From the NCBI RefSeq assembly GCF_027943725.1, contig NZ_AP025696.1, positions 969,501 to 1,033,500 on the forward strand: a DNA stretch of 64,000 bases, in the 5' to 3' direction. The notes below the pieces were generated by a model. It saw nothing but the letters and a program-made list of their open reading frames with translations. It was not told the origin of the DNA and searched no databases. Origin of the DNA: Nitrosophilus kaiyonis (GTDB taxonomy: Bacteria > Campylobacterota > Campylobacteria > Campylobacterales > Nitratiruptoraceae). Below are positions 1 to 64,000 of the stretch, piece by piece; positions within the stretch are counted from its first letter, which is position 1, and every line of letters begins with the position of its first letter. The position numbers were made by a program, and so were the translations under genes.

Positions 1-2
1 TT

Positions 3-881
3 ATAAAAGGTGATATTTGCAACAGAGAATTGATAGAATATATTTTTTATGAATATGATATAAAAGGTGTTATTAATTTTGCGGCGGAATCGCATGTGGA
101 TAATTCTATTAAAAATCCTGGAGTATTTGTAGAGACAAATGTAAATGGTACTTATATATTAATAGATGTAGCATACAAATATTGGATGGAAGGACCATTT
201 CAATATAAAAAAAAGTATGAAAACTGTAGGTTTCATCATATTAGTACTGATGAAGTATATGGAACACTTCCAGAGGATCCAAATATACTTTTTACAGAAA
301 AAACTCCATATGCTCCAAATTCCCCATATAGTGCAAGTAAAGCAAGTTCTGATATGATAGTTAGAAGCTATCATCATACATATGGAATGAATACAGTAAT
401 TACAAACTGTTCAAATAATTATGGTCCAAAACAGCACGATGAAAAATTAATACCTATAATTATCAGAAATGCACTACAAGGGAATCCTATTCCAATATAT
501 GGAGATGGAAAAAATATAAGAGATTGGTTATATGTATTAGATCATTGCAAAGGTATAGATATTGCATTTCATAAAGGAAAAGCAGGAGAGACATATAATA
601 TTGGCGGAAGAAATGAGAGAACCAATATTTATATAGCAAATAAAATATGTGAAGTATTAGATGAATTATATCCGACTAATGAAAATGATAAAATTACAAA
701 AAATATGAAAAGTTATAAAGAATTAATTACGTTTGTAAAAGACAGACCAGGACATGACAGAAGATATGCAATAGATGCCAGCAAAATTGAAAATGAAATA
801 GGTTGGAAGGCTGAGGAAAATTTTGAATCAGGAATTGTGAAAACTGTTAAATGGTATTTGAGGAAATATATTGAAAAATAA
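3..881 (+). CDS. rmlB: dTDP-glucose 4,6-dehydratase RmlB, 5' end missing
   Basis: Converts dTDP-glucose to dTDP-4-keto-6-deoxyglucose in the cytoplasm, the precursor for the WecE aminotransferase encoded nearby. The reading frame is open to the window edge (from base 3), so about 50-60 N-terminal residues, including the Rossmann GxxGxxG, lie outside. Visible SDR hallmarks are the STDEVYG catalytic segment (243-263) and the YSASK Tyr/Lys pair (327-341). Also present are the NNYGPxQ and GDGKNIRDWLYV segments typical of RmlB. An internal TTG at base 30 is not a credible start because homology continues upstream of it. The 3' end overlaps the next (broken) gene by 11 bases, as in an operon. Confidence 0.93.
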   Translation: MKGDICNRELIEYIFYEYDIKGVINFAAESHVDNSIKNPGVFVETNVNGTYILIDVAYKYWMEGPFQYKKKYENCRFHHISTDEVYGTLPEDPNILFTEKTPYAPNSPYSASKASSDMIVRSYHHTYGMNTVITNCSNNYGPKQHDEKLIPIIIRNALQGNPIPIYGDGKNIRDWLYVLDHCKGIDIAFHKGKAGETYNIGGRNERTNIYIANKICEVLDELYPTNENDKITKNMKSYKELITFVKDRPGHDRRYAIDASKIENEIGWKAEENFESGIVKTVKWYLRKYIEK

Positions 882-1878
882 AATTTTACATTTGATGGCA
901 TTAGATAAATTTATTCCACCATTTATAAAATTTATTAAAGAAAATTGTGAAATAGATAGACATTTGTTTGTATTTTTACATAAAGAAAGATATGATTATG
1001 GTTTAACTAATGAGTATCCTCTTATTTAGATAAATAAATATAAAAGTCTTTTTCACTTATTAAAATATTATGTATACTTCAGATAAAATAATTATCCATA
1101 GTCTTAGTTCTAAAAATTTAGTGAGGTTATTGTTTTTTCAACCATGGCTTTTAAGAAAATGTTATTGGATAATGTATGGAGGTGATTTTTATTTTCCAGA
1201 CAAGCAAAGTTGGGTAAAAAAACAAGTTATTAAAAAAATAGGGCATTTAGTTACTTATGTTAAAGGAGACTATGATTTAGTGAAAAAATGGTATGGTGCA
1301 AATGGTAAATATCATGAATGTTTTATGTATCCAAATAATTTATATACTCATTATGAGGTTAAACGAAAAGAGAAAAGAAATATAATAAATGTACAAATTG
1401 GAAATTCAGCGGATCCTATTAATAATCATTTATAGATTTTTCAAAAACTAATTGAATATAAAAACGAGAATATTAGAATATATGTACCTTTGTCATATAG
1501 TAATAAAGATTATGCAAAAGAAATTATAAAGAAGGATAAAAATTTTTTTGGAGAAAAATTTATACCACTTACTAAATTTATGCATTTTAATGAATATTTA
1601 AATTTTTAAGTAAAATTGATATTGCAATATTTAATCATAATAGACAACAAGCAATGGAAAATACTATTACATTGCTCGGTTTAGGTAAAAAAGTTTATAT
1701 GAGAAGTAATATTACACCCTGGCAATTTTTTAAAGAATTAGGTATTAAAGTATTTGATGTAAAAAATATTGAATTATCTTTATTAGATGAGAAGACAAAA
1801 AAGGAAAATATAGAAAAAATAAAAGCATATTTTTTCAAGGAAAATTATCTTAATCAATTGAGAAATTTATTTAATTAA
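871..1878 (+). pseudogene. broken WecF-like Fuc4NAc transferase (GT56 family)
   Basis: A once-intact glycosyltransferase reading through at least three frame segments. It starts at TTG 871, after an AGGA at 859-862, and gives KNKILHLMALDKFI. That frame meets a TAG at 1027-1029, shifts frame near 1060-1070, and continues as YTSDKIIIHSLSS... with IMYGGDFYFP. It meets a second TAG at 1433-1435, reads on in the same frame to TAA 1607, and shifts again at a T run (1603-1607) into the frame ending at 1878. Segments such as KILHLM and WxMYGGDxY resemble the TDP-4-acetamido-4,6-dideoxygalactose transferase WecF, which fits the neighbouring rmlB and wecE. Two nonsense codons make pure sequencing error less likely than decay. 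The family call is from motif memory. Confidence 0.75.
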
Positions 1879-1890
1879 AAAAGGAAAAAA

Positions 1891-2781
1891 ATGGAAAATA
1901 AAATTTCATTTTATATTATGAATTCGAAAGGATTTTATGTATTAAAAAATTTTATAAATAAATTTGGTAGTAAATATATAGAATATGTAGTAAGTTGTGA
2001 AGATAAAAACATTAAAAAAGATTATTTTTTGGAAATAAAAGAATTGTGTTTGAAAAATGGGATTAATTTTTTTAATAAATCAGATGATATTTTACATGTT
2101 GAAAATAGATTTAAAGGTTTTAAATTTGCAATAGGATGGAGATGGATTATTAAAAATACAACAAGATTAGTTGTTTTTCATGACTCACTTTTACCAAAAT
2201 ATAGAGGATTTGCTCCCTTAGTAAATTCTCTTATAAATAAAGAAAAATATATAGGTGTTACTGCTTTATTTGCTAGTAATGAATATGATAAAGGTGATAT
2301 TATTTTACAACGCAGAATAAAGATAGATTATCCTATAAAGATAAGTGAAGCTATAAATAAAATTGAACCAATTTATTTTAATTTGGTAAGTGAAATTTTT
2401 AAAAATATTATAACAAAAAAACAATTTAAAGTAATAAAACAAGATGAAAATAAAGCAACTTATAGTGTTTGGTTAGATAGTGAAGATTATTTTATAGATT
2501 GGAATTGGGATGCTGATAGAATTAAAAGATTTATTGATGCCGTTGGATATCCTTATGATAATGCAAAGACGACTTTAAATGGTAAAATTGTAAAAATTGT
2601 TGATGCAGAAGTAATATCAGATGTTATAATTGAAAATAGGGAAAGACACATAGGTAAAGTTATTTTTTTTGAAAAAGAATTTCCTATAGTAATATGTAAG
2701 AGAGGTCTTTTAAAATTAATTGATATAAGAGATAAAAAAAATAATAATATAAAAATATCTTTTAGAACTAAATTTAAATAA
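1891..2781 (+). CDS. sugar-nucleotide N-formyltransferase (Fmt/ArnA-N-like)
   Basis: A 296-residue formyltransferase-fold protein, expected to transfer a formyl group from N10-formyl-tetrahydrofolate to an amino group. Its position between a WecF-like gene and wecE suggests the substrate is dTDP-4-amino-4,6-dideoxygalactose rather than Met-tRNA. Visible motifs are FHDSLLPKYRG (residues 96-106) with the catalytic His at 97, and EYDKGDII (131-138) with the catalytic Asp at about 133. The Asn normally two residues before the His (N-x-H in Fmt and ArnA) is Val95 here. The C-terminal half (from about 200) resembles the Fmt C-terminal barrel. AAAAAGGA precedes the ATG. The substrate is an inference. 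Confidence 0.7.
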   Translation: MENKISFYIMNSKGFYVLKNFINKFGSKYIEYVVSCEDKNIKKDYFLEIKELCLKNGINFFNKSDDILHVENRFKGFKFAIGWRWIIKNTTRLVVFHDSLLPKYRGFAPLVNSLINKEKYIGVTALFASNEYDKGDIILQRRIKIDYPIKISEAINKIEPIYFNLVSEIFKNIITKKQFKVIKQDENKATYSVWLDSEDYFIDWNWDADRIKRFIDAVGYPYDNAKTTLNGKIVKIVDAEVISDVIIENRERHIGKVIFFEKEFPIVICKRGLLKLIDIRDKKNNNIKISFRTKFK

Positions 2782-2805
2782 ACATAAAAAAATAAAAGGG
2801 TATAA

Positions 2806-3945
2806 ATGATACCATTTAATAAACCATGTTATATAGGTAATGAAGATAAATATGTTTTAGAATCTATAAATAGTGGTAAATTGACTGGTGATGGGAATTT
2901 TTCTAAAAAATGTCAAAAATGGTTTGAAGAGAAATTAAATTGTAAAAAAGCTTTGCTTACTCCATCATGTACAGCAGCACTTGAGATGGCAGCAATACTT
3001 ATTGATATAAAACCTGGAGATGAGGTTATTATGCCTTCATATACTTTTGTATCTACTGCCAGTGCTTTTGTATTAAGAGGTGCAAAAATTGTATTTGTAG
3101 ATATAAGACCTGATACGATGAATATAGATGAAACAAAAATAGAAGTGGCTATTACAGAAAAAACTAAAGCTATAGTTCCTGTGCATTATGCAGGAGTTGG
3201 ATGTGAGATGGATATCATAATGGAAATTGCAAAAAAATATAATCTTTTTGTAATAGAAGATGCAGCACAAGGAATGATGAGTAGCTATAAAGGCAAATCT
3301 CTTGGGACTATAGGTCATTTAGGTGCTTATAGCTTTCATGAAACAAAAAATTATACAAGCGGAGGAGAAGGTGGATTATTAATAATTAATGATGAAAGAT
3401 TTGTTGAAAGAGCGGAAATAATAAGAGAAAAAGGTACAAATAGAAGCCAATTTTTTAGAGGAATGGTAGATAAATATACATGGGTTGATATTGGCAGTAG
3501 TTATCTTATGAATGATATTAGTGCTGCTTACCTTTGGGGACAGTTAGAAAAAGCTGATAAGATAAATAATAATAGGCTTGAAAGTTGGGAAAAGTATTAT
3601 GAAGTATTAAAAATTTTAAAAGATGATGGCCTTTTAGAATTGCCAGTTATTCCACAAGAGTGTATTCATAATGCTCATATGTTTTATATAAAAGTAAAAG
3701 ATTTAGAAACAAGAACAAAATTAATAAATTATTTAAAAGAAAAAGGAATTTCAGCGGCATTTCACTATATTCCATTACATTCTTCACCTGCTGGAAAAAA
3801 ATTTGGTAGATTTCATAGAAAAGATGTATACACGACAAAAGAAAGCGAAAGATTACTTAGGTTTCCTATATATTATAAGTTAAGTCTAAAAGATATATAT
3901 TATATTGCCGATTCGGTAAAGGAATTTTATGATAAAAATTTTTAA
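2806..3945 (+). CDS. wecE: dTDP-4-amino-4,6-dideoxygalactose transaminase WecE (RffA)
   Basis: PLP-dependent DegT/DnrJ/EryC1 aminotransferase, 379 residues, full length. It would aminate the C4 keto group of the RmlB product to give dTDP-Fuc4N. The signature FHETKNYTSGGEGG (residues 178-191) carries the PLP-binding Lys181 and is typical of WecE rather than of PglE or ArnB enzymes. The N-terminus IPFNKPCYIGNE and the VIEDAAQGM segment (149-157) agree. It follows the formyltransferase by 24 bases and is probably co-transcribed. Together with rmlB it defines a dTDP-Fuc4N arm whose transferase (871-1878) is broken. Confidence 0.9.
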   Translation: MIPFNKPCYIGNEDKYVLESINSGKLTGDGNFSKKCQKWFEEKLNCKKALLTPSCTAALEMAAILIDIKPGDEVIMPSYTFVSTASAFVLRGAKIVFVDIRPDTMNIDETKIEVAITEKTKAIVPVHYAGVGCEMDIIMEIAKKYNLFVIEDAAQGMMSSYKGKSLGTIGHLGAYSFHETKNYTSGGEGGLLIINDERFVERAEIIREKGTNRSQFFRGMVDKYTWVDIGSSYLMNDISAAYLWGQLEKADKINNNRLESWEKYYEVLKILKDDGLLELPVIPQECIHNAHMFYIKVKDLETRTKLINYLKEKGISAAFHYIPLHSSPAGKKFGRFHRKDVYTTKESERLLRFPIYYKLSLKDIYYIADSVKEFYDKNF

Positions 3946-4345
3946 GGAATTAAAAGAATATATATAAAGAAAATTAAGGAAATAAATTCTTATAAAATTT
4001 GTTTTTAAAGGGGAATTATTGGATTATAAACAGAAATTATTACTATAATATTATATTATAATAAATAATTATATTTATAAATAAAACAAAAAACATACTT
4101 AATAGATAAAATTAATTGAAATTTTTTTAATTTTTTTATTATAAATTAGGAAAAGATTTTAGAATCATCACAAATTAAAAATGTAGGAAAAAATTTGAAA
4201 TAACTTTTTTATTAAGATATATGCAGCTATAATGAGTAAGGTTAAGATAAATAATAATTTAAAAATAAAAGTTTAAACAGTATTTACTAAATATTCCAGA
4301 TAACTCAATTTTAGTTAAAATATCCTATGTAAAGGAAAAATAAAT
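3946..4345. other. 400-base gene-free gap, nearly all A/T
   Basis: No coding frame with recognisable protein character. The stretch is almost pure A/T with short runs (for example at 4040-4080 and 4120-4140) and contains none of the 7-8 nt word repeats seen after 21 kb. It separates the wecE block from the flippase and could hold a promoter for the downstream genes, but no convincing -35/-10 pair stands out against the AT background. It may also be the eroded remains of a gene. Confidence 0.5.
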
Positions 4346-5785
4346 TTGTCTTTGAAGAGGAAAACAATAATAGGTTTAAAATGGACATCATTGTCAAGTA
4401 TATTTAGTGCAGGTATTTCCTTTTTACAACTTATTATTTTAGCTAGAATTTTAGGTCCTCAAGTATATGGAACAATGGCAATTTTAATGGTCATTATAGG
4501 GTTTGCTAATTTATTTATAGATCTTGGAATTAGTAGAATAATAATATATAAACAAAATGATATTACAATAACTCAATTATATTCTATGTATTGGATGAAT
4601 ATATTTTTAGCTGTTTTTGTTTATATTATTATATTTTTCAGTGCCCCTTTAATTGCAAAGTTTTATAACCATATGAATGATTTAAGCTTTTATATAAGAC
4701 TAATATCAATTAGTTTTGTTATTAATGCAATTTCTATGCAACATATAGTATTATTTCAAAAGGATATGGAATTTAAAATTTTAGAAATAGCTAATATAAT
4801 TAGAGTAAGCTTAAATTTTATAATTGCACTATTTTTAGCTTTAAATAATATGGGAGTATTGTCTTTAATATATGCTTTACTTTTTTCGAATATAATTTAT
4901 TCATTTATTATAGTTAACAAAGGACGTAAATACCATAAAATTAAATTTTATTTTAATTTTAATGAAATAAAAGAAGCTATAAAATTTGGGCTTTATTTTT
5001 CAGGAAGTAAAATATTAGGTGCTATTACAAGCTCAATCGATGTATTAATTATAGGTAAATTTTTTTCACAAGAAGAGCTTGGAGTTTATGATATTGCAAA
5101 AAAATTAGTTTTTCAAATATTATCTATCATAATGTCTGTTATTCAAAAAGTAATATATCCTCTTTTTGGAAAATTACAACAAAATCCAAAAAAATTAAAA
5201 CACATTTATATTAAAATTATATCTTTAATTTCTTTTATTCTAGTTCCAATATATAGTTTATTTTTTTTACTATCAAATGATATATTTATGGTGATTTTAG
5301 GTGAGTATTGGATCAAAGCAGCTGATATTGTCAAAGGCTTTTATTTTTATGTAATTTTTGTAGGTATAGGAACTACAGTTGGTAGTTTAATGACAGCTAC
5401 TGGAAAAGTGAATATTGGATTATTTTGGAATATATATAACTTATTTATAGTTTTTATTGTAGTATTTATTACTGTAGTAAATTTTTATAAAATAGAATAT
5501 ATTCCTATAGCATATTCATTGATTACTTTTTTAAATATTTTTATTTATTTTTATTTTGTGATAATCAAAATTATAAACGTGAGTTTTTTTGAATATTATA
5601 AACATATTTTTATTAATTTTACTATAGGAATTTTTTTAATTATTATATTTATACACTTAGATATTAAATTAGTAAATATATATTTGGAACTTTTATTAAA
5701 AGCATTATTTTTTTTAATATCATATATAGTTTTAGTTTTGATTTTTAATAGAAAGAATTTATTATATTTAATGGAACTTAAATGA
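4346..5785 (+). CDS. wzx: Wzx-type lipid-linked oligosaccharide flippase (MOP superfamily)
   Basis: A 479-residue integral membrane protein, expected to flip undecaprenyl-linked glycan units across the inner membrane. About 12-14 hydrophobic segments run along the whole length. The N-terminal pattern KTIIGLKWTSLSSIFSAG, followed by LARILGPQVYGTMAIL, is the classic start of the polysaccharide-export (Wzx/WzxC-like) branch. The start is TTG at 4346 after AAAGGA, giving MSLKRK. The stop overlaps the next gene's ATG by 4 bases. No PglK-type ABC flippase is in the window, so this is the only flippase seen for either glycan pathway. Confidence 0.85.
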   Translation: MSLKRKTIIGLKWTSLSSIFSAGISFLQLIILARILGPQVYGTMAILMVIIGFANLFIDLGISRIIIYKQNDITITQLYSMYWMNIFLAVFVYIIIFFSAPLIAKFYNHMNDLSFYIRLISISFVINAISMQHIVLFQKDMEFKILEIANIIRVSLNFIIALFLALNNMGVLSLIYALLFSNIIYSFIIVNKGRKYHKIKFYFNFNEIKEAIKFGLYFSGSKILGAITSSIDVLIIGKFFSQEELGVYDIAKKLVFQILSIIMSVIQKVIYPLFGKLQQNPKKLKHIYIKIISLISFILVPIYSLFFLLSNDIFMVILGEYWIKAADIVKGFYFYVIFVGIGTTVGSLMTATGKVNIGLFWNIYNLFIVFIVVFITVVNFYKIEYIPIAYSLITFLNIFIYFYFVIIKIINVSFFEYYKHIFINFTIGIFLIIIFIHLDIKLVNIYLELLLKALFFLISYIVLVLIFNRKNLLYLMELK

Positions 5786-7146
5786 AAAAAAACATTAAGC
5801 AAACAATTAATATGATAATAGAAACAGGAATATTTAATAATATTGTAAGTCAAATTAAACTAAAAACATTAAAAAATATTGAAAAAAACAAAATTCCATT
5901 TATGAGAAAAATATTACAAGTTTATTATAAAAATTATATTAGTAAAACAACTATTAAGTGTAATGAAAATCAAAAGCGAAAACCTAAAATTTATTTTATA
6001 ACTAATATATTTCCTTTATGGGAAAAAAGTATAAGTAATTTTTTGAAAATTAATGCAGATATTGCTACTGTATATTTAAAAAATAATATAGAAGTTGAAT
6101 TCATCCTAATGCATCATTCTCATGTATCATATTTAACTAATAAAGGGATAAAATGGAATGATATATTAGAAGTAGATCATAAATTAATTGAGAATAAAAT
6201 AAAAAATGATTTATTTAATATGTATAATATACAAAAAGATAAAATAAGAATTCATATTTTAAATAAACAAAAGGGTAATATAAAATTAAAAGATTATATT
6301 AAGAATGTTATAGATTTTTTTGATGGCTTAAATTTTTCAAATAGAGATATATTTATCTATAGTGGAGGAATATGTAAATCAGATTTAGCAGAAATACTTT
6401 TGCAAAAAATAAATGCAAAGAAGGTATATTTAACAGCAGGTGCAAAAGAAACTGTGGAATGTCAAAAGTATGACTATGTATTAACATATAACAATCAGTT
6501 ATTGAACAAATATAATAATGCGATTCCTCCAAAAAATGTAATTTTTTCACCTTTTGAATGGGAAAAAAATAGTAAACTTTCTCCCTTATTGCAAGAAAAA
6601 ATAAATAAATTGCTAAATAAAAAAGTAAAAGGGATTTTTTTATCATCAAAGCAACAATATACAGATAGTATAGATGATGAATTTATAGAAATATTAAATA
6701 ATATTATGGCAAAATACAGCGAATTTTATTTGGTTTTAATAGGTGATAATAAAAATAAAATTATGAAGAAATTAAAAAATAAAATTATTTTTAATGAAGA
6801 AAGAATAATTTGTATAGAGTTTGTAGATAGTTTATATGTTTTATTCAGAGAATTAAATAAATATTTTAAAACTTTGTATATTCTACCAAGAATTACAGGC
6901 AGTGGAGTTACAAATTTAATGGCTGCTTGTGCTGGTATACCTACTACTATTTTTAAAGGTAACGATGCGGATGGGAATTGGATACCTTCTAAATATTTTG
7001 TAAAAACAAAAGAAGAATATTTTAATCAAATAAACAAATTTATTAAAGATGATAAAAAAATAGAAGAATTTATAAAGGATTTTGATAAATTCAAAAAAGA
7101 GCAACAAAAAAAAAGTAAAGAGTTTTATTTAAAATTATTAAGTTAA
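5782..7146 (+). CDS. putative glycosyltransferase, GT-B-like, unassigned
   Basis: A 454-residue soluble, very Lys/Asn-rich protein. No family is recognised with confidence. The C-terminal third has GT-B-like character: KGIFLSSKQQ, YLVLIGD-like strand, then LPRITGSGVTNLMAACAGIP (about residues 370-389), which resembles the nucleotide-sugar-binding loop of GT-B enzymes where a small or acidic residue precedes a helix. No signal peptide or membrane segment is seen. It overlaps the flippase stop (ATGA), so it belongs to the same transcription unit. Glycosyltransferase is the best guess from context. Confidence 0.5.
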   Translation: MKKNIKQTINMIIETGIFNNIVSQIKLKTLKNIEKNKIPFMRKILQVYYKNYISKTTIKCNENQKRKPKIYFITNIFPLWEKSISNFLKINADIATVYLKNNIEVEFILMHHSHVSYLTNKGIKWNDILEVDHKLIENKIKNDLFNMYNIQKDKIRIHILNKQKGNIKLKDYIKNVIDFFDGLNFSNRDIFIYSGGICKSDLAEILLQKINAKKVYLTAGAKETVECQKYDYVLTYNNQLLNKYNNAIPPKNVIFSPFEWEKNSKLSPLLQEKINKLLNKKVKGIFLSSKQQYTDSIDDEFIEILNNIMAKYSEFYLVLIGDNKNKIMKKLKNKIIFNEERIICIEFVDSLYVLFRELNKYFKTLYILPRITGSGVTNLMAACAGIPTTIFKGNDADGNWIPSKYFVKTKEEYFNQINKFIKDDKKIEEFIKDFDKFKKEQQKKSKEFYLKLLS

Positions 7147-7320
7147 TTAATAAATTAGAATAATTTTTAATTAATAAATAATAAATTTTTAAGATTGTTA
7201 GTATTAATAATTTACTTTATATTTATTGTGATTGAAAACATAGTTTTTTTAATATTAAATTTGAATTATGAAATAGGTTAATAGTGAAGGAGTATTAAAT
7301 CTGTTAAATAAAGGAGTTTT

Positions 7321-7809
7321 GTGAATTTATGCAAAACTATAAATTTTTTAAATAAAAGAATAATTTATAAAATTAAAAATAATTTTTATAAATTAAAACT
7401 TTTTGGAATACAGTATGGTAAAAATTTACAAATTTATGGTAATGTTAAAATTTTTGGTAATAGATGTAATATAAAAATTGGAAATAATTGCAGTTTAAAT
7501 GAAGGAACTATTTTAAGTGCAAATGGTAAAATAATTATAGGGGATAATGTTGTAATTAGTTCCTATAGTGTTTTACATACAGGAAAATTGAAAATTAATA
7601 TATGGCCTATTAAAGAACATATTTATGAAGATATTGTTATTGAAAATAATGTCTGGATAGCATCTCATTGTATTATAAGCGGTGGAGTAAAAATAGGAAA
7701 AAATGTAATTATTGGTGCAAATAGTTTTGTAAATAGAAATTTAGAATCCGGATATTTTTATGCTGGAAATCCTGTAAAAAAAATATGTAAAATAGAAAAT
7801 TTAAAATGA
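7321..7809 (+). CDS. left-handed beta-helix (hexapeptide) acetyltransferase
   Basis: A 162-residue acyltransferase of the LbH/WbbJ-maa type, likely O- or N-acetylating a sugar in the glycan. Hexapeptide repeats are visible from about residue 42: IYGNVKIFGNRCNIKIGNN, IIIGDNVVISS and IVIENNVWIASHCIISGGVKIG. They end in the usual GYFYAGNPVKKI. Start is GTG 7321 with AAAGGAG immediately upstream. It is shorter than PglD and lacks its N-terminal nucleotide-binding part, so it is not a replacement for PglD. Overlaps the next gene by 4 bases. Confidence 0.8.
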   Translation: MNLCKTINFLNKRIIYKIKNNFYKLKLFGIQYGKNLQIYGNVKIFGNRCNIKIGNNCSLNEGTILSANGKIIIGDNVVISSYSVLHTGKLKINIWPIKEHIYEDIVIENNVWIASHCIISGGVKIGKNVIIGANSFVNRNLESGYFYAGNPVKKICKIENLK

Positions 7810-8882
7810 TTTTACTTCTTACGCCTAATTCATTGAACCCTTTTCATCCACGTATAAAAATTACGAAAGAAATTTTAGAAAAAAATGGTTATAAAATTTT
7901 TTTTCATAATTTAAATTCAAAAACAGAATTGAATAAAATTAACTATTTTAGTTTAGGTTTTTTCAATATAGTTGCTTTTTTTAAAAGTATTAGTTATATT
8001 CTAAAATATAAAAAAGAAGTTAAAGTCATTTATATCACAGATTTACAATATTTGCCTATTAGTATCTTAGCCAAAATTTTTAATAAAAAAGTTATTTATG
8101 AAACTTTAGATAATAATGTAGAACTCCATTTTTATAATCTTTCAAAAAAACATCAAATAATTAAAAATCTAAAGTTTTTAAAATCAATATTTTCTTTTTT
8201 AGAAAAATTGTTAGTTAAAAATTTTTGTGATGAAATTATTGTTAATTCAAAAGCTTTAAATGAATATATTTTACCTTTAAAAAGTAATATTATCTATTAT
8301 TCTTCTCCTTTTGAAAATAAATTTATAATTAACTATGAACAAAAAGAAGTAATTTTTTTATATTTAGGTTTATTTTCAAAAGATAAAGGGGCTGAGGAAA
8401 TATTGGATTTTATAAAAAAATATAAAATAAAAGGATATATTTTTGGAAATATTAAAGAAAAGGAATTAAATGAAAAAATAGAAGACTTAAAAAAAGAAAA
8501 TTTAATTGTTTATTTTCCTAGACTTTCTCCAGATGAATTAGAAAAAAAATTGAAAGATATTTTTGATAAATATAGAATAATAGGTGTTAGTTTAATAAAA
8601 CCTGTTCATTTTAGTTATGCTACGCAAGAAGCTAATAAAGATATAGATTATATGGCAATGGGTATTCCTATTATAGGTAATTATAGAATACCTACAAAAG
8701 AAAAAATTGAAAAAGGATGTGGTGTTTTTTTTGATAAAAAGGAAGATATACAAAAATTGATAGAAAATAAAAGTTTTTATAAAAGTTTATCCTTAAATGC
8801 AGTTGATCTATATAATAAAAGATATTCGCAAAAAATTTATAAGTATAAATTAATAAAGATAGTAAAAGGTTTATTTAGATGA
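7806..8882 (+). CDS. glycosyltransferase, GT4-like
   Basis: A 358-residue cytoplasmic GT-B protein. The N-terminal half begins ILLLTPNSLNPFHPRI and contains the alternating strand/helix pattern up to YETLDNN. The C-terminal half has IFLYLGLFSKDKGAEEIL (the usual sugar-nucleotide domain start) and a late DYMAMGIPIIGN segment matching the E-x7-E region of GT4 enzymes, with the acidic residues partly replaced. Sugar specificity cannot be read. It is coupled on both sides by 4-base overlaps. Confidence 0.72.
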   Translation: MILLLTPNSLNPFHPRIKITKEILEKNGYKIFFHNLNSKTELNKINYFSLGFFNIVAFFKSISYILKYKKEVKVIYITDLQYLPISILAKIFNKKVIYETLDNNVELHFYNLSKKHQIIKNLKFLKSIFSFLEKLLVKNFCDEIIVNSKALNEYILPLKSNIIYYSSPFENKFIINYEQKEVIFLYLGLFSKDKGAEEILDFIKKYKIKGYIFGNIKEKELNEKIEDLKKENLIVYFPRLSPDELEKKLKDIFDKYRIIGVSLIKPVHFSYATQEANKDIDYMAMGIPIIGNYRIPTKEKIEKGCGVFFDKKEDIQKLIENKSFYKSLSLNAVDLYNKRYSQKIYKYKLIKIVKGLFR

Positions 8883-10222
8883 TTATAATCAAATTACCGA
8901 CTAATAACATTCCAGAAAGAAAATATATTATAGATGTGATTTTTAATGAATTTTTAGGACTACATTATAAAATTGAAATTGAAAATATAAAAAATTATGA
9001 AATTCTTCTAGAAAATGGGAAAAAATTAATATTTGAAGATAGTTTTTTTAATAAATTTAAAAAAGATTTAGATTATTTGAAATTAAAAAACATTTCTGAA
9101 AAAATAACTTATTCTAAAAAAGAGAATAATATTTTTTTAGTAGAAGATAATTTACCTATTATTTATGGCAAAAATAGAATTTTAATGAATAAAAATGAGA
9201 TTATTTGTGGAATAGACATTTTTGCTTCTTCTTTTTTTATGTTAACTAGGTGGGAAGAGTATGTAAATAAAGTTAGAGACAAACATAATCGTTTTCCTTC
9301 ATATGCTAGTTTAGCTTATAAATATAATTTTTTAGATAGACCTGTTGTAAATGAGTATGTTGAGATGCTATGGAATATGTTGAAATTTCTAGGTATAAAT
9401 CAAGAGAGAAAAAAAAGAGAGTTTGAATTAGTTTTAACTCATGATGTTGATTTTGTCTATAAATATGCAAGTTTAAAAAGTGGATTAAGAGAAATTATTG
9501 GAGATATTGTAAAAAGAAAAAATATTAAACTAGCTTATAGCAATATAATTAATAAGTTAAAGTTCCATTTAGATTTAATAAAAGATCCTTTTGATACATT
9601 TGATTATTTAATGGATATTAGTGAAAAAAATAATACAAAATCATATTTTTTTTTACACTCAAGCACTGCTTCAAAATATGATATTGATAATAATAAATTT
9701 TTAAAGAAAATTGCAGATAAAATTCAAAATAGAGGTCATTTTTTAGGATATCATCCATCTTATAATTCTTATAATAATGAAGGATTATTTAGAAAAGATA
9801 AAGAAAAAATCGAAAAAATAATAAACCAAGAATTAAAATTTGGAAGACAACATTTTCTAAGATTTGAAGTTCCTACAACCTGGCAAATATGGGAAGATAA
9901 TAATATGGAGTGGGATTCAACTTTATCATATGCTGATAAAGAGGGATTTAGATGTGGAGTTTGCTATCCTTCTTCTGTATTTAATATTTTAAGTAGAAAA
10001 AAATTAAAATTGAAAGAAAAACCATTAATAATAATGGAAGGTAGTTTTACTACTTATCAACAAAATATAACTCCACAAAAAATGGAACAAAAAATTTTTG
10101 AATTAATAAATAAAGTAAGAAAATATAATGGAGAATTTGTGTTTTTATGGCATAATAGCAGTTTTAATACTTTAAATTGGTTAAAATTTCAATACATTTA
10201 TGAGAAAGTTTTGAAAAAATGA
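8879..10222 (+). CDS. polysaccharide deacetylase-like protein with N-terminal extension
   Basis: A 447-residue protein. The C-terminal part from about residue 180 is a NodB-like fold: LVLTHDVDFVY supplies the metal-binding Asp pair, HFLGYHPSYNSY the metal-binding His segment, and FRFEVPTTWQ and FVFLWHNSSFN later motifs. The first 180 residues match a domain often fused to such deacetylases (TRWEEY and RPVVNEYVEMLW are characteristic). It probably removes acetyl groups from a glycan intermediate in the cytoplasm, since no signal peptide is present. Its neighbours are transferases with overlapping stops and starts. Confidence 0.72.
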   Translation: MIIIKLPTNNIPERKYIIDVIFNEFLGLHYKIEIENIKNYEILLENGKKLIFEDSFFNKFKKDLDYLKLKNISEKITYSKKENNIFLVEDNLPIIYGKNRILMNKNEIICGIDIFASSFFMLTRWEEYVNKVRDKHNRFPSYASLAYKYNFLDRPVVNEYVEMLWNMLKFLGINQERKKREFELVLTHDVDFVYKYASLKSGLREIIGDIVKRKNIKLAYSNIINKLKFHLDLIKDPFDTFDYLMDISEKNNTKSYFFLHSSTASKYDIDNNKFLKKIADKIQNRGHFLGYHPSYNSYNNEGLFRKDKEKIEKIINQELKFGRQHFLRFEVPTTWQIWEDNNMEWDSTLSYADKEGFRCGVCYPSSVFNILSRKKLKLKEKPLIIMEGSFTTYQQNITPQKMEQKIFELINKVRKYNGEFVFLWHNSSFNTLNWLKFQYIYEKVLKK

Positions 10223-11299
10223 AAAATTTTACAATACTAGGAGCAAGGCTGCAATTTATAAAAGCAGCGGTAGTAAGTAGAGAAATTAAAAAATATCCGG
10301 ATATTAAAGAAATTATTGTTCATACAGACAAGCATTATGATATTAATATGTCTGATATTTTTTTTTGAAGAAATGAAAATATCAAAGCCTAATTATTTTT
10401 TAGGAGTTGGAGGAAAATCTCATGGTGCGATGACATGTCAAATGATAGAAAAGATTGAAGAAATTGCATTAAAAGAAAAGCCTGATTGGATATTAGTATA
10501 TGGAGATACTAATTCTACATTGGCTGGAGTTTTAGTTGCAAGGAAACTTCATATAAAATTAGCTCATGTAGAAGCAGGGCTTAGAAGTTTTAATATGAAA
10601 ATGCCAGAAGAGATAAATAGAATTCTTACAGATAGAATAAGCAATATACTATTTTGTCCAACTGAAACAGCAGTTCAAAATTTAAAAAAGAAGGATTTCC
10701 ATTTAAATTATCAAATAATTATTGTCAAAAAATAGTTAATGTTGGTGATGTAATGTATGATGCAGTTCTTTATTATAAAAAATTTGCAAAAAAACCTGAA
10801 AATTTAAGAATAGAAAAAGATTTTATATTATGTACTATTCATAGAGCTGAAAATACAGATAATATAGAGAGATTAGAAAATATTTTTGAAGCGCTAGAAG
10901 AGATTGGAAAAGAAATTCAAATTGTTTTACCACTTCATCCAAGAACAAAACAAAAATTAAAAAATCTATCTCAATCTACTATCACTATTATTGATCCAGT
11001 AGGTTATTTTGAAATATTATGGCTTTTGGATAATTGTAGGCGTGTTATTACAGATAGTGGAGGGTTACAAAAAGAGGCTTATTTTTAAAAAACCATGTAT
11101 AACATTAAGAGATGAAACAGAATGGATAGAGCTTGTAGAAAATGGATTTAATACATTAGTTGGTGCAGATAAAGAAAAGATTATTGAGAGTTATAAAAAA
11201 TTTACAAACAACCAATCACTAATAACTAATAACTATTCATTAAATTTATATGGAGATGGAAGAGCAAGTGAGAAAATAGTTAAGGAAATTTTAAAATGA
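10219..11299 (+). pseudogene. wecB: UDP-GlcNAc 2-epimerase WecB, interrupted by three frameshifts
   Basis: The gene starts at ATG 10219, overlapping the previous stop, with KNFTILGARLQFIKAA (usually G-[TA]-R-P-Q-F-I-K-A; here Leu replaces Pro). The first frame ends in a run of nine T at 10358-10366. The second frame (VGGKSHGAMTCQMIEK, GDTNSTLAG, HVEAGLRS) breaks at an A run near 10684-10689. The third (HRAENTDN, LPLHPRT, ITDSGGLQKEA) breaks at T5A6 near 11082-11092, and the last (LRDETEW to the end) finishes at 11299. All three breaks are homopolymers, so sequencing indels are a real alternative to decay. Near the end, 11210-11246 carries the word repeats in frame. Confidence 0.85.
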
Positions 11300-12597
11300 A
11301 AAAAATTTTATTTATAACAACTTTTTTTTATCCTCAGAATAGAATACCAACATTAAGAGTAGGACAATGGAGTAAATATTTAGCAAAAAATGGTTATGAA
11401 GTTTTTGTATTGACTACAAAGAAATATTCTTTTATGGGGCCATTGGGATTAGATGAGAAACTTCCTGAAAATGTGAAAAAAATAGAAGTAGATTTTTTAC
11501 CTAATTTATTAAAGAAAAAACTAGATAATAAAGAAAGAATTGTAAAAAGTAATAATAAAGATAATTCAAATAACATCACAAAATTAAAATTAATTATTAG
11601 AAAATTTAGAAATTATATAGGAAGCTTATTTGATATACATGATCTATGGATAAACCCAGCTATTAAAGAAGCGAAAAAAATTATAGAAAAAGAAGAAATT
11701 GATTTTATTATTAGTTCATATTCTCCCCCAGCTGTATCAGTTATTTCACATAAATTAAAAAAATTATATCCTCATTTACAATGGATTGCTGATTTTAGGG
11801 ATTTATGGGCATATAATCATGTTTTTTATGCAAAAGGTATTTTTGGAATTTATGAAAAGTATAAAGAAAAAAAAATTCTTTCAAATGTTGATAAAATTAT
11901 AACTGTCTCCAATCCACTTACAGAAGAGATGAAAAAACACTATCCTACTAAAAAAATCTATACCATAGAAAATGGTTTTGACCCTGAGGAATTCCATAAT
12001 TGGAAAAATACCCTAAAAGTAAAACCTAAAATAAGTAACAAATTAGTTATTTCATACTTGGGAACAATTTATCCTGGGAAACAAGATCCTTCTATTTTAT
12101 TTGAAGCTTGTAATGAATTGATAGAAGAAGGATTTATTGAAAAATCTCAAATAGAAATAAATTTTTATGGAAATAATAAAAAGCAGTTAGATGATATTAT
12201 AAAATCTAAAAATTATAACAAATACGATATCATTAATATTAAAGGTTTTGTTTCAAGAGAAGAATCTTTAAAAGTTCAAAAAGAATCTGATATGCTTTTG
12301 CTTTTGGAATGGAACGATCCCTCTGCAAAAGGAGTATTAACGGGAAAATTATTTGAATATTTAGTTAGTGGACGTCCTATTTTAGGTATTGGTATAAATA
12401 ATGAAAATGAAGCTGGGAAATTGATTGAAAAAACTAAAACAGGAAAATTATTTACAAATAAAGATTTACTAAAACAAGAATTAAAGAAAATCCTCTTAAA
12501 TAAAAAGATTGATTTTTATAATCCTATAGTTAGTAAAATTGAGAAATATTCAAGAGATAAACAAGTGTTACGATTAATTGAAATAATGGAAAGTTAA
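11296..12597 (+). CDS. glycosyltransferase, GT4 (WbuB-like)
   Basis: A 433-residue GT-B enzyme. The N-terminus KKILFITTFFYPQNRIPTL and LFDIHDLWINPAI, then WIADFRDLWAYN (about 165-176), are typical of WbuB/WcaI-type transferases. The C-terminal domain shows TIENGFDPEEF, VISYLGTIYPGKQDP and LTGKLFEYLVSGRPILGIG, the last being the donor-binding motif. Likely transfers a GlcNAc- or FucNAc-type sugar to the lipid-linked glycan. It overlaps the broken wecB by 4 bases, and an intact partner here favours recent or artefactual damage to wecB. Confidence 0.8.
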   Translation: MKKILFITTFFYPQNRIPTLRVGQWSKYLAKNGYEVFVLTTKKYSFMGPLGLDEKLPENVKKIEVDFLPNLLKKKLDNKERIVKSNNKDNSNNITKLKLIIRKFRNYIGSLFDIHDLWINPAIKEAKKIIEKEEIDFIISSYSPPAVSVISHKLKKLYPHLQWIADFRDLWAYNHVFYAKGIFGIYEKYKEKKILSNVDKIITVSNPLTEEMKKHYPTKKIYTIENGFDPEEFHNWKNTLKVKPKISNKLVISYLGTIYPGKQDPSILFEACNELIEEGFIEKSQIEINFYGNNKKQLDDIIKSKNYNKYDIINIKGFVSREESLKVQKESDMLLLLEWNDPSAKGVLTGKLFEYLVSGRPILGIGINNENEAGKLIEKTKTGKLFTNKDLLKQELKKILLNKKIDFYNPIVSKIEKYSRDKQVLRLIEIMES

Positions 12598-12663
12598 ATT
12601 TGATTTTTTTCGAGCATCTTTTAGAATTGCAAGTATTTTATTATAAAAGATAGAGGAAGATTA

Positions 12664-13914
12664 ATGCGATATAATAAACTGGAAAGATCTATAGCTTATT
12701 TTTTGTCAAAATTTCCTAAATTTAAATTATTTGTCAAAAAAAACTATCAAAAGATAAATTATTTAATAAATAAAAAAGATTATAATTATAAAAGTAAATA
12801 TGAATTAAAAAAAATTACTTATCTATCTAAAGAATCTTTTTTTGGTTATTATGATAAATCACCTATTAATAAAACTAATGAATTTATTATATTTCATTCC
12901 TCTAATACTTCTACTAAGCAATTGCCAAATCCTTCTATTCCGATAGATATAATTTTGTATGATATTAAAAATGGTAAATTTAAACTTATTGATAAAAGTT
13001 ATGCATATAATTGGCAACAAGGCTCAAGGCTTATGTGGGTAGATGATTATAGATTTATTTATAATATATTTGAAGATAATGATTATAAGTCTAAAATATA
13101 TGATATAAAAGCAGAAAGTTTTAAAATAATTGATTTTCCTATTTATGATGTTTTTAAAGACAAATTTGCTTTTAGTTTAAATTTCGAAAGACTTGGAATA
13201 GGTAGAGGAGATTATGCATATAAAAATAAAAATTTAGATATTAATTGGAAAGATAACGAAAATGATGGCTTATATTTTATAGATTTAATAAACAACAAAG
13301 TAAAATTGATTATTTCTTTGCAAGATGCTATAGAAATTAATCCTAAAAGCAATGTAGCAAAAAAACATAAATTTAACCATATAATGATTTCCCCAAATGG
13401 TAAAAAAATAATGTTTATGCATAGATGGTTTTTAGAAAATAATCAAAAATTAGATACTTTGTTAATAGCAAATGTAGATGGTAGTAATTTAAAAATAGTT
13501 GTTAATAGTGGAATGGTAAGTCATTGTTTTTGGTATGATAATGAAAATATTTTTGGATATTTAAGAGAGTTTGATGGAGATAAATATTATATGATAAATA
13601 TAAATACTTTAGAAAAAAAAGTAATTGGCAAGAATATTATTGATAAATTTGGAGATGGTCATCCAAATATTTATAAAAATAATATAGTATTTGACACATA
13701 TCCAGATAAATCTAGAATCTTACATCTATTTATATATAATTTGAAAACAAATAAACTAGAAGAATTAGGAGAATTTTTTCAAAGCTTTGATTATTATAGT
13801 GAAACAAGATGCGATTTACATCCAAGATTTAGTTTCGATGGAAAAAAAATATTTTTTGACAGTGTACATGAAGGAAAAAGGTATTTATATATGATGGGTT
13901 TAAAAAATGATTAA
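12664..13914 (+). CDS. beta-propeller-like protein of glycan cluster, function unknown
   Basis: A 416-residue soluble protein without signal peptide or membrane segment. Repeated strand-rich units with Asp-box-like or TolB-like flavour are visible: SFFGYYDKSPINKTNEFI, GSRLMWVDDYRFIYN, HIMISPNGKKIMFMHRW, VSHCFWYDNENIFGY, DGHPNIYKNNIVFDTYPD and LHPRFSFDGKKIFFDS. This suggests a six- or seven-bladed propeller. FGYYDKSP-type proteins recur in O-antigen clusters, but I know of no assigned reaction. It overlaps the GT2 gene downstream by 8 bases, so it is probably part of the same pathway. Confidence 0.55.
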   Translation: MRYNKLERSIAYFLSKFPKFKLFVKKNYQKINYLINKKDYNYKSKYELKKITYLSKESFFGYYDKSPINKTNEFIIFHSSNTSTKQLPNPSIPIDIILYDIKNGKFKLIDKSYAYNWQQGSRLMWVDDYRFIYNIFEDNDYKSKIYDIKAESFKIIDFPIYDVFKDKFAFSLNFERLGIGRGDYAYKNKNLDINWKDNENDGLYFIDLINNKVKLIISLQDAIEINPKSNVAKKHKFNHIMISPNGKKIMFMHRWFLENNQKLDTLLIANVDGSNLKIVVNSGMVSHCFWYDNENIFGYLREFDGDKYYMININTLEKKVIGKNIIDKFGDGHPNIYKNNIVFDTYPDKSRILHLFIYNLKTNKLEELGEFFQSFDYYSETRCDLHPRFSFDGKKIFFDSVHEGKRYLYMMGLKND

Positions 13915-14923
13915 GGTAAGTGTAATAATAGTTGTACGAAATGAGGAAAAATATATAGTTGAATGCATAAGATCAATAGAAAAGCAATTTGAAGATAATA
14001 ATATTTGGGAATTATTAATTGTTGATGGTATGAGTGAAGATAGAACAAGAGAATTAGCTGAGAATTATTTGAAAAACAAAAAATTTAGATGGAAAATAGT
14101 AGAAAACCCAAAAAAAATTTTAGCAAGTGGTTGGAACATTGGAATAAAGCTTGCTATAGGAAAATATGTGATTCGACCAGATGCACACAGTAAACTATGT
14201 AAAAATTATATTAAAGAAGGAGTTTCATCACTTAAACAGTTAGATGAAAAAGTAGCTTGTGTAGGTGGAGTATTAAAAAATGTAGGAGAAGGTTTTTGGG
14301 GCGAAGTTATTGCTGATTTATTTTCCTCTAAATTTGGAGTTGGAAATTCAGCTTTTAGAACAGGAGTAAAAAAATTAGAATTTACTGATACATCAGTTTT
14401 TGGTCTTTATAAACGGGATATTTTTGATAAAGTAGGGTTATTCAATGAAAATCTCAAAAGAAATCAAGATATTGAACTTCACAAAAGAATTTCTAATGAA
14501 GGTTATAAATTTGTTACAAATCCAAATATGAAAGCAAAATATTTTGTAAGGAATAATGTAAAAGATTTAGTAAAAAAAGCGTTTAGCGATGGATATTGGA
14601 TAATAGCTTCTTCTAAATCATATATAAGACATAAAATTCCGCTTTTGTTTGTTTCATATTTAATTTCTATTCCTATATTTTTAAAATTTATTGATATTGA
14701 ATGGTTTGATTTATTATATCTATTGCCGTTAATATTATATTTTATTTTGGTATTAATCTTTTCATTAAATGATGGTAAAAGTTATAGAAAGTTTTTACTT
14801 TTCTTTCTATTTCCTATATTTCATATTTCTTATGGTTTGGGATCATTAAAGGCTTTAATTGATAAACTTATAATGAGAATGAGAAAATATTTTGATAATT
14901 ATTTTAAAGTTCCTATTTATTAG
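13907..14923 (+). CDS. membrane-anchored glycosyltransferase, GT2 (ExoA-like)
   Basis: A 338-residue GT-A enzyme. The N-terminal domain has VSVIIVVRNEEKYIVECIRS, WELLIVDGMSEDRTRELA and YVIRPDAHS, where the D-x-H replaces the usual DxD as in ExoA-type glucosyltransferases. FTDTSVFGLYKRDIFDKVG and NQDIELHKRI give the acceptor and catalytic-base region. The last 90 residues contain two to three hydrophobic segments (about 250-272, 276-290, 300-320), so the enzyme sits on the inner membrane. It is the last gene of the very AT-rich cluster. Confidence 0.82.
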   Translation: MIKVSVIIVVRNEEKYIVECIRSIEKQFEDNNIWELLIVDGMSEDRTRELAENYLKNKKFRWKIVENPKKILASGWNIGIKLAIGKYVIRPDAHSKLCKNYIKEGVSSLKQLDEKVACVGGVLKNVGEGFWGEVIADLFSSKFGVGNSAFRTGVKKLEFTDTSVFGLYKRDIFDKVGLFNENLKRNQDIELHKRISNEGYKFVTNPNMKAKYFVRNNVKDLVKKAFSDGYWIIASSKSYIRHKIPLLFVSYLISIPIFLKFIDIEWFDLLYLLPLILYFILVLIFSLNDGKSYRKFLLFFLFPIFHISYGLGSLKALIDKLIMRMRKYFDNYFKVPIY

Positions 14924-15011
14924 TTGTAATATGACAAATCATTCTTTTTTAAGTTAGCAAAAAATTTGATAGAGTTTTAAGGAAATTATAGTTTCAAGAT
15001 TAGGAACAGAT

Positions 15012-16163
15012 ATGCAGATACCATTTCATAGACCATATATAACAGATGAAGAAATTAATGAAGTTATAGACAGCCTTAAAAAAGGCTGGATTACAATGGG
15101 GAAAAAAACTATAGATTTTGAGAGTAAATTTAAAGATTATATTGGATCTAAAAATGCTATAGCAGTTAATTCATGTACCGCAGGACTACATTTGGCACTT
15201 AGGGCTATAGGATTAAAAGAAGGAGATGAGGTTATAGTTCCTGCTACTACTTTTGTTGCTACAGCTGAAGTTGTTAATTACTTCAAAGCAAAACCTGTTT
15301 TAATAGATATAGAAAAAGATACACATCTTATAGATGCTTCAAAAATAGAAGAAAAAATTACGCCGAAAACAAAAGTAATTATCCCTGTTCATTTTTCAGG
15401 ACAACCTGCTGATATGGATGAAATCTTAGAAATTGCAAAAAAATATAATCTTTATTTTATAGAAGATGCTGCTCATGCTCTACCTGCATGGTATAAAGAC
15501 AAAAAAATAGGAACTATTGGAGATTTAACAGCTTTTAGTTTTTATGCAACAAAAACACTTGCTACTGGTGAAGGGGGAATGGTAACAACTGAAAAGGATG
15601 AATGGGCAGAAAAGATTAGAATTTTAAGACTTCATGGAATAAGTAAAGATGCGTGGAAAAGATATTCTAAAGAGGGAAGCTGGGAGTATGATGTTATTGA
15701 AAATGGTTATAAATATAATACTACAGATATAAACTCAGCCCTTGGGCTTGCTCAGCTTAATAAACTTGAATGGATGTGGAAAGAAAGAGAAAAAATAGCA
15801 AATCTTTATAATAAAGCATTTACAGGCTGTGAAGAGTTAATACTTTATAAAGTTAAAGAAGATAGAATATCTTCCTGGCATCTTTATCCTTTAAAGCTAA
15901 ATATTGAAGCATTAAAAATAGATAGAAATCAATTTATAGAAGAGCTTAAAAACAGAGGAGTCGGAACAAGTGTTCATTTTATTCCTCTTTATAGGTTTTC
16001 TTACTATAAAAACCATTTTAATTATAAAGTAGAAGATTTTCTAAATAGTGAATGGATTTTTGAAAGAGTGATTTCTTTGCCTATTTTTCCTGGAATGAAT
16101 TTAGAAGAGATTAATTATGTCATTGAAAATGTAATAGATATAGTAAAAAAATATAAAAGGTAA
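15012..16163 (+). CDS. pglE: DegT/DnrJ aminotransferase, PglE-like
   Basis: A 383-residue PLP aminotransferase. FSFYATKTLATGEGGM (residues 175-190) contains the PLP Lys181, and YFIEDAAHALPAW (148-160) the cofactor-binding Asp. The start MQIPFHRPYITDEEI is usual for enzymes aminating UDP-4-keto sugars. Next to pglC-like and pglF genes, the expected substrate is UDP-4-keto-6-deoxy-GlcNAc from PglF, giving UDP-4-amino-4,6-dideoxy-GlcNAc. It is distinct from the WecE at 2806 (no NYTSGGEGG). ATG 15012 follows AGGA. No pglD acetyltransferase lies beside it. Exact specificity is inferred from context. Confidence 0.75.
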   Translation: MQIPFHRPYITDEEINEVIDSLKKGWITMGKKTIDFESKFKDYIGSKNAIAVNSCTAGLHLALRAIGLKEGDEVIVPATTFVATAEVVNYFKAKPVLIDIEKDTHLIDASKIEEKITPKTKVIIPVHFSGQPADMDEILEIAKKYNLYFIEDAAHALPAWYKDKKIGTIGDLTAFSFYATKTLATGEGGMVTTEKDEWAEKIRILRLHGISKDAWKRYSKEGSWEYDVIENGYKYNTTDINSALGLAQLNKLEWMWKEREKIANLYNKAFTGCEELILYKVKEDRISSWHLYPLKLNIEALKIDRNQFIEELKNRGVGTSVHFIPLYRFSYYKNHFNYKVEDFLNSEWIFERVISLPIFPGMNLEEINYVIENVIDIVKKYKR

Positions 16164-16166
16164 TGA

Positions 16167-16772
16167 GTGTTATATAAACAATATATAAAAAGGCTAATAG
16201 ATTTTATTTTATCATTAATAGGTCTGATACTTTTATTGCCTGTTTTCATTATAATAGCAATGCTTATAAAAAATGAAGACGGCGGTAGCATTTTTTTTAA
16301 ACAAATTAGAGTAGGACAAAATGGTAAATTTTTTAAGATATATAAATTTAGAACTATGGTTGAAAATGCGGAAAAAATTGGTGCACAAGTTACTAAAGGA
16401 AATGATCCTAGGATAACAAAAATTGGAAAATTTTTGAGAAAATACAAACTAGATGAACTCCCCCAACTAATCAATGTTTTAAAAGGTGATATGAGCTTAG
16501 TTGGTCCAAGACCAGAAGTGCCAAAATATGTAAAAGCTTATAAAAAAGAATATGAAGATATTTTAAAAGTTAAACCAGGAATTACAGATTATGCAGCTTT
16601 AGAGTATATAGATGAAGAAAAAGTCTTAAAAGATGCTAAAAATACGGAAAAAGTATATCTTGAAAATATATTACCAGAAAAAATAAAATATTATCAAAAA
16701 TATATACATGATATAAGTTTTTTAACAGATTTAAAACTTATTCTTAGAACAATTGCGGAAATAATTAGATGA
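16167..16772 (+). CDS. pglC: monotopic phosphoglycosyl transferase, PglC-like
   Basis: A 201-residue small-type phosphoglycosyl transferase that starts lipid-linked glycan assembly by moving a phosphosugar from UDP to undecaprenyl phosphate. It has one re-entrant hydrophobic helix (about residues 11-34), the IYKFRTMVENAE segment, and the catalytic Asp96-Glu97 in KLDELPQ, then GDMSLVGPRPEVP. The size matches PglC (about 200) and not the long WbaP/WcaJ forms. Start is GTG 16167, three bases after the pglE stop. Its stop overlaps the pglF ATG. Substrate (UDP-diNAcBac or a relative) is inferred from pglE/pglF. Confidence 0.83.
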   Translation: MLYKQYIKRLIDFILSLIGLILLLPVFIIIAMLIKNEDGGSIFFKQIRVGQNGKFFKIYKFRTMVENAEKIGAQVTKGNDPRITKIGKFLRKYKLDELPQLINVLKGDMSLVGPRPEVPKYVKAYKKEYEDILKVKPGITDYAALEYIDEEKVLKDAKNTEKVYLENILPEKIKYYQKYIHDISFLTDLKLILRTIAEIIR

Positions 16773-18634
16773 TAAGTAAAATTGAAACTTTATTAAAACC
16801 TACAAAAACAAAAAGGTTTTTATTTTTTTTATTAAGTGATATTTTTTTATTTACAATTAGTTTTATACTTGCTTTTCTTTTGAGATTTGATTTTAATATA
16901 CCAGATAATTATAAATCATCAATTATTTTTTGGACTCCAATTTTTGTTTTTGTTAAGATTGGAGTTTTATATTTATCAAATATCTATAATATAAACTGGA
17001 GATTTGTTAGCTTAAGAGAGTTATTTAAGATTTCATTTGATCTTTTTTTAGTCTCTTTTATATTTTTTATAATAAATTGGTTTCTTCAATTAAATTTAAA
17101 TCATTTTTCCATTCCAAAATCGATAATAATTATAGATTTTGCTATTTCTTTGATCTTAATAGGAATTTTAAGAATTTCAAAAAGAATTTATTTAGAAATT
17201 TTCAGTGTAAAAAAAAGTGGTAAAAATACATTAATAATAGGAATAGGTGCAACAGGTGAAAGAATAGCAAGAGGATTAATAAAAGATACTCAATATAATC
17301 CCGTTGCTTTTGTTGATGATGATCCAAATAAAATAGGGACTATAATTCATGGAATACCAGTTTTAGGAAAAATAAAAGATATTCCTTATATTATTAAAGA
17401 AAACAAAATAGAAACTGTAATATTAGCAATTCCAAGCCTCAATCATAAAGATATCAAAAAAATACATAATCTTATAAAAGATTTAGGAACACAAGAGATA
17501 AAGATTGTTCCTAGTCTTAAAAACCTTCCTGAAAATATAGAAATAACTGTAAAAAGTTTAAAAGATATATCTATAGAAGACTTACTTTTTAGAGAAGAAA
17601 TTAAAATAGATAGAGATCAAATTTTCAATCTTTTAAAAAATAAAAAAATATTAGTAACAGGAGCTGGTGGTTCAATAGGAAGCGAAATAGTAAGGCAACT
17701 AATTGACTTTAAGCCAAATAGCATAATAGCTTTTGAGATAGATGAGACCGAGCTTCATAATCTAACTTTAGAACTTTCAGAAAAGTTAAAAAATTCAGAA
17801 ATAGAGTTTATTCCTATTGTTGGAGATGTTAAAGATATAGAAAAATTGGATAAAATTTTTCAAAAATATATTCCAGATATTATCTTTCATGCTGCAGCTT
17901 ATAAACATGTTCCTTTAATGGAATATTTTCCAGAAGAAGCTGTAAAGACAAATGTATTTGGAACATATAATTTGACTTATATGTCTATCAAATATAATGT
18001 TAAAAAATTTATAAATATATCTACTGATAAAGCGGTAAATCCTACTAGTATAATGGGAGCAACAAAAAGATTTGCTGAGATAATATGTAATAGTTTTAAT
18101 CAACTAAATAAAACAAAATTTATATCTGTAAGATTTGGAAATGTGTTAGGAAGTCGAGGAAGTGTTATTCCTATTTTTCTTGAACAAATAAAAAAAGGTG
18201 GCCCTGTTACAGTGACCCATCCAGAAATGAAAAGATACTTTATGACAATTCCAGAGGCAGTTTTACTTGTTTTTCAGGCTGCGGCAATGGGAAGTGGGGG
18301 AGAAGTTTTTGTTCTTGATATGGGTGAAGAAGTAAAAATTGTTGCATTAGCAGAAGAACTAATTAAATTACAAAACTTAGAACCATATAAAGATATAGAT
18401 ATTATATTTACTGGCTTAAGGGCTGGCGAAAAATTATTTGAAGAGTTATTAACTGCAGAAGAGGGAACAGATAAAACTTACCATGAAAAAGTATATATTG
18501 CAAGAAATCCACAAATATTTTCATTAGAAGAGTTAAATGATTATTTAGATAAATTAAAGAATATTTCAGTTGAAAATCCAGAAGAAATAAAGAAATTTTT
18601 AGGTAAAATCGTACCTTTTTATCAAGAAGATTAA
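16769..18634 (+). CDS. pglF: UDP-GlcNAc C6 4,6-dehydratase, PglF/WbpM type
   Basis: A 621-residue inner-membrane dehydratase making UDP-4-keto-6-deoxy-GlcNAc. Four membrane helices occupy residues 17-135, followed by a CoA-binding-like Rossmann domain (about 150-270) and the catalytic extended-SDR domain with TGAGGSIG at 297-304. The active-site Thr419-Asp420-Lys421 lies in ISTDKAVNP. As in PglF and WbpM the SDR Tyr is replaced: M429-G-A-T-K433. It overlaps pglC by 4 bases and feeds PglE. Length is typical (C. jejuni PglF about 590). Confidence 0.93.
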   Translation: MISKIETLLKPTKTKRFLFFLLSDIFLFTISFILAFLLRFDFNIPDNYKSSIIFWTPIFVFVKIGVLYLSNIYNINWRFVSLRELFKISFDLFLVSFIFFIINWFLQLNLNHFSIPKSIIIIDFAISLILIGILRISKRIYLEIFSVKKSGKNTLIIGIGATGERIARGLIKDTQYNPVAFVDDDPNKIGTIIHGIPVLGKIKDIPYIIKENKIETVILAIPSLNHKDIKKIHNLIKDLGTQEIKIVPSLKNLPENIEITVKSLKDISIEDLLFREEIKIDRDQIFNLLKNKKILVTGAGGSIGSEIVRQLIDFKPNSIIAFEIDETELHNLTLELSEKLKNSEIEFIPIVGDVKDIEKLDKIFQKYIPDIIFHAAAYKHVPLMEYFPEEAVKTNVFGTYNLTYMSIKYNVKKFINISTDKAVNPTSIMGATKRFAEIICNSFNQLNKTKFISVRFGNVLGSRGSVIPIFLEQIKKGGPVTVTHPEMKRYFMTIPEAVLLVFQAAAMGSGGEVFVLDMGEEVKIVALAEELIKLQNLEPYKDIDIIFTGLRAGEKLFEELLTAEEGTDKTYHEKVYIARNPQIFSLEELNDYLDKLKNISVENPEEIKKFLGKIVPFYQED

Positions 18635-18720
18635 ATTATCTAATATATCATTTTAGACTATTACAAATTTTTAGAAATTCCAGTTAGAATAATAAAGATT
18701 TTTTCAAATAAGGAAAATTT

Positions 18721-20925
18721 GTGGAAAAAATATTTAATTTTGATGATGAAAAATTTTCAACGAAAAGTATTATCGCTCTTATTTTGATAGCTTATATTTT
18801 TTCTTTAGCAGTTAGATATTATTGGATATATTGGGCTTCAGGCTTTCCAGAATTTTTTTGGAATGGTCAGATTATGATAAATACAAATGATGGATACTTT
18901 TTTGCAAGCGGTGTACAAAAAGCTCTTTATAAAATGCATCAATTTAATCCTTTAGTGCCAGAATTTTGGGATAGAGGACTTGTTTTTGTAACGTCGATAC
19001 TTGTAAAAATATTGCCTTTTTCTTTTGAGACAATATTGCTTTATATGCCTGGTTTTTTTGCTTCTTTGATAATTGTTCCAATTATACTTCTTGGAAGAAT
19101 TTATAAACTAACCATGGTAGGTTTTTTTGCAGCTATACTAGCTTCAATAATCTGGAGCTATTATAATAGAACAATGTTTGGTTATTATGACACTGATATG
19201 TTTAGTGTTATGGTTATAACTTTTATATTTTATTTTTTAGTTTTGTCTATTGAAAAAAAGTCTTTAAATGCTATTTTTTGGGCATCTTTAATTTCTTGTA
19301 TATATCCTTTTTTATATATTCCTGGAGAAAATGTTCTTTATGGGCTTATAATTTTATATACTATTTATGCTTTTATTTTTCATAGAAAAGATGAGTTTTT
19401 CTATCCTAGTTTAATTTTGCTATATACATCTTTGTTTCCGTTATATATTTTAATAAAAATACTATTGGTAATAATATTTTATATACTTTTAAAAACCCAA
19501 AAAATCTCTAAAAATTATGAAAAATATATTGCTTTTATTGCAATAGCTATATTTTTTATATGGAGCAAAGCCATTTTTAGTATTTGGGGAAGATTTTCAG
19601 CATATTTTTTTAAAGAAGGAACAATAGAGGAGGGGCTTCATTTTTATAAAGTTATGCAAACTATTAGAGAAGCCTCAGGCATATCTTTTGAGACTTTATC
19701 AAATAGGATAAGTGGGCATATTTCACTTTTTTTACTATCTTTACTTGGATATGTTTTGCTTATCTGGAAAAAAAGAAATTTTGCAATAAGTTTAGTTTTT
19801 GTAGGTCTTGGAATATTTGCTTTAAAAGGTGGTCTTAGATTTACAATATATGCTGTTCCATTTTTAGCTTTTTCTCTTGTATATCTTTTTTGGATATTTA
19901 CTATATGGATAAAAAATAGATATGTAAGATATGTTGCAGTTTTTGTTTTTACAATAGCAGCCTTAATACCAAATATTTTACATGTAATTGAATATAAAGT
20001 TCCAACAGTTTTTAACAAAAGCGAAGTTGAAGCATTAGATCTTTTAAAAAGAAAAAGTTCGCCAAAAGATTTTGTTTTAACATGGTGGGATTATGGATAT
20101 CCTATATGGTTTTATGCAGAAAAAATAACTTTGATTGATGGTTCAAAACATAAACATGACAATTTTATAATTTCTGAGATTTTATCTACATCATCTCAGC
20201 TTGAAGCTGCAAGGCTTTCAAGAATTGCAGTTGAGAAATATGCAGAGCAGATAAAATGGTATAAAAAATATGAAGAAGAAAAATTGGATATTTCAAAGAT
20301 ACCTGATGAATTTATCTTTGGAAATAAAGAAAAATATGTGGCATCATACCATTTTTCAGTTGCTGATGTACTGTTTCAAAACAGAAAGAAAAATCAGATA
20401 AATCCAAATGAATTTTTAGAAAATCTTAGATACAATGATATAAAACTTCCAGAAAAAACTAGAGAAGTTTATATATATCTACCTCTTAGAATGATGGAAA
20501 TATTCCCAACTGTTAAAGAGTTTAGTAATATTGATCTAATAACTGGAAATAAAAAATCAAATCCTTTTATATACTATACAGAGTTTTTCAAAGATAGCAA
20601 GGATAAAATATATCTTGGAAGAGGAATATTTTTAGATAAAAGAAAAGGAGTTCTTCTTTTTGGTAAAAAGATAGTTCCACTTAAAGCTTTTTATACGGTA
20701 GCTTATACAAAAGGCGGAAAAATTATCAAACAAAAACAGAATCTAAGAGAAAAAGCTCCATTATCTGTGATTTATCTACAAAGTTACAGAAGCTTTTTAA
20801 TTTTAGATGATGAAATGTTAAACTCATTATATATTCAAATGTTTGTTTTTAATAATTATGATAAAGATCTTTTTGAGCCTGTTATAATTTCGCCATGGAG
20901 TAAGATATTTAGGGTAAAAATTTAA
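18721..20925 (+). CDS. pglB: oligosaccharyltransferase PglB
   Basis: A 734-residue STT3-family enzyme that transfers a lipid-linked glycan to Asn in the periplasm. About 13 membrane helices (residues 16-420) are followed by a periplasmic domain. Catalytic features are Asp57 (NTNDGYFF), D157-T-D159 (YYDTDM), the TIRE motif with Glu317 and WWDYG at 455-459. The bacterial MxxI motif is M591-M-E-I594. Arg329 in SNRIS matches the residue that in C. lari PglB contacts the -2 Asp/Glu, so an acidic D/E-x-N-x-S/T sequon is expected. GTG 18721 follows AAGGA. It overlaps the convergent gene downstream by 4 bases. Confidence 0.97.
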   Translation: MEKIFNFDDEKFSTKSIIALILIAYIFSLAVRYYWIYWASGFPEFFWNGQIMINTNDGYFFASGVQKALYKMHQFNPLVPEFWDRGLVFVTSILVKILPFSFETILLYMPGFFASLIIVPIILLGRIYKLTMVGFFAAILASIIWSYYNRTMFGYYDTDMFSVMVITFIFYFLVLSIEKKSLNAIFWASLISCIYPFLYIPGENVLYGLIILYTIYAFIFHRKDEFFYPSLILLYTSLFPLYILIKILLVIIFYILLKTQKISKNYEKYIAFIAIAIFFIWSKAIFSIWGRFSAYFFKEGTIEEGLHFYKVMQTIREASGISFETLSNRISGHISLFLLSLLGYVLLIWKKRNFAISLVFVGLGIFALKGGLRFTIYAVPFLAFSLVYLFWIFTIWIKNRYVRYVAVFVFTIAALIPNILHVIEYKVPTVFNKSEVEALDLLKRKSSPKDFVLTWWDYGYPIWFYAEKITLIDGSKHKHDNFIISEILSTSSQLEAARLSRIAVEKYAEQIKWYKKYEEEKLDISKIPDEFIFGNKEKYVASYHFSVADVLFQNRKKNQINPNEFLENLRYNDIKLPEKTREVYIYLPLRMMEIFPTVKEFSNIDLITGNKKSNPFIYYTEFFKDSKDKIYLGRGIFLDKRKGVLLFGKKIVPLKAFYTVAYTKGGKIIKQKQNLREKAPLSVIYLQSYRSFLILDDEMLNSLYIQMFVFNNYDKDLFEPVIISPWSKIFRVKI

Positions 20926-21311
20926 AAAATTGCCTTATAAAATAAAAATGTATATACAAAAGTATTTATATAGATCATATAAGGAGATATTTTTATATCA
21001 GCTGGCAAACCGATAATCTCTTCTATTTTTTTTCCTTTTATTAGAGATTCTATAATCCATAGCTTAAAAGCTATATCGCTAATTTTAAGTAAAATCATAA
21101 AAACCATCCAAAAATTAAAAATATTATATTTGATTGCAATAAATAAAATAAACCATAATGAAGGATGAGAAAGATAAAAATATATTTGTCCCTTTTTAAA
21201 TTTATCAAAAATATTTTCAACTATTTTAAAAAAAGTATCAGCTTTTTGCCAAGAGGCTTCGTAAATTTCAAATATTATTAAAATAATTAGATAAATAAAT
21301 CTTTCATCCAT
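20922..21311 (-). CDS. small membrane protein, unknown
   Basis: 129 residues, not recognised. Three or four hydrophobic stretches are visible: about 4-16, 45-62, 64-88 and 112-127. A short charged segment with ESLIKGKKIEEIIGLPADI lies before the last one. There is no signal peptide. The gene converges on pglB with a 4-base overlap and reads away from the asparaginase-like gene, with which it shares a 75-base divergent gap. Conservation in relatives would be needed to say more. Composition and strand arrangement favour a real gene. Confidence 0.6.
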   Translation of the reverse strand: MDERFIYLIILIIFEIYEASWQKADTFFKIVENIFDKFKKGQIYFYLSHPSLWFILFIAIKYNIFNFWMVFMILLKISDIAFKLWIIESLIKGKKIEEIIGLPADIKISPYMIYINTFVYTFLFYKAIF

Positions 21312-21386
21312 AATCTCACCTAAAATTTTTTTGTTATTTTAATCTAATTTGACTAAAATTATGCCTATAAAGAGAAAAGGTTTTCA

Positions 21387-21899
21387 ATGATAACTATCAT
21401 AAATACAGGTGGAACTTTCAATAAAAGATATGATCCAGTTATTGGAAAATTAATCGTTCCAAAAGATAATCTTGCAGTTGAGAAGATTTTGGAAGCTTTT
21501 TGTAACAACTTCAAGTATGAATTAAAAGGGATAATCTTTAAAGATAGTCTTGATATGGATGAAAAAGATAGAGAAATACTTTTAGAAAATATAAAAAATA
21601 GTGATAGTAAAAAGATTATTGTTATTCATGGAACCGATACAATGGATAAAAGTGCAGAGTTTGTTGCAAAAAATATAAAAGATAAATGTATAGTTTTTAC
21701 TGGAGCAATGAAGCCTTTTAGTATAAATCAGGTTGAAGCAACAGCCAATTTTACCTTAGCTCTATCAAAAATTCTTCTTGATTTTGAAGAGGGAGTTTTT
21801 ATAGCTATGCACTCTTTAGTTTTGCCATATAACAAAATATATAAAAACAGAAAAATAGGAAAATTTACTTCGAAGTCGGACTTCGAACAAAGGAAATAG
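21387..21899 (+). CDS. single-domain asparaginase-like protein
   Basis: 170 residues corresponding only to the N-terminal domain of L-asparaginase. Active-site signatures are present: INTGGTFNKRYD (residues 5-16) with the nucleophile-type Thr, IVIHGTDTMDKSAEF (about 78-92) with the second Thr-Asp pair, and IVFTGAMKPF. The C-terminal domain of normal 330-residue enzymes is absent, so activity on asparagine is uncertain. The last residues (about 159-170) are encoded by a perfect hairpin. The stop is directly followed by the ccoI start, so the two genes are coupled. Confidence 0.75.
   Translation: MITIINTGGTFNKRYDPVIGKLIVPKDNLAVEKILEAFCNNFKYELKGIIFKDSLDMDEKDREILLENIKNSDSKKIIVIHGTDTMDKSAEFVAKNIKDKCIVFTGAMKPFSINQVEATANFTLALSKILLDFEEGVFIAMHSLVLPYNKIYKNRKIGKFTSKSDFEQRK
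21869..21887 (+). repeat. perfect short inverted repeat at end of asparaginase-like gene
   Basis: Arms TTCGAAGTC and GACTTCGAA surround a single G, which makes a strong hairpin inside the last codons and 2 bases before the AAAGGA ribosome site of ccoI. It may tune coupling between the two genes or be a small insertion that replaced the original C-terminal codons. Confidence 0.7.
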
Positions 21900-24377
21900 A
21901 TGGGGAAAATTAAATGTGATCATTGCCATTTGGAATTTGATGAGAGTGTAATGATAGAAGATGAGATAGAAGGTGAAAAGAAATATTTTTGCTGTAAAGG
22001 GTGTCAAGGGGTATATCATCTATTAAAAAGTGAAGGACTTGATAGCTTTTATGAAAAACTTGGAGATACAAAGCTTCAACCTGCTCAGCAAAAAAAAGAA
22101 GATTTAGAAAAGTTTGATTTAGAAGGATTTATAAATAAATATGTAAAAAAAAGAGAAGATGGACTTTATGAAATAAATTTGATTATGGAAGGAATACATT
22201 GTGCTGCTTGTGTTTGGTTAAATGAGAAGGTTTTACATCAAACTCCAGGAATTATTGAAGCAAGTATAAACTATACAAACAATAAAGCAAAAATAGTTTG
22301 GGATCCAGAGGAGATAAAGCTTTCAAAAATCATTGAGACTATAAGATCGATTGGTTATAACGCATATCCATATGATCCAAAACTTCAAGAAGAAAGAGCC
22401 ACTAAAGCAAGAAGAGACTATTATGCTAGGATTTTGGTAGCTGTATTTGCTACTATGAATATTATGTGGATTGCAATTGCTCAATATGTTGGCTTTTTTA
22501 CAGGAATGAGACAAGATATAAAAGATATTTTAAATGTTGCTGAGTTTGTTTTAGCAACTCCGACTCTTTTTTATAGTGGATGGGTCTATTTTAAAGGTGC
22601 ATATTATGGACTTAAAAATAGATTTGTTAATATGGATCTGCTTGTAGCAAGCGGAGCAAGTTTAGCCTATATTTACTCTATTTATGCAATGATTACAAGA
22701 GTTGGAGAGGTATATTTTGACTCAGTTACAATGATAGTTACTTTTGTTTTAGTTGGTAAATATCTTGAAGTTTTAAGCAAAAAACAGGCAGTTGATACTC
22801 TTGATAGTGTACTTGGAACTATTCCTACAGAAGTAACAGTAATTAAAAATAATGAAAAATCTCTTGTTTTGATTGAAAATGTTGAGCCTGGAGATATAAT
22901 TGAGGTAAAGCCTGGAGAAAAGATTGTAATTGATGGTGTAATTATAAATGGAAGTGCCTCTTTTGATGAGAGCTCCTTAACAGGAGAGAGTGAACCTGTT
23001 TTTAAAAAAGAGGGAGATGAAGTTTTAAGTGGTTCAATCTGTTTAGATTCAGTTATAAGATATGAGGCAAAAAAAGATTTTTCAACATCACTTTTATCAA
23101 ATATAGCTACTCTTTTAGAAGATTCAATTACCAAAAAGCCAAAAATTGAAAAGTTGGCAAATCAAATAAGCGGTTATTTTAGTTTAACAATATTGAGTTT
23201 AGCTATTTTAACATTTGCTGGATGGTATTTTTATATAGGAGAGTTTGAGAGGGCTTTAATAGTTGCGATATCAGTTATAGTTATAGCTTGTCCTTGTGCT
23301 TTAGGACTTGCTACACCAATGGCAACTCTTGTTGGACTTGGGATTTCAGCTAAAAAAGGGATACTCTTTAAAGAGGCTGCTCAGTTAGAGACAATGGCAA
23401 AAAGTGATGTGTTGGTTTTAGATAAAACAGGAACTATTACTGAGGGAAAACCTGAAGTTGTTAGCTATGAGAAATTAAAAGATTTTGATGAAAATATAGT
23501 ATTTTCACTTGTAAAAAACTCAAATCATCCAATAAGTAAAGGAGTGGAGAAGTTTTTGAAAGAAAGGTTGAAGGATGAAGGTAGAAGGGAGAAGAGGGAG
23601 AATATAAAAGATAAATTTGAAGTTTCAAGTTTCACGAATCACGAATTACGAATTACGAACTTTAAAGAGATAAAAGCTAAAGGTTTAGAAGCTATTGTAG
23701 ATGGCAAAAAAGTTATCGGTGGAAACAAAGAGTATTTAGGAGAAAATGGTATAAAAGTAGAAATAGAGAGTGAAAATAGCCTTTTTTTAGTTGCAATTGA
23801 TAGTGAACTTGTTGCAATATATGAGCTAAGTGATAAGATAAAGGAAAAAACTGCCCAAGCAATAACAAAAATAAAAGAGCTTGGTATAAAAGTTATAATG
23901 TTAACAGGAGATAATGAAAAAGCAGCAAAAAAAGTGGCAGATTTAGTTGGGATTGATGAGTATTATGCGAAGCTTTTGCCTCAAGATAAAAGTTCATTTA
24001 TAGAAAAACTTCATAAAAATGGTCATATTGTGGTAATGGCTGGAGATGGTATAAACGATTCTATAGCTCTTGCTTGCAGTGATATTGCTATTGCAATGGG
24101 AAGTGGGGCTGATATTGCTATAAGTGTTAGTGATGTAGTATTGCTTGATGAAAAACCATATAGCATATATGAAGCTTATAAGATAAGCAAAAGAGTTTAT
24201 AAAGCTATAAAAGAAAATCTTGCACTGTCTTTGATATATAATACCATAGCAGTTCCTGCTGCAATTTTAGGATTTGTAAATCCGTTGGTTGCAGCTTTGA
24301 GTATGTCTCTTAGCTCACTTTTGGTTGTTGGTAATTCATTTAGGATTAAAATGAGTGAGAAAGATGCGAAGCAGTGA
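21900..24377 (+). CDS. ccoI: CcoI/FixI copper-transporting P1B-type ATPase
   Basis: An 825-residue inner-membrane ATPase supplying copper for cbb3 oxidase. It has an N-terminal Cys-rich metal-binding segment (C6/C9, C31-C32-C35) as in CcoI, then an HMA domain with C101-x2-C104. Next come TGES 361-364, the CPC ion site 464-466, the phosphorylated Asp in DKTGT 508-512, an HP pair at 543-544 and GDGINDS near 720. Eight membrane helices are expected. The nucleotide-binding domain is lengthened: residues about 554-589 are built from repeat words, including 578-587 from a tandem ACGAATT tract. ccoS downstream supports the assignment. Confidence 0.93.
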   Translation: MGKIKCDHCHLEFDESVMIEDEIEGEKKYFCCKGCQGVYHLLKSEGLDSFYEKLGDTKLQPAQQKKEDLEKFDLEGFINKYVKKREDGLYEINLIMEGIHCAACVWLNEKVLHQTPGIIEASINYTNNKAKIVWDPEEIKLSKIIETIRSIGYNAYPYDPKLQEERATKARRDYYARILVAVFATMNIMWIAIAQYVGFFTGMRQDIKDILNVAEFVLATPTLFYSGWVYFKGAYYGLKNRFVNMDLLVASGASLAYIYSIYAMITRVGEVYFDSVTMIVTFVLVGKYLEVLSKKQAVDTLDSVLGTIPTEVTVIKNNEKSLVLIENVEPGDIIEVKPGEKIVIDGVIINGSASFDESSLTGESEPVFKKEGDEVLSGSICLDSVIRYEAKKDFSTSLLSNIATLLEDSITKKPKIEKLANQISGYFSLTILSLAILTFAGWYFYIGEFERALIVAISVIVIACPCALGLATPMATLVGLGISAKKGILFKEAAQLETMAKSDVLVLDKTGTITEGKPEVVSYEKLKDFDENIVFSLVKNSNHPISKGVEKFLKERLKDEGRREKRENIKDKFEVSSFTNHELRITNFKEIKAKGLEAIVDGKKVIGGNKEYLGENGIKVEIESENSLFLVAIDSELVAIYELSDKIKEKTAQAITKIKELGIKVIMLTGDNEKAAKKVADLVGIDEYYAKLLPQDKSSFIEKLHKNGHIVVMAGDGINDSIALACSDIAIAMGSGADIAISVSDVVLLDEKPYSIYEAYKISKRVYKAIKENLALSLIYNTIAVPAAILGFVNPLVAALSMSLSSLLVVGNSFRIKMSEKDAKQ
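23632..23660 (+). repeat. ACGAATT-type word tract inside ccoI
   Basis: Four near-identical ACGAATY units in tandem, read in frame as part of the CcoI nucleotide-binding domain. The same word occurs intergenically at 42795-42825, 43201-43229, 44590-44640, 48485-48545, 51185-51235 and 62255-62320. The upstream bases 23560-23605 also look word-derived (GAAGG-type units). Confidence 0.8.
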
Positions 24378-24402
24378 AGCTGTGAAGCGGAGAAGCTGTA
24401 AA

Positions 24403-24411
24403 GGGGGGGGG
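24403..24411 (+). repeat. run of nine G
   Basis: A G9 homopolymer in an otherwise AT-rich genome, 26 bases after the ccoI stop. In Campylobacter such tracts drive phase variation when they lie in genes. Here it is intergenic, so only an effect on readthrough or RNA structure is conceivable. Confidence 0.6.
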
Positions 24412-24471
24412 TGAAGTTGAAAAGTGGAATAGGGCATAGCAGTATAGTTATGATGAAGGTTGAAGGTTGAA

Positions 24472-24650
24472 GTGAGAGAGAGCAAAGCGAAGTTTTAAGA
24501 CAACAACTGCTTGTTGTCTGTGCCCGAGCGAAAGCCTTGAGTATATGTGAGTCCGAAAAACAAGGTTTTTCGTGACGAACATACGAAAGGCTGGTTTACC
24601 TTGAAGCAAACGTAGTTGAGCAAAGCGAAACAAGTTTGCGGTTAGATTTG
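24472..24650 (+). repeat. structured multi-hairpin element, copy A (candidate RNA)
   Basis: First of three copies. Hairpins, 5' to 3': AGACAACA/TGTTGTCT (24498-24505 with 24512-24519) around loop ACTGCT; closing stem AGCCT/AGGCT (24533-24537 with 24588-24592); TATGT/ACATA (24544-24548 with 24579-24583); CGAAAAA/TTTTTCG (24554-24560 with 24566-24572) around loop CAAGG; GCAAAC/GTTTGC (24606-24611 with 24634-24639). Conserved single strands are TGGTTTAC and CGGTTAGAT. It lies in sense between ccoI and ccoS. No open frame is seen and the Rfam identity is unknown to me. Confidence 0.8.
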
Positions 24651-24764
24651 AGTGGTAAGGTGGTAAAGGAGAGGGGAATAAAGGAATGAAGCCGCTAATG
24701 TCCAATGTCCAAATATCTAATGACCAATAACTAATGACTAATGTCTAATATCAAAAGGAGTTTT

Positions 24765-24998
24765 ATGAGTGCTGGAATAGTAGCGATGATGCTAGGTGTT
24801 TCTACTTTACTTGGGGCTTTAGGATTGATTGCTCTTTTATGGGGGCTTAAAAGCGGTCAATTTGATGATACTTCAAAATTTTTAGATGGTGCAAGATTTG
24901 ATGGTGAAGAAGAGCTTAAAGATGCAGTTATGATGGAAGAAAAAAAGAAAAAAGCGCTTGAAAAGAGAAGAAAAGATAAAAGAGTAATGCCGAATTAA
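24765..24998 (+). CDS. ccoS: cbb3 oxidase assembly protein CcoS
   Basis: A 77-residue single-pass inner-membrane protein needed for maturation of cbb3-type cytochrome oxidase. The hydrophobic helix at residues 3-25 is followed by LLWGLKSGQFDDTSKFLDGARFD, the CcoS signature GQFDD, and a charged tail. ATG 24765 has AAGGAG 4 bases before it. An upstream in-frame ATG at 24741 lies in repeat DNA and adds eight residues unlike the family, so it is rejected. It follows ccoI, its usual partner, across a repeat-filled gap. Confidence 0.9.
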   Translation: MSAGIVAMMLGVSTLLGALGLIALLWGLKSGQFDDTSKFLDGARFDGEEELKDAVMMEEKKKKALEKRRKDKRVMPN

Positions 24999-25103
24999 CT
25001 ATTTTTGTCTATCCAAAAGATACCAAAGAAGAGCTAAAAGTATAGGTAGAATAAACCAAACTGCTATTTGAGGAAGTGCGGGATTTTTTAGAATATCTTG
25101 CAT
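24999..25103 (-). CDS. 34-residue single-pass membrane protein (predicted)
   Basis: A small frame, MQDILKNPALPQIAVWFILP... ending LLWYLLDRQK, with one hydrophobic helix (about residues 12-29), a Pro in its middle and a short basic tail. It converges on ccoS, the two stops being immediately adjacent, which leaves no wasted sequence and supports reality. The ribosome site is weak (AAAAAGAT). It could be an accessory peptide of the cbb3 oxidase or cytochrome system by position only. Confidence 0.5.
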   Translation of the reverse strand: MQDILKNPALPQIAVWFILPILLALLWYLLDRQK

Positions 25104-25164
25104 TTATCTTTTTAAACTTAAAACTTTTAACTTTCAACTATTTTCGGGCATAAAGCCCGAAAAA

Positions 25165-25467
25165 TTATTTTAATGTAGAAATATATTCAGCTACTGCTTT
25201 AATATCATCATCGCTATAAGAAGCAACTTGACCTTTCATAAGGCCACCCATTCCATAAACGTTTCTTGAACCTGCTTTATAACCTTTTAGAGCTTCTTCA
25301 ACTTTTGCTGCATCCCATCCACCTATTGGCTGAGATTTTCCAAGAGCTTTTTTCTCACCTTTAGCACCATGACATCCAGCACATTTTTTATATAATGCTG
25401 CTCCGTCTGCTGCCATAAGGCTGATTGCTCCAGCTGCGATTATACTAAGAATTGCTAATTTTTTCAT
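25165..25467 (-). CDS. periplasmic class I cytochrome c (c553-like)
   Basis: A 100-residue electron carrier. The signal peptide MKKLAILSIIAAGAISLMA is cleaved near Ala-Ala at 19-21. Haem attachment is at CAGCH (about residues 29-33), and the Met ligand is probably in the GLMKGQ region, since the fold ends in a DDDIKAVAEYISTLK helix. ATG 25467 has AAGGAG upstream. A longer frame starting at 25518 crosses the promoter and is rejected. It likely delivers electrons to the cbb3 oxidase assembled by CcoI and CcoS. A palindrome lies in its leader. Confidence 0.92.
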   Translation of the reverse strand: MKKLAILSIIAAGAISLMAADGAALYKKCAGCHGAKGEKKALGKSQPIGGWDAAKVEEALKGYKAGSRNVYGMGGLMKGQVASYSDDDIKAVAEYISTLK

Positions 25468-25485
25468 ACTTACTCCTTTTTGTAG

Positions 25486-25504
25486 TTTGTACAGATTGTA
25501 CAAA
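25486..25504 (-). promoter_or_regulatory. perfect palindrome TTTGTACA-GAT-TGTACAAA, candidate operator
   Basis: Two 8-base arms with a 3-base spacer lie between the -10 box and the ribosome site of the cytochrome c gene. The start point predicted from the -10 would place the dyad just inside the transcript, where a bound repressor would block transcription. It does not match the FNR/CRP TTGAT-N4-ATCAA pattern. Confidence 0.55.
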
Positions 25505-25520
25505 AATAAAATTCGCACAT

Positions 25521-25526
25521 ATTATA
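25521..25526 (-). promoter_or_regulatory. -10 box TATAAT for the cytochrome c gene
   Basis: A consensus TATAAT on the minus strand, 54 bases before the start codon. No clear -35 is visible, as is common in Campylobacterota, where an AT-periodic upstream region replaces it. Confidence 0.5.
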
Positions 25527-25560
25527 AGTTATAAAATCTTTAATAAAGATAAAAAAAGTA

Positions 25561-25660
25561 TAATATTAATAGTAATCAGTAATTAGTGATGAGTTATCGG
25601 TGATATATTTACTTATTATTTTCTGGTTACTAATAACTTTTAATCGCTCACTTATTATAA
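25561..25660. repeat. AGTAATCAGT-type word tract upstream of gmhB
   Basis: Degenerate units of the AGTAATC / TAGTGATGAG type fill the gap between the cytochrome promoter and gmhB. The same words recur at 26221-26236, 46725-46752 and 50218-50270. Confidence 0.65.
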
Positions 25661-25671
25661 AATAAAGGTAG

Positions 25672-26220
25672 ATGGTGAATAGGGCTATTTTTTTAGATAG
25701 AGATGGTGTAATAAATGTTGATAAAGGATATGTTCATAAAATAGAAGATTTTGAATTTACTACTGGGACAATAAAAGCTTTGAAATATTTTCAAAGTTTA
25801 GGATATTTGCTAATTATTGTAACAAATCAATCTGGTATTGGTAGAGGATATTATACAAAAAAAGATTTTTATAAACTTACATCTTGGATGAAAAATAGAT
25901 TAAAAGCAGATGGAATTGAGATAAAAGAGGTATATTTTTGTCCGCACTCACCAGAAGAGAATTGTAAGTGTAGAAAACCTGAGCCTGGAATGATTTTAAA
26001 AGCTGCAAAAGATTTTGATATCGATTTGAAAAAATCTTGGATGATAGGTGATAAGATAAGTGATATAAAAGCAGCTAAAAGGGCTGGAATTGAAAATACT
26101 ATTTTTATAGAAGAAGAGAATAAGAAAAGAGGAGAAGGTGGTAAGGTGGTAAGAAAAGAAGGTAAGGCTAAATATATAGCAAAGAGTTTGTTTGATACAA
26201 TTTCAATAATAAAAGAGTGA
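25672..26220 (+). CDS. gmhB: D-glycero-D-manno-heptose 1,7-bisphosphate 7-phosphatase GmhB
   Basis: A 182-residue HAD phosphatase in ADP-heptose synthesis for the LPS inner core. The nucleophile motif FLDRDGVIN is at 7-15, the [10 protein letters not shown] loop at 51-60, and the zinc-binding Cys/His set is in [17 protein letters not shown] (about 91-107). [16 protein letters not shown] supplies motif IV. The start is ATG 25672 or the following GTG, which has better spacing from AAAGG. Residues about 148-168 are word-derived (GGTGGTAAG tract, 26137-26153) and interrupt the normal C-terminus. First gene of the heptose block. Confidence 0.93.
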
Positions 26221-26252
26221 TTAGTAATCAGTGTTAAGTAAAGGAAAAAGAG

Positions 26253-27257
26253 ATGAAATATAGCGATATTGATTTTAATAATAAAACTGTTTTAATAACA
26301 GGTGGAGCTGGTTTTATTGGAAGCAATCTTGCTTTTTATTTTCAAGAAAATTATCCTAATTGTAAAGTTGTTATATTTGATAAGTTTAGAACTGAAGAGA
26401 GATTTTCTAATGGAAATCTAAAAAGCTTTGGTCATTTTAAAAATCTAATAGGATTTAAGGGTGAAGTTATAAGTGGAGATATTAATAATAAAGATGATTT
26501 AAGAAGATTAGAAGATTTTAGATTTGATTATATTTTTCATCAAGCAGCTATTAGTGATACAACAGTGCAAGATCAAAAAATTATGATTGATACAAATTTA
26601 AATGCATTTAAAGATCTATTAGATATTGCCGTTGCAATGAAAGCTGGTATGATATATGCAAGTAGTGGTGCAGTATATGGAAAGCTGCCAGCACCCCATA
26701 CAGTTGGTAAAGAGGCTCCGGCAAATATTTATGGATTTAGCAAACTTATGATGGATAATCTTGCATATGATTATATGAAAAAAGTTGATATTCCTATAGT
26801 TGGACTTAGATATTTTAATGTATATGGGCCAAGAGAATATTTTAAAGAAAAAACTGCTTCAATGGTGCTTCAGTTTGGACTACAAATATTAAAAGGAGAA
26901 AATCCAAGGCTTTTTGAAGGAAGTGATAAAATAAAAAGAGATTTTGTATTTGTAGAAGATATTATTCAAGCAAACATCAAAGCTTGCAATCCAAAAAAAA
27001 GCGGTGTGTATAATGCTGCAACTGGAAATGCAAGAAGTTTTAAAGATATAGTTGATATTTTATGTGACAAGCTAGATATTCATCCAAAATATGAATATAT
27101 CCCTAATCCTTATGTAAAGCAGTATCAATTTTTTACAGAGGCTGATATTGAACCTACAAAAGAGTTTTTAGGATATGAGCCAAGATTTACTTTGGAAGAG
27201 GGGATAAAGGCAGATATTCCTTATATTAGGAAGATTTTTGAGGAAGAAATTTTGTAA
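26253..27257 (+). CDS. hldD: ADP-L-glycero-D-manno-heptose 6-epimerase HldD
   Basis: A 334-residue extended SDR that inverts C6 of ADP-heptose. The NAD(P) site is TGGAGFIGSN (residues 15-24), the catalytic Ser region YASSGAVYG, and the Tyr/Lys pair is in IYGFSKLMMD. Downstream RYFNVYGPREYFKEKTASM and the C-terminal IPNPYVKQYQFFTEAD are HldD-specific. AAAGG lies just before the ATG. It acts after HldE in the same cytoplasmic pathway. It is followed by a word repeat and the four-helix-bundle gene. Confidence 0.95.
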   Translation: MKYSDIDFNNKTVLITGGAGFIGSNLAFYFQENYPNCKVVIFDKFRTEERFSNGNLKSFGHFKNLIGFKGEVISGDINNKDDLRRLEDFRFDYIFHQAAISDTTVQDQKIMIDTNLNAFKDLLDIAVAMKAGMIYASSGAVYGKLPAPHTVGKEAPANIYGFSKLMMDNLAYDYMKKVDIPIVGLRYFNVYGPREYFKEKTASMVLQFGLQILKGENPRLFEGSDKIKRDFVFVEDIIQANIKACNPKKSGVYNAATGNARSFKDIVDILCDKLDIHPKYEYIPNPYVKQYQFFTEADIEPTKEFLGYEPRFTLEEGIKADIPYIRKIFEEEIL

Positions 27258-27268
27258 AAATAGCTGGA

Positions 27269-27287
27269 TAGGGGCATAGTGGAATAG
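27269..27287 (+). repeat. TAGGGGCATAG-TGGAATAG word, left arm flanking four-helix gene
   Basis: This word recurs in inverted orientation at 27706-27732, where its complement has seven extra bases between the two halves. The two copies bracket the small gene at 27320-27679. The same word occurs at 29175-29195 and 49873-49905. Confidence 0.7.
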
Positions 27288-27319
27288 ATATTTAGAGATA
27301 TTTAGTAAAAGGTTAAAAA

Positions 27320-27679
27320 TTGGCAAGATATGAAAAATTGATTATTTGGCAAAAGGCTGTAGAATTAGTTAAATATATTTACAAAATAACTGAAAGTTTT
27401 CCAAAAAATGAATTATTTGGTTTAACATCTCAAATAAGAAGAGCAGCAATTTCTATTCCTAGCAATATTGCTGAAGGGACTGGAAGAATATCAAAAAAAG
27501 AGTTTATAAATTTTTTACATATAGCACTAGGTTCTTTATATGAAGTTAAAACTCAGTTATTTATTGCAAAAGAACTTAATTTTATAGATTCTATAAAATT
27601 TGCAAATAATAAAATTGATGAATTAGAAAAAATGATTGTAGCTATGATAAAAACAAAAAAGGATTTTAATGATAAATAA
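27320..27679 (+). CDS. four-helix-bundle protein, S23/IVP family (copy 1)
   Basis: 119 residues with the family signature: W-x-KAVELVKYIYKITESFP, [19 protein letters not shown] and the FLHIALGSLYEVKTQL helix. The family was named from ORFs in intervening sequences of 23S rRNA genes and its function is unknown. Start is TTG 27320 after AAAAGG. It sits between hldD and hldE, splits the heptose operon, and overlaps the hldE start by 11 bases. Inverted copies of a word repeat flank it. A second copy lies at 42826-43191 before another sugar gene. Confidence 0.88.
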   Translation: MARYEKLIIWQKAVELVKYIYKITESFPKNELFGLTSQIRRAAISIPSNIAEGTGRISKKEFINFLHIALGSLYEVKTQLFIAKELNFIDSIKFANNKIDELEKMIVAMIKTKKDFNDK

Positions 27680-29126
27680 AAATTCTTTTCAACTCTCTTA
27701 TTCAACTATTCCACTATCCCGCTATGCCCCTAAAATACTGGTAGTAGGTGATTTGATGATAGACCATTACCTATGGGGAGAGTGTGAGAGAATTTCACCT
27801 GAAGCTCCTGTTCAGGTTGTAGATATAAAAAAGGAAGAGTCATTACTTGGAGGGGCTGGAAATGTTTTGAATAATTTAAAAGCATTTGAGGCTGAAGTTG
27901 GAGTTATAAGTGTTGTTGGTGATGATAAAAATGGAGAATGGTTAGAAAAAAGATTGCAAGAAAGAGGTATAAAAAAGATTGCTCTCATAAAAGAAAAAGG
28001 AAGAGTTACAAGTAAAAAAAGTAGAATCATAGCTTCACATCAGCAAATAGTTAGAGTTGATAAAGAGTCAAAAAATGATATTTCAAAATCGAGTGAAAAA
28101 AAGATTTTAGAGATTTTAAGAAAAAAGATAGATGATTTTGATCTAATTTTGTTATCTGATTATGCAAAAGGTGTATTAACGTACGATTTAACTCAAGAGA
28201 TTATTAATCTTGCAAAAGAAAAAATCCCTGTTTTTGTAGATCCAAAAGGAAGAGATTACTCAAAATACACTGGAGCTGATCTTATAACTCCAAATAAAAA
28301 AGAGGCATCTTTAGCTTCAGGTATAGATATTATCGATGATAAAAGTTTAAAAGAGGCCGGTTTTTATCTAAAAAACAGATTTAATTTAAAAAATGTGATA
28401 ATAACTCTTTCTGAAGAGGGAATGGCAATTTTTGAAGATAAAATGGAAAAAATCCCAACAGCAGCAAGAGAGGTTTATGATGTTACAGGAGCTGGAGATA
28501 CTGTTCTTGCAGCTTTAGGATTTGCTAAAGCTTGTGGTAAAAATTTAAAAGAAGCTGCCTATTTTGCAAATTTGGCTGCTGGAGTTGTTGTTGGAAAAGT
28601 TGGAGCTGCTACTGCAACAATAGAGGAAATTGAAGAGTATGAGAGCTCTTTGCATAAAAGTAGTTCCGATGAACATATTAAAAGCTTTGAAGAGATAAAA
28701 AGAGTTGTAGAGTATCTAAAAAATAAAAATAAAAAAATTGTTTTTACAAATGGATGTTTTGATATTTTGCATATTGGTCATGTAAAATATCTTCAAAAAG
28801 CAAAGCAGCTTGGAGATGTTTTAATAGTTGGATTAAATTCAGATGAGAGTGTTAGAAGATTAAAAGGAAAAGATAGACCAGTTAATCCAGAGTATGACAG
28901 AGCATATCTTTTAGCAGCTTTAGAGCCTGTTGATTATGTAGTTATTTTCAATGAAGATACTCCATATGAGCTTATAAAGATAATTGAGCCAGATGTTTTG
29001 GTAAAAGGTACAGATTATGAAGGAAAAGAGGTAGTTGGTAGCGATATAGCAAAAGAGGTTAGATTGATAGAGTTTGTTGAGGGAAAAAGTACGAGTAAGA
29101 TTATAGAGAAAGTTAGGAACAGGTGA
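27669..29126 (+). CDS. hldE: bifunctional heptose-7-P kinase / heptose-1-P adenylyltransferase HldE
   Basis: 485 residues. The PfkB-like kinase domain (about 24-330) has ILVVGDLMIDHYLWGE, the LLGGAGNVLNNL loop and the catalytic DVTGAGDTVLAAL. The cytidylyltransferase-like domain (about 350-485) has FTNGCFDILHIGHVKYL and ends EGKSTSKIIEKVRNR. Residues about 7-21 come from word-repeat DNA (27706-27732) and lie before the conserved start. No other start codon exists between ATG 27669 and the conserved region, and AAAGGATTTTA precedes this ATG, so the extension is probably translated. Acts between GmhA and HldD, with GmhB. Confidence 0.95.
   Translation: MINKNSFQLSYSTIPLSRYAPKILVVGDLMIDHYLWGECERISPEAPVQVVDIKKEESLLGGAGNVLNNLKAFEAEVGVISVVGDDKNGEWLEKRLQERGIKKIALIKEKGRVTSKKSRIIASHQQIVRVDKESKNDISKSSEKKILEILRKKIDDFDLILLSDYAKGVLTYDLTQEIINLAKEKIPVFVDPKGRDYSKYTGADLITPNKKEASLASGIDIIDDKSLKEAGFYLKNRFNLKNVIITLSEEGMAIFEDKMEKIPTAAREVYDVTGAGDTVLAALGFAKACGKNLKEAAYFANLAAGVVVGKVGAATATIEEIEEYESSLHKSSSDEHIKSFEEIKRVVEYLKNKNKKIVFTNGCFDILHIGHVKYLQKAKQLGDVLIVGLNSDESVRRLKGKDRPVNPEYDRAYLLAALEPVDYVVIFNEDTPYELIKIIEPDVLVKGTDYEGKEVVGSDIAKEVRLIEFVEGKSTSKIIEKVRNR
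27706..27732 (-). repeat. inverted right arm of the TAGGGGCATAG word, inside hldE
   Basis: Complement reads TAGGGGCATAGCGGGATAG followed by TGGAATAG. Compare the left arm at 27269-27287. Together they enclose the four-helix-bundle gene. It is read in frame as STIPLSRYAP of HldE. Confidence 0.7.
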
Positions 29127-29307
29127 GTGAGTTAAGTAAGGTAAGTGAGGTGAGTTAGAAAATTAGAGAGTTGAATAGGGGCATAGCGGAATAGTGGAGA
29201 AGGATTTAGTGATAGTGGATAGTGATAGTATAAGTAATGAACTCAACACTAACACTAATTCCAATGTCCAATGTCAAATGTCAAATTAACCAATAAAAAG
29301 GATAAAA
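29127..29307. repeat. 181-base word-repeat gap between hldE and gmhA
   Basis: GTGAG/GTAAG units, then GAATAGGGGCATAGCGG, GATAGTGGATAGTGATAGT and AATGTCCAATGTCAAATGTC. The gmhA ribosome site AAAAAGGAT follows. No coding sense is seen. Confidence 0.75.
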
Positions 29308-29871
29308 ATGTTAGAAGTTATTGAAAAAGATTTACAAGAGCATTTAAAAACATTTGAGAAAGTTGTAGAAGAGTTAAAGTTTCATATATATACTGCTTCA
29401 ATTATTTGTGTGGAAGCTTTGAAAAATCAAAAAAAAATTTTACTTTTTGGAAATGGTGGAAGTGCAGCAGATGCTCAACATATAGCAGCTGAGTTAGTTG
29501 GAAGGTTTCAAAAAGAAAGAAGAGCTTTGCCAGCAATTGCTCTAACAACTGACACTTCAGCTTTAACTGCGATAGGAAATGATTATGGGTATGAACAAGT
29601 GTTCGCAAGGCAGGTTGAAGCATTGGCAAATGAAGGAGATGTTGCTATAGGGATAAGTACAAGCGGAAATAGTGAAAATGTTTTAAGAGGTTTAGAAGTA
29701 GCTAAAAACAGAGGTTGTAAAACGATAGGATTATCTGGCAAAGATGGCGGAAAGATGGCAAATCTTTGTGATGCAAATATTATTGTTCCTTCAGCTACAA
29801 CTGCTAGAATCCAAGAGATGCATATTATGATAGGACATATTTTATGCAATGTTATAGATGAGAATTTTTGA
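29308..29871 (+). CDS. gmhA: sedoheptulose-7-phosphate isomerase GmhA
   Basis: A 187-residue SIS-fold enzyme, first step of ADP-heptose synthesis. Motifs are [19 protein letters not shown] (about 46-64), [18 protein letters not shown] (about 79-96) and [12 protein letters not shown]. The catalytic Glu and His lie in [12 protein letters not shown] near the C-terminus. ATG 29308 follows AAGGAT. Its stop overlaps the next ATG by one base (TGATG), which ties a HEPN/MNT pair to the heptose operon. Confidence 0.95.
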
Positions 29872-30170
29872 TGAGGCTTTCAAAATTTGAAATTGATTCA
29901 ATTAAAGAGTGTGCAAAAGAGATTATTAAAGAGGGAAAAATTTATCTATTTGGAAGTAGAGTGGATGATAATAAAAAAGGTGGAGATATAGATCTTTACA
30001 TAGAACTTCCAAAAAAGCCAGACTTTTTAATGAAAATAGATTTTTTAGTTTGTTTAAAAAATAAAATTGGTGAACAAAAGATTGATATAGTTTTATATTA
30101 TCCTAAAAAAGAAAAAAAGCTAATTGATAAAATAGCAAAAAAAGAAGGGATTTTAATTTGGAGCAGTTAA
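29871..30170 (+). CDS. MNT-type minimal nucleotidyltransferase (antitoxin-like)
   Basis: A 99-residue DNA-polymerase-beta-fold nucleotidyltransferase. The active-site pattern LFGSR (about residues 27-31), GGDIDLYIE (about 37-45) and a third acidic residue in KIDIVLYY (about 72-79) are all present, so it may be catalytic. In known HEPN/MNT systems this protein neutralises the HEPN partner by AMPylating it. The ATG overlaps the gmhA stop, and the next gene starts inside its 3' end. Confidence 0.85.
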   Translation: MRLSKFEIDSIKECAKEIIKEGKIYLFGSRVDDNKKGGDIDLYIELPKKPDFLMKIDFLVCLKNKIGEQKIDIVLYYPKKEKKLIDKIAKKEGILIWSS

Positions 30171-30613
30171 AAGAAAAAATAGATATGTTAGATGAACTTT
30201 TTAAAAAATGTGATATTGATTATCAAGATATAAAAAATTTAAATCTAAATGAAAAAATTTATGATGATATTAAAAAAGAGAGACTCATTAATAGTTTTTT
30301 ATTTAGATATGCAAAAATTCAAGATAGTATGGGAGCAAAACTATTTAGAGAAATATTATTTGCTCTAAAAGAGATTGATAATTATGCTATTGCAATGAAA
30401 GATGTTTTAAATAAAATGGAAAAATTACATATAATAAAAGATGCTTCAATTTGGGATAAATTAAGAGAGATTAGAAATGATATATCTCATGAATATCCTT
30501 TGGATTATGAAGAGAGATTAGAAAATTTAAAAAAGGCTATGTGGGGATATGAAAAATTAAAAGAGATATTTAATGATATAAAAGATTATTTAAAAAAGGA
30601 AAACTTATATTAA
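30158..30613 (+). CDS. HEPN-domain protein (toxin-like partner)
   Basis: A 151-residue all-helical protein with the HEPN RNase signature R-x4-H in EIRNDISHEYP (about residues 108-118), preceded by a conserved acidic/aromatic helix. It begins at TTG 30158, 13 bases inside the MNT gene, the usual tight arrangement of this toxin-antitoxin class. The 3' end overlaps the convergent waaF by 9 bases. The pair sits between gmhA and waaF and looks inserted into the LPS locus. Confidence 0.82.
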   Translation: MEQLKEKIDMLDELFKKCDIDYQDIKNLNLNEKIYDDIKKERLINSFLFRYAKIQDSMGAKLFREILFALKEIDNYAIAMKDVLNKMEKLHIIKDASIWDKLREIRNDISHEYPLDYEERLENLKKAMWGYEKLKEIFNDIKDYLKKENLY

Positions 30614-31612
30614 CTCTTTTGCAGTTTTTATGACCATATTTGGAGTTAAATCTTTCATACATTTATGATGTTTTAAAGGGCATACTCTTTTCATGCAGGG
30701 AGCGCACTCTAAATTTAAAGATACAACTTTTCCTTTTGGATTTTTCCATTGGCTTGTTGATGAATAATCAGTTGGTCCAAAAATAGCAACTGTTGGTATT
30801 TTAAAAGCTGCTGCTATATGCATTGGTCCAGAATCATTTGTTATGAATAAAGAGAGTTTTGATATATAAAAAATTAACTCTTCTATGGAAGTTTTACCGG
30901 CTAAATTGATAGGCTCAACTCCTTCTTGAAGGAGAAAATTTTCAATCTCTTTTGCAATGCTAACTTCATTTGGTCCGCCAAAGATAACAATTTTAAAATT
31001 ATTACTAAAATGTTTTGCAACTTGCGCAAAGTATTTGCTATACCATCTTTTAGCGCTTCCATAAGTTGCTCCTGGATTGATTCCAAGTAAAGGTTGAAGG
31101 TTTAAGGCAGAAGGCAAAAGACTATTTTTTATAGATGGTAAATAGAGTTTTAAATCGCTTGGTGGTAAATTTGTTTTAAAAATTGAGTTTATAAAATAGT
31201 TATATTTTTCTACTTGATGTAAATTAGCAGTAAAGGAGTGAAGGAGTGAAGGAGTGAAGATATAACGCTTTTTTGAGCCTGTAAAGAAAAGTAAAAGTTT
31301 TGAAAAAAAATGGCTTCTAAAACTTATAGCAATATCGTGTTTTCCTATTTTTTTAGCGAGTTTATATGTTGCAAAAAGGCGATTTTTACTCTTTTTTGTA
31401 TTATCTATAAAAATTTTATCTATTTTTGGATGATTTTTTAAAGCATTAGTTGAAACATAACTTCCAACAATTGTTATCTTTTTTGGATTTACTGTTTTTA
31501 TGATATTTTCTATTGCAGGAGTTGCCATAATTGTATCACCAAGCCAAGTTGGAAGCTCGATAAGCAGGGTTGAAGGTTGAAGGTTGAAGGTTGAAGGGTT
31601 AGATAAATTCAT
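30605..31612 (-). CDS. waaF: ADP-heptose:LPS heptosyltransferase II (WaaF-like)
   Basis: A 335-residue GT9 enzyme adding the second inner-core heptose. LIELPTWLGDTIMATPAIEN is the GT9 start, GINPGATYGSAKRW the central donor loop, and LFITNDSGPMHIAAAF with VAIFGPTDYSSTSQW the ADP-heptose site. A Cys-rich tail (ECAPCMKRVCPLKHHKCM) is typical of WaaF. The N-terminal MNLSNPSTFNLQPST is encoded by GGTTGAA words (31568-31600), and FTPSLLHSF by another word tract (31234-31260). Only one start (31612) is available. Position beside gmhA matches the C. jejuni waaF end of the LOS locus. Confidence 0.9.
   Translation of the reverse strand: MNLSNPSTFNLQPSTLLIELPTWLGDTIMATPAIENIIKTVNPKKITIVGSYVSTNALKNHPKIDKIFIDNTKKSKNRLFATYKLAKKIGKHDIAISFRSHFFSKLLLFFTGSKKRYIFTPSLLHSFTANLHQVEKYNYFINSIFKTNLPPSDLKLYLPSIKNSLLPSALNLQPLLGINPGATYGSAKRWYSKYFAQVAKHFSNNFKIVIFGGPNEVSIAKEIENFLLQEGVEPINLAGKTSIEELIFYISKLSLFITNDSGPMHIAAAFKIPTVAIFGPTDYSSTSQWKNPKGKVVSLNLECAPCMKRVCPLKHHKCMKDLTPNMVIKTAKELI
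31234..31260 (-). repeat. GGAGTGAA word tract inside waaF
   Basis: Three tandem GGAGTGAA units, in frame on the minus strand, within the region between the acceptor and donor domains. A shorter GGTTGAAGG remnant lies at 31090-31110. Confidence 0.7.
31568..31600 (-). repeat. GGTTGAA heptamer tract at the waaF N-terminus
   Basis: Four GGTTGAA units in tandem, translated as repeating Ser-Thr-Phe-Asn-Leu-Gln-Pro. It also underlies the junction with the end of the upstream glycosyltransferase gene. Confidence 0.8.
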
Positions 31613-32621
31613 TTATAACCTCTAATGTTTTTTGGGCGTTTTTTTCAATTGTATAATTTTTAGCAATATTTTTCATCTCTTTTTGTATCTTATTTAAATT
31701 TTCTTCATCATTAAGTAGAGTTTTTATTTTTGAAACTATACTAAAATCTTTTGGATTTTGCATAATATACTCTTTTTTTAAAATTTCGCTTGCTCCATTT
31801 TGTTTTGTTGTAAAAACTATATTTTCAAAACTCATAGCTTCTAATACAACATTTGAAAATGGCTCATAATGTGTTGGAAAAATAAAGATATCACTTGCAG
31901 CATAAAATATATCTACATCTTTTCTTGGGCCTGTAAAAAAAACATTTTTATCAATTTTAAGCTCTTTTGCATAATTTTTATAAAAAGATATATTTTTTTC
32001 TTTTCCAACAATAAATGCTTTAAAATCTATATCAATTTGTGAGATAATTTCTAAAAACTCTTTTGCACCTTTTCTTTTAAATCCACTTCCAATAAAAAGA
32101 ATGATTTTTTCATCATCTATTTTAAACTCTTTTTGAAGCTCTTTTTTTGCCTTTTCTTTATCAAAATCTTTTATTTCTATTCCATTATAAATAACTTCAA
32201 TCTTTTTTGGATCAATTTTATAATATTTAATAATCTCTTCTTTAATTAAAATTGAATTTGCTATTATCTTTTTTGCATTATTAAAAGTCTTTTTTTCAAG
32301 ATAAAGATATGTTAAATGCAAAGGATTTAAACTAAATCCTTTTGTTTTTAAGAATGCTTTATGAACCCCATCTCCAGCTCTATAAATATCAGGGCAGCTT
32401 ATCCTATCAAGTGAAAAATAAAATCTATTTTTTTTATTTTTGCATACTTTATAATTAAACAAAATTGCCTTAATCCAAGATGGAAGCCATTTTGGAAGAT
32501 TTGCATGAACTATTTCACACTCAATATTTTTATCTTTTAAATAATTTATCAATCTCTCAAGATATCTTTCAGCTCCTCCAAAGGGAGTATATTTTTGACG
32601 GATAAAACTAATTTTTTTCAT
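31599..32621 (-). CDS. LPS core glycosyltransferase, GT4 (WaaG-like)
   Basis: 340 residues with a GT-B fold. SFIRQKYTPFGGAERYLERL is the acceptor-side Gly-rich loop of WaaG. VIYNGIEIKDF, ILFIGSGFKRKGAKEFLE and FPTHYEPFSNVVLEAMSFEN (E-x7-E donor motif) follow. Likely adds glucose or a similar hexose to heptose. ATG 32621 gives MKKISFIRQKY, the family start. A TTG at 32639 would add six residues and overlap the ligase gene more. It overlaps the waaF start by 14 bases through the word tract. Confidence 0.83.
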   Translation of the reverse strand: MKKISFIRQKYTPFGGAERYLERLINYLKDKNIECEIVHANLPKWLPSWIKAILFNYKVCKNKKNRFYFSLDRISCPDIYRAGDGVHKAFLKTKGFSLNPLHLTYLYLEKKTFNNAKKIIANSILIKEEIIKYYKIDPKKIEVIYNGIEIKDFDKEKAKKELQKEFKIDDEKIILFIGSGFKRKGAKEFLEIISQIDIDFKAFIVGKEKNISFYKNYAKELKIDKNVFFTGPRKDVDIFYAASDIFIFPTHYEPFSNVVLEAMSFENIVFTTKQNGASEILKKEYIMQNPKDFSIVSKIKTLLNDEENLNKIQKEMKNIAKNYTIEKNAQKTLEVINEFI

Positions 32622-33780
32622 ATTTGGATTTATTATCAACTTGATTTAATGCAAAAGACCAAATAAGACACATTAATAATGCATTTTCATGATGGAATGT
32701 AGTATTTACAAATGAAATAATAAGGTTAATAATGATAAAAATGATTCCAATTTTAGAAAAAATTAATTTATTATTTTTTATAAATTTATAAATAAGAGAT
32801 AGCAGAAAAAATAGATATGCAAATAATGAAACAATACCTCTTTCAACTAAAAAATTTAAGTAAGTATTATGTGCGTGTGAATGATGCAAATGTTTAGAAT
32901 TTAAATCCGGAAAGTAAATATTACCATCAATAAATTTAAAATTTCCAGGGCCTATTCCTAAAAAATACGGTCCTTCAAGCCATTTTTTTATTGCAATTTT
33001 ATCAATTATCTCTCTACCACTTGGATAAAAGCCGTAACTAATTTTTTTTAAGAACCATATATCATGTAATATAAAATAAAATACTAGTCCTATAATTAAA
33101 ACTAAAAAAGATGGTAATAATATTGTATAAAGATTTATTTTATTTTCTAAAATTAAAACCAAAAAATAAATTATAGGCAAAGAAAAAATTGCTGCTCTAC
33201 TTCCTGTAGATAAAATTCCAATTACAGATAATATTGAAATAATTAAAGAAAAATATTTAGTAAATTTTTCTTTTTCGTAGAAAAATAATGATAATGATAT
33301 TGTAAATATTAATACTAAATAAATTGCTGAGTGATTTACATGACCAATTGAGTGTAATTTAAAAACTTTATAATTATTAAAATATTTTTCGTAAAACCCC
33401 CAAATAAAAGCAATTATAAATGAAATATATAGGGGAAAAATAAAATATTTTTTTATACTATTATATGTAAAAAAAGGCAGTGTTCTTATAATTAGAAATA
33501 AAATAAAAATCCTTATTAAATCTAAATTACTTTTTATTATTGATTTTATTTCTGTTTCATATTCACTAAAAATAGAGCTTAAAATAGAAAAAAGTAAAAA
33601 TATTATTATTGACCAAAAGATTTTATCTTTTATAATGGTTAATTTATTTTGATAAAATATAAAAATTCCTATAAATATTAACAGGTAAAATGTTATTTGT
33701 TTAATTGCTTCTGACAGTGGTAAAGAAAGAGTCATTAAAAATAAAATAATAAGAAAAATATTTTCTAAATTTTTTTTCAT
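32608..33780 (-). CDS. waaL: O-antigen ligase WaaL
   Basis: A 390-residue polytopic inner-membrane protein with about 11-12 helices. A large periplasmic loop at about residues 245-310 ends in LHHSHAHNTYLNFLVERG, the ligase motif with the catalytic-type His. STGSRAAIFSLPIIYF is also typical. It joins undecaprenyl-linked O-antigen to the lipid A core in the periplasm, so glycans from the first 15 kb could end up on LPS as well as on PglB targets. ATG 33780 is 8 bases after the upstream gene. Confidence 0.85.
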   Translation of the reverse strand: MKKNLENIFLIILFLMTLSLPLSEAIKQITFYLLIFIGIFIFYQNKLTIIKDKIFWSIIIFLLFSILSSIFSEYETEIKSIIKSNLDLIRIFILFLIIRTLPFFTYNSIKKYFIFPLYISFIIAFIWGFYEKYFNNYKVFKLHSIGHVNHSAIYLVLIFTISLSLFFYEKEKFTKYFSLIISILSVIGILSTGSRAAIFSLPIIYFLVLILENKINLYTILLPSFLVLIIGLVFYFILHDIWFLKKISYGFYPSGREIIDKIAIKKWLEGPYFLGIGPGNFKFIDGNIYFPDLNSKHLHHSHAHNTYLNFLVERGIVSLFAYLFFLLSLIYKFIKNNKLIFSKIGIIFIIINLIISFVNTTFHHENALLMCLIWSFALNQVDNKSKYEKN

Positions 33781-33788
33781 ATAAAACC

Positions 33789-34919
33789 TTATTTTTTTTC
33801 TAAAATGTGTAATTTCCCGTTATTCCAAAAAGCTTCTTTAAATTTATCTTGACTAATAAGTCCAAAAACTTTTTCAATATTTTTTTTATAAGCATTTTTT
33901 GAAAAATTTTTTAATATAAGATTATATCCATTATAAGTAATTTTTTGTATTTTATCACTATCTTTTAAAAGGTAATAAATTTGTTCTTCAATATTTTTTT
34001 GGTCTACTTTTATATAATGAATATTTTCAATAAATCCATAATCTTTCATATTTTTAAAAGGGTCACAATAAAGAAGTGATTTTAAAGCTGGAATTTCTAT
34101 AAATTTTCTTACAAACATATCAAGTTCACTACCATCAGTATAGCTTATTTTAGAATTACAAATTGCCTTTTTGAATAAATAAGAAAGAATTTTATGATTA
34201 AATTTATATTTTTTTTTGTCAAAACTATTGAATATTTTTCTAAGTTTTAATAATAGCCATTGGTCATATAATTTAATATTTTTTTTGTTTTTTAATATTT
34301 CATATAAATATTTTCTTCTTTTATATAAAACTCCTAAAATTGCAATATCATATTTTTTTTGATTAAACTTATTACAAAATTTTAGTTCATTTTTATCTAC
34401 AACATGGTGAAAAGGTAAAATTTTATAATCTTCAATAAATTCGTTTCCAAGTTCAATATTAGAACCAAATTTTTTAAAAATAAATTCATCTGATGCATTG
34501 GTATTTAAATATCCTTTTTTAAATCCTCCAAAAAGATATGCATTTTCTGGAATATTTTCCCAAAAATTTTGACCATGACTATACCAATCGGATCTTACAA
34601 ACATTATAATAATTGGTTTTTTTGTTTCTAATAACAATGGTAAAATTTTTTTATGAGCTAAAATTATTTTTTTGAAATTTTCAGGAAAATATTTTATATC
34701 TATTTTTTTAGGAGCAAATTTATCATGATAAAGAAAAGAGTAAAAATGTAAAATATATATATCATTTAATTGCAAGTAATTTTCTAAATATTTTTTATTT
34801 TTAATTTTGGAAGCATTAAAAATTTTAGTATTAAAATTTTCAAAAAAAATATCTGTAAAAATTTTTTCACTAGGATTTCTATTAGGTATATCCTCATAAA
34901 ATAAGCCTATATTAATCAA
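33789..34919 (-). CDS. CgeB-like glycosyltransferase (GT-B, putative)
   Basis: 376 residues, soluble. The C-terminal region YTDGSELDMFVRKFIEIPAL (about 262-281) followed by LLYCDPFKNMKDYGF matches the R-x-(F/Y)-E-(I/A)-P-A pattern of CgeB-type glycosyltransferases, in which a Glu contacts the nucleotide sugar. The N-terminal half is less conserved and contains FVRSDWYSHGQNFW. Start is TTG 34919, overlapping the P-loop gene by 8 bases. Sugar and acceptor are unknown. Confidence 0.6.
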   Translation of the reverse strand: MINIGLFYEDIPNRNPSEKIFTDIFFENFNTKIFNASKIKNKKYLENYLQLNDIYILHFYSFLYHDKFAPKKIDIKYFPENFKKIILAHKKILPLLLETKKPIIIMFVRSDWYSHGQNFWENIPENAYLFGGFKKGYLNTNASDEFIFKKFGSNIELGNEFIEDYKILPFHHVVDKNELKFCNKFNQKKYDIAILGVLYKRRKYLYEILKNKKNIKLYDQWLLLKLRKIFNSFDKKKYKFNHKILSYLFKKAICNSKISYTDGSELDMFVRKFIEIPALKSLLYCDPFKNMKDYGFIENIHYIKVDQKNIEEQIYYLLKDSDKIQKITYNGYNLILKNFSKNAYKKNIEKVFGLISQDKFKEAFWNNGKLHILEKK

Positions 34920-35421
34920 CTGAAGCCTCTATATAATAATCAAACTTATAGTTTTCTGTATTTAAAAATTCTAAATTTTTATTTTTTATAATACCATTTC
35001 TAAGTTTTAATCTTTTTATTCTTTCTTTTTCATTTAAAGTTAATTTGATTAAGATATCACATTTTTCAATTCTAAAAAAAGGATTAGCACTAATGTAGAA
35101 TATAATTTTTTTTCTTGGTATTAATTTTATAAAAGGATAAAGATTGTCTTTATTTGTGTATTTTATTTTTATTTTTCTTTTTATTAATCCACCAAAATAC
35201 TCTTTTGTCATTACAGAATCATCAATAACTGCTATCTCTTTAGGTTTATATTTTCCAAAACCATTCTTTCTAATGAATTTTCCCAATGTAGATTTTCCTA
35301 CTCCGCTTTTACCAGATATTGCTATAAGAACTCTTTGCTTGTTTTGCAATAATTTTTGTACAGCTGTTTCTAACTCTTTCAAAAAATTATATTTTCCTTT
35401 ATTCAGGTTTAATTTTGGCAT
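34912..35421 (-). CDS. P-loop NTPase, kinase-like, in LPS core operon
   Basis: 169 residues with Walker A GKSGVGKST (about residues 37-45) after the strand VLIAIS. A likely Walker B or acceptor-binding strand is AVIDDSVM (about 64-71), and a KERIKRLKLRNG lid-like segment lies near 130-142. Size and motif order resemble small-molecule kinases such as uridine or adenylylsulfate kinases, but no family is certain. It overlaps both neighbours, so it belongs to the LPS operon and may phosphorylate a core sugar or precursor. The stated start lies inside the preceding gene by 23 bases. Confidence 0.6.
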   Translation of the reverse strand: MPKLNLNKGKYNFLKELETAVQKLLQNKQRVLIAISGKSGVGKSTLGKFIRKNGFGKYKPKEIAVIDDSVMTKEYFGGLIKRKIKIKYTNKDNLYPFIKLIPRKKIIFYISANPFFRIEKCDILIKLTLNEKERIKRLKLRNGIIKNKNLEFLNTENYKFDYYIEASVD

Positions 35422-36160
35422 ACAAAGAACCTAAAAAATTGTTAGAAAAAATTGTTAGTTGTTTTTTTAACCATTTTTCATCTTTTTTTATTGCAATTCT
35501 TTTGATTTCATCTAGACTGTTATCGTTTATGTTTATACCTCTTTTTGTAGTATAAAATATTTCATATCCAAATTTTTTCCCTAATTGTATCAAATTTTTA
35601 TCATATTTTCCTCTTGGCCAGCAAAGATGTGTACTTTCAAATCCTAATCTTTTTTTTATTATTTCTTTTGATTTTTCAAACTCTTCATCCCAAGAGCATT
35701 TTTCAAAATAAAAATCTCGATGTGTATGTGTATGACTATGAAAATCAAAAACATCACTCATTTTTTCTATCTCATCCCAACTTAGAATTACTTTAGAAGG
35801 TTGTAATGGGGCTATTTTTTTACAATCTTTATGCTGCATTGGTTCAAATTTTTCATTTTTCTTACTAGCATGTTCTATCCAATTTGTAACAATAAACAAA
35901 GTAGCTTTTAGATTATATTTTTTCAATATTGGATATGCATAAATAAAATTATCTCTCCATCCATCATCAAAAGTTATAAGTACACTTTTTTTAGGAACTT
36001 TTAATTTATCTTTTTTGTATAGGAAAAATTCATCACTACTTAAAGTATAATATCCATTTTCAGCTAAATATTTCATCTGATTATCAAACTGTTGAATTGA
36101 ACTGGCTATAAATCCCTCTTTTGGCAAAATATGATGATACATTAAAACTGGAATACTCAA
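35399..36160 (-). CDS. NodB-type polysaccharide deacetylase (cassette unit 2)
   Basis: 253 residues. PVLMYHHILPKEG opens the fold. LITFDDGWRDNFIYAYPILKKY (about 61-82) carries the Asp-Asp metal pair, FDFHSHTHTH (about 138-147) the two metal His, and HLCWPRGKYD the catalytic Arg region. No signal peptide, so it acts on a cytoplasmic lipid-linked intermediate. It shares FIYAYPILKKYN, CWPRG and the IKRI ending with the deacetylase at 37224-38057. Overlaps the GT4 gene by 4 bases. Confidence 0.85.
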   Translation of the reverse strand: MSIPVLMYHHILPKEGFIASSIQQFDNQMKYLAENGYYTLSSDEFFLYKKDKLKVPKKSVLITFDDGWRDNFIYAYPILKKYNLKATLFIVTNWIEHASKKNEKFEPMQHKDCKKIAPLQPSKVILSWDEIEKMSDVFDFHSHTHTHRDFYFEKCSWDEEFEKSKEIIKKRLGFESTHLCWPRGKYDKNLIQLGKKFGYEIFYTTKRGININDNSLDEIKRIAIKKDEKWLKKQLTIFSNNFLGSLYAKIKPE

Positions 36161-37239
36161 GATAAAACCTTTTTATAAATATTTAGAACTTTTTTACCCA
36201 TCGATTTTTTTGAAAAATTATTTATTATAAACTCTCTTCTTTCTTTATTTCTTTCTTTTTCATTCAATATATATTGCTCAATATTTTGGACTAAATCTTT
36301 TGGATTTAGGGGCTTTGCTAATAAAAAATTATTTTTATAAAAAAGGTCTTTTGTACTTCCAACATCAGTTGCAACTACTACTTTATTCATCATTAAAGCT
36401 TGAATTACAGCTTGAGGAACACCTTCGCTTTTAGAGCTATTTACTAAGATATCAATAGCGCAAAGATATTTTTCTGGATTTCTTATATGACCTAAAAGTG
36501 TGAAATTTTTTAAATGATAACTATTTATAAGATTTTGTATTCTTTTTCTGCCTGGTCCATCACCTGCAATAAAAAATTTCAGATTATTATATTTTTCATT
36601 TAATATTTTAGCTGCTTCAACAAAATCTTCATGCCTTTTTACACTTCTTATGACTCCTAATGCTCCTATTGCTATCTCATTATCTTTAATACCAAATTTT
36701 TCTCTTTCTTTTTTCCTATCACATTTTGAAGGAGCAAATATATTTTCATCTACACCAGTTGGAATAGACTCTATTTTATTTGGGTCTATTCTATTATTTT
36801 TTATCATATCCTCTTTTACTTTTTCACCTGTTGTTATAATAAAATCTGCTAATTCATTTATAAAATTTAATCTGCTTGGATTTATTGGATTTGACAAATG
36901 TCTTGTTCTTATAAATTTAGCTTTTGCAAATTTTGCAGCAAGACCACCAACCCAAGTATCTTTCCCACTATGGGTATTTACAATATCGATATTATTCTCT
37001 TTTATTATTTTTAAAAGTGAAAAAAATGTTTTAAAATCAAAACTTCCTTTAAATGGCAAAGTAAATACTTTAAATCCTCTTTTAATAGCTTCATCTTTTA
37101 TTTTTGCATGCTCTCTTGTAGCCAAAAAAAGCTCAACTCCAAGTTCTCTTAAAATTTCCATCTCATTAATAATTCTGATCTCTTGTCCGCCCCAACCATC
37201 GGACCATTCTGTATGTAAGACTTTTATTTTCTTTTCCAT
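36157..37239 (-). CDS. GT4 glycosyltransferase (cassette unit 2)
   Basis: A 360-residue GT-B protein. Start KVLHTEWSDGWGGQEIRI has the Gly-rich acceptor loop. FIRTRHLSNPIN, SIPTGVDENIF, IAIGALGVIRSVKRHEDFV and SSKSEGVPQAVIQALMMNKV follow, the last being the donor loop with Gln for the second Glu. It closely parallels the GT4 at 38038-39129, including HTE...GWGGQ at the same place. Expected to transfer a HexNAc that the adjoining deacetylase then modifies; this is inference. Confidence 0.83.
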   Translation of the reverse strand: MEKKIKVLHTEWSDGWGGQEIRIINEMEILRELGVELFLATREHAKIKDEAIKRGFKVFTLPFKGSFDFKTFFSLLKIIKENNIDIVNTHSGKDTWVGGLAAKFAKAKFIRTRHLSNPINPSRLNFINELADFIITTGEKVKEDMIKNNRIDPNKIESIPTGVDENIFAPSKCDRKKEREKFGIKDNEIAIGALGVIRSVKRHEDFVEAAKILNEKYNNLKFFIAGDGPGRKRIQNLINSYHLKNFTLLGHIRNPEKYLCAIDILVNSSKSEGVPQAVIQALMMNKVVVATDVGSTKDLFYKNNFLLAKPLNPKDLVQNIEQYILNEKERNKERREFIINNFSKKSMGKKVLNIYKKVLS

Positions 37240-38057
37240 TTTCTTTTTATCTTTATCCTAAATTCTCTAAAATTTGAGTATATTTTTGATATTAAAGGAT
37301 TAGAATAGATAGAGAGTTTTCTATTTACTCTATCTATATAATCTTTTTCATTTCCATTCCAAGAAGAGCAATCAATTCTTTTTATTGTATACAGATCATC
37401 TCCTTTATGAAAAGCTCCATCTATTGTAGAAAAAGCAAAAGTGTATGGAGAGTTTTTAATAGCTTTTAAAGCAATATCATCAAAAGCACCTCTTGGCCAA
37501 CAAAACCCATAATATTCTTTTGTTTCTATATTTTTAATGAATTTATATGAATTAATCATCTCATTATAAATATCTTCATACTCTTTATTTTTGCAAACAA
37601 AATGATTAACTGTATGACTATCAAAATCAATTAAGCCACTCTCTTTCATAGTTTCTATCTCATTAATATTTAAAAAAAGATTTTTATCAGGTAATCTATC
37701 TAACTCTTTGTGGATTTTAAAATAGGGAAGTTTATTTCTATTAATCCTCTCATCTTTTATAAAACCAGTTATTATAAAAATAACTGCCGGAATATTATAT
37801 TTTTTTAGTATTGGATAAGCATAAATAAAATTATCCAAATATCCATCATCAAAAGTTAACAAAATAGATTTTTTAGGTAGATTTTTATTTTTAAAAATAA
37901 AATCTATAAAATCTTTATATGATATAAAGTTGTAATTTTTTTTCAAATTTATTATTAATTTTTCTAAAAGTTCAGGTGGGATTGTTAAAATATCTCTATT
38001 AGGATTTATATGGTGAAAAGTTAAAATATTTACAATGTTACTCAATAATCTCTCCAT
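37224..38057 (-). CDS. NodB-type polysaccharide deacetylase (cassette unit 1)
   Basis: 277 residues. ILTFHHINPNRD, ILLTFDDGYLDNFIYAYPI (about 61-79, metal Asp pair), DFDSHTVNHF (about 146-155, metal His pair) and YYGFCWPRGAFDD are all in place. The tail KISKIYSNFREFRIKIKRKWKRK is strongly basic and may bind membrane or the LPS backbone. It overlaps both GT4 neighbours by 15-20 bases. Confidence 0.85.
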   Translation of the reverse strand: MERLLSNIVNILTFHHINPNRDILTIPPELLEKLIINLKKNYNFISYKDFIDFIFKNKNLPKKSILLTFDDGYLDNFIYAYPILKKYNIPAVIFIITGFIKDERINRNKLPYFKIHKELDRLPDKNLFLNINEIETMKESGLIDFDSHTVNHFVCKNKEYEDIYNEMINSYKFIKNIETKEYYGFCWPRGAFDDIALKAIKNSPYTFAFSTIDGAFHKGDDLYTIKRIDCSSWNGNEKDYIDRVNRKLSIYSNPLISKIYSNFREFRIKIKRKWKRK

Positions 38058-39129
38058 ATAATTTTTTCAATCTATTTTCCAATACCTCTTCACTATAATT
38101 TTTAGATACAAAATCAAATGAGTTTTCACTCATTTCTTTTCTTAAATTTTCATTTTCTATTAATTTTATTGTTGCATTAGTTAGTTTTTTAGTATCTAAA
38201 AAAGGAACAGTAAAACCATTATATCCACTTTTAATAAGTATATTCATAGGTTCTATATCATAAACAATTATTGGTAAAGATGCAGCCATTGCTTCAAGGA
38301 TAACTGTACCCAAGCCTTCACTATGAGAAGGAAATAAAAAAATATCAAAATCTTTTACTATTTTTGCTCCATCTTCTCTAAAGCCGGTCCAAATAATTCT
38401 ATCCAATTCATAAGCATTTTCATAAAAAAAGCTATCTATTTTATCTTTTGCATCTTTTGAATAGTTACCGCCAAAAACTACATAAAGATTATCATATCTT
38501 TTTAAAACCTCTTTTGCAACTTCAAAAAAATCATAAACGCCTTTTTGTTTTGTAAGAGATGTGAAAACTCCTAAAACTATAGAGTTTGAAGGAATATTAA
38601 ACTCTTTTTTTAAAATAGGTAAAGTTTCATTAAAATGCTTTATATCAACAGCATCAGGTAAATAAAAAAGATTTTTTTTATGAACTCCAATTTGTAGAAG
38701 ATAATTTTTTACACTAGGACTAATATATATGATTTTATTAAAAAGAGATTTATGTAAAATTTTTGATAAAAATCCTTTTATTGGGAATAGATTATGCCTT
38801 TCTCTTATTAGGTAAGGTTTTTTGGAACTTAAATTTCCTGCAATTGCTACTATCCAGCTATCAGTTGAACCATGTGAGAAAATTACATCAATACTATTTT
38901 CTTTTATAAATTTTAAAAAAAAAGGAATAGTTTTATGAAAATTTTTTTTATTCATCTCTATTTCAATGACTTTTATCCCATATTTAAAAGCTTTTTCTTT
39001 AATTTTTGCATTGGGATTACATATCAAAAAAACATTATGACCAAGTTTTTTTGAAATAATTAACTCTTTTAAAGTTTTATTTTGCTGTCCGCCCCAGCCT
39101 TTTAATGTTTCAGTATGTAAAATATTCAC
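38038..39129 (-). CDS. GT4 glycosyltransferase (cassette unit 1)
   Basis: A 363-residue GT-B enzyme. MNILHTETLKGWGGQQNKT opens it. YLPDAVDIKHF, VLGVFTSLTKQKGVYDFF and FPSHSEGLGTVILEAMAAS (full E-x7-E) complete the GT4 picture. ATG 39129 overlaps waaQ by 4 bases. First half of a GT4-deacetylase pair repeated directly downstream. Confidence 0.85.
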   Translation of the reverse strand: MNILHTETLKGWGGQQNKTLKELIISKKLGHNVFLICNPNAKIKEKAFKYGIKVIEIEMNKKNFHKTIPFFLKFIKENSIDVIFSHGSTDSWIVAIAGNLSSKKPYLIRERHNLFPIKGFLSKILHKSLFNKIIYISPSVKNYLLQIGVHKKNLFYLPDAVDIKHFNETLPILKKEFNIPSNSIVLGVFTSLTKQKGVYDFFEVAKEVLKRYDNLYVVFGGNYSKDAKDKIDSFFYENAYELDRIIWTGFREDGAKIVKDFDIFLFPSHSEGLGTVILEAMAASLPIIVYDIEPMNILIKSGYNGFTVPFLDTKKLTNATIKLIENENLRKEMSENSFDFVSKNYSEEVLENRLKKLYGEIIE

Positions 39130-40211
39130 TTTATCATCTCTTTAATATTTTGTTTTATCTCTTCTAAATTCATTTGAATTAGACAATCACTAATTTTACT
39201 TCCATTACATCCATCTTTTCCGCATGGTACACAATCCCAATCTTTTTGTAAAACTCTATGTTTTCCCATAGATTGATTACCTTTTGTTTTTATATATTTG
39301 CTTTCCATAAGATTATTGTCCCATGGGCCCCAATGAAATGCAGCACTTGGACCAAAAAAAGATAAAACAGGAATATCATTAGCTGCACTTATATGCATTA
39401 TAGCAGTATCAACACCTATAAAAATCTTTGCTTTTTTGTTTAAAGCTGCAGTCTGTTTTAAAGATAATTTTCCAGATAAATTGATTGGATTGCTTTTGCA
39501 ATAGTTTAAAATATTTTCAATTTTTTTTAACTCTTTTTGTATTGGTGCAGCTGTCAATACAACTTTGTATCCTAACTCATTTTCACAATAATCAATAATT
39601 TTAGCCATAATTTGATCATCAATACATTTAAATAGCCAACGAGAAACCGGATGAATATGTACAAATTTTTTTTCATTTATATTAAAATCATTTAATATCT
39701 GTTTTATCTTGTCTTCGTCTTTTTTACTCCAAAAAATTTCAACTCTTTTTTCTAAAGGCTCTTTATCAAAGGCTTTTAATATATCAAAATGAGTTTCAAC
39801 CATATGTCTAAAACCAAGATTAGGAAGTTTATAGTTTATAAATCTATTTAATATCTTATTTTTTCTTGATGGATATCCAATGATTTTTTTTGCTCCGCTA
39901 AATATTGCTAATAAAAGTCCCCTATCGCCTCTTGTAGTGTTTATTACAATATCATATTTTTCTTTTCTTATATTATTTGCAAATTTTATCTCCTCATAGA
40001 CTCTTTTTAAAAAATTTAGATTTTTTAATTTCTCTCTTTTATATATATGGATTATATTGATATTTGGATTTAAAGATATCATATCCTCTGTACCTTCATT
40101 TAAAGCAAAATCTATAGATGCTTTTGGAAAATGAAGCTTTAAATTTTTTAATAATGGTGTGGTTAGTAATACATCACCTATATTTCTAAATTTAATAATT
40201 AAAATTTTCAA
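39126..40211 (-). CDS. waaQ: heptosyltransferase, GT9 (WaaQ-like)
   Basis: 361 residues. LKILIIKFRNIGDVLLTTPL is the WaaQ/WaaF-type start. HIHPVSRWLFKCI, FIGVDTAIMHISAAND and VLSFFGPSAAFHWGPWDN form the donor site. A Cys-rich CVPCGKDGCNGSKISDC tail follows. I chose TTG 40211, with AAAAGG six bases upstream, because it begins at the conserved strand. An in-frame TTG at 40235 would add eight basic residues. Likely adds a side-chain heptose to the core. Confidence 0.83.
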   Translation of the reverse strand: MKILIIKFRNIGDVLLTTPLLKNLKLHFPKASIDFALNEGTEDMISLNPNINIIHIYKREKLKNLNFLKRVYEEIKFANNIRKEKYDIVINTTRGDRGLLLAIFSGAKKIIGYPSRKNKILNRFINYKLPNLGFRHMVETHFDILKAFDKEPLEKRVEIFWSKKDEDKIKQILNDFNINEKKFVHIHPVSRWLFKCIDDQIMAKIIDYCENELGYKVVLTAAPIQKELKKIENILNYCKSNPINLSGKLSLKQTAALNKKAKIFIGVDTAIMHISAANDIPVLSFFGPSAAFHWGPWDNNLMESKYIKTKGNQSMGKHRVLQKDWDCVPCGKDGCNGSKISDCLIQMNLEEIKQNIKEMIK

Positions 40212-40915
40212 TCTTTTCCTTTTATATATTTCCAAAAGGTATATTCGCTATAAAGTTTTGCAATAACAAATCCCTCCCATCCATCTAAAAAACCAAGATT
40301 TAATATATACATTTTTAAAAAAGTCCAAAATGGATTAAAAATTGCTTTAATTCTGTTTTTTTTAGCACCTAAAGATGAATATCTATTTTGTTTATTAATA
40401 AACTCTTCAATATTTTCATATGCATAATGTTTCATATAGCTTTTTAATTCACCTATTTTTCCATCAACTATAACTTTTTCATGAACTTCATCTTCACTAA
40501 ATCTAGCTTTATTTCTATCAAAAAGCCTTACTGTTTTATCTGGATAAAGTCCTCCATATTTGATTGGTTTTCCAAAAAAATAGTTTAATCTTGGAACTTC
40601 GTATGCATCATATTTTGGATTTTTTAAAACCTCTTTTATTTCGTTTTGTAGTTTTTCAGTGATAATTTCATCGCTATCTAAAACAAATATCCATCGATTT
40701 TTTGCTAAATCAATAGCTTTTTGCTTTTGTTTACCAAAGCCAAGCCATTTTTGAAATTCTACATTTGCTCCCAACTTTTTTGCAATTTCTACTGTTTTAT
40801 CAGTTGACCCACTATCAAGAATTAATATTTCATCTGCAAAAGAGGCACTTTTTATAACTTCATTCAAATATTTTTCGCTATTATATGTAATAATAGCAAT
40901 TGATAATTTATTCAT
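40208..40915 (-). CDS. waaE: LPS core glycosyltransferase, GT2 (WaaE/KdtX-like)
   Basis: 235 residues. LSIAIITYNSEKYLNEVI, EILILDSGSTDKTVEIAKK, FQKWLGFGKQKQKAIDLA and WIFVLDSDEII (DxD) are the WaaE hallmarks. RLFDRNKARFSEDEVHEKV follows and the tail contains a hydrophobic amphipathic stretch. WaaE places a beta-1,4-glucose on heptose I. ATG 40915 gives the family start; longer in-frame starts at 40927 and 40942 lie within the upstream gene. Confidence 0.87.
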   Translation of the reverse strand: MNKLSIAIITYNSEKYLNEVIKSASFADEILILDSGSTDKTVEIAKKLGANVEFQKWLGFGKQKQKAIDLAKNRWIFVLDSDEIITEKLQNEIKEVLKNPKYDAYEVPRLNYFFGKPIKYGGLYPDKTVRLFDRNKARFSEDEVHEKVIVDGKIGELKSYMKHYAYENIEEFINKQNRYSSLGAKKNRIKAIFNPFWTFLKMYILNLGFLDGWEGFVIAKLYSEYTFWKYIKGKD

Positions 40916-41741
40916 TAAAATACCCATTTTCAAATGTTTCAAGATTGATAGGAAGTTTTAAACTATTCGAAATATGTTTTAAATAGTTTTTATGCTTTTC
41001 AAACTCTTTAATTTTTTCGTAATCATTGTATTTAGATATTGCATTTACAATATCTAAATCACACAGTTTAAGTTCTTCTTTATCATTACATAGTGTATTT
41101 GCAAAAAGTTCTTTATAAAATATATGAATTCCATTATCCAAAATTTTTCGTAGCATATTACCATAATTGTATATTAATTTATCAATATCTAAATCATAGA
41201 TTTTAGAATCATTGAAAAAATCTTCTGCATAGCTTCCTTTATCTCCTTTTTGCGACAATTTTTGAAATATAAAATCTAAAGTAAAACTATCTTTTTCCTC
41301 TTGTGATATATAAATAGATTTTGATGGAATATATTTATCATTTTTAAAAGCATAAAATATAGGTACAATAGATGGAATATTTAAATCCTTTAAAATAAAG
41401 TATAGTGAAAAAGCTTTTTTTGCTAATGTTCTTCTTAAAATATTTCTTTTATAAATTGTTGTTTTGCTATATTTAGATTCATAGATTTTATAAAGTTTTA
41501 AATATATTTTTAGTTCTTTATTATAGAATGTATATCGATAGTCGCTTTTGTGTACGAGAGTAAAATCTTTTTTTTCTTCAAAATTTAAAATTATTTTTTT
41601 TATATCTTCTAAATTAAACTCTTTATTAAATTCTCCTGTCCAAGTGTTGTATTGAAAAGATTGAGAATATTTTTTATAAGAGTTATCTAATACCTGTTTT
41701 GTTTTAAAAGCATCGATTGAATAAAAGATTTTTTTTATCAT
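40908..41741 (-). CDS. LPS-core kinase-like protein (WaaP/Kdo-kinase fold, putative)
   Basis: 277 residues resembling the protein-kinase-like LPS sugar kinases. An N-lobe ELKIYLKLYKIYES could hold the ATP-binding Lys. FSLYFILKDLNIPSIVPIFYAF mimics the hinge. NGIHIFYKELFANTL looks like the catalytic loop (H-x-D-x4-N pattern with Glu for Asp), and LKLCDLDIVN the metal-binding D-x-x. The Glu substitution makes activity uncertain. It overlaps waaE. Phosphorylation of a core heptose or Kdo is inferred from fold and context. Confidence 0.5.
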   Translation of the reverse strand: MIKKIFYSIDAFKTKQVLDNSYKKYSQSFQYNTWTGEFNKEFNLEDIKKIILNFEEKKDFTLVHKSDYRYTFYNKELKIYLKLYKIYESKYSKTTIYKRNILRRTLAKKAFSLYFILKDLNIPSIVPIFYAFKNDKYIPSKSIYISQEEKDSFTLDFIFQKLSQKGDKGSYAEDFFNDSKIYDLDIDKLIYNYGNMLRKILDNGIHIFYKELFANTLCNDKEELKLCDLDIVNAISKYNDYEKIKEFEKHKNYLKHISNSLKLPINLETFENGYFNE

Positions 41742-42825
<1,084 letters not shown>

Positions 42826-42836
<11 letters not shown>

Positions 42837-43191
42837 TATTTTTATCCTTAAGATATTTTATCAGACCATTAATCATTTTTTTAATTCTTAAAGCTTTATT
42901 AAGAATTTTGTTTTCATTTACTAAAAAATTTAACCTTTGAGCTAATATTAATTGAGTTTCAAGTTCAGATAAAGAACCTAAAGCAATATATAAAAATTGT
43001 ATAAATTCTTTATTGCTTTGTCTTGCTGCTCCTTCTGCAATATTGCTTGGTATAGAAATTGCAGATCTTTTTATTTGAGAAGTTAAACCAAAAAGCTCTT
43101 CTTTTGGAAAGTTTAATGTTATTTTATAAATATCTTCCACTAATTCCATAGATAAATTCCATACATCTAAATCTTTATGTTCTTTTGCCAT
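42826..43191 (-). CDS. four-helix-bundle protein, S23/IVP family (copy 2)
   Basis: 121 residues with the same signature as the copy at 27320: [38 protein letters not shown], and [19 protein letters not shown]. By eye about half the residues agree between the two. ATG 43191 follows AAGGTTAAGA. It lies between ugd and the UDP-GlcA epimerase, separates two genes of one pathway, overlaps the epimerase start, and is flanked by inverted ACGAATT words. Confidence 0.88.
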
Positions 43192-43200
43192 TCTTAACCT

Positions 43201-43229
43201 TTTACGAATTACGCTTTACGTTTTACGAG
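43201..43229 (+). repeat. ACGAATT-type word, second arm flanking four-helix gene 2
   Basis: TTTACGAATTACGCTTTACG and continuation. It contains the complement of the CGTAATTCG found at 42795-42825, and it supplies the stop codon of ugd. Confidence 0.7.
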
Positions 43230-44581
43230 CTTACTCCAATCTGATAATATTCAAATCCAAGCTCATTAAGTTTTTCTTTTTTATATTGATTTCTTCCATC
43301 AAATATTATTGGATTTTTAAGTCTTTTTTTCATTTCAAAAAAATCAGGACTTCTAAACTCTTTCCACTCAGTTACCAAAATCATAGCATTGCTATTATTT
43401 AAAGTATCATATTTGTTATCAAAATACTCAATATTTTTTACATCTTTTAGCCAGAAATTTTTTGCCTCATTCATTGCTTTTGGATCATATGCTTTTATTT
43501 TTGCTCCTCTTTTTATTAGCTCTTTGATTATAGTGATTGATGGAGCTTCTCTCATATCATCTGTTTCAGGTTTAAAACTAAGCCCCCAAATAGCAAAGGT
43601 TTTATTTTTTATATCTTTAAAACGATTTAAGATTTTATTTAAAAAGTAAATTCTTTGCTCTTTATTTACTTCTTCTACAGCTTTAATTATTTTTGGCTCT
43701 ACCCCTGCATCAATAGCAATTTTTTCAAGAGCTTTTACATCTTTTGGAAAACAGCTTCCACCATATCCAACTCCAGGATATATAAAGCTATATCCAATTC
43801 TGCTATCACTTCCTATACCAACTCTTACCTTATTTATATCAGCACCAACTGCTTCAGCAATTTTAGCCATCTCATTCATAAAAGATATTTTTGTTGCAAG
43901 CATTGCATTTGCCGCATATTTAGTAAGTTCTGCACTTCTTACGTCCATACCTATAAATCTTTCATGACTTCTTGTAAAAGGAGCATATAACTCTTTTAAA
44001 ATTTCCATCGATTTTTCATTATCTGCTCCAATAACAACACGATCAGGTTTTAAAAAGTCATTTACAGCATCTCCCTCTTTTAAAAATTCAGGATTGCTAA
44101 CAACATCAAATTCCATCAACTCTTTAAATTCACCCTCAGTTAACTCTTTATTTTCAACCCTGATTTCGAGCTCTTTTTTGATAGTCTCTCTTACTTTATC
44201 AGCTGTTCCTACAGGTACAGTTGATTTATCAACAACAATTAATGGATGAGTCATATATTTTCCAATATCCTTTGCAACAGCCAAAACATACTGTAAATCT
44301 GCACTACCATCTTCTCCTTGAGGTGTCCCAACAGCGATAAATACAATATCGCTATTTTTTAAAGCATATTTTATATCTGTTGTAAATTCAAGTGTTCCTA
44401 TTTTAAAATTGTTTTTTACTATCTCTTCAAGGCCTGGTTCATATATAGGAATAATTCCTTTTTTTAGATTATTAATCTTTTTTTCATCTATATCAACGCA
44501 TATTACGCTATTTCCCATCTGAGCAAAACATGCTCCTGTGACAAGTCCTACATATCCAGTGCCAATTATGCTTAATTTCAT
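43223..44581 (-). CDS. ugd: UDP-glucose 6-dehydrogenase
   Basis: A 452-residue NAD-dependent dehydrogenase. MKLSIIGTGYVGLVTGACFA is the NAD site. VDKSTVPVGTADKVRE, EFLKEGDAVNDFLKPDRVV and YGGSCFPKDVKAL with the catalytic Cys (about residue 265) follow. GLSFKPETDDMREAPS marks the C-terminal domain. Supplies UDP-GlcA for the neighbouring epimerase. The last residues (GVSS) and stop fall in word DNA. ATG 44581 follows AAAGGTAAAAA. Confidence 0.94.
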   Translation of the reverse strand: MKLSIIGTGYVGLVTGACFAQMGNSVICVDIDEKKINNLKKGIIPIYEPGLEEIVKNNFKIGTLEFTTDIKYALKNSDIVFIAVGTPQGEDGSADLQYVLAVAKDIGKYMTHPLIVVDKSTVPVGTADKVRETIKKELEIRVENKELTEGEFKELMEFDVVSNPEFLKEGDAVNDFLKPDRVVIGADNEKSMEILKELYAPFTRSHERFIGMDVRSAELTKYAANAMLATKISFMNEMAKIAEAVGADINKVRVGIGSDSRIGYSFIYPGVGYGGSCFPKDVKALEKIAIDAGVEPKIIKAVEEVNKEQRIYFLNKILNRFKDIKNKTFAIWGLSFKPETDDMREAPSITIIKELIKRGAKIKAYDPKAMNEAKNFWLKDVKNIEYFDNKYDTLNNSNAMILVTEWKEFRSPDFFEMKKRLKNPIIFDGRNQYKKEKLNELGFEYYQIGVSS

Positions 44582-44725
44582 TTTTTACCTTTGTTTCGTA
44601 ATTCGTAATTCGTAATTCGTGAATTGTGATTCGTGATTGGGAATAGGCCTCTTAACAGCTTCACTGCTTCACAGCTTGCCACCTTCCCACCTTATCCCCT
44701 CACTCATCATATTCACCTTACTCTA
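44582..44725. repeat. 144-base word-repeat gap between lpxL and ugd
   Basis: Contains TCGTAATTCG tandem units (44595-44635), then GCTTCACTGCTTCACAGCTT, CCACCTTCCCACCTTATC and CTCACTCAT units. An apparent plus-strand frame through it is an artefact. Confidence 0.75.
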
Positions 44726-45628
44726 CTATTTAACTATCCCGCTATAAATATATTCATATTGATTTTTCCATCTTTTATGAAACCAAAACCACTCATCAGG
44801 TTTTTTTCTAATTACCTTTTCAGTAATATCTGCTTGAGCTTGAGTGCAATTTTTAATATCTTCATCACTATTTTGACTCTTTTGGCAAATTATTGGCTCA
44901 TAAAAGGTTATTGTATATTTTTCATAATCATTAGTTGTAATAAAAACGGGTATAATTTTAGCATTAAATCTTCTTGCAAGCAAAGATGCACTTGGTGTAT
45001 GACGAGCTTTTTTACCAAAAAAATCTATTAAAATTCCCTCTTTTGTTCTTGTGTTTTGATCAACTAAAAGTCCAACAATTCTTCCATTTTTCAAAGCATT
45101 AATCATTCCCTTTGCAGCACCTTTCTTATCTAAAAGTTTTATATTAAATTGCTCTCTATTTTTTTTTACAATTTTATCTATCGATTTTGATTCAAGAGCT
45201 CTCCCAACAACACTCATAGGTGCAAAAAAAGCTCCGATTGCTAAAGGAATCAATTCCCAGTTTCCATAATGGGCTGTAATTAGAATAATTTTTTCTCTAT
45301 TTTTTATTGCATCTTTTAAAATATCTTCATTTTTAAACTCTAGTTTTTTCCTTAAATCCTCTTTTGAAATTCCCTGATTTTTTGCAAAATCTGCTAAATT
45401 ATATATAAGATTTTTATAACATTTTTTTACTATTTTTTCTTTTTCTTCGTTAGATAATTCATCATTAAATGCAAAATCAAGATTTATTTTTGCAATTTTT
45501 CTATGCGAAATATCAAAAAGATATATAGTTTTTGCTAAAAAATTTAAGATAGAAAAAAGTATAGGTTTTGGAGTATTTAAAACAGTAAATCTAAAAATTT
45601 TAAATAAAATTAAATAGAGTCTATCCAA
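44726..45628 (-). CDS. lpxL: lipid A acyltransferase LpxL/HtrB-like
   Basis: 300 residues, membrane-associated by an N-terminal hydrophobic stretch (about 5-35). The catalytic H-x4-E is ITAHYGNWELIPLA (about residues 118-131). Further family blocks are VGRALESKSIDKIV, VGLLVDQNTRTKEGI and a WFWFHKRWKNQ near the end. Adds a secondary acyl chain to Kdo-lipid A. The C-terminal YSGIVK and stop are encoded by the GCGGGATAGTTAAATAG word. Sits next to waaC, as htrB does in C. jejuni. Confidence 0.92.
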   Translation of the reverse strand: MDRLYLILFKIFRFTVLNTPKPILFSILNFLAKTIYLFDISHRKIAKINLDFAFNDELSNEEKEKIVKKCYKNLIYNLADFAKNQGISKEDLRKKLEFKNEDILKDAIKNREKIILITAHYGNWELIPLAIGAFFAPMSVVGRALESKSIDKIVKKNREQFNIKLLDKKGAAKGMINALKNGRIVGLLVDQNTRTKEGILIDFFGKKARHTPSASLLARRFNAKIIPVFITTNDYEKYTITFYEPIICQKSQNSDEDIKNCTQAQADITEKVIRKKPDEWFWFHKRWKNQYEYIYSGIVK

Positions 45629-46613
45629 TTAATTCCTTTTTTATTTTTAATATTTTTTCAATTTTAATATCTTTTATAGAATCATCACTTTTATCAAATC
45701 TACAAAGATTTGCAATAGAGGGTGATTTTATAGCTTTATTTATTTTTGTTTGATACATTAAACTAACTGGTGTATATCCAAAAAGTACTATTGATGGTTT
45801 ATTCATTGCCCATGCCATATGCACTGGCCCTGTGTCTCCACCAATAACTAAATCCATTTTTGAAATGAGATATTTTAAATCATTTAAAGTTAGTCTTGGC
45901 AAAACAGTTGCTTTTGTATATTTTGAAATATATATAGCTTTATCTTTTTCCTCTTCATTACCCCATAAAAGCAATACATTTTCTTTGAGATTATTTATAA
46001 GATCTATAAAATTTTGTGCTGGGTAGTTTTTGTTTGTTTTGCTAGAACCTGGCACAATTAAAATATTTTTTTCTTTTAAAAGATTATCTATTTTTGAATA
46101 TTCTCTATTTTTATCATAAAAAAGATAACTTTTCTTATTTAAAATCTCTTCATCATTATATGTAAAATTAAAAACTTTAGATACAAAATCTAAATTTCTA
46201 TAAATGACATTTTTTTCACAAGGAATTATAATTTTTTTCTTATAGAATATAGTTGCTAAAGACTCTTTTGCACATCCAACCTCAAGGCCATATCTATTTT
46301 TGCCAAGAAATTTAGAAATTATTGCTGATTTTATTAATCCTTGAATATCTAAAACATAATCAAAATCGCCTAGATTTTGTAATTTGTTTATTAGTTTTTT
46401 TACTTCTTTTATAGAAAAGTTTTTTTTAATTTGTTTCAAATCAACAGATACGATTTTATCAACATCTGGATTGTTCTTTAAAATATCTTCAAAATTTTTT
46501 TGTGTTATCCATGTTATTTTTGCATCTGGTAAATGTTTCTTAATAAATTGTAAAACAATCATAGAATGAACTATATCACCTAAAGCACTAAGTCTAACTA
46601 TTGCAATATTCAT
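45621..46613 (-). CDS. waaC: LPS heptosyltransferase I WaaC
   Basis: A 330-residue GT9 enzyme adding the first heptose to Kdo. MNIAIVRLSALGDIVHSMIV is the WaaC start. DIQGLIKSAIISKFLG, ILIVPGSSKTNKNYPAQNF, LVIGGDTGPVHMAWAMNKP and VLFGYTPVSLMYQT follow. Overlaps lpxL by 8 bases. It is the first gene of the long minus-strand LPS operon, which runs from here to waaF. Confidence 0.92.
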   Translation of the reverse strand: MNIAIVRLSALGDIVHSMIVLQFIKKHLPDAKITWITQKNFEDILKNNPDVDKIVSVDLKQIKKNFSIKEVKKLINKLQNLGDFDYVLDIQGLIKSAIISKFLGKNRYGLEVGCAKESLATIFYKKKIIIPCEKNVIYRNLDFVSKVFNFTYNDEEILNKKSYLFYDKNREYSKIDNLLKEKNILIVPGSSKTNKNYPAQNFIDLINNLKENVLLLWGNEEEKDKAIYISKYTKATVLPRLTLNDLKYLISKMDLVIGGDTGPVHMAWAMNKPSIVLFGYTPVSLMYQTKINKAIKSPSIANLCRFDKSDDSIKDIKIEKILKIKKELIG

Positions 46614-46663
46614 TTAAATATTGTTACCTTTATAAAAAATATTTAATATTTTATCCAATTTTG

Positions 46664-46669
46664 TATAAT
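46664..46669 (+). promoter_or_regulatory. -10 box TATAAT upstream of the exonuclease gene
   Basis: A consensus hexamer 95 bases before ATG 46764 in the divergent gap with waaC. The leader behind it contains an ACTTATCACTCATCACTGAT word tract (46725-46752). No clear -35 is seen. Confidence 0.4.
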
Positions 46670-46763
46670 TAGGTAAATAGTTTTGTAATGAATGATAAAT
46701 AATAGGGTTAAAATTTTCTTTACTTATCACTCATCACTGATTACTAATTTTTAAAGGGTAATA

Positions 46764-47546
46764 ATGGTTTGTGTTTTTGATTGTGAAACAATACCAGATA
46801 GTGAACTTATAAGAAAAACATATAAATTTAATGAAGATTTGAATGATTTAAATGTTAGTTTAAAGGCAATTGAAGAGTATGAAAGGGAAAAAGGAACAAC
46901 TTTTCTTCCAATTCCTTACCATAAAGTTGTTGCAATTTCAGCAGTAATTGCAGATGATTTTGGAAGATTTATAAAAGTTAGCTCAATTGAAGGCAACAAT
47001 GAAAAAGAGATGATTGAAATTTTTTTAAAATTCATAGATAAACATAATCCAAAACTTATAAGTTTTAACGGAAGAGGTTTTGATATTCCTATGCTTTTTT
47101 TAAGAGCTTTGAAATATAATCTTTCATGTCCCGCATATTTTGAACAGGATAATGCTATGTTAAATAAAACAAAATGGGAAAATTATAGATCAAGATATAG
47201 TGAACAGTTTCATATAGATCTATTAGAGGTTTTAGGCAATTTTGGAGCAGTTAGAAATATAAATCTTGATACTGTATGTTTAATGGCAGGCATACCTGGA
47301 AAATTTGATGTTAGTGGTGATATGGTAATGGAGTTATATTATAAAAATGAAATTGAAAAGATAAAAGAGTATTGTGAAAGCGATGTATTAAATACATATT
47401 TTTTATATTTAAAATATGAGCTTTTAAAAGGAAATATAATCATTGAAGATTATAAATCTATTTTAAAAAATGTTATTGATAAGCTTCCACAAAACAAAAA
47501 CTACAGTGAAATATTTAAAAAATATATACATGAGGAAATAAAATGA
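46764..47546 (+). CDS. predicted 3'-5' exonuclease (PolB-like, RNase H fold)
   Basis: A 260-residue DEDD-type exonuclease. Motif I is VFDCETIPD (residues 4-12), motif II ISFNGRGFDIPML (about 97-109), motif III EYCESDVLNTYFLYL (about 215-229). This set matches the stand-alone PolB-exo2-like family of small nucleases. Probable role in DNA or RNA processing. ATG 46764 follows AAAGGG, and the 3' end overlaps the membrane sensor-like gene by 4 bases. Confidence 0.85.
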   Translation: MVCVFDCETIPDSELIRKTYKFNEDLNDLNVSLKAIEEYEREKGTTFLPIPYHKVVAISAVIADDFGRFIKVSSIEGNNEKEMIEIFLKFIDKHNPKLISFNGRGFDIPMLFLRALKYNLSCPAYFEQDNAMLNKTKWENYRSRYSEQFHIDLLEVLGNFGAVRNINLDTVCLMAGIPGKFDVSGDMVMELYYKNEIEKIKEYCESDVLNTYFLYLKYELLKGNIIIEDYKSILKNVIDKLPQNKNYSEIFKKYIHEEIK

Positions 47547-48448
47547 TTGTAAGAGAGATAGAACAATATTCTGAAATAAGAACAAAAGCAAGGGCTTATC
47601 TTTGTTATCTTTTGCAAAGATATATACCAAATTATATGCCAGAACCATCTCTTGATAATATAATTAATGCTTTAAAAATATTAAAAAAAGAGATTCCTCA
47701 TGCTGAAGCTTTTTATATACTTGATAAATCTGGTATGCAGATAATCGATGCAATTTCTAATAATCCAGAATATAGACGAGGAAAGGGTATTAATAGAAGT
47801 ATGAGAGCATACTATTATAGAGCTGTTAAAGAGAAGAGATGTATTTTGACTGATCCTTATCCATCTCTTTTAACTCATGAATTAACAGTTACTGCTTCAT
47901 ATCCAATTTATAATGACAAAAAACAACTTATTTATATTATATGTGTAGATTTATCATTAAGTGATGCTTTGAAAATATTTCATCCAACCTCAATTGACTC
48001 AATTTTTGGTAATTTTTCTAAAATTTCATATTTTCTTTTTACATTTGCACTTCTTATAGTTGCAGTGTTACTTTTTTTTAAAGGAGTCATGAGTGTTTTA
48101 GTTTATGGTTTTCATTTCCAAAATCTCGATATAAAAGAGATATTTGAATCAACAATTTTAATAACTCTGTCTTTGGCAATTTTTGATCTTGTTAAAACTC
48201 TGTTTGAAGAGGAAGTTTTAGGTCATCATAAAAGAAGAGAGACTAGCGATATTCATAAAACCATGATAAGGTTTTTAGGTTCTATTGTAATTGCATTATC
48301 AATCGAAGCATTGATGTTAGTTTTCAAGTTTGCTATAATCGGCCCTGAAAAAATCATATATGCAGTATATCTTGTTGGAGCGGTAACACTGCTTCTATTT
48401 GGATTATCTTTTTATTTAAAAGCGGTGAAGGGATATGAAGAAGAGTAA
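47543..48448 (+). CDS. PDC-sensor-domain membrane protein
   Basis: 301 residues. Residues about 30-150 form a PDC/Cache-like sensor: YILDKSGMQIIDAIS, then GKGINRSMRAYYYRAVKEKR, LTDPYPSLLTHELTVTASYP and YIICVDLSL. Four hydrophobic helices follow (about 160-182, 206-222, 245-265, 272-293). No kinase, GGDEF or methyl-accepting domain is attached, and the sensor part lacks an obvious preceding membrane helix, so its topology is uncertain. Translationally coupled to the exonuclease. Function unknown. Confidence 0.7.
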   Translation: MIVREIEQYSEIRTKARAYLCYLLQRYIPNYMPEPSLDNIINALKILKKEIPHAEAFYILDKSGMQIIDAISNNPEYRRGKGINRSMRAYYYRAVKEKRCILTDPYPSLLTHELTVTASYPIYNDKKQLIYIICVDLSLSDALKIFHPTSIDSIFGNFSKISYFLFTFALLIVAVLLFFKGVMSVLVYGFHFQNLDIKEIFESTILITLSLAIFDLVKTLFEEEVLGHHKRRETSDIHKTMIRFLGSIVIALSIEALMLVFKFAIIGPEKIIYAVYLVGAVTLLLFGLSFYLKAVKGYEEE

Positions 48449-48553
48449 TTTAGGGGAAAAGGAGTGAAGCAGCCAATTCCCAATTACGATTTATTTATCA
48501 CGAATTACGATTCACGGTTTACTATTTACGAATCACGAATTTAAAGAGGAAAA
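48449..48553. repeat. word-repeat gap upstream of hisH
   Basis: GGAGTGAAGC, then CAATTCCCAATTACG and several ACGAATTACGATTCACG units, followed directly by the AAAGAGG ribosome site of hisH. Confidence 0.7.
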
Positions 48554-49168
48554 ATGAAAGTAGCGATAGTTGATTATAATATGGGCAATCTTGCAAGTGT
48601 TAAAAATGCTCTTATAAAAATTGGGGCTAAAGCAGAAATTATTCAAAAAGCAGATAAATTAAAAAATTTTGACAAATTAATTTTACCAGGTGTAGGTGCT
48701 TTTGGCGATGCAGTAAAACATCTAAAAGAGTTTGGGTTAGATGAAGCTATTTTAGATTTTGCTAAGAGTGGAAAACCTATTCTTGGAATATGTCTTGGTA
48801 TGCAACTATTATTTGATAAAAGTTATGAATTTGGTGAGCATTATGGGCTTGGACTTATCCCAGGAGAGGTTGTTCCTTTTGATAAAACTAAATTTGACCA
48901 TAGACTAAAAGTTCCTCATATGGGATGGAATGAATTATTTGTAAAAAAAGAGACTCCACTTTTTAAAGATTTACCAAAAGCTTTTTATCTATATTTTGTA
49001 CATAGCTATCATGCAGTAACAATTGATGAATATGTAATTGGAACTACAATATATGGATATGAGTTTGTAAGTGCAGTGCAAAGAGATAATATTTTTGGAT
49101 TACAGCCTCATCCAGAAAAATCACATAATAATGGACTTAAAATATTGAAAAATTTTGTGGAGTTGTAA
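48554..49168 (+). CDS. hisH: imidazole glycerol phosphate synthase glutaminase subunit HisH
   Basis: A 204-residue class I glutamine amidotransferase supplying ammonia to HisF in histidine synthesis. VDYNMGNLASVKNAL opens it, the nucleophile Cys is in GICLGMQLLF (about residues 78-87), and the His-Glu pair is in GLQPHPEKS (about 180-188). FVHSYH is also conserved. It ends directly against hisA (no gap). hisF is not in the window. Confidence 0.96.
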   Translation: MKVAIVDYNMGNLASVKNALIKIGAKAEIIQKADKLKNFDKLILPGVGAFGDAVKHLKEFGLDEAILDFAKSGKPILGICLGMQLLFDKSYEFGEHYGLGLIPGEVVPFDKTKFDHRLKVPHMGWNELFVKKETPLFKDLPKAFYLYFVHSYHAVTIDEYVIGTTIYGYEFVSAVQRDNIFGLQPHPEKSHNNGLKILKNFVEL

Positions 49169-49879
49169 ATGATAATATATCCAGCAATAGATATTAAAGA
49201 TGGAAAAGCAGTTAGGCTTACAAAAGGGCTTATGGATAGTGCCAAAATATATAGTAATGAGCCTTGGGAATTAGCAAAAAAATTTGAAAGTCTTGGTGCA
49301 AAATGGCTACATCTTGTAGATTTAAATGGTGCATTTGCAGGGGAGCCAAAAAATTTAGAAGCAATTAAAAAGATTAGAGAAAAATCTAAATTGCATATGC
49401 AGCTTGGGGGCGGCATTAGAGATGAAGAGACAATAAAAAGATATTTAGATTTAGGTATAGATAGAGTGATTTTAGGCTCTATTGCAGCTAAAAACCCCGA
49501 ATTTGTTAAAGATATGGCAAAAAAATATAGAATAGTTGTAGGTATAGATGCTATTGATGGATATGTAGCAGTGGAAGGTTGGGCTAAAACTTCAACAATG
49601 AAAGCAACAGAGCTTGCCAAAGAGTATGCAAAAAGTGGAGTAGAAGCTATAATTTGCACAGATGTATCAAGAGATGGAACACTAAGTGGAGTGAATATCG
49701 ATTTTACAGTATCAATTGCAAAAGCAAGTGGTATCGATACAATTGCAAGTGGTGGTGTAAGAGATATAAATGATATAAAAGCTTTGCTTGATACAAAAAT
49801 TGTTGCTGGTGTGATAGTAGGCAAGGCCTTTTATGAAGGAACATTGGATTTGAAAGAAGCGTTTGCATTAGTGGAATAG
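49169..49879 (+). CDS. hisA: ProFAR isomerase HisA
   Basis: A 236-residue TIM-barrel isomerase of histidine synthesis. [17 protein letters not shown] has the first catalytic Asp (about residue 8), [14 protein letters not shown] and [12 protein letters not shown] the phosphate loop. [12 protein letters not shown] has the second catalytic Asp, and [12 protein letters not shown] closes the barrel. The stop is the beginning of a long repeat-filled gap. Confidence 0.96.
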
Positions 49880-50284
49880 GGGAATAGGGGCATAGTGGAA
49901 TAGGAGGTAAGGTGGTAAGTGAGCGAGGGCAAAGCGAAGCTTTAAGACAACAACTGCTTGTTGTCTGTGCCCGAAATGAAAGCTGAGAGTATATGCGAAG
50001 CCGAAATTCAAGGAATTTCGTGTCTGAGCATACGAACAGCTGGTTTACATTGAAGAAAATCTAGCGAGCGAAGTAAGTGAAGATTTTCGGTTAGATTAGT
50101 TGAGCGAGGTGAGTGAGAGAGTTAGAAAGTTGAATTAGTGGAGTAGCGGGATAGGTGGTAAGGTGATAAGGTAGTAAGGAGTGAAATGTCCAATTCCTAA
50201 TTACCAATGTTCAATTTACTGATCAATGATTACTCGTCACTGATCACTTGCTACTGATTACTATTTACTGAAAAAAGGGGAAAT
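49880..50284. repeat. 405-base gene-free gap of word repeats holding structured copy B
   Basis: Left of the element: GGAATAGGGGCATAGTGG and GGTAAGGTGGTAAG units. Right of it: GTGAGTGAGAG, a TGGAGTAGCGGGATAGG unit, GGTAAGGTGATAAGG, CAATTCCTAATTACCAATG and ACTGATCA/TACTGATTAC units up to 50270. The prmA ribosome site AAAAAAGGGG follows. No coding sense. Confidence 0.8.
49919..50097 (+). repeat. structured multi-hairpin element, copy B (candidate RNA)
   Basis: Best-formed copy. Stems: GGGC/GCCC (49927-49930 with 49969-49972) enclosing AAAGC-GAA-GCTTT (49931-49943) and AGACAACA/TGTTGTCT (49945-49952 with 49959-49966, loop ACTGCT); AGCTG/CAGCT (49981-49985 with 50037-50041) enclosing TATGC/GCATA (49992-49996 with 50028-50032) and CGAAATT/AATTTCG (50002-50008 with 50014-50020, loop CAAGG); GAAAATCT/AGATTTTC (50055-50062 with 50081-50088). 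TGGTTTAC and CGGTTAGAT are unpaired and conserved. Bases 49987-50051 are identical to copy C. Sense between hisA and prmA. Confidence 0.85.
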
Positions 50285-51112
50285 TTGAAAGAGTTTTATT
50301 ATGAAGTGGTTATTACTCCGTCTTCTCATAAAGATGAAATTGAAAGTTTTTTGATGGATCATTTTTATAATGGAATTGAAGAAAATGGAAATTCTTTAAT
50401 TTTAAGAAGTGAAGAGCCTTTGGATGAAATTATCCTAAAAACAAAAGAGTATGTAAAAAATTTATCTAATATTTTTAGTGAAAATATTGATATTGATATC
50501 AAAATTGAGAAGAAAAAAAATATAGATTGGATTGAAGAGTATAAAAAAAGTATAACTCCTGTTGAAGTAGGAAATTTTTATATTCATCCAAGTTGGTATG
50601 AACCAAAAAAAGGAAAAATTGATATAGTAATTGATCCAGCTCTTGCTTTTGGTTCAGGTCATCATCCAAGTACACTTAATTGCCTTAAATTAATTGATGA
50701 GATTGTAAAAAAAGGTGATGAGGTGTTAGATGTTGGAACTGGAAGCGGGATTTTAGCAATAGCAGCAGCTAAAAAAGGTGCAGTTGTTGATATTTGCGAT
50801 ACAGATGAATTAGCTATCAAAGAAGCAGAAAAAAATTTTAAATTAAATAAAACTGAATTTAACAAAGCTTGGGTTGGAAGTGCAGTCAATCTTCAAAAAA
50901 AGTATGATATAGTTATAGCCAACATTGTAGCAGATGTTTTAGTTTTTTTAGCAAAAGATTTAAAAAATGCCTTAAAAGATGGAGGTTTTTTGATACTTTC
51001 TGGTATAGTTGACAAATATCTGCAAAATGTGTTAGAAAAATATAAAGATTTAGATCTTATTAAAAAAATTGAAAAGGATGAATGGATAACATTATTGTTT
51101 AAAAAAAGGTAG
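50285..51112 (+). CDS. prmA: ribosomal protein L11 methyltransferase PrmA
   Basis: A 275-residue SAM-dependent methyltransferase modifying L11. An N-terminal substrate-binding domain (about 1-95) precedes ALAFGSGHHPSTLNCLKLI (about 119-137) and the SAM loop DVGTGSGILAIAAAKKG (about 149-165). IVIANIVADVLVFLAKDL carries the family N-I-x-A motif. Start is TTG 50285 with AAAGGGG upstream. Adjacent ftsH is the same neighbour as in C. jejuni. Confidence 0.93.
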   Translation: MKEFYYEVVITPSSHKDEIESFLMDHFYNGIEENGNSLILRSEEPLDEIILKTKEYVKNLSNIFSENIDIDIKIEKKKNIDWIEEYKKSITPVEVGNFYIHPSWYEPKKGKIDIVIDPALAFGSGHHPSTLNCLKLIDEIVKKGDEVLDVGTGSGILAIAAAKKGAVVDICDTDELAIKEAEKNFKLNKTEFNKAWVGSAVNLQKKYDIVIANIVADVLVFLAKDLKNALKDGGFLILSGIVDKYLQNVLEKYKDLDLIKKIEKDEWITLLFKKR

Positions 51113-51248
51113 AAGGTTGAAGGAGAAGAGGGTAAACGGTGAAGCTGTGAAGCGGGGAAGAGGCTCATTCTTAATTCCCAGTTCCGATTTACGATTCACG
51201 AATTACGAATTACGAATTACGATTCACGATTTCAAAGAAAGGAAATAG
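51113..51248. repeat. 136-base word-repeat gap between prmA and ftsH
   Basis: GGTTGAAGG at the prmA stop, then GGTGAAGCTGTGAAGCGG, CCCAGTTCCG and four to five ACGAATT units (51190-51232), ending at the AAAGGAAA ribosome site of ftsH. Confidence 0.75.
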
Positions 51249-53273
51249 ATGGCAAAAAAGAGACCAGAAAAGAAAAATGATAATTTTTTTAATAAAAATC
51301 CTTTAATAACATTTGCGATTTTTTCAATTATCATAATTTTACTTTTTAAATCTTTGCTTGGGCCTACTGGCGGAGGAATGGGAGAGGGTGCTGTAACTCA
51401 TATGGCAGGTGCTCCTATTCAAAAAACTAAAGAGATAAGTTATTCTGAATTGAAAAATCTCATAAAAAAAGGCCAAGTAAAATATGTAGCAATAGGCCAG
51501 AGAACAATTAAAGCTATTGCCCAAGAAAATGGATATAAAATTATCTATTTTGCAAATAGAGTACCAGAAGATACAACACTTATACCACTTTTAGAAGCTA
51601 ATGGTGTTGATTATGGTGGATATAGTGAAAGTAACTGGCTTAGTGAAGTACTATTTGGATGGGTTATCCCAATATTTATATTTTTTGCAATATGGATGTT
51701 TTTAGCCAGCCGAATGCAAAAGAGTGTTGGTGGTGGAATACTTGGAATGGGTAGTGCTAAAAAACTAATAAATAGTGAAAAGCCAAATGTAAAATTTAGT
51801 GATGTTGCTGGTGTTGAAGAGGCGAAAGAAGAGGTTAAAGAGATAGTAGACTTTCTAAAACATCCAGATAGATATGTAAGACTTGGTGCAAAAATTCCAA
51901 AAGGTGTACTTCTTGTAGGACCTCCTGGAACAGGTAAAACTCTTCTTGCTAAAGCAGTTGCAGGTGAAGCTAATGTTCCGTTTTTTGCAGTAAGTGGGTC
52001 AAGTTTTATTGAGATGTTTGTTGGTGTTGGTGCTGCAAGGGTTAGAGATCTTTTTGAACAGGCAAAAAAAGAGGCGCCTGCTATTATTTTTATTGATGAG
52101 ATTGATGCTATTGGTAAAAGTAGAGCAGCAACCGGGCCAGTAGGTGGAAATGATGAAAGAGAGCAGACTTTAAATCAGCTTTTAGCTGAGATGGATGGAT
52201 TTGATAGTGCAAAATATCCTATTATTGTTTTAGCTGCTACAAATAGACCAGAAGTATTAGATCCAGCTCTTTTAAGACCTGGCAGATTTGATAGAACAGT
52301 TGTTGTTGATAAGCCAGATTTCGAAGGTAGACTTGCAATATTAAAAGTTCATGTAAGACATATAAAAATGGCAAAAGATGTTGATTTAAAAGAGATTGCA
52401 AAATTAACGGCTGGTCTTGCAGGTGCAGACCTTGCAAATATTGTAAATGAAGCTGCGCTTTTAGCAGGTAGAAAAAATAAAACAGAAGTTGAACAAGAGG
52501 ACTTTTTAGAAGCAGTAGAAAGAGCTATAGCTGGACTTGAGAAAAAAAGTAGAAGAATCTCTCCAAAAGAGAAAAAAATTGTTGCTTATCATGAAAGTGG
52601 CCATGCATTGATTGCTGAGACTACACCAGGAGCTAGAAAAGTAACAAAAGTTTCAATTATTCCAAGAGGTTTAGCGGCACTTGGATATACATTAAATGCA
52701 CCAGAAGAGAATAAATATCTAATGCAAAAGCATGAACTTGTTGCTGAAGTTGATGTATTGCTTGGAGGAAGGGCAGCAGAAGAGATTTTTATTGGTGAAA
52801 TAAGTACAGGTGCTGCAAATGATCTAGAGCGAGCAACAGATATTGTAAAATCTATGGTAATGATGTATGGTATGAGCGAAGTAGCTGGACTTATGGTTTT
52901 AGAAAAACAAAAAAGCCTATTTTTAGGTGGCGGATTTGCTCAAGCAAAAGAGTATAGTGAAAAAATGGCTGAAGAAGTTGATGAGTTTATAAAAAATTTC
53001 CTAAACCAAAGATATGAACATGTAAAAAATAGATTAAAAGAGTATAGTGAAGCAATAGAAGAGATGGTAAAAGAGCTTTTTGAAAAAGAGGTATTAGAGG
53101 GTAAAAGAGTTAGAGAGATTATAAAAGAGTTTGAAGAAAAACATGGAATAAAATCAAAACTTGTTCAGGAAGATGAAGATTTAGAAGAGGCTAAAAATAG
53201 AGCAAAAGCGGAACATGAGAAAAAAGAAAAAGAATCTAAAGAGTTAAACAATGAAGAGCCTACTAAGGAGTAG
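51249..53273 (+). CDS. ftsH: ATP-dependent zinc metalloprotease FtsH
   Basis: A 674-residue inner-membrane AAA+ protease for quality control of membrane proteins. Membrane helices lie at about 17-36 and 134-154, around a periplasmic domain. Walker A GPPGTGKT is at 224-231, Walker [12 protein letters not shown] and the second region of homology LLRPGRFDR follow, and the zinc site HESGH is at 448-452 with a later metal Glu/Asp in the [10 protein letters not shown] region. The Glu/Lys-rich tail (about 640-674) is coiled-coil-like. Near-coupled to the psd-like gene. Confidence 0.97.
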
Positions 53274-53275
53274 TT

Positions 53276-53905
53276 TTGACAAAATATCTTTATGAAAAGG
53301 GAATAAGAGCAGTTTTTATTTCTGCTCTTTTTTTACTTTTTTTTATATTTGTAATTCCTTCATATTTTTTTGGTTTACTATCTTTTGTAGTTTTTTTGTT
53401 TTTGACATATATATATTTTGTTCCTCAAATGAAAAACCAATTTATAAAAAAAGATGCAATCTATTCTCCAGTTGATGGAAAAGTATTAGAAATAGATGAA
53501 AATAATAATGAAAAAACTATAAAAATATACTCTTCATTATTAGATAACTCTTTTATAAAGATGCCAATTTCAGGTAAAATCAAAGATATAAAAAAAAGAC
53601 ATGGAGCATATTTGTGTTTAAAATCTCCAAAGAGCAAACATCTTAATGAGATTTTTGAAATATTTTTAGAAAATGAAAAAATAGATGTAAAGATAAGTTC
53701 AATAACTGATTATTTAGGATTTTTCGGATTTGAGATATTTAAACAAAAAGGTTTAGATAGTGTAGCCACAGAAAATATAGGTTTTGCATCAAACGCACTT
53801 TTTGAAATAACTCTGCCAAAAAATGTAGAAATTAAAGTAACTCCTGGTGATCAAGTAGTAAGTGGGATAAATGCTATTGCACTCTTAAAGGAAGAAGTTG
53901 AATAA
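53276..53905 (+). CDS. phosphatidylserine decarboxylase-like protein without processing motif
   Basis: 209 residues with two N-terminal hydrophobic helices (about 11-30, 32-50). PSD-like segments are IYSPVDGKVLEI (about 62-73), KMPISGKIKDIKKRHGAYL and a C-terminal KVTPGDQVVSGINAIAL. The Leu-Gly-Ser-Thr motif that PSD cleaves to make its pyruvoyl group, normally near the C-terminus, is absent, so decarboxylation is doubtful. It lies between ftsH and pssA. Start is TTG 53276. Confidence 0.75.
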   Translation: MTKYLYEKGIRAVFISALFLLFFIFVIPSYFFGLLSFVVFLFLTYIYFVPQMKNQFIKKDAIYSPVDGKVLEIDENNNEKTIKIYSSLLDNSFIKMPISGKIKDIKKRHGAYLCLKSPKSKHLNEIFEIFLENEKIDVKISSITDYLGFFGFEIFKQKGLDSVATENIGFASNALFEITLPKNVEIKVTPGDQVVSGINAIALLKEEVE

Positions 53906-54626
53906 GATGAATTTTCAGCTTATTTATATTTTGCCAAATCTTTTTACTGCTGCAAGTGCTTTTATTGGTGTTATTAGTATTATCGCTGCTTCTAAAGGAG
54001 AGTTTGAAAAAGCAGCCTGGCTAATTTTATTATCTTTAATATTTGATGGATTAGATGGAAGAATTGCAAGGCTTACTCACACTACAAGCAAATTTGGAAT
54101 GGAGTTTGATTCTTTAGCTGATATTGTAGCTTTTGGTGCGGCTCCTGCTATGCTTTTATATTTTTGTTGTGGTAATGAATTTGGTAGATTTGGCTCTTTA
54201 GTTTCAGCTATCTTTGTTGTATTTGGAGCTATAAGACTTGCAAGATTTAATGTTATGGCACCATCTAGTGAACCATCTGTTTTTATTGGTGTTCCAATTC
54301 CAACTGCTGCTGTATTTATTGCGGTATGGATATTGATGTATCAAAAATATCCGATGTTAAAAGATTTTTCGTTACTTTTATTAATCGGAGCACTAATTTG
54401 TGCATTTTTAATGGTTAGTAATATAAGATATCCAAGTTTTAAAAAAATTGAATTAAAAAAGATGTATGTTATTAAGATATTGATAATTTTAATTATTACA
54501 TTTTCTTTATTGTATTTATATCCTATTGAAGGAATCACTGTTTTTATAACTATTTATATTTTATATGGAATTTTTAGAGCTCTATTTTATGTATTACTTA
54601 GAAAAAAACGAAAAAATATAGTATAA
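53898..54626 (+). CDS. pssA: CDP-diacylglycerol-serine O-phosphatidyltransferase PssA
   Basis: A 242-residue polytopic phosphatidyltransferase making phosphatidylserine. The CDP-alcohol motif is in FDGLDGRIARLTHTTSKFGM...DSLAD (about 49-77: D-G-x2-A-R-x8-G-x3-D-x3-D). About seven helices. TTG 53898 has AAAGGAAG at good spacing; ATG 53907 is the alternative. Overlaps the psd-like gene by 8 bases, so the two are coupled. Confidence 0.93.
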   Translation: MNKMNFQLIYILPNLFTAASAFIGVISIIAASKGEFEKAAWLILLSLIFDGLDGRIARLTHTTSKFGMEFDSLADIVAFGAAPAMLLYFCCGNEFGRFGSLVSAIFVVFGAIRLARFNVMAPSSEPSVFIGVPIPTAAVFIAVWILMYQKYPMLKDFSLLLLIGALICAFLMVSNIRYPSFKKIELKKMYVIKILIILIITFSLLYLYPIEGITVFITIYILYGIFRALFYVLLRKKRKNIV

Positions 54627-54627
54627 T
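54622..54627 (+). promoter_or_regulatory. -10 box TATAAT for leuA
   Basis: A consensus hexamer overlapping the pssA stop and 53 bases before ATG 54680. A small TCAATT/AATTGA inverted repeat lies in the leader (about 54641-54660). It would let leuA be expressed independently of the ftsH-pssA genes. Confidence 0.45.
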
Positions 54628-54679
54628 ATGGAAAAAAATTATCAATTAATAAAAATTGAATTATGCTAAGGAATTAAAA

Positions 54680-56233
54680 ATGAGTGAAATTGTAAAAATA
54701 TTTGATACAACTTTGAGAGATGGTGAGCAAAGTCCTGGTGCTTCAATGAATACAGAAGAAAAAATACAAATAGCAAAACAGCTTGAAAAATTGGGTGTGG
54801 ATATTATTGAAGCTGGTTTTGCTGCTGCAAGCCCTGGGGATTTTGAAGCAATAAGTAGAATAAGTGAGATTGTAACTAAAAGTACTATTTGTTCATTGGC
54901 AAGAGCTGTAGAAAAAGATATAAAAGCTGCAGGTGAAGCTATAAAAAATGCAAAACTAAAAAGAATACACACCTTTATTGCAACAAGTCCAATTCATATG
55001 AAATATAAACTTAGAATGGAACCTGATACAGTTATAAAAAGAGCAGTTGAAGCTGTGAAATATGCAAAAACTTTTGTTGATGATGTTGAATTTAGCTGTG
55101 AAGATGCTGGTAGAAGTGAAATGAGCTTTTTAAAAGAGATAATTGATGAAGTAATCAAAGTAGGTGCTAAAACTATTAATATCCCAGATACTGTTGGATA
55201 TAGGCTTCCACATGAAATGGCAGAGATGATAAAAGAGTTAAAAGATTTTATAAAAGATAGGGCTATCATCTCTGTTCATTGTCATAATGATTTAGGTCTT
55301 GCAAGTGCTAACTCTTTGTATAGTGTTTTAAATGGTGCAAGACAGATAGAGTGTACAATAAACGGTCTTGGAGAAAGGGCTGGAAATGCTGCTTTAGAAG
55401 AAGTAGTTATGGCAATTAAAACAAGAAAAGATATTTTCAAAGGAATTGATACAAATATAAATACTAAAGAGATATATCCAACAAGTCGCCTTGTATCAGC
55501 AATAACAGGGATTGAGCCTCAGCCAAATAAAGCTATTGTTGGAAGAAATGCGTTTGCTCATGAGAGTGGAATACATCAAGATGGAGTTTTAAAACATAAA
55601 GAGACATATGAGATTATGCGAGCAGAAGATATCGGATTTGAGACAAATAGAATTGTTTTAGGAAAACATTCGGGAAGACATGCGTTTAAAGAGAGAATAA
55701 AATCTTTGGGATTTGATTTGAGTGACGAGGAGTTAAATAAAGCATTTGAGCGATTTAAAATTTTAGCTGATAAGAAAAAAGAGATAACTGATGATGATTT
55801 AAGGATGATAATTACGAGTGAATTGACAAGTATTCCTGAAGTATATAAGTTAAAAAAACTTCAAATTAGTGATTGTAGTGAAGGTGTACCAAGTGCAGCA
55901 GTAACAATTGAATATGAAGATAAAGAGATTACAGATGCTGGTGTTGGTGATGGAACAATAGATGCCATATTTAAAACTATTGATAGGATAAGCGGATATA
56001 AAGGCACACTTAATGATTATCAAGTAAGTGCAGTTAGCAAAGGAAAAGATGCATTAGCAAAAGTTGTAGTTAAAGTTGTTTTTGATAAAAGCAAACCTGC
56101 AGTTATTGGACATGGTTTAAGTATAGATACAATGATAGCAAGTGCTAAAGCATATATTGGAGCATTAAATAGCTTTATCTCAATGAAAGATATTTTAAAG
56201 AAAAAAAGATGTGAAGAGGGGGATGACATATAA
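54680..56233 (+). CDS. leuA: 2-isopropylmalate synthase LeuA
   Basis: A 517-residue first enzyme of leucine synthesis. [17 protein letters not shown] (about 6-22) is the catalytic start of the TIM barrel. [15 protein letters not shown] has the metal His pair, and [19 protein letters not shown] and HESGIHQDG complete the site. Residues about 390-510 form the regulatory LeuA-dimer domain for leucine feedback. ATG 54680 follows AAGGA; an in-frame ATG at 54656 adds eight unconserved residues. Its stop lies inside the terminator hairpin. Confidence 0.96.
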
Positions 56234-56259
56234 GCTTTTTGCTTATATGTCATTTTTTT
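56223..56259. terminator. bidirectional Rho-independent terminator shared by leuA and the PilZ gene
   Basis: A perfect 13-bp stem, ATGACATATAAGC (56223-56235) with GCTTATATGTCAT (56241-56253), loop TTTTT, followed by a T run on the plus strand (56253-56259). On the minus strand the A/T content before the stem is weaker as a T run. The stop codons of both convergent genes are within the stem. Confidence 0.85.
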
Positions 56260-57103
56260 GAGAAAGTTGATTTATGAATTTTGAAATAGAAGATTCAAAA
56301 TCTTTTTTTATATTTTTAAATTCAATACCTATAACAATTTTTTGATTTTCTTTAATTATATATTTTATATTAGCTTCTACAAAGAATATTTTTTGGTCCA
56401 TTGAAAACTTTAATGAAAGTGGTTCAGCTTTATCAATTTCAGAGTCAAAATTTTTTAGAAATATTTGTGCTCCATTTTTACTTATATTAGAAAAATTTCC
56501 TATAAATGTACTTGTCTTTTTATATATATTTTTATATTTAATTTCTAATGGTATTTCTATAGGATATCTATCATTTTTTCTTTTTTGTCTAATTTCAAAT
56601 TTTTCAGAATGCATAGTAGTAAGCAGAGTCATGCCAGATATATTTTGAATATTTAAAATTTTTGTTTTAAATAGATAGAATTTACCATCCTCTTTTCTTA
56701 AAAAACCTAATTTTATAATATCATTTGGTTTAAAATGGTTTATAAATTTAGGAGATATTTTCCAAAAAAGTTTTTTTTCACTATTTTTATATAGTGCTAT
56801 TTCTATTTTATTACTATTTAAAATATATGCTTTTTGATTGATTTTTATATATTTTGTGTTATATAATGGAAATTTGGATTCGAAAAAATGAAATTTCTCT
56901 CTTATACTTTTTAATAATCTTTCATCTTCTTCTTTTATAGTTGGGATTTTTTCAAGCCATTTATTTATATAATTTTCAAAAACTTTAATATCTTTAATAT
57001 TATTATGAAAATCTTTGATTATTAATATATTTTTTAAAAGATTTTGTTCTTTTTCGTTTAATTTAAACTCTTTTGCAAGTTGTTTAATATTTATATTTTT
57101 CAA
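56243..57103 (-). CDS. PilZ-domain protein (candidate c-di-GMP receptor)
   Basis: 286 residues. The C-terminal PilZ domain (about 180-275) has the binding pair QKRKNDRYP (R-x3-R type) and GNFSNISKNGAQIFL (N-x-S-x2-G, Asn for the usual Asp). The middle (about 95-175) is a YcgR-N-like beta domain, and the N-terminal 80 residues are helical. No membrane segment. Likely links c-di-GMP to motility or surface behaviour; this is inferred from family. Converges on leuA. Confidence 0.8.
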   Translation of the reverse strand: MKNINIKQLAKEFKLNEKEQNLLKNILIIKDFHNNIKDIKVFENYINKWLEKIPTIKEEDERLLKSIREKFHFFESKFPLYNTKYIKINQKAYILNSNKIEIALYKNSEKKLFWKISPKFINHFKPNDIIKLGFLRKEDGKFYLFKTKILNIQNISGMTLLTTMHSEKFEIRQKRKNDRYPIEIPLEIKYKNIYKKTSTFIGNFSNISKNGAQIFLKNFDSEIDKAEPLSLKFSMDQKIFFVEANIKYIIKENQKIVIGIEFKNIKKDFESSISKFINQLSQKNDI

Positions 57104-57194
57104 GAAAAAATCCTCTAAAAAAATTAAATTAATTAAATTGTATCATATACATGTTGCAAAAGAGTTCCAAATTAAGTATAAATATTTTAAAAAT

Positions 57195-58439
57195 TTATAG
57201 ATATTTTTTCAATATTTCTGGGATTATAATAGATCCATCTTTTTGTTGATAATTTTCCATGATGGCAATCAGAGTTCTTCCCACAGCAAGACTTGAGCCA
57301 TTTAAAGTATGAACAAGGCGATTTTTCTTGCCATCTTTATATCTTATCATTGCACGTCTAGCTTGAAAATCTCTTGTATTTGAGATTGAACTTATCTCTC
57401 TATATCTGTTTTGGCCTGGTAGCCACACTTCAAGATCAATAGTTTTAGCTGCACTAAATCCAAGATCCCCAGTACAAAGCATAACCCATCTATGAGGAAG
57501 ATTTAGAGATGTTAAAAGATCACTTGCACAATTAACCATCTCTTCAAACATTTTATCACTATCTTCAGGTTTTGTTATAGCTACAAGTTCAACTTTATCA
57601 AATTGATGCTGTCTTATCATACCTCTTACATCTCTTCCTCCACTTCCTGCCTCTTTTCTAAAACATGGAGTATATGCTGTTAATTTAATTGGTTCATTTA
57701 AATCTGCAATAATCTCATCTCTATATAGATTTGTTAATGGAACTTCAGCTGTTGGGATGAGATACAGATCTTCATCTTCAATCTTAAAAAGATCATCTTC
57801 AAATTTCGGAAGTTGTCCAGTTCCAAGAAGTGTCTTAGAATTTACCAAAAATGGAACATAAACCTCTTTAAATCCTCTATTTTTATTAAAATCAAGCATA
57901 TAATTAATTAGTGCTCTCTCAAGAGCTGCAGCCTCATTTTTTAAAACAGCAAATCTACTTTTAGCAAGCTTTACTCCTCTTTTAAAATCTATCCAATCAA
58001 GTTTTTCTCCTAGCTCCCAATGCTCTTTTGGAGTAAAATCAAACTTTTTAGGCTCTAAAACTTTTTTTAATTCAACATTATCCTCTTCATCTTTTCCTAT
58101 TGGAACATCTGGATCTGGAATATTTGGTATTTGTAAAGCAAGCTTTTTCAATTCTTCTTCTATATCTTTTACAATCTCTTGATGAGCTATAATTTTTGCT
58201 TTGTTTTCATCAACCTGAATTTTTAGCTCATTTATATCTTTTCCCTCTTTTTTATATATACCAAAAAGTTTTGAGAATTGATTTTGTTTTGCTTGAAACT
58301 CTTCTAAGACTCTTTTTTCCTCTTTATATTTTGAAAAAAGCTCTTTTAACTCAAGTAGTAATCGCTCCTCAACACCTTTTGTTTGAAGTTTTTTGGCAAT
58401 TTCATCAAAATTTTTTTCTAAAAGTTTCAGATCAAGCAT
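57195..58439 (-). CDS. serS: seryl-tRNA synthetase
   Basis: A 414-residue class II synthetase. An N-terminal antiparallel coiled coil (about 28-100) binds the tRNA long arm. [38 protein letters not shown] (motif 2), STGDLG-like [18 protein letters not shown], and [19 protein letters not shown] (motif 3) form the active site. ATG 58439 ([11 protein letters not shown]) is the family start, preceded by GGGAGATT. A longer start at 58451 is rejected. Confidence 0.96.
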
Positions 58440-58465
58440 ATAATCTCCCAATATTTTTTTTAAAA

Positions 58466-58471
58466 ATTATA
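58466..58471 (-). promoter_or_regulatory. -10 box TATAAT for serS
   Basis: A consensus hexamer 27 bases before the serS ATG in the 43-base gap after the amidotransferase gene. Spacing to the start leaves only a short leader. Confidence 0.4.
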
Positions 58472-58482
58472 ATGAAAAGTTA

Positions 58483-59154
58483 CTATGAAAGTTCTAAATT
58501 TTTTGCTTTTTTAATAAAATTATTAAAAATTTTTTGTGAAGATTTTAAATAAGGCATAAATTCTGGATGCCACTGAACTCCTAATATATTTAAAGTTTCA
58601 TGCTCAATTGCCTGAATGATATGATTTTTATCATATGCACTTTTTTTAAGTCCAAGGCCTATTTTATCTACCGCTTGATGATGTAAAGCATTTACTTTTA
58701 TGCGTTCGCTCATTATGATTTTATAAAGATGAGAGTCCTTTTTTATAAAAACATCTTTTAATGGAAGAGGAGTTTTTGGATGGGGATGGTTTAGGTCTAA
58801 ATCTTTAATATCAAAATGTAAAGTCCCTTCAAAAAAAACATTTATCAACTGCATTCCTCTACATATTCCAAATACCGGTAAATTTTTCATTAGGGCTTTT
58901 TCTAAAAAAAAGAGCTCCATTTCATCTCTTTTAATATCAAAATTAGAAAATTTATAACTCGTTTCTCCATAAAGTGATGGATTTATATCAATCCCGCCAC
59001 TAATTATAAGTCCATTAAACTCAATATTTTTATTAAAATTTTTTGGAGATATAAATATAGGCTTTGTTTTATATGTTTTTAAAATGAATTTTATAAAGCT
59101 CCAAGCAATTTTACTTCCTCTATCTGAACCTGTAACTAAGATTTTTATAGACAA
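58483..59154 (-). CDS. class I glutamine amidotransferase-like peptidase (C26/PuuD-like)
   Basis: 223 residues. The family mark ISGGIDINPSLYGE is at about 51-64. The nucleophile Cys is in FGICRGMQLIN (about 92-102), and the catalytic His-x-Glu in GVQWHPEF (about 195-202). C26 enzymes hydrolyse gamma-glutamyl amide bonds. Here it overlaps the amidoligase gene by 10 bases, so it probably removes or remodels the amide that the amidoligase makes, or supplies ammonia. Partner and substrate are unknown. Confidence 0.85.
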   Translation of the reverse strand: MSIKILVTGSDRGSKIAWSFIKFILKTYKTKPIFISPKNFNKNIEFNGLIISGGIDINPSLYGETSYKFSNFDIKRDEMELFFLEKALMKNLPVFGICRGMQLINVFFEGTLHFDIKDLDLNHPHPKTPLPLKDVFIKKDSHLYKIIMSERIKVNALHHQAVDKIGLGLKKSAYDKNHIIQAIEHETLNILGVQWHPEFMPYLKSSQKIFNNFIKKAKNLELS

Positions 59155-60146
59155 TAAAATTCCTTAAACTCTTTTTTTATAAAACTATCAATTTTATCTA
59201 CCCAAGAAGATGTTATAAACCATAAAGGAGATTTTAAAAACTCTTTATACTCTGTACATAGCTTTTTTAATTTCGTTTTTTGATAGGCTAAATGTTCTAT
59301 TAGGCTCCAGTAATTAAACTCTTTTGCAATTGACCAATCATCTTCATCAATTCTAGAATTTGGGAGCCTATAATGAAAAGCAGGTCTTGGGGATATTTTT
59401 TCATTTGGAAGTTTCTTTTTTACATTCTCATTAATAAATGCAAAAAGTGGCAAAAGATCAAGAGCTCTATTTCTTGTTGGATTATATAAGATATAATCTG
59501 CAATAAGATTATCAATATCTGGTCTATAATCTAAATCTATAACTTTTAAAATATAATCTATTTCAAATGGATCAATAAACCAAGTAAGTTTTCTTGTTAA
59601 ATCTATATTGCTTTTTTCTTTTATCCAATCATATAAAATCAAAAAAGATCTTAAAATATCTAAAATTTCAGATGGTTCAAATGAATAAGTTTCTATATTT
59701 ATATGCAATCCAAAAGCGAAAAAAATAGAAGATTTTGTGCCAAGAGCACCTCTTTTTTTAAGTTTTTCTCTTAAAGTTTCTATTTTTTGCAAAGAGTCTA
59801 ATTTTATAGGTGGAGTTACTATCTCATAAGGCACTATAGTTTCTGAAATAGATAATAAAATATCTTCAATATTTTCAATCTCTTTTTTATCTAAAAAGAG
59901 ATTTTTATATTTTTCTTCAAATTCTCTTAAAAATTTACTATCAATATAAAGTATAAAATCTCCAAATATTGTATCTTTTATCTTTATAAAATAGACTTTA
60001 TCTTTTATTATTTTCCCGCCAAATAACTCTATAATAATTGCAGCACACTCTTTTAAAGTAATGCCGCTATATTCTATCTCAAATCCTACCTTTCTTAACT
60101 CATTATTTGTATTGATTTTTATTGGTGGAAGGATAAAATCTTGCAT
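59145..60146 (-). CDS. amidoligase-family enzyme (glutamine-synthetase-like COOH-NH2 ligase)
   Basis: 333 residues. RKVGFEIEYSGITLKECA (about 18-35) has the metal-binding Glu-x-Glu that opens the fold. The later blocks FGLHINIETY, then NPTRNRALDLLPLFAF, and PRPAFHYRLPNSRIDEDDWS are the ones I associate with the putative amidoligase family. Such enzymes are predicted to join a carboxyl to an amine in peptides or small metabolites using ATP. One base overlap with the small protein upstream and ten with the amidotransferase downstream make a three-gene unit. Confidence 0.82.
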   Translation of the reverse strand: MQDFILPPIKINTNNELRKVGFEIEYSGITLKECAAIIIELFGGKIIKDKVYFIKIKDTIFGDFILYIDSKFLREFEEKYKNLFLDKKEIENIEDILLSISETIVPYEIVTPPIKLDSLQKIETLREKLKKRGALGTKSSIFFAFGLHINIETYSFEPSEILDILRSFLILYDWIKEKSNIDLTRKLTWFIDPFEIDYILKVIDLDYRPDIDNLIADYILYNPTRNRALDLLPLFAFINENVKKKLPNEKISPRPAFHYRLPNSRIDEDDWSIAKEFNYWSLIEHLAYQKTKLKKLCTEYKEFLKSPLWFITSSWVDKIDSFIKKEFKEFYCL

Positions 60147-60376
60147 TATATCTCTTTAGGGCAGGCCATCTCCACAATAACTTTTATAATATTATCTTCT
60201 TGTATAGCATAAAATCTATGTTTTTTACACCAGTTAGCATTTGCATGATTTGCAAGTCTTAAAGCTTCAAATTCTGCCTCTTTTAAATTATCAAAACTTT
60301 TATCTAACCATTCACTTTTTAGTTTTTCATCTTTTTTTGCACATCCACACATTTTTTCAAGCTCTATTTTATACAT
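60146..60376 (-). CDS. small Cys-containing protein coupled to amidoligase, unknown
   Basis: 76 residues, no recognised family. CGCAKKDEK near residue 10, an Ala-rich helix EAEFEALRLANHANANWC, then KKHRFYAIQEDN, and a final ACPKEI. Four Cys in total could bind metal. A strong GGAGGAATTTAATG start region is built from the last crcB codons (TAATG overlap), and its own stop shares a base with the amidoligase ATG. It could be the amidoligase's peptide substrate or a carrier; that is a hypothesis from position. Confidence 0.7.
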   Translation of the reverse strand: MYKIELEKMCGCAKKDEKLKSEWLDKSFDNLKEAEFEALRLANHANANWCKKHRFYAIQEDNIIKVIVEMACPKEI

Positions 60377-60762
60377 TAAATTCCTCCATATATCTTTTTA
60401 AACAAAATTATACCTGCTATTGTTGATAGAATGGATAAAAAAACATTTAAAGTAATATTTGTAATAGCTCTATAATATAATGAATTTTGAAGCATAGAAA
60501 CTGTTTCATAACTAAATGTTGAAAAAGTTGTTAGTGCACCTAAAAAACCTGTTATTAATAGAGCTTTTTGATTTGGAGAGATAACATTTTCAAAATAAAG
60601 AGCCAAAAATCCAATAATAAAACTCCCCAGCATGTTAACACCAAGGGTTCCCAAAGGAAAAAAAGAGCCTGTAAATTTTTGAATAAATGTTGATATTAAA
60701 AATCTACTAACTGCTCCAAAAAATCCGCCAATTCCTATAGCAAAAATTAAGCTAATATTCAT
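60376..60762 (-). CDS. crcB: fluoride channel CrcB/Fluc
   Basis: A 128-residue, four-helix membrane protein that exports fluoride as a dual-topology dimer. IGGFFGAVSRFLIS (about 8-21), GTLGVNMLGSFIIGF (about 39-53) and GALTTFSTFSYE (about 74-85, the TFS(T/S)F fluoride-lining motif) are all present. ATG 60762 has GGAG seven bases upstream; the longer TTG frame is rejected. DUF190 lies just upstream, a common partner. Confidence 0.92.
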   Translation of the reverse strand: MNISLIFAIGIGGFFGAVSRFLISTFIQKFTGSFFPLGTLGVNMLGSFIIGFLALYFENVISPNQKALLITGFLGALTTFSTFSYETVSMLQNSLYYRAITNITLNVFLSILSTIAGIILFKKIYGGI

Positions 60763-60882
60763 ATTTTGCTCCAAAAGATAATAGTTATTAGTGTATTAGT
60801 ATATTGGTGTATAGGCAATTTAGAATTGAGAATATATAAAGTATTTTTATCAATAATTAATAACCAATTACTAATTACTAAT

Positions 60883-61230
60883 TTATTGTTCAAATTTTGG
60901 ATGTTTATAGCTTATTACATCAACATCCATTAAAGTAACCAATCCCTCTTCAATCATAAGCTCAACATTTCTTAAAAAACTCATAATTTTATCTTCTTTA
61001 TCTATTATTTCTATAATAATTGGTAATTTTTGACTCATACTCCAAATAGAAAATGAACTAATTTCTGAGTGTGCTCCCATTCCTGCAACACCTTTAAAAA
61101 CAGTAGCACCAGATATTCCATTCTCTTTAGCTTTTTTTAATATGGCTTCCCATAAGGGTTTATTTTCATATTTATCATCATTATCTATATATATTCTTAA
61201 TATTTTTCTTGGACCTAAATAGCGTTTCAT
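60883..61230 (-). CDS. DUF190-family protein, crcB-associated
   Basis: 115 residues with a ferredoxin-like, PII-like pattern: LRIYIDNDDKYENKPLWEAI, GISGATVFKGVAGMGAHSEI (about 40-59) and LPIIIEIIDKEDKI. This family often accompanies crcB genes, and its role is unknown, possibly regulatory nucleotide sensing given the fold. It follows trpS by 9 bases, and a word-rich 120-base gap (60763-60882) separates it from crcB. Confidence 0.88.
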   Translation of the reverse strand: MKRYLGPRKILRIYIDNDDKYENKPLWEAILKKAKENGISGATVFKGVAGMGAHSEISSFSIWSMSQKLPIIIEIIDKEDKIMSFLRNVELMIEEGLVTLMDVDVISYKHPKFEQ

Positions 61231-61239
61231 TTTTTTCCT

Positions 61240-62238
61240 TTAATCAATACTACATTTTATCTCAAAAACTGCTTCATTTACTTTTTGCATTTTTTTAGAT
61301 GCAATATCTTTGGCCTTTTGATTTCCCTCATTTATAATATTATCTATATATTCATCATTTAAAGTGGCTCTTTTTTCCCTCATTGGCTCTAATACTTTTT
61401 CTATTGATTCAAGACACCATTTTTTACACTCAATACAGCCAATTGTTGCATTTTTGCATCCTTCTTCTACTTTTTTTATTGTCTCTTCGTCACTAAAAGC
61501 TTTATGATAGTCAAAAACCAAACATTTTTGAGGATCACCTGGATCGGTTTTTCTTACTCTTTGAGGATCAGTCTTTGCAACTCTAAGTTTTTGCCATATT
61601 TCATCTTTTGTATCTGTTAAATAAATCGCATTATTATAGCTTTTGCTCATTTTTCTGCCATCAAGTCCTAAAAGTCTTGGAGTAGGACTTAAAAGCTCTT
61701 GAGGTTCAGTAAAAATTTCACAATCAAAAAGATGATGAAATCTTCTAACTATCTCCCTAGCTATTTCAAGATGAGGTCTTTGATCTTCTCCAATTGGAAC
61801 TTTGTTTGCATCATAAAGAATAATATCTGCTGTTTGTAAAACTGGATATGTTAAAAATCCTCCAGTTCTTATATCTTTTCCGCCTTTTTCTTGAAGCTGT
61901 TGAAGTTGATCTTTATATGTTGGATTTCTTTCAAGCCAACCAAGAGGTGTTATCATATTTAAAATTACATATAGCTCAGAATGCTCTTTTATATTGCTTT
62001 GTATAAAAATTGTACTTTTATCTGGATCAATGCCTGCTGCAATCCAATCTTTTACTAACTCTTTACTCAAATTTTTGAGATTTAGCTTATCTTCATAACT
62101 TGTAGATAGTGCATGCCAATCAGCAACAAAGAAAAAGCATTCATTCTCTTTTTGAAGATCTATCCAATTTTTTAATACTCCAAGATAGTGGCCAAGATGA
62201 AGTTTACCCGTGGGTCTCATACCGCTAACAATTCGCAT
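61240..62238 (-). CDS. trpS: tryptophanyl-tRNA synthetase
   Basis: A 332-residue class I synthetase. MRIVSGMRPTGKLHLGHYLG (HIGH-type motif at about 13-17) opens the true protein, and GRKMSKSYNN (about 192-201) is the KMSKS loop. GEDQRPHLEIAREI is also typical. ATG 62238 has AAGGAG upstream. A longer frame to 62322 runs through ACGAATT word DNA and would add 28 residues with no family match, so it is rejected. Confidence 0.95.
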   Translation of the reverse strand: MRIVSGMRPTGKLHLGHYLGVLKNWIDLQKENECFFFVADWHALSTSYEDKLNLKNLSKELVKDWIAAGIDPDKSTIFIQSNIKEHSELYVILNMITPLGWLERNPTYKDQLQQLQEKGGKDIRTGGFLTYPVLQTADIILYDANKVPIGEDQRPHLEIAREIVRRFHHLFDCEIFTEPQELLSPTPRLLGLDGRKMSKSYNNAIYLTDTKDEIWQKLRVAKTDPQRVRKTDPGDPQKCLVFDYHKAFSDEETIKKVEEGCKNATIGCIECKKWCLESIEKVLEPMREKRATLNDEYIDNIINEGNQKAKDIASKKMQKVNEAVFEIKCSID

Positions 62239-62631
62239 TTTTCTCCTTTGTTTTGTAGTTCGTAATTCGTGATTCGTAAATCGTAAACCGTGAATCGTAA
62301 TTCGTGAATCGTGATTAAACATTTGACATTGGGAATTAGTGTTAGTATTAGTATTAAATTATCACTATCCACTATCCCGTTATGTCCCTATTTCACTTTC
62401 TTACTTTCTCACTCAACTTACATAATATTTAACCGAAAATCTTCGCTTGCTTCGCTCACTTTATTTTCATTAATGTAAACCAGCTGTTCGTATGCTCAGA
62501 CACGAAATTCCTTGAATTTCGGCTTCGCATATACTCACAGCTTTCGCTTCGGGACGCAAGCAAAGCAGTTTGCTTGCTCAAAGCTTCGCTTTGCCCTTGC
62601 TCACTTAAATCTTAACTCCAATAACCAATGA
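62239..62631. repeat. 393-base gene-free gap of word repeats holding structured copy C
   Basis: From the trpS side: seven or so TCGTAATTCG/TCGTGAATCG units (62255-62320), GACATTGGGAATTAGTG, AGTATTAGTATTA, CACTATCCACTATCCCG and TTACTTTCTCACTC units, then the structured element. After it, CCAATAACCAATGACTAATG words run into the end of der. No coding sense. Confidence 0.8.
62427..62604 (-). repeat. structured multi-hairpin element, copy C (candidate RNA)
   Basis: Read on the minus strand it matches copy B over the same length. 62472-62536 is the exact complement of 49987-50051 (65 bases). The first hairpin stem is entirely different in sequence, GCAAGCAA/TTGCTTGC (62577-62570 with 62563-62556), yet still fully paired around the same ACTGCT loop. 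AAAGC-GAA-GCTTT is kept; the last stem is GAAAAT/ATTTTC followed by CGGTTAAAT. It lies in sense between der and trpS. Confidence 0.83.
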
Positions 62632-64000
62632 CTAATGACTATTGACTGACGACTCCTCATCCCTTTCCCCTCTTTTGCGAGGAGTTAATATAACAGGTGT
62701 TCCCTCAAGGTCAAAATTTTCTCTTAGTTTATTTATAAGATATCTTTTGTAACTAAAATGAAGTCCTTCAGGTCTATTCATAATTAGAGCAATTTTTGGT
62801 GGTTTTGTTTCATATTGTGTTGCAAATAGTATATTTACTGGTTTGCCATAATATGATGGAATTGCATGTCTTTGAGTTGCCTCTTTTATAATTTTATTTA
62901 ATTTAGAAGTTGGTATCCAACTTGAATAGTTTTTATAAACTTTTAGTATTAAATCATATATTTTGTCAACTCTTTTTTTTGTTTTTGCACTAACTGTTAT
63001 CACTGGGGCAAAATTTAAAAATCTAAATCTATCTCTAACTTTTTTTATAGCCTCTTCATAGCTCATTTTAGCTTCATCCCATTTATTTAAAACGATTATG
63101 CATCCAAGATTGTATCTATCTACAAGTCCTGCAATTTTTTCATCTTGTTCGCTAAATCCTTCGCTTGCATCAAGTACGACCAAAGCTATATCGCTTCTTT
63201 GAAGCATTTTTTCTGTTCTGTTGAGCGCAAATTTTTCTAATCCTTTAATTTTTCCTCTTCGTCTAATACCTGCAGTATCAACAAATGTAATAACTTTATC
63301 TTTATATAGATATGTTTCATCAACTACATCAATAGTAGTCCCTGCAACGTCACTAACAATAGAGCGCTCTTCTTTCAAAAGAGCATTTAAAAGTGAGCTT
63401 TTCCCAACATTTACTCTCCCAATTATTGCAACATTTATCTCATTTGATTCCTCTTCTTTTTTCTCTTCAATTTCTTCTAAAAAAGAGTCAATATCAAGTT
63501 CCTCATCCTCTTCTATAACTAAAAATTCTTTTTTTGGAAGTCTTGATTCTATCCAATCAATCAGTTTTTTAACTTTTCTATTATGAGAAACTGAAATAGG
63601 AAAAATATTTTGAGTACCGAAAGAGTAAAACTCCCAAACATTCTCTTCTAATTTGTCATTATCTATTTTATTAACAACTAAAGCAACATCTTTATTAAGT
63701 TTTAAAAGATCTAAAAAAATTTTTTTGTCTTCATCATCAGGGAGTTTTTGTCCATCAACCATATAAAGAACAATATCTGCTTCTTTTGCAGCTTCCAAAG
63801 CTTTTTCTTTTACTTTATTGAAAAGTTCATCTCTGTCTTCAAGTCCACCAGTATCAATTAAAATAGCCTCTTTTTCTCCAATTTTTATAGGCTTTTTTTT
63901 AATATCCCTTGTGGTACCGGCCACTTCGCTTGTTATAGCAACTCTTTGTTTTAAGAGTCTATTAAATAGAGAGCTTTTTCCAACATTTGGTTTTCCTAAA
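62632..64000 (-). CDS. der: ribosome-assembly GTPase Der (EngA), N-terminus beyond window
   Basis: A double-GTPase protein for 50S maturation. The frame runs to the window edge: LGKPNVGKSSLFNRLL (G1 of domain 1) is encoded at about 63950-64000, so the ATG at 63924 is not the start and a few N-terminal residues are missing. Domain 1 continues with AGTTRD, DTGG and VNKID; domain 2 has GRVNVGKSSLLNALL, DTAGIRRRG and LNKWD. The KH-like C-terminal domain follows and ends GTPVILTPRKRG. The last residues (about EESSVNSH) and stop come from the AGTCAATAGTCATTAG word. Confidence 0.94.
   Translation of the reverse strand, partial: LGKPNVGKSSLFNRLLKQRVAITSEVAGTTRDIKKKPIKIGEKEAILIDTGGLEDRDELFNKVKEKALEAAKEADIVLYMVDGQKLPDDEDKKIFLDLLKLNKDVALVVNKIDNDKLEENVWEFYSFGTQNIFPISVSHNRKVKKLIDWIESRLPKKEFLVIEEDEELDIDSFLEEIEEKKEEESNEINVAIIGRVNVGKSSLLNALLKEERSIVSDVAGTTIDVVDETYLYKDKVITFVDTAGIRRRGKIKGLEKFALNRTEKMLQRSDIALVVLDASEGFSEQDEKIAGLVDRYNLGCIIVLNKWDEAKMSYEEAIKKVRDRFRFLNFAPVITVSAKTKKRVDKIYDLILKVYKNYSSWIPTSKLNKIIKEATQRHAIPSYYGKPVNILFATQYETKPPKIALIMNRPEGLHFSYKRYLINKLRENFDLEGTPVILTPRKRGERDEESSVNSH

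Follow-up and report, generated by a model that had tools for sequence, protein, structure and literature searches.

A dispersed structured element, apparently of an undescribed family, at gene ends in Campylobacterota

What is the folded element of about 175 nt that lies between hisA (49169-49879, + strand) and a prmA-like gene (50285-51112, + strand) of Nitrosophilus kaiyonis, and does it act as an RNA? The window, which is the whole 64,000-nt stretch of DNA analysed, covers positions 969501-1033500 of the complete 1,769,550-base genome (G000), and the relatives compared were Campylobacterales. A sequence-only reading had described three copies of about 178 nt in the window and proposed that they were a candidate new structured RNA or RNA-based repeat.

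All three copies were present. Their limits are now those of R1, a covariance model based on 30 copies from G000, G002, G003, G006 and G008. Copy 1 occupies 24472-24644 on the + strand (195.3 bits; genome 993972-994144), copy 2, the copy under study, 49919-50093 on the + strand (196.0 bits; genome 1019419-1019593), and copy 3 62604-62430 on the − strand (183.1 bits; genome 1031930-1032104). Copy 1 has a P-type ATPase gene (21900-24377, +) on one side and a ccoS-like gene (24741-24998, +) on the other, and the neighbours of copy 3 are a der-like GTPase gene (62632-63924, −) and trpS (61240-62322, −); the flanking genes are co-directional at all three copies. The earlier statement that no ORF lies inside the element was borne out. 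The sole frame of at least 60 aa overlapping copy 1 is an antisense frame of 85 aa, which we read as chance, and the copies are taken to hold no coding gene.

Fold of the element and its covariation

From 5' to 3' the element consists of GTGAGC, stem P1 with hairpins P1a and P1b inside it, the P2 rod, GGTTTACC, hairpin P3 and GGTTA. In copy 2, covariation supports P1 (5' strand GGGCA at 49927-49931, partner TGCCC at 49968-49972) and the P1a hairpin AAGC-GAA-GCTT (49932-49942). The P1b hairpin, AGACAACAA-CTGC-TTGTTGTCT (49945-49966), is supported by alignment and covariation, and its loop AACTGCTT is almost invariant among the copies. P1, P1a and P1b form a three-way junction. The P2 rod (49981-50041) is made of AGCTG/CAGCT, GA/GA, GTAT/ATAC with a 2-nt AT bulge, GC/GC and the distal hairpin P2b, CGAAATT/AATTTCG; it holds two GA/GA steps, and it covaries, as does P3 (GAAAATC ... 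GATTTTC, 50055-50088). The conserved 3' end GGTTA (50089-50093) was defined by alignment. The stems and two-sided changes listed in the sequence-only reading were found in the sequences, while the outer stem P1 (GGGCA/TGCCC) and hairpin P1a (AAGC/GCTT) had been overlooked.

The minimum free energy (MFE) fold of copy 2 matches the covariation fold and adds a closing stem, P0, GUGAGC/GUUUAC. Its 5' strand GTGAGC (49919-49924) is placed by the MFE fold, the pair list and the empty sites, and its 3' strand GTTTAC (50043-50048) by the MFE fold and the pair list. The pairs of P0 show several changes from G-U to A-U or G-C, one double change only and several breaks, and P0 is kept in the fold model tentatively. 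In several other copies, the upstream gene ends at the TGA within GTGAGC.

Among 30 distinct sequences, 25 of the 45 pairs were changed on both sides, and standard pairs filled 93.5% of pair cells, compared with 33-47% when the partners were slid. Double-changed cells numbered 173, against a mean of 62 in shuffles (none of 500 shuffles reached the observed value) and 5-23 when partners were slid by 1-3 columns. When column pairs were ranked by a background-corrected covariation score, blind to the structure, the top eight were all proposed base pairs. The covariation above background that had been predicted was thus present, well over both the shuffled and the slid controls. G-U cells outnumbered A-C cells (72 and 24, as raw counts across related copies), which points to the sense strand as the structured one. 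These results show a conserved fold under selection on the sense strand.

Swapping of hairpins among dispersed copies of one genome could give covariation as well, and the test was therefore made locus by locus, at tsf and frr. Behind tsf, G006, G007, G008 and G013 have a full copy, while G009 keeps the P1 domain alone and G012 a remnant. Behind frr, copies are found in G003 (genus g1) and in G006, G008, G009 and G017 (genus g3), with a partial one in G007. In four tsf copies, with helices picked by eye, all 172 scored cells were paired, and the 13 variable pair positions comprised 8 compensatory changes and 5 one-sided changes to or from a G-U wobble. When pairs were fitted by the model, a procedure which favours the model, tsf gave 10 double-changed pairs against 3.2 in shuffles and frr gave 6 against 2.5. 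Compensatory change in place at tsf and frr indicates that selection maintains the structure also where a copy remains in its place, and it exceeds what a selfish copy needs. Gene conversion among copies could mimic part of this in-place covariation. In a tree of 47 copies, those of tsf and those of frr clustered by locus with starred support, and such locus-specific clades argue against gene conversion. At frr and tsf, some partial copies of P1a-P1b have U-rich runs such as CCCTCTTTTTG after them.

Distribution and comparison with known systems

In G000, a genome of 1.77 Mb, a DNA search with copy 2 gave about 30 copies, whole or partial, and R1 gave 31 strong matches, each scoring 113 bits or more. 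These numbers and the count of double-changed cells exclude chance. Of 298 genomes from the phylum, R1 also matched 19, which fall in five genera. One of these genera is Campylobacter, with a pattern match within C. concisus. At about 90 nt, the relatives in Campylobacter are shorter; they have P1, P1b and a short P2, and they covary too. A second model, R2, was built from eight Campylobacter-type copies alone. It matched 32 of 397 genomes in eight genera and recovered the G000 copies at E ~1e-5; since R2 was built without G000 copies, this is independent evidence of homology. A covariance model made from the copies, as had been suggested, therefore recovers the family both genome-wide and across Campylobacterota, and the element of about 175 nt appears to represent an undescribed family with relatives throughout the phylum.

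Several of the Campylobacter copies sit between prophage genes (the end of a Mu A transposase gene, tail sheath and tail proteins, named from their translations). No phage or plasmid collection gave a match to the element, and two pattern scans of viral contigs in IMG/VR gave zero matches.

The element had no match in Rfam at gathering or lax thresholds, and the lax run gave only an implausible sub-threshold match (E 0.91) beside copy 2. The earlier reading had not recognised it as a group I or II intron or a known riboswitch, and there was indeed no Rfam match in the window. No tRNA or tmRNA was found, and a scan around copy 2 gave no intrinsic terminator (hairpin plus U-tract). No description of the element was found in the open-licence literature.

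HEARO RNA is reportedly a multi-copy structured RNA at preferred insertion sites, often without an ORF. HEARO or OMEGA RNA was rejected as an identity of the element, which had no match to RF02033; no likeness of sequence and structure was seen, and IscB is absent from G000 and nearly absent from the phylum sample. The sole IscB locus has a HEARO RNA upstream, with an Rfam score of 79.7 bits, just below the cut-off, and R1 and R2 ignore that RNA. TnpB omegaRNA was rejected as well, for at 30 loci no element lay at the 3' end of tnpB.

Like MITEs, the element is small and non-autonomous, with many dispersed copies (31 strong) and empty sites at rlmH and fabG. It differs from REP/RAYT systems in its multi-domain fold of about 175 nt and in that no Y1_Tnp was found in G000-G008. 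ERIC/IRU sequences are dispersed repeats of about 100-200 bp with a conserved RNA fold, which are co-transcribed and have an orientation-dependent effect on the upstream mRNA (PMC2229807). The element shares with them the dispersed small repeat and the conserved RNA fold, and it may likewise be co-transcribed. ERIC is a long stem-loop with a 7-bp terminal inverted repeat (TIR) and TA termini (PMC2229807), whereas the element is multi-domain, lacks a consistent TIR and favours stop codons and CRISPR repeats. Correia/NEMIS, RUP and QMITE2, the last found mostly in 3' untranslated regions (PMC10969869), are likewise small, non-autonomous dispersed repeats with stable RNA; they have TIRs and are usually derived from IS elements, whereas the G000 copies have no consistent TIR and G000 has no Y1_Tnp, RVT_1, TnpB or IscB. 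The MRSC motifs of Breaker and colleagues covary, have many copies per genome and possibly act as DNA, and inconsistent orientation to neighbouring genes is one of their marks (PMC11109978). The element is similar to them in covariation and copy number, but it is mostly sense-oriented. The main text of that paper does not mention Campylobacter, Nitratiruptor, Nautilia or Sulfurovum. By its behaviour, the element is best read as a new MITE/ERIC-like family of dispersed structured repeats that is not ERIC, REP, HEARO or any Rfam family.

Insertion sites and the search for a mover

In G000 the junction at rlmH reads CATAAA|TGAGCG, and eight relatives showed an empty site there, in which the gene runs straight to TAA, TAG or TGA. 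The fabG junction, TATATG|TGAGC, is filled in G000 and in G008, which belongs to a different genus, and is empty in eleven others. On the simplest reading of these sequences, the fabG stop codon was probably struck independently in the two genera. The TGA of the element also terminates rny, ddl, lysC, lpxA and tsf, and in distant relatives it ends RNase J, an SQR-like gene, groEL and Mu A (all names from translations). At frr a stop codon, TAG or TAA, lies at the equivalent place. Many G000 copies are found 8-100 nt past the stop codon, behind a low-complexity leader, so that targeting of stop codons is not universal. About 25 of 29 G000 copies have the same orientation as the gene upstream of them (binomial p ~1e-4).

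Six copies interrupt CRISPR repeats at the distal end of the array (in G002, G003, G006 and G008), all six in sense. Only these CRISPR-borne copies have GTGAGC/GCTCAC ends plus a duplication of 5-6 bp. The G000 copies are without the 3' repeat, and no terminal inverted repeat or duplication is consistent among them. A shorter relative that also carries the AACTGCTT hairpin was observed in inverted orientation inside P1b of full elements or in CRISPR repeats. The GTTAAGC motif of short relatives had been considered for a likeness to attC sites of integrons; this was dropped, as the motif lies inside the junction and not at the ends.

Tandem, partial and nested inverted copies exist. The copy at hsdS is flanked by a 52-nt direct repeat that spans the hsdS start, and the gene is restored downstream of the insertion. 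The tandem and nested copies and the hsdS repeat show rearrangement and give no clear mechanism.

The search for a transposase or reverse transcriptase (RT) beside the copies, suggested at the outset, covered Y1_Tnp, RVT_1, TnpB and IscB and found none of these travelling with the element. There was no Y1 transposase in G000-G008, and G000 had no RVT_1 or RT. IscB, absent from G000, is carried by one of 397 Campylobacterota genomes. TnpB is absent from the element-bearing genomes G000, G006, G007, G008 and G009, and near the 30 TnpB loci examined R1 and R2 gave zero matches. The tyrosine HUH transposase, RT, IscB and TnpB were thus rejected as movers, being absent from G000 and without a consistent link to the element. 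In G008 and G036 elements do lie near RT genes, at CRISPR loci, and we read this nearness as a by-product of both being at such loci. Large ORFs of 725-735 aa with a reverse transcriptase domain were noted in G008 and G006, the one in G008 near an element-bearing CRISPR locus; they are possibly RT-Cas1 fusions.

Explanations of the element

The explanation we favour, with moderate confidence, is that these are undescribed non-autonomous structured elements of mobile type in Campylobacterota, which act as co-transcribed intercistronic RNA. Mobility is suggested by the copy number and the empty sites. A copy would insert in sense behind a gene, often right at the stop codon, and its own TGA would then close that gene. 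It would be transcribed together with the upstream gene and fold as an intercistronic RNA; location, orientation and the structured strand favour an RNA read through from upstream. For ERIC, a ribosome-induced conformational change that exposes a cleavage site has been proposed (PMC2229807). Here the outermost stems hold the stop codon in their 5' strand, which suggests coupling to translation termination: the terminating ribosome may open and then release the fold. Such opening could make mRNA processing or stability depend on translation of the gene upstream, on the lines proposed for ERIC. Transcription, processing and mRNA effect of the element are all inferred.

The copies might instead be purely selfish DNA, a MITE or a relic of IS200/IS605 type, whose hairpins serve single-stranded DNA transposition and have no cellular role, the sense bias reflecting insertions that were tolerated. 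High copy number, patchy distribution, empty sites, tandem and nested copies and the 52-nt repeat around the hsdS copy all fit this, and a strand-specific fold is compatible with single-strand transposition. We find it doubtful, while the strongest of the rivals, for the orthologous copies at tsf and frr retain their pairing by compensation after long residence, and G000 has neither a Y1 transposase or RT nor consistent terminal inverted repeats or duplications. An ordinary transcription terminator or 3'-end protector, with copies spread by ordinary recombination, would account for the location at 3' ends and for the partial frr and tsf copies with U-rich runs (CCCTCTTTTTG) after them. It is improbable, given that full copies are without a U-tract, that most lie between co-directional, operon-like genes and that the P2 rod and invariant loop are more elaborate than a terminator requires. 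Least credible is a guide-like RNA (an omegaRNA of HEARO/IscB or TnpB), in which the 5' flank would be the guide, supplied by upstream read-through and hence in sense orientation. Like orphan HEARO elements as reported, the copies are numerous, structured, in sense, at preferred sites and without an ORF of their own. IscB in a single genome of 397, with a HEARO RNA that Rfam detects (79.7 bits) while finding nothing for the element, stands against this, as do the five element-bearing genomes without TnpB and the 30 TnpB loci without an element nearby.

A bolder form of the intercistronic RNA reading, which we regard as unlikely, is that a mobile structured RNA spreads by a transcription- or translation-linked route and lands in sense, either on stop codons of genes that are expressed or at CRISPR array ends. 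Its mover would resemble no known transposase or RT, and the RNA would then turn into a translation-coupled switch within the mRNA of its host.

With this element, the phylum of Campylobacter gains a structured-RNA family that appears to be undescribed and whose covariation is unusually strong. The repeated landing on stop codons, the copies in CRISPR repeats and the compensatory evolution at fixed loci raise two questions, namely how a small element locates gene ends when no mover can be recognised, and which role in mRNA makes selection maintain the fold of locus-bound copies.

The G000 spacers also contain low-complexity tracts, rich in G/A/T and then in C/A/T, which resemble degenerate long inverted repeats. 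Such tracts lie at 50100-50280, 24645-24760 and 62300-62430 of the window and in the tsf and frr spacers, and they occur also where the element is absent.

Follow-up and report, generated by a model that had tools for sequence, protein, structure and literature searches.

The amidoligase and C26 genes found in the window (the whole 64,000-nt stretch of Nitrosophilus kaiyonis DNA that was analysed) form a real, conserved unit, and the small cysteine-containing protein encoded next to them is probably a neighbour unrelated to the two enzymes. The reading we favour, to which we assign a probability of roughly 0.6, is that the pair would comprise an ATP-dependent γ-glutamyl-type ligase and the hydrolase that opposes it, with a small molecule as their substrate, beside an independent small protein. 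Of the peptide-modification module originally predicted for these three genes, the conserved amidoligase-C26 pair stands and the small protein as its member does not. The enzyme pair is of an already described kind; its genomic place is new.

Gene arrangement and surroundings

The features concerned, with their positions in the window, are as follows.

57195..58451, minus strand: serS (seryl-tRNA synthetase), context; orthologues in 22 of 22 genomes
58483..59154, minus strand: C26 gene, 223 aa, TTG start; PF07722
59145..60146, minus strand: amidoligase gene, 333 aa, ATG start; PF12224
60146..60376, minus strand: small gene, 76 aa, ATG start; unnamed Campylobacterota family
60149..60157, minus strand: AAAGAGATA, the closing Lys-Glu-Ile codons of the small gene and a candidate Shine-Dalgarno-like sequence for the amidoligase gene; AAAGAG is retained at the DNA level in the nine loci with both genes
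60376..60774, minus strand: crcB (fluoride-channel family), 132 aa; PF02537, 7.6e-28
60883..61230, minus strand: DUF190 gene, a conserved crcB neighbour, context; PF02641, 7.6e-36

The genes overlap by 1–10 bases, as had originally been claimed: crcB and the small gene share 1 nt, as do the small gene and the amidoligase gene (TAATG in both cases), and the amidoligase and C26 genes share 10 nt. On the minus strand the small gene is preceded by ATATGGAGGAATTTAATG, within which GGAGG is formed by the last Gly-Gly codons of crcB, and the original prediction that this site is built from the end of crcB was therefore correct. Both the overlaps and the crcB-encoded GGAGG were seen again in relatives from the window's family, in which the spacing is −1 or −4 nt between the small gene and the ligase and −1 or +1 nt between crcB and the small gene; because of this recurrence the arrangement is more than chance. 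Since the genes overlap, the pair probably shares a transcript with its neighbours and is translationally coupled to them. Promoter-like sites occurred at the frequency expected by chance, no Rfam elements were found in 54000–64000, and no fluoride riboswitch was detected there.

In the window's family the gene order is der-trpS-DUF190-crcB-small-ligase-C26-serS (no serS was found at the L032 locus), and the small gene is kept with the pair in seven of the eight genomes of this family, as well as at L031 and L032. Genome G057, also of this family, possesses the pair without the small gene, its order being crcB-ligase-C26-serS, with no remnant of the small gene in the 177-nt gap. The f11 genome G125 has trpS-DUF190-crcB-small-serS, the pair being absent from there, and the f13 genome G210 has trpS-small-small-serS, again without the pair. 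Three f11 genomes encode a membrane-protein-like product of approximately 273–293 aa between crcB and serS (L101:614-1495, L104:2811-3635, L105:605-1426). This changing content between crcB and serS argues that the stretch is a variable slot, which the pair would occupy whether or not the small gene follows crcB. The simplest reading is that the pair was inserted after a pre-existing small gene; losses in other families would look identical.

The amidoligase and its C26 partner

The amidoligase matches Amidoligase_2 (PF12224) with an E-value of 2.5e-60 and 204.8 bits (cut-off 22), over model positions 3–244 of 245. Alignment of 28 sequences reveals that E23, E25, R225, R254, H258, and R260 are invariant. 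The ExE motif and the basic residues match what would be expected of a glutamine-synthetase-like active site, and are candidates for a catalytic role. A sequence search returned no solved relatives of this protein, and no functional study of Amidoligase_2 was found in PubMed Central.

The C26 protein matches Peptidase_C26 (PF07722; E 1.6e-43) with 149 bits, versus 66 for the general GATase model. The nearest solved structure is that of Lin1909 (3fij, 2.1e-23) and, among named enzymes, that of PuuD (6vtv, 2.6e-12). In 23 sequences C98, H196, and E198 are invariant, along with an RD motif. The protein is predicted to be γ-glutamyl hydrolase-like, or class I glutamine amidotransferase-like, with Cys98, His196, and Glu198 as candidate catalytic residues.

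Among the 298 Campylobacterota genomes surveyed, 21 match PF12224, 20 of them at full length and one (G250) in part. These counts come from whole-genome searches; a single-sequence amidoligase scan of the contigs gave two loci only. A C26 orthologue is present in all 20 genomes with a full-length amidoligase, versus five of the 278 without (Fisher p 8e-27, uncorrected for kinship), and in 19 of the 20 the two genes are adjacent and in the same order, ligase then C26. In the remaining genome, G125, each of the two genes is found close to the start of a contig, and contig ends have apparently split the pair. The partial match, on G250 contig 13 (L067), is divergent (E 1.6e-20, positions 40–244); it lies amid many short genes, where no C26 partner was detected.

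The surroundings of the pair differ between families, that is, the loci are unrelated. In f11 a DEAD-box helicase and an HI0933-like flavoprotein precede the pair, and in f7 and f8 it is located elsewhere. It recurs in the Alphaproteobacteria, on plasmids of Dinoroseobacter and of another Rhodobacteraceae strain (L142, L147). At L142 it is preceded by an aldehyde dehydrogenase and an amino-acid-binding protein, neighbours that could suit the use of a γ-glutamylated amine. The ligase and C26 trees mostly agree on which close relatives belong together, but in the C26 tree the window's family is not a single clade (forks of 80–92% support), and for this reason strict co-inheritance of the pair is not proven. 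The expectation that the amidoligase works beside a glutamine amidotransferase-like protein is, as far as the pairing is concerned, upheld by these data.

Iyer et al. 2009 (Mol Biosyst 5:1636; by way of PMC4431377 and PMC10580990) reportedly predicted Amidoligase_2 with a glutamine amidotransferase-like neighbour, and the pairing found here is of the kind described in that work and in the Pfam entry. Both protein families, the order of ligase then C26, and the tight spacing are shared with those systems; by comparison, the present pair resides in a trpS-DUF190-crcB-serS neighbourhood, behind a small Campylobacterota gene.

In the favoured reading, the amidoligase would couple an amine to a carboxylate (most probably the γ-carboxyl of glutamate) at the expense of ATP, and a γ-glutamyl-type amide would be cleaved by the C26 enzyme. 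From the resemblances above we infer such a bond, a small-molecule substrate for the pair, and a C26 enzyme that would act after the ligase rather than supplying it with ammonia. Since the AF2 model of the amidoligase is poor (pLDDT 53.6), the favoured chemistry rests on family resemblance. In the γ-glutamylputrescine pathway of putrescine use PuuA ligates and PuuD hydrolyses, and both there and here an ATP-dependent ligase of the glutamine synthetase superfamily would be combined with a C26 hydrolase. The ligase described here, however, belongs to another family than PuuA, and within the window no oxidoreductase or dehydrogenase of that pathway adjoins the pair; nor do genes for further putrescine-like steps. 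The aldehyde dehydrogenase matches of the genome lie far from the pair and the single PF00120 match is also elsewhere, positions that neither support nor exclude a catabolic route like that of PuuA and PuuD.

The small cysteine protein

A profile search reveals the small-protein family in 65 of the 298 Campylobacterota genomes, 51 of which lack a full-length amidoligase. The original prediction was that this protein might be the substrate or a carrier, and wide occurrence without the ligase had been named as the observation that would speak against it; this distribution, together with genome G057, where the pair occurs without the small gene, does not bear the prediction out. The residues C10, C12, N46, C50, and H53 are invariant in 20 aligned members. 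Zinc, iron, or another metal ion is probably bound by the CxC and CxxH residues, the four invariant Cys/His candidate ligands (C10, C12, C50, H53) being what is looked for in a small metal-binding protein. In the favoured reading it would be a member of a separate metal-binding family, sharing no function with the pair. In L032, a close relative, Arg replaces the Gly between the two Cys residues.

The small protein belongs to no Pfam or NCBIfam family, and scans of 20 members against both collections gave scattered weak matches to unrelated families (best E 0.0013). Its AF2 model, built from three sequences, has a β-α-β-β fold with a mean pLDDT of 80.6; a fold search with it returned no match better than E 0.77, and no solved relative was found by sequence. 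The distribution of a RiPP-like precursor would depend on its modifying enzyme, and that of the small protein does not, as the genome counts and G057 reveal. The leader and variable core of such a precursor are likewise not seen, conservation being spread over the body of the protein. A role as partner of crcB was rejected, as in G210 the small gene lies directly after a trpS-like gene and there is no crcB.

Members of the family are found in varied surroundings, with several copies in some genomes. At L070:5849-6279 a trpS-like gene and serS flank two tandem copies (72 and 70 aa, 1-nt overlap), of which the second has CNC instead of CGC. In the f4 genomes L022, L023, L027, L028, and L030 (small genes at approximately 1440–1750) the protein carries a GCCGGGHCS-like Cys/His tail at its C-terminus. 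The small gene adjoins a YajQ-like gene, recognised by eye, in L016, L022, L023, and L026, and the Sulfurovum mangrovi copy (L148) has an annotated YajQ nearby.

In several f8 genomes, members lie just downstream of nifD-nifK-like genes (L138:4638-5083, two copies; L132:7907-8146; L139:8854-9093; L141:4823-5050); PF00148 was confirmed in L138 only, the calls in L132, L139, and L141 having been made by eye. In f7 a member adjoins a gene of the nitrogenase-component-1 family (L137:4808-6157). The small family may be linked to the handling of metal for nitrogenase. The gene immediately ahead of the nifD-like one in L138 (L138:8393-8752) encodes a 119-aa protein that matches nothing in Pfam at E 1e-10 and has look-alikes in L132, L139, and L141.

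Among the loci read, the small gene adjoins the amidoligase gene only in the window's family and at L031 and L032. Outside the window's family the small protein is present in seven of the 12 ligase genomes versus 51 of 278 (p 0.003, uncorrected for kinship), three of the seven belonging to one genus. This co-occurrence and the retention of the small gene beside the pair are weak evidence for some link.

Alternative readings and the ends of genes

If the C26 protein were a glutaminase subunit releasing ammonia, with the amidoligase amidating a carboxylate, the pair would operate as MurT-GatD does in peptidoglycan amidation (PMC3267633, PMC5871853). MurT-GatD unites a ligase with a partner of the glutamine amidotransferase fold in one transcript, as is probable for the present pair; MurT, however, is Mur-ligase-like, whereas the partner here best matches C26 hydrolases. 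Tight coupling and full co-occurrence of the ligase and C26 would suit such a role, as would the conserved Cys-His-Glu residues and the additional match to the class I GATase model, but the C26 hydrolase model fits far better, and the closest solved structures include Lin1909 and PuuD. Furthermore, other amidoligases on alphaproteobacterial plasmids have no C26 or GATase gene listed next to them, in a gene table that is incomplete and with a gene that could be elsewhere. We consider ammonia release rather unlikely. A further reading, that the pair modifies a larger macromolecule (peptidoglycan or another protein, as in peptide tagging) and that the C26 enzyme removes the tag, follows a general proposal made for families of amidoligases. 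Phages have been reported to carry an amidoligase together with a GATase of a different family, for which cell wall modification is cited as a suggestion (PMC10580990). Between families, however, only the C26 gene accompanies the ligase in the loci read, where neighbours were partly identified, and we hold this reading to be improbable.

The small protein would enter the chemistry if the amidoligase modified it, for instance at the C-terminal Lys-Glu-Ile, and the C26 enzyme reversed the modification. Nine loci of the window's kind retain the overlapping genes side by side, a conserved C-terminal PKE is confined to the small proteins of those loci, and there is the mild co-occurrence outside the window's family; but the 51 genomes and G057 separate protein and enzymes, adjacency does not, in the loci read, extend to the other families, where the small gene may lie by serS without a ligase, and in place of a leader and core it is the CxC/CxxH body that is conserved. 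The Lys-Glu codons, moreover, can be read as the Shine-Dalgarno-like AAAGAG of the ligase. Such a role is very improbable, and we think equally little of the variant in which an older stand-alone metal-binding protein was recruited by the pair in one family as substrate, carrier, or partner, its Lys-Glu tail being modified. If true, recruitment would represent a protein-modification system made by the insertion of genes beside an older one.

Upstream of a ligase the C-terminus of the small protein is PKE followed by a single residue; in families without the ligase it ends in other residues. AAAGAG is found a few bases before the ligase start in all nine loci carrying both genes, and in G057, where crcB ends in YG, the second Gly codon and GGAGG are both missing. 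The simplest reading is that the Lys-Glu tail of the small protein and the Gly-Gly of crcB have been retained as sequences for ribosome binding at the gene that follows. Since the Lys-Glu codons can be read in this manner, it is not necessary to read the tail as a modification site.

Returning to the favoured reading of a ligase and an opposing hydrolase, a conserved, co-inherited enzyme pair is here set apart from a neighbour that merely resembles its substrate, and as the pair is small and complete an assay is within reach. The CxC/CxxH family, unnamed in Pfam and NCBIfam and found near nitrogenase genes, may be the more useful lead. Overlapping genes may also shape the ends of proteins, the Gly-Gly of crcB and the Lys-Glu of the small protein both being readable as signals; in tightly packed genomes, conserved tails should be checked for translation signals before they are called modification sites.
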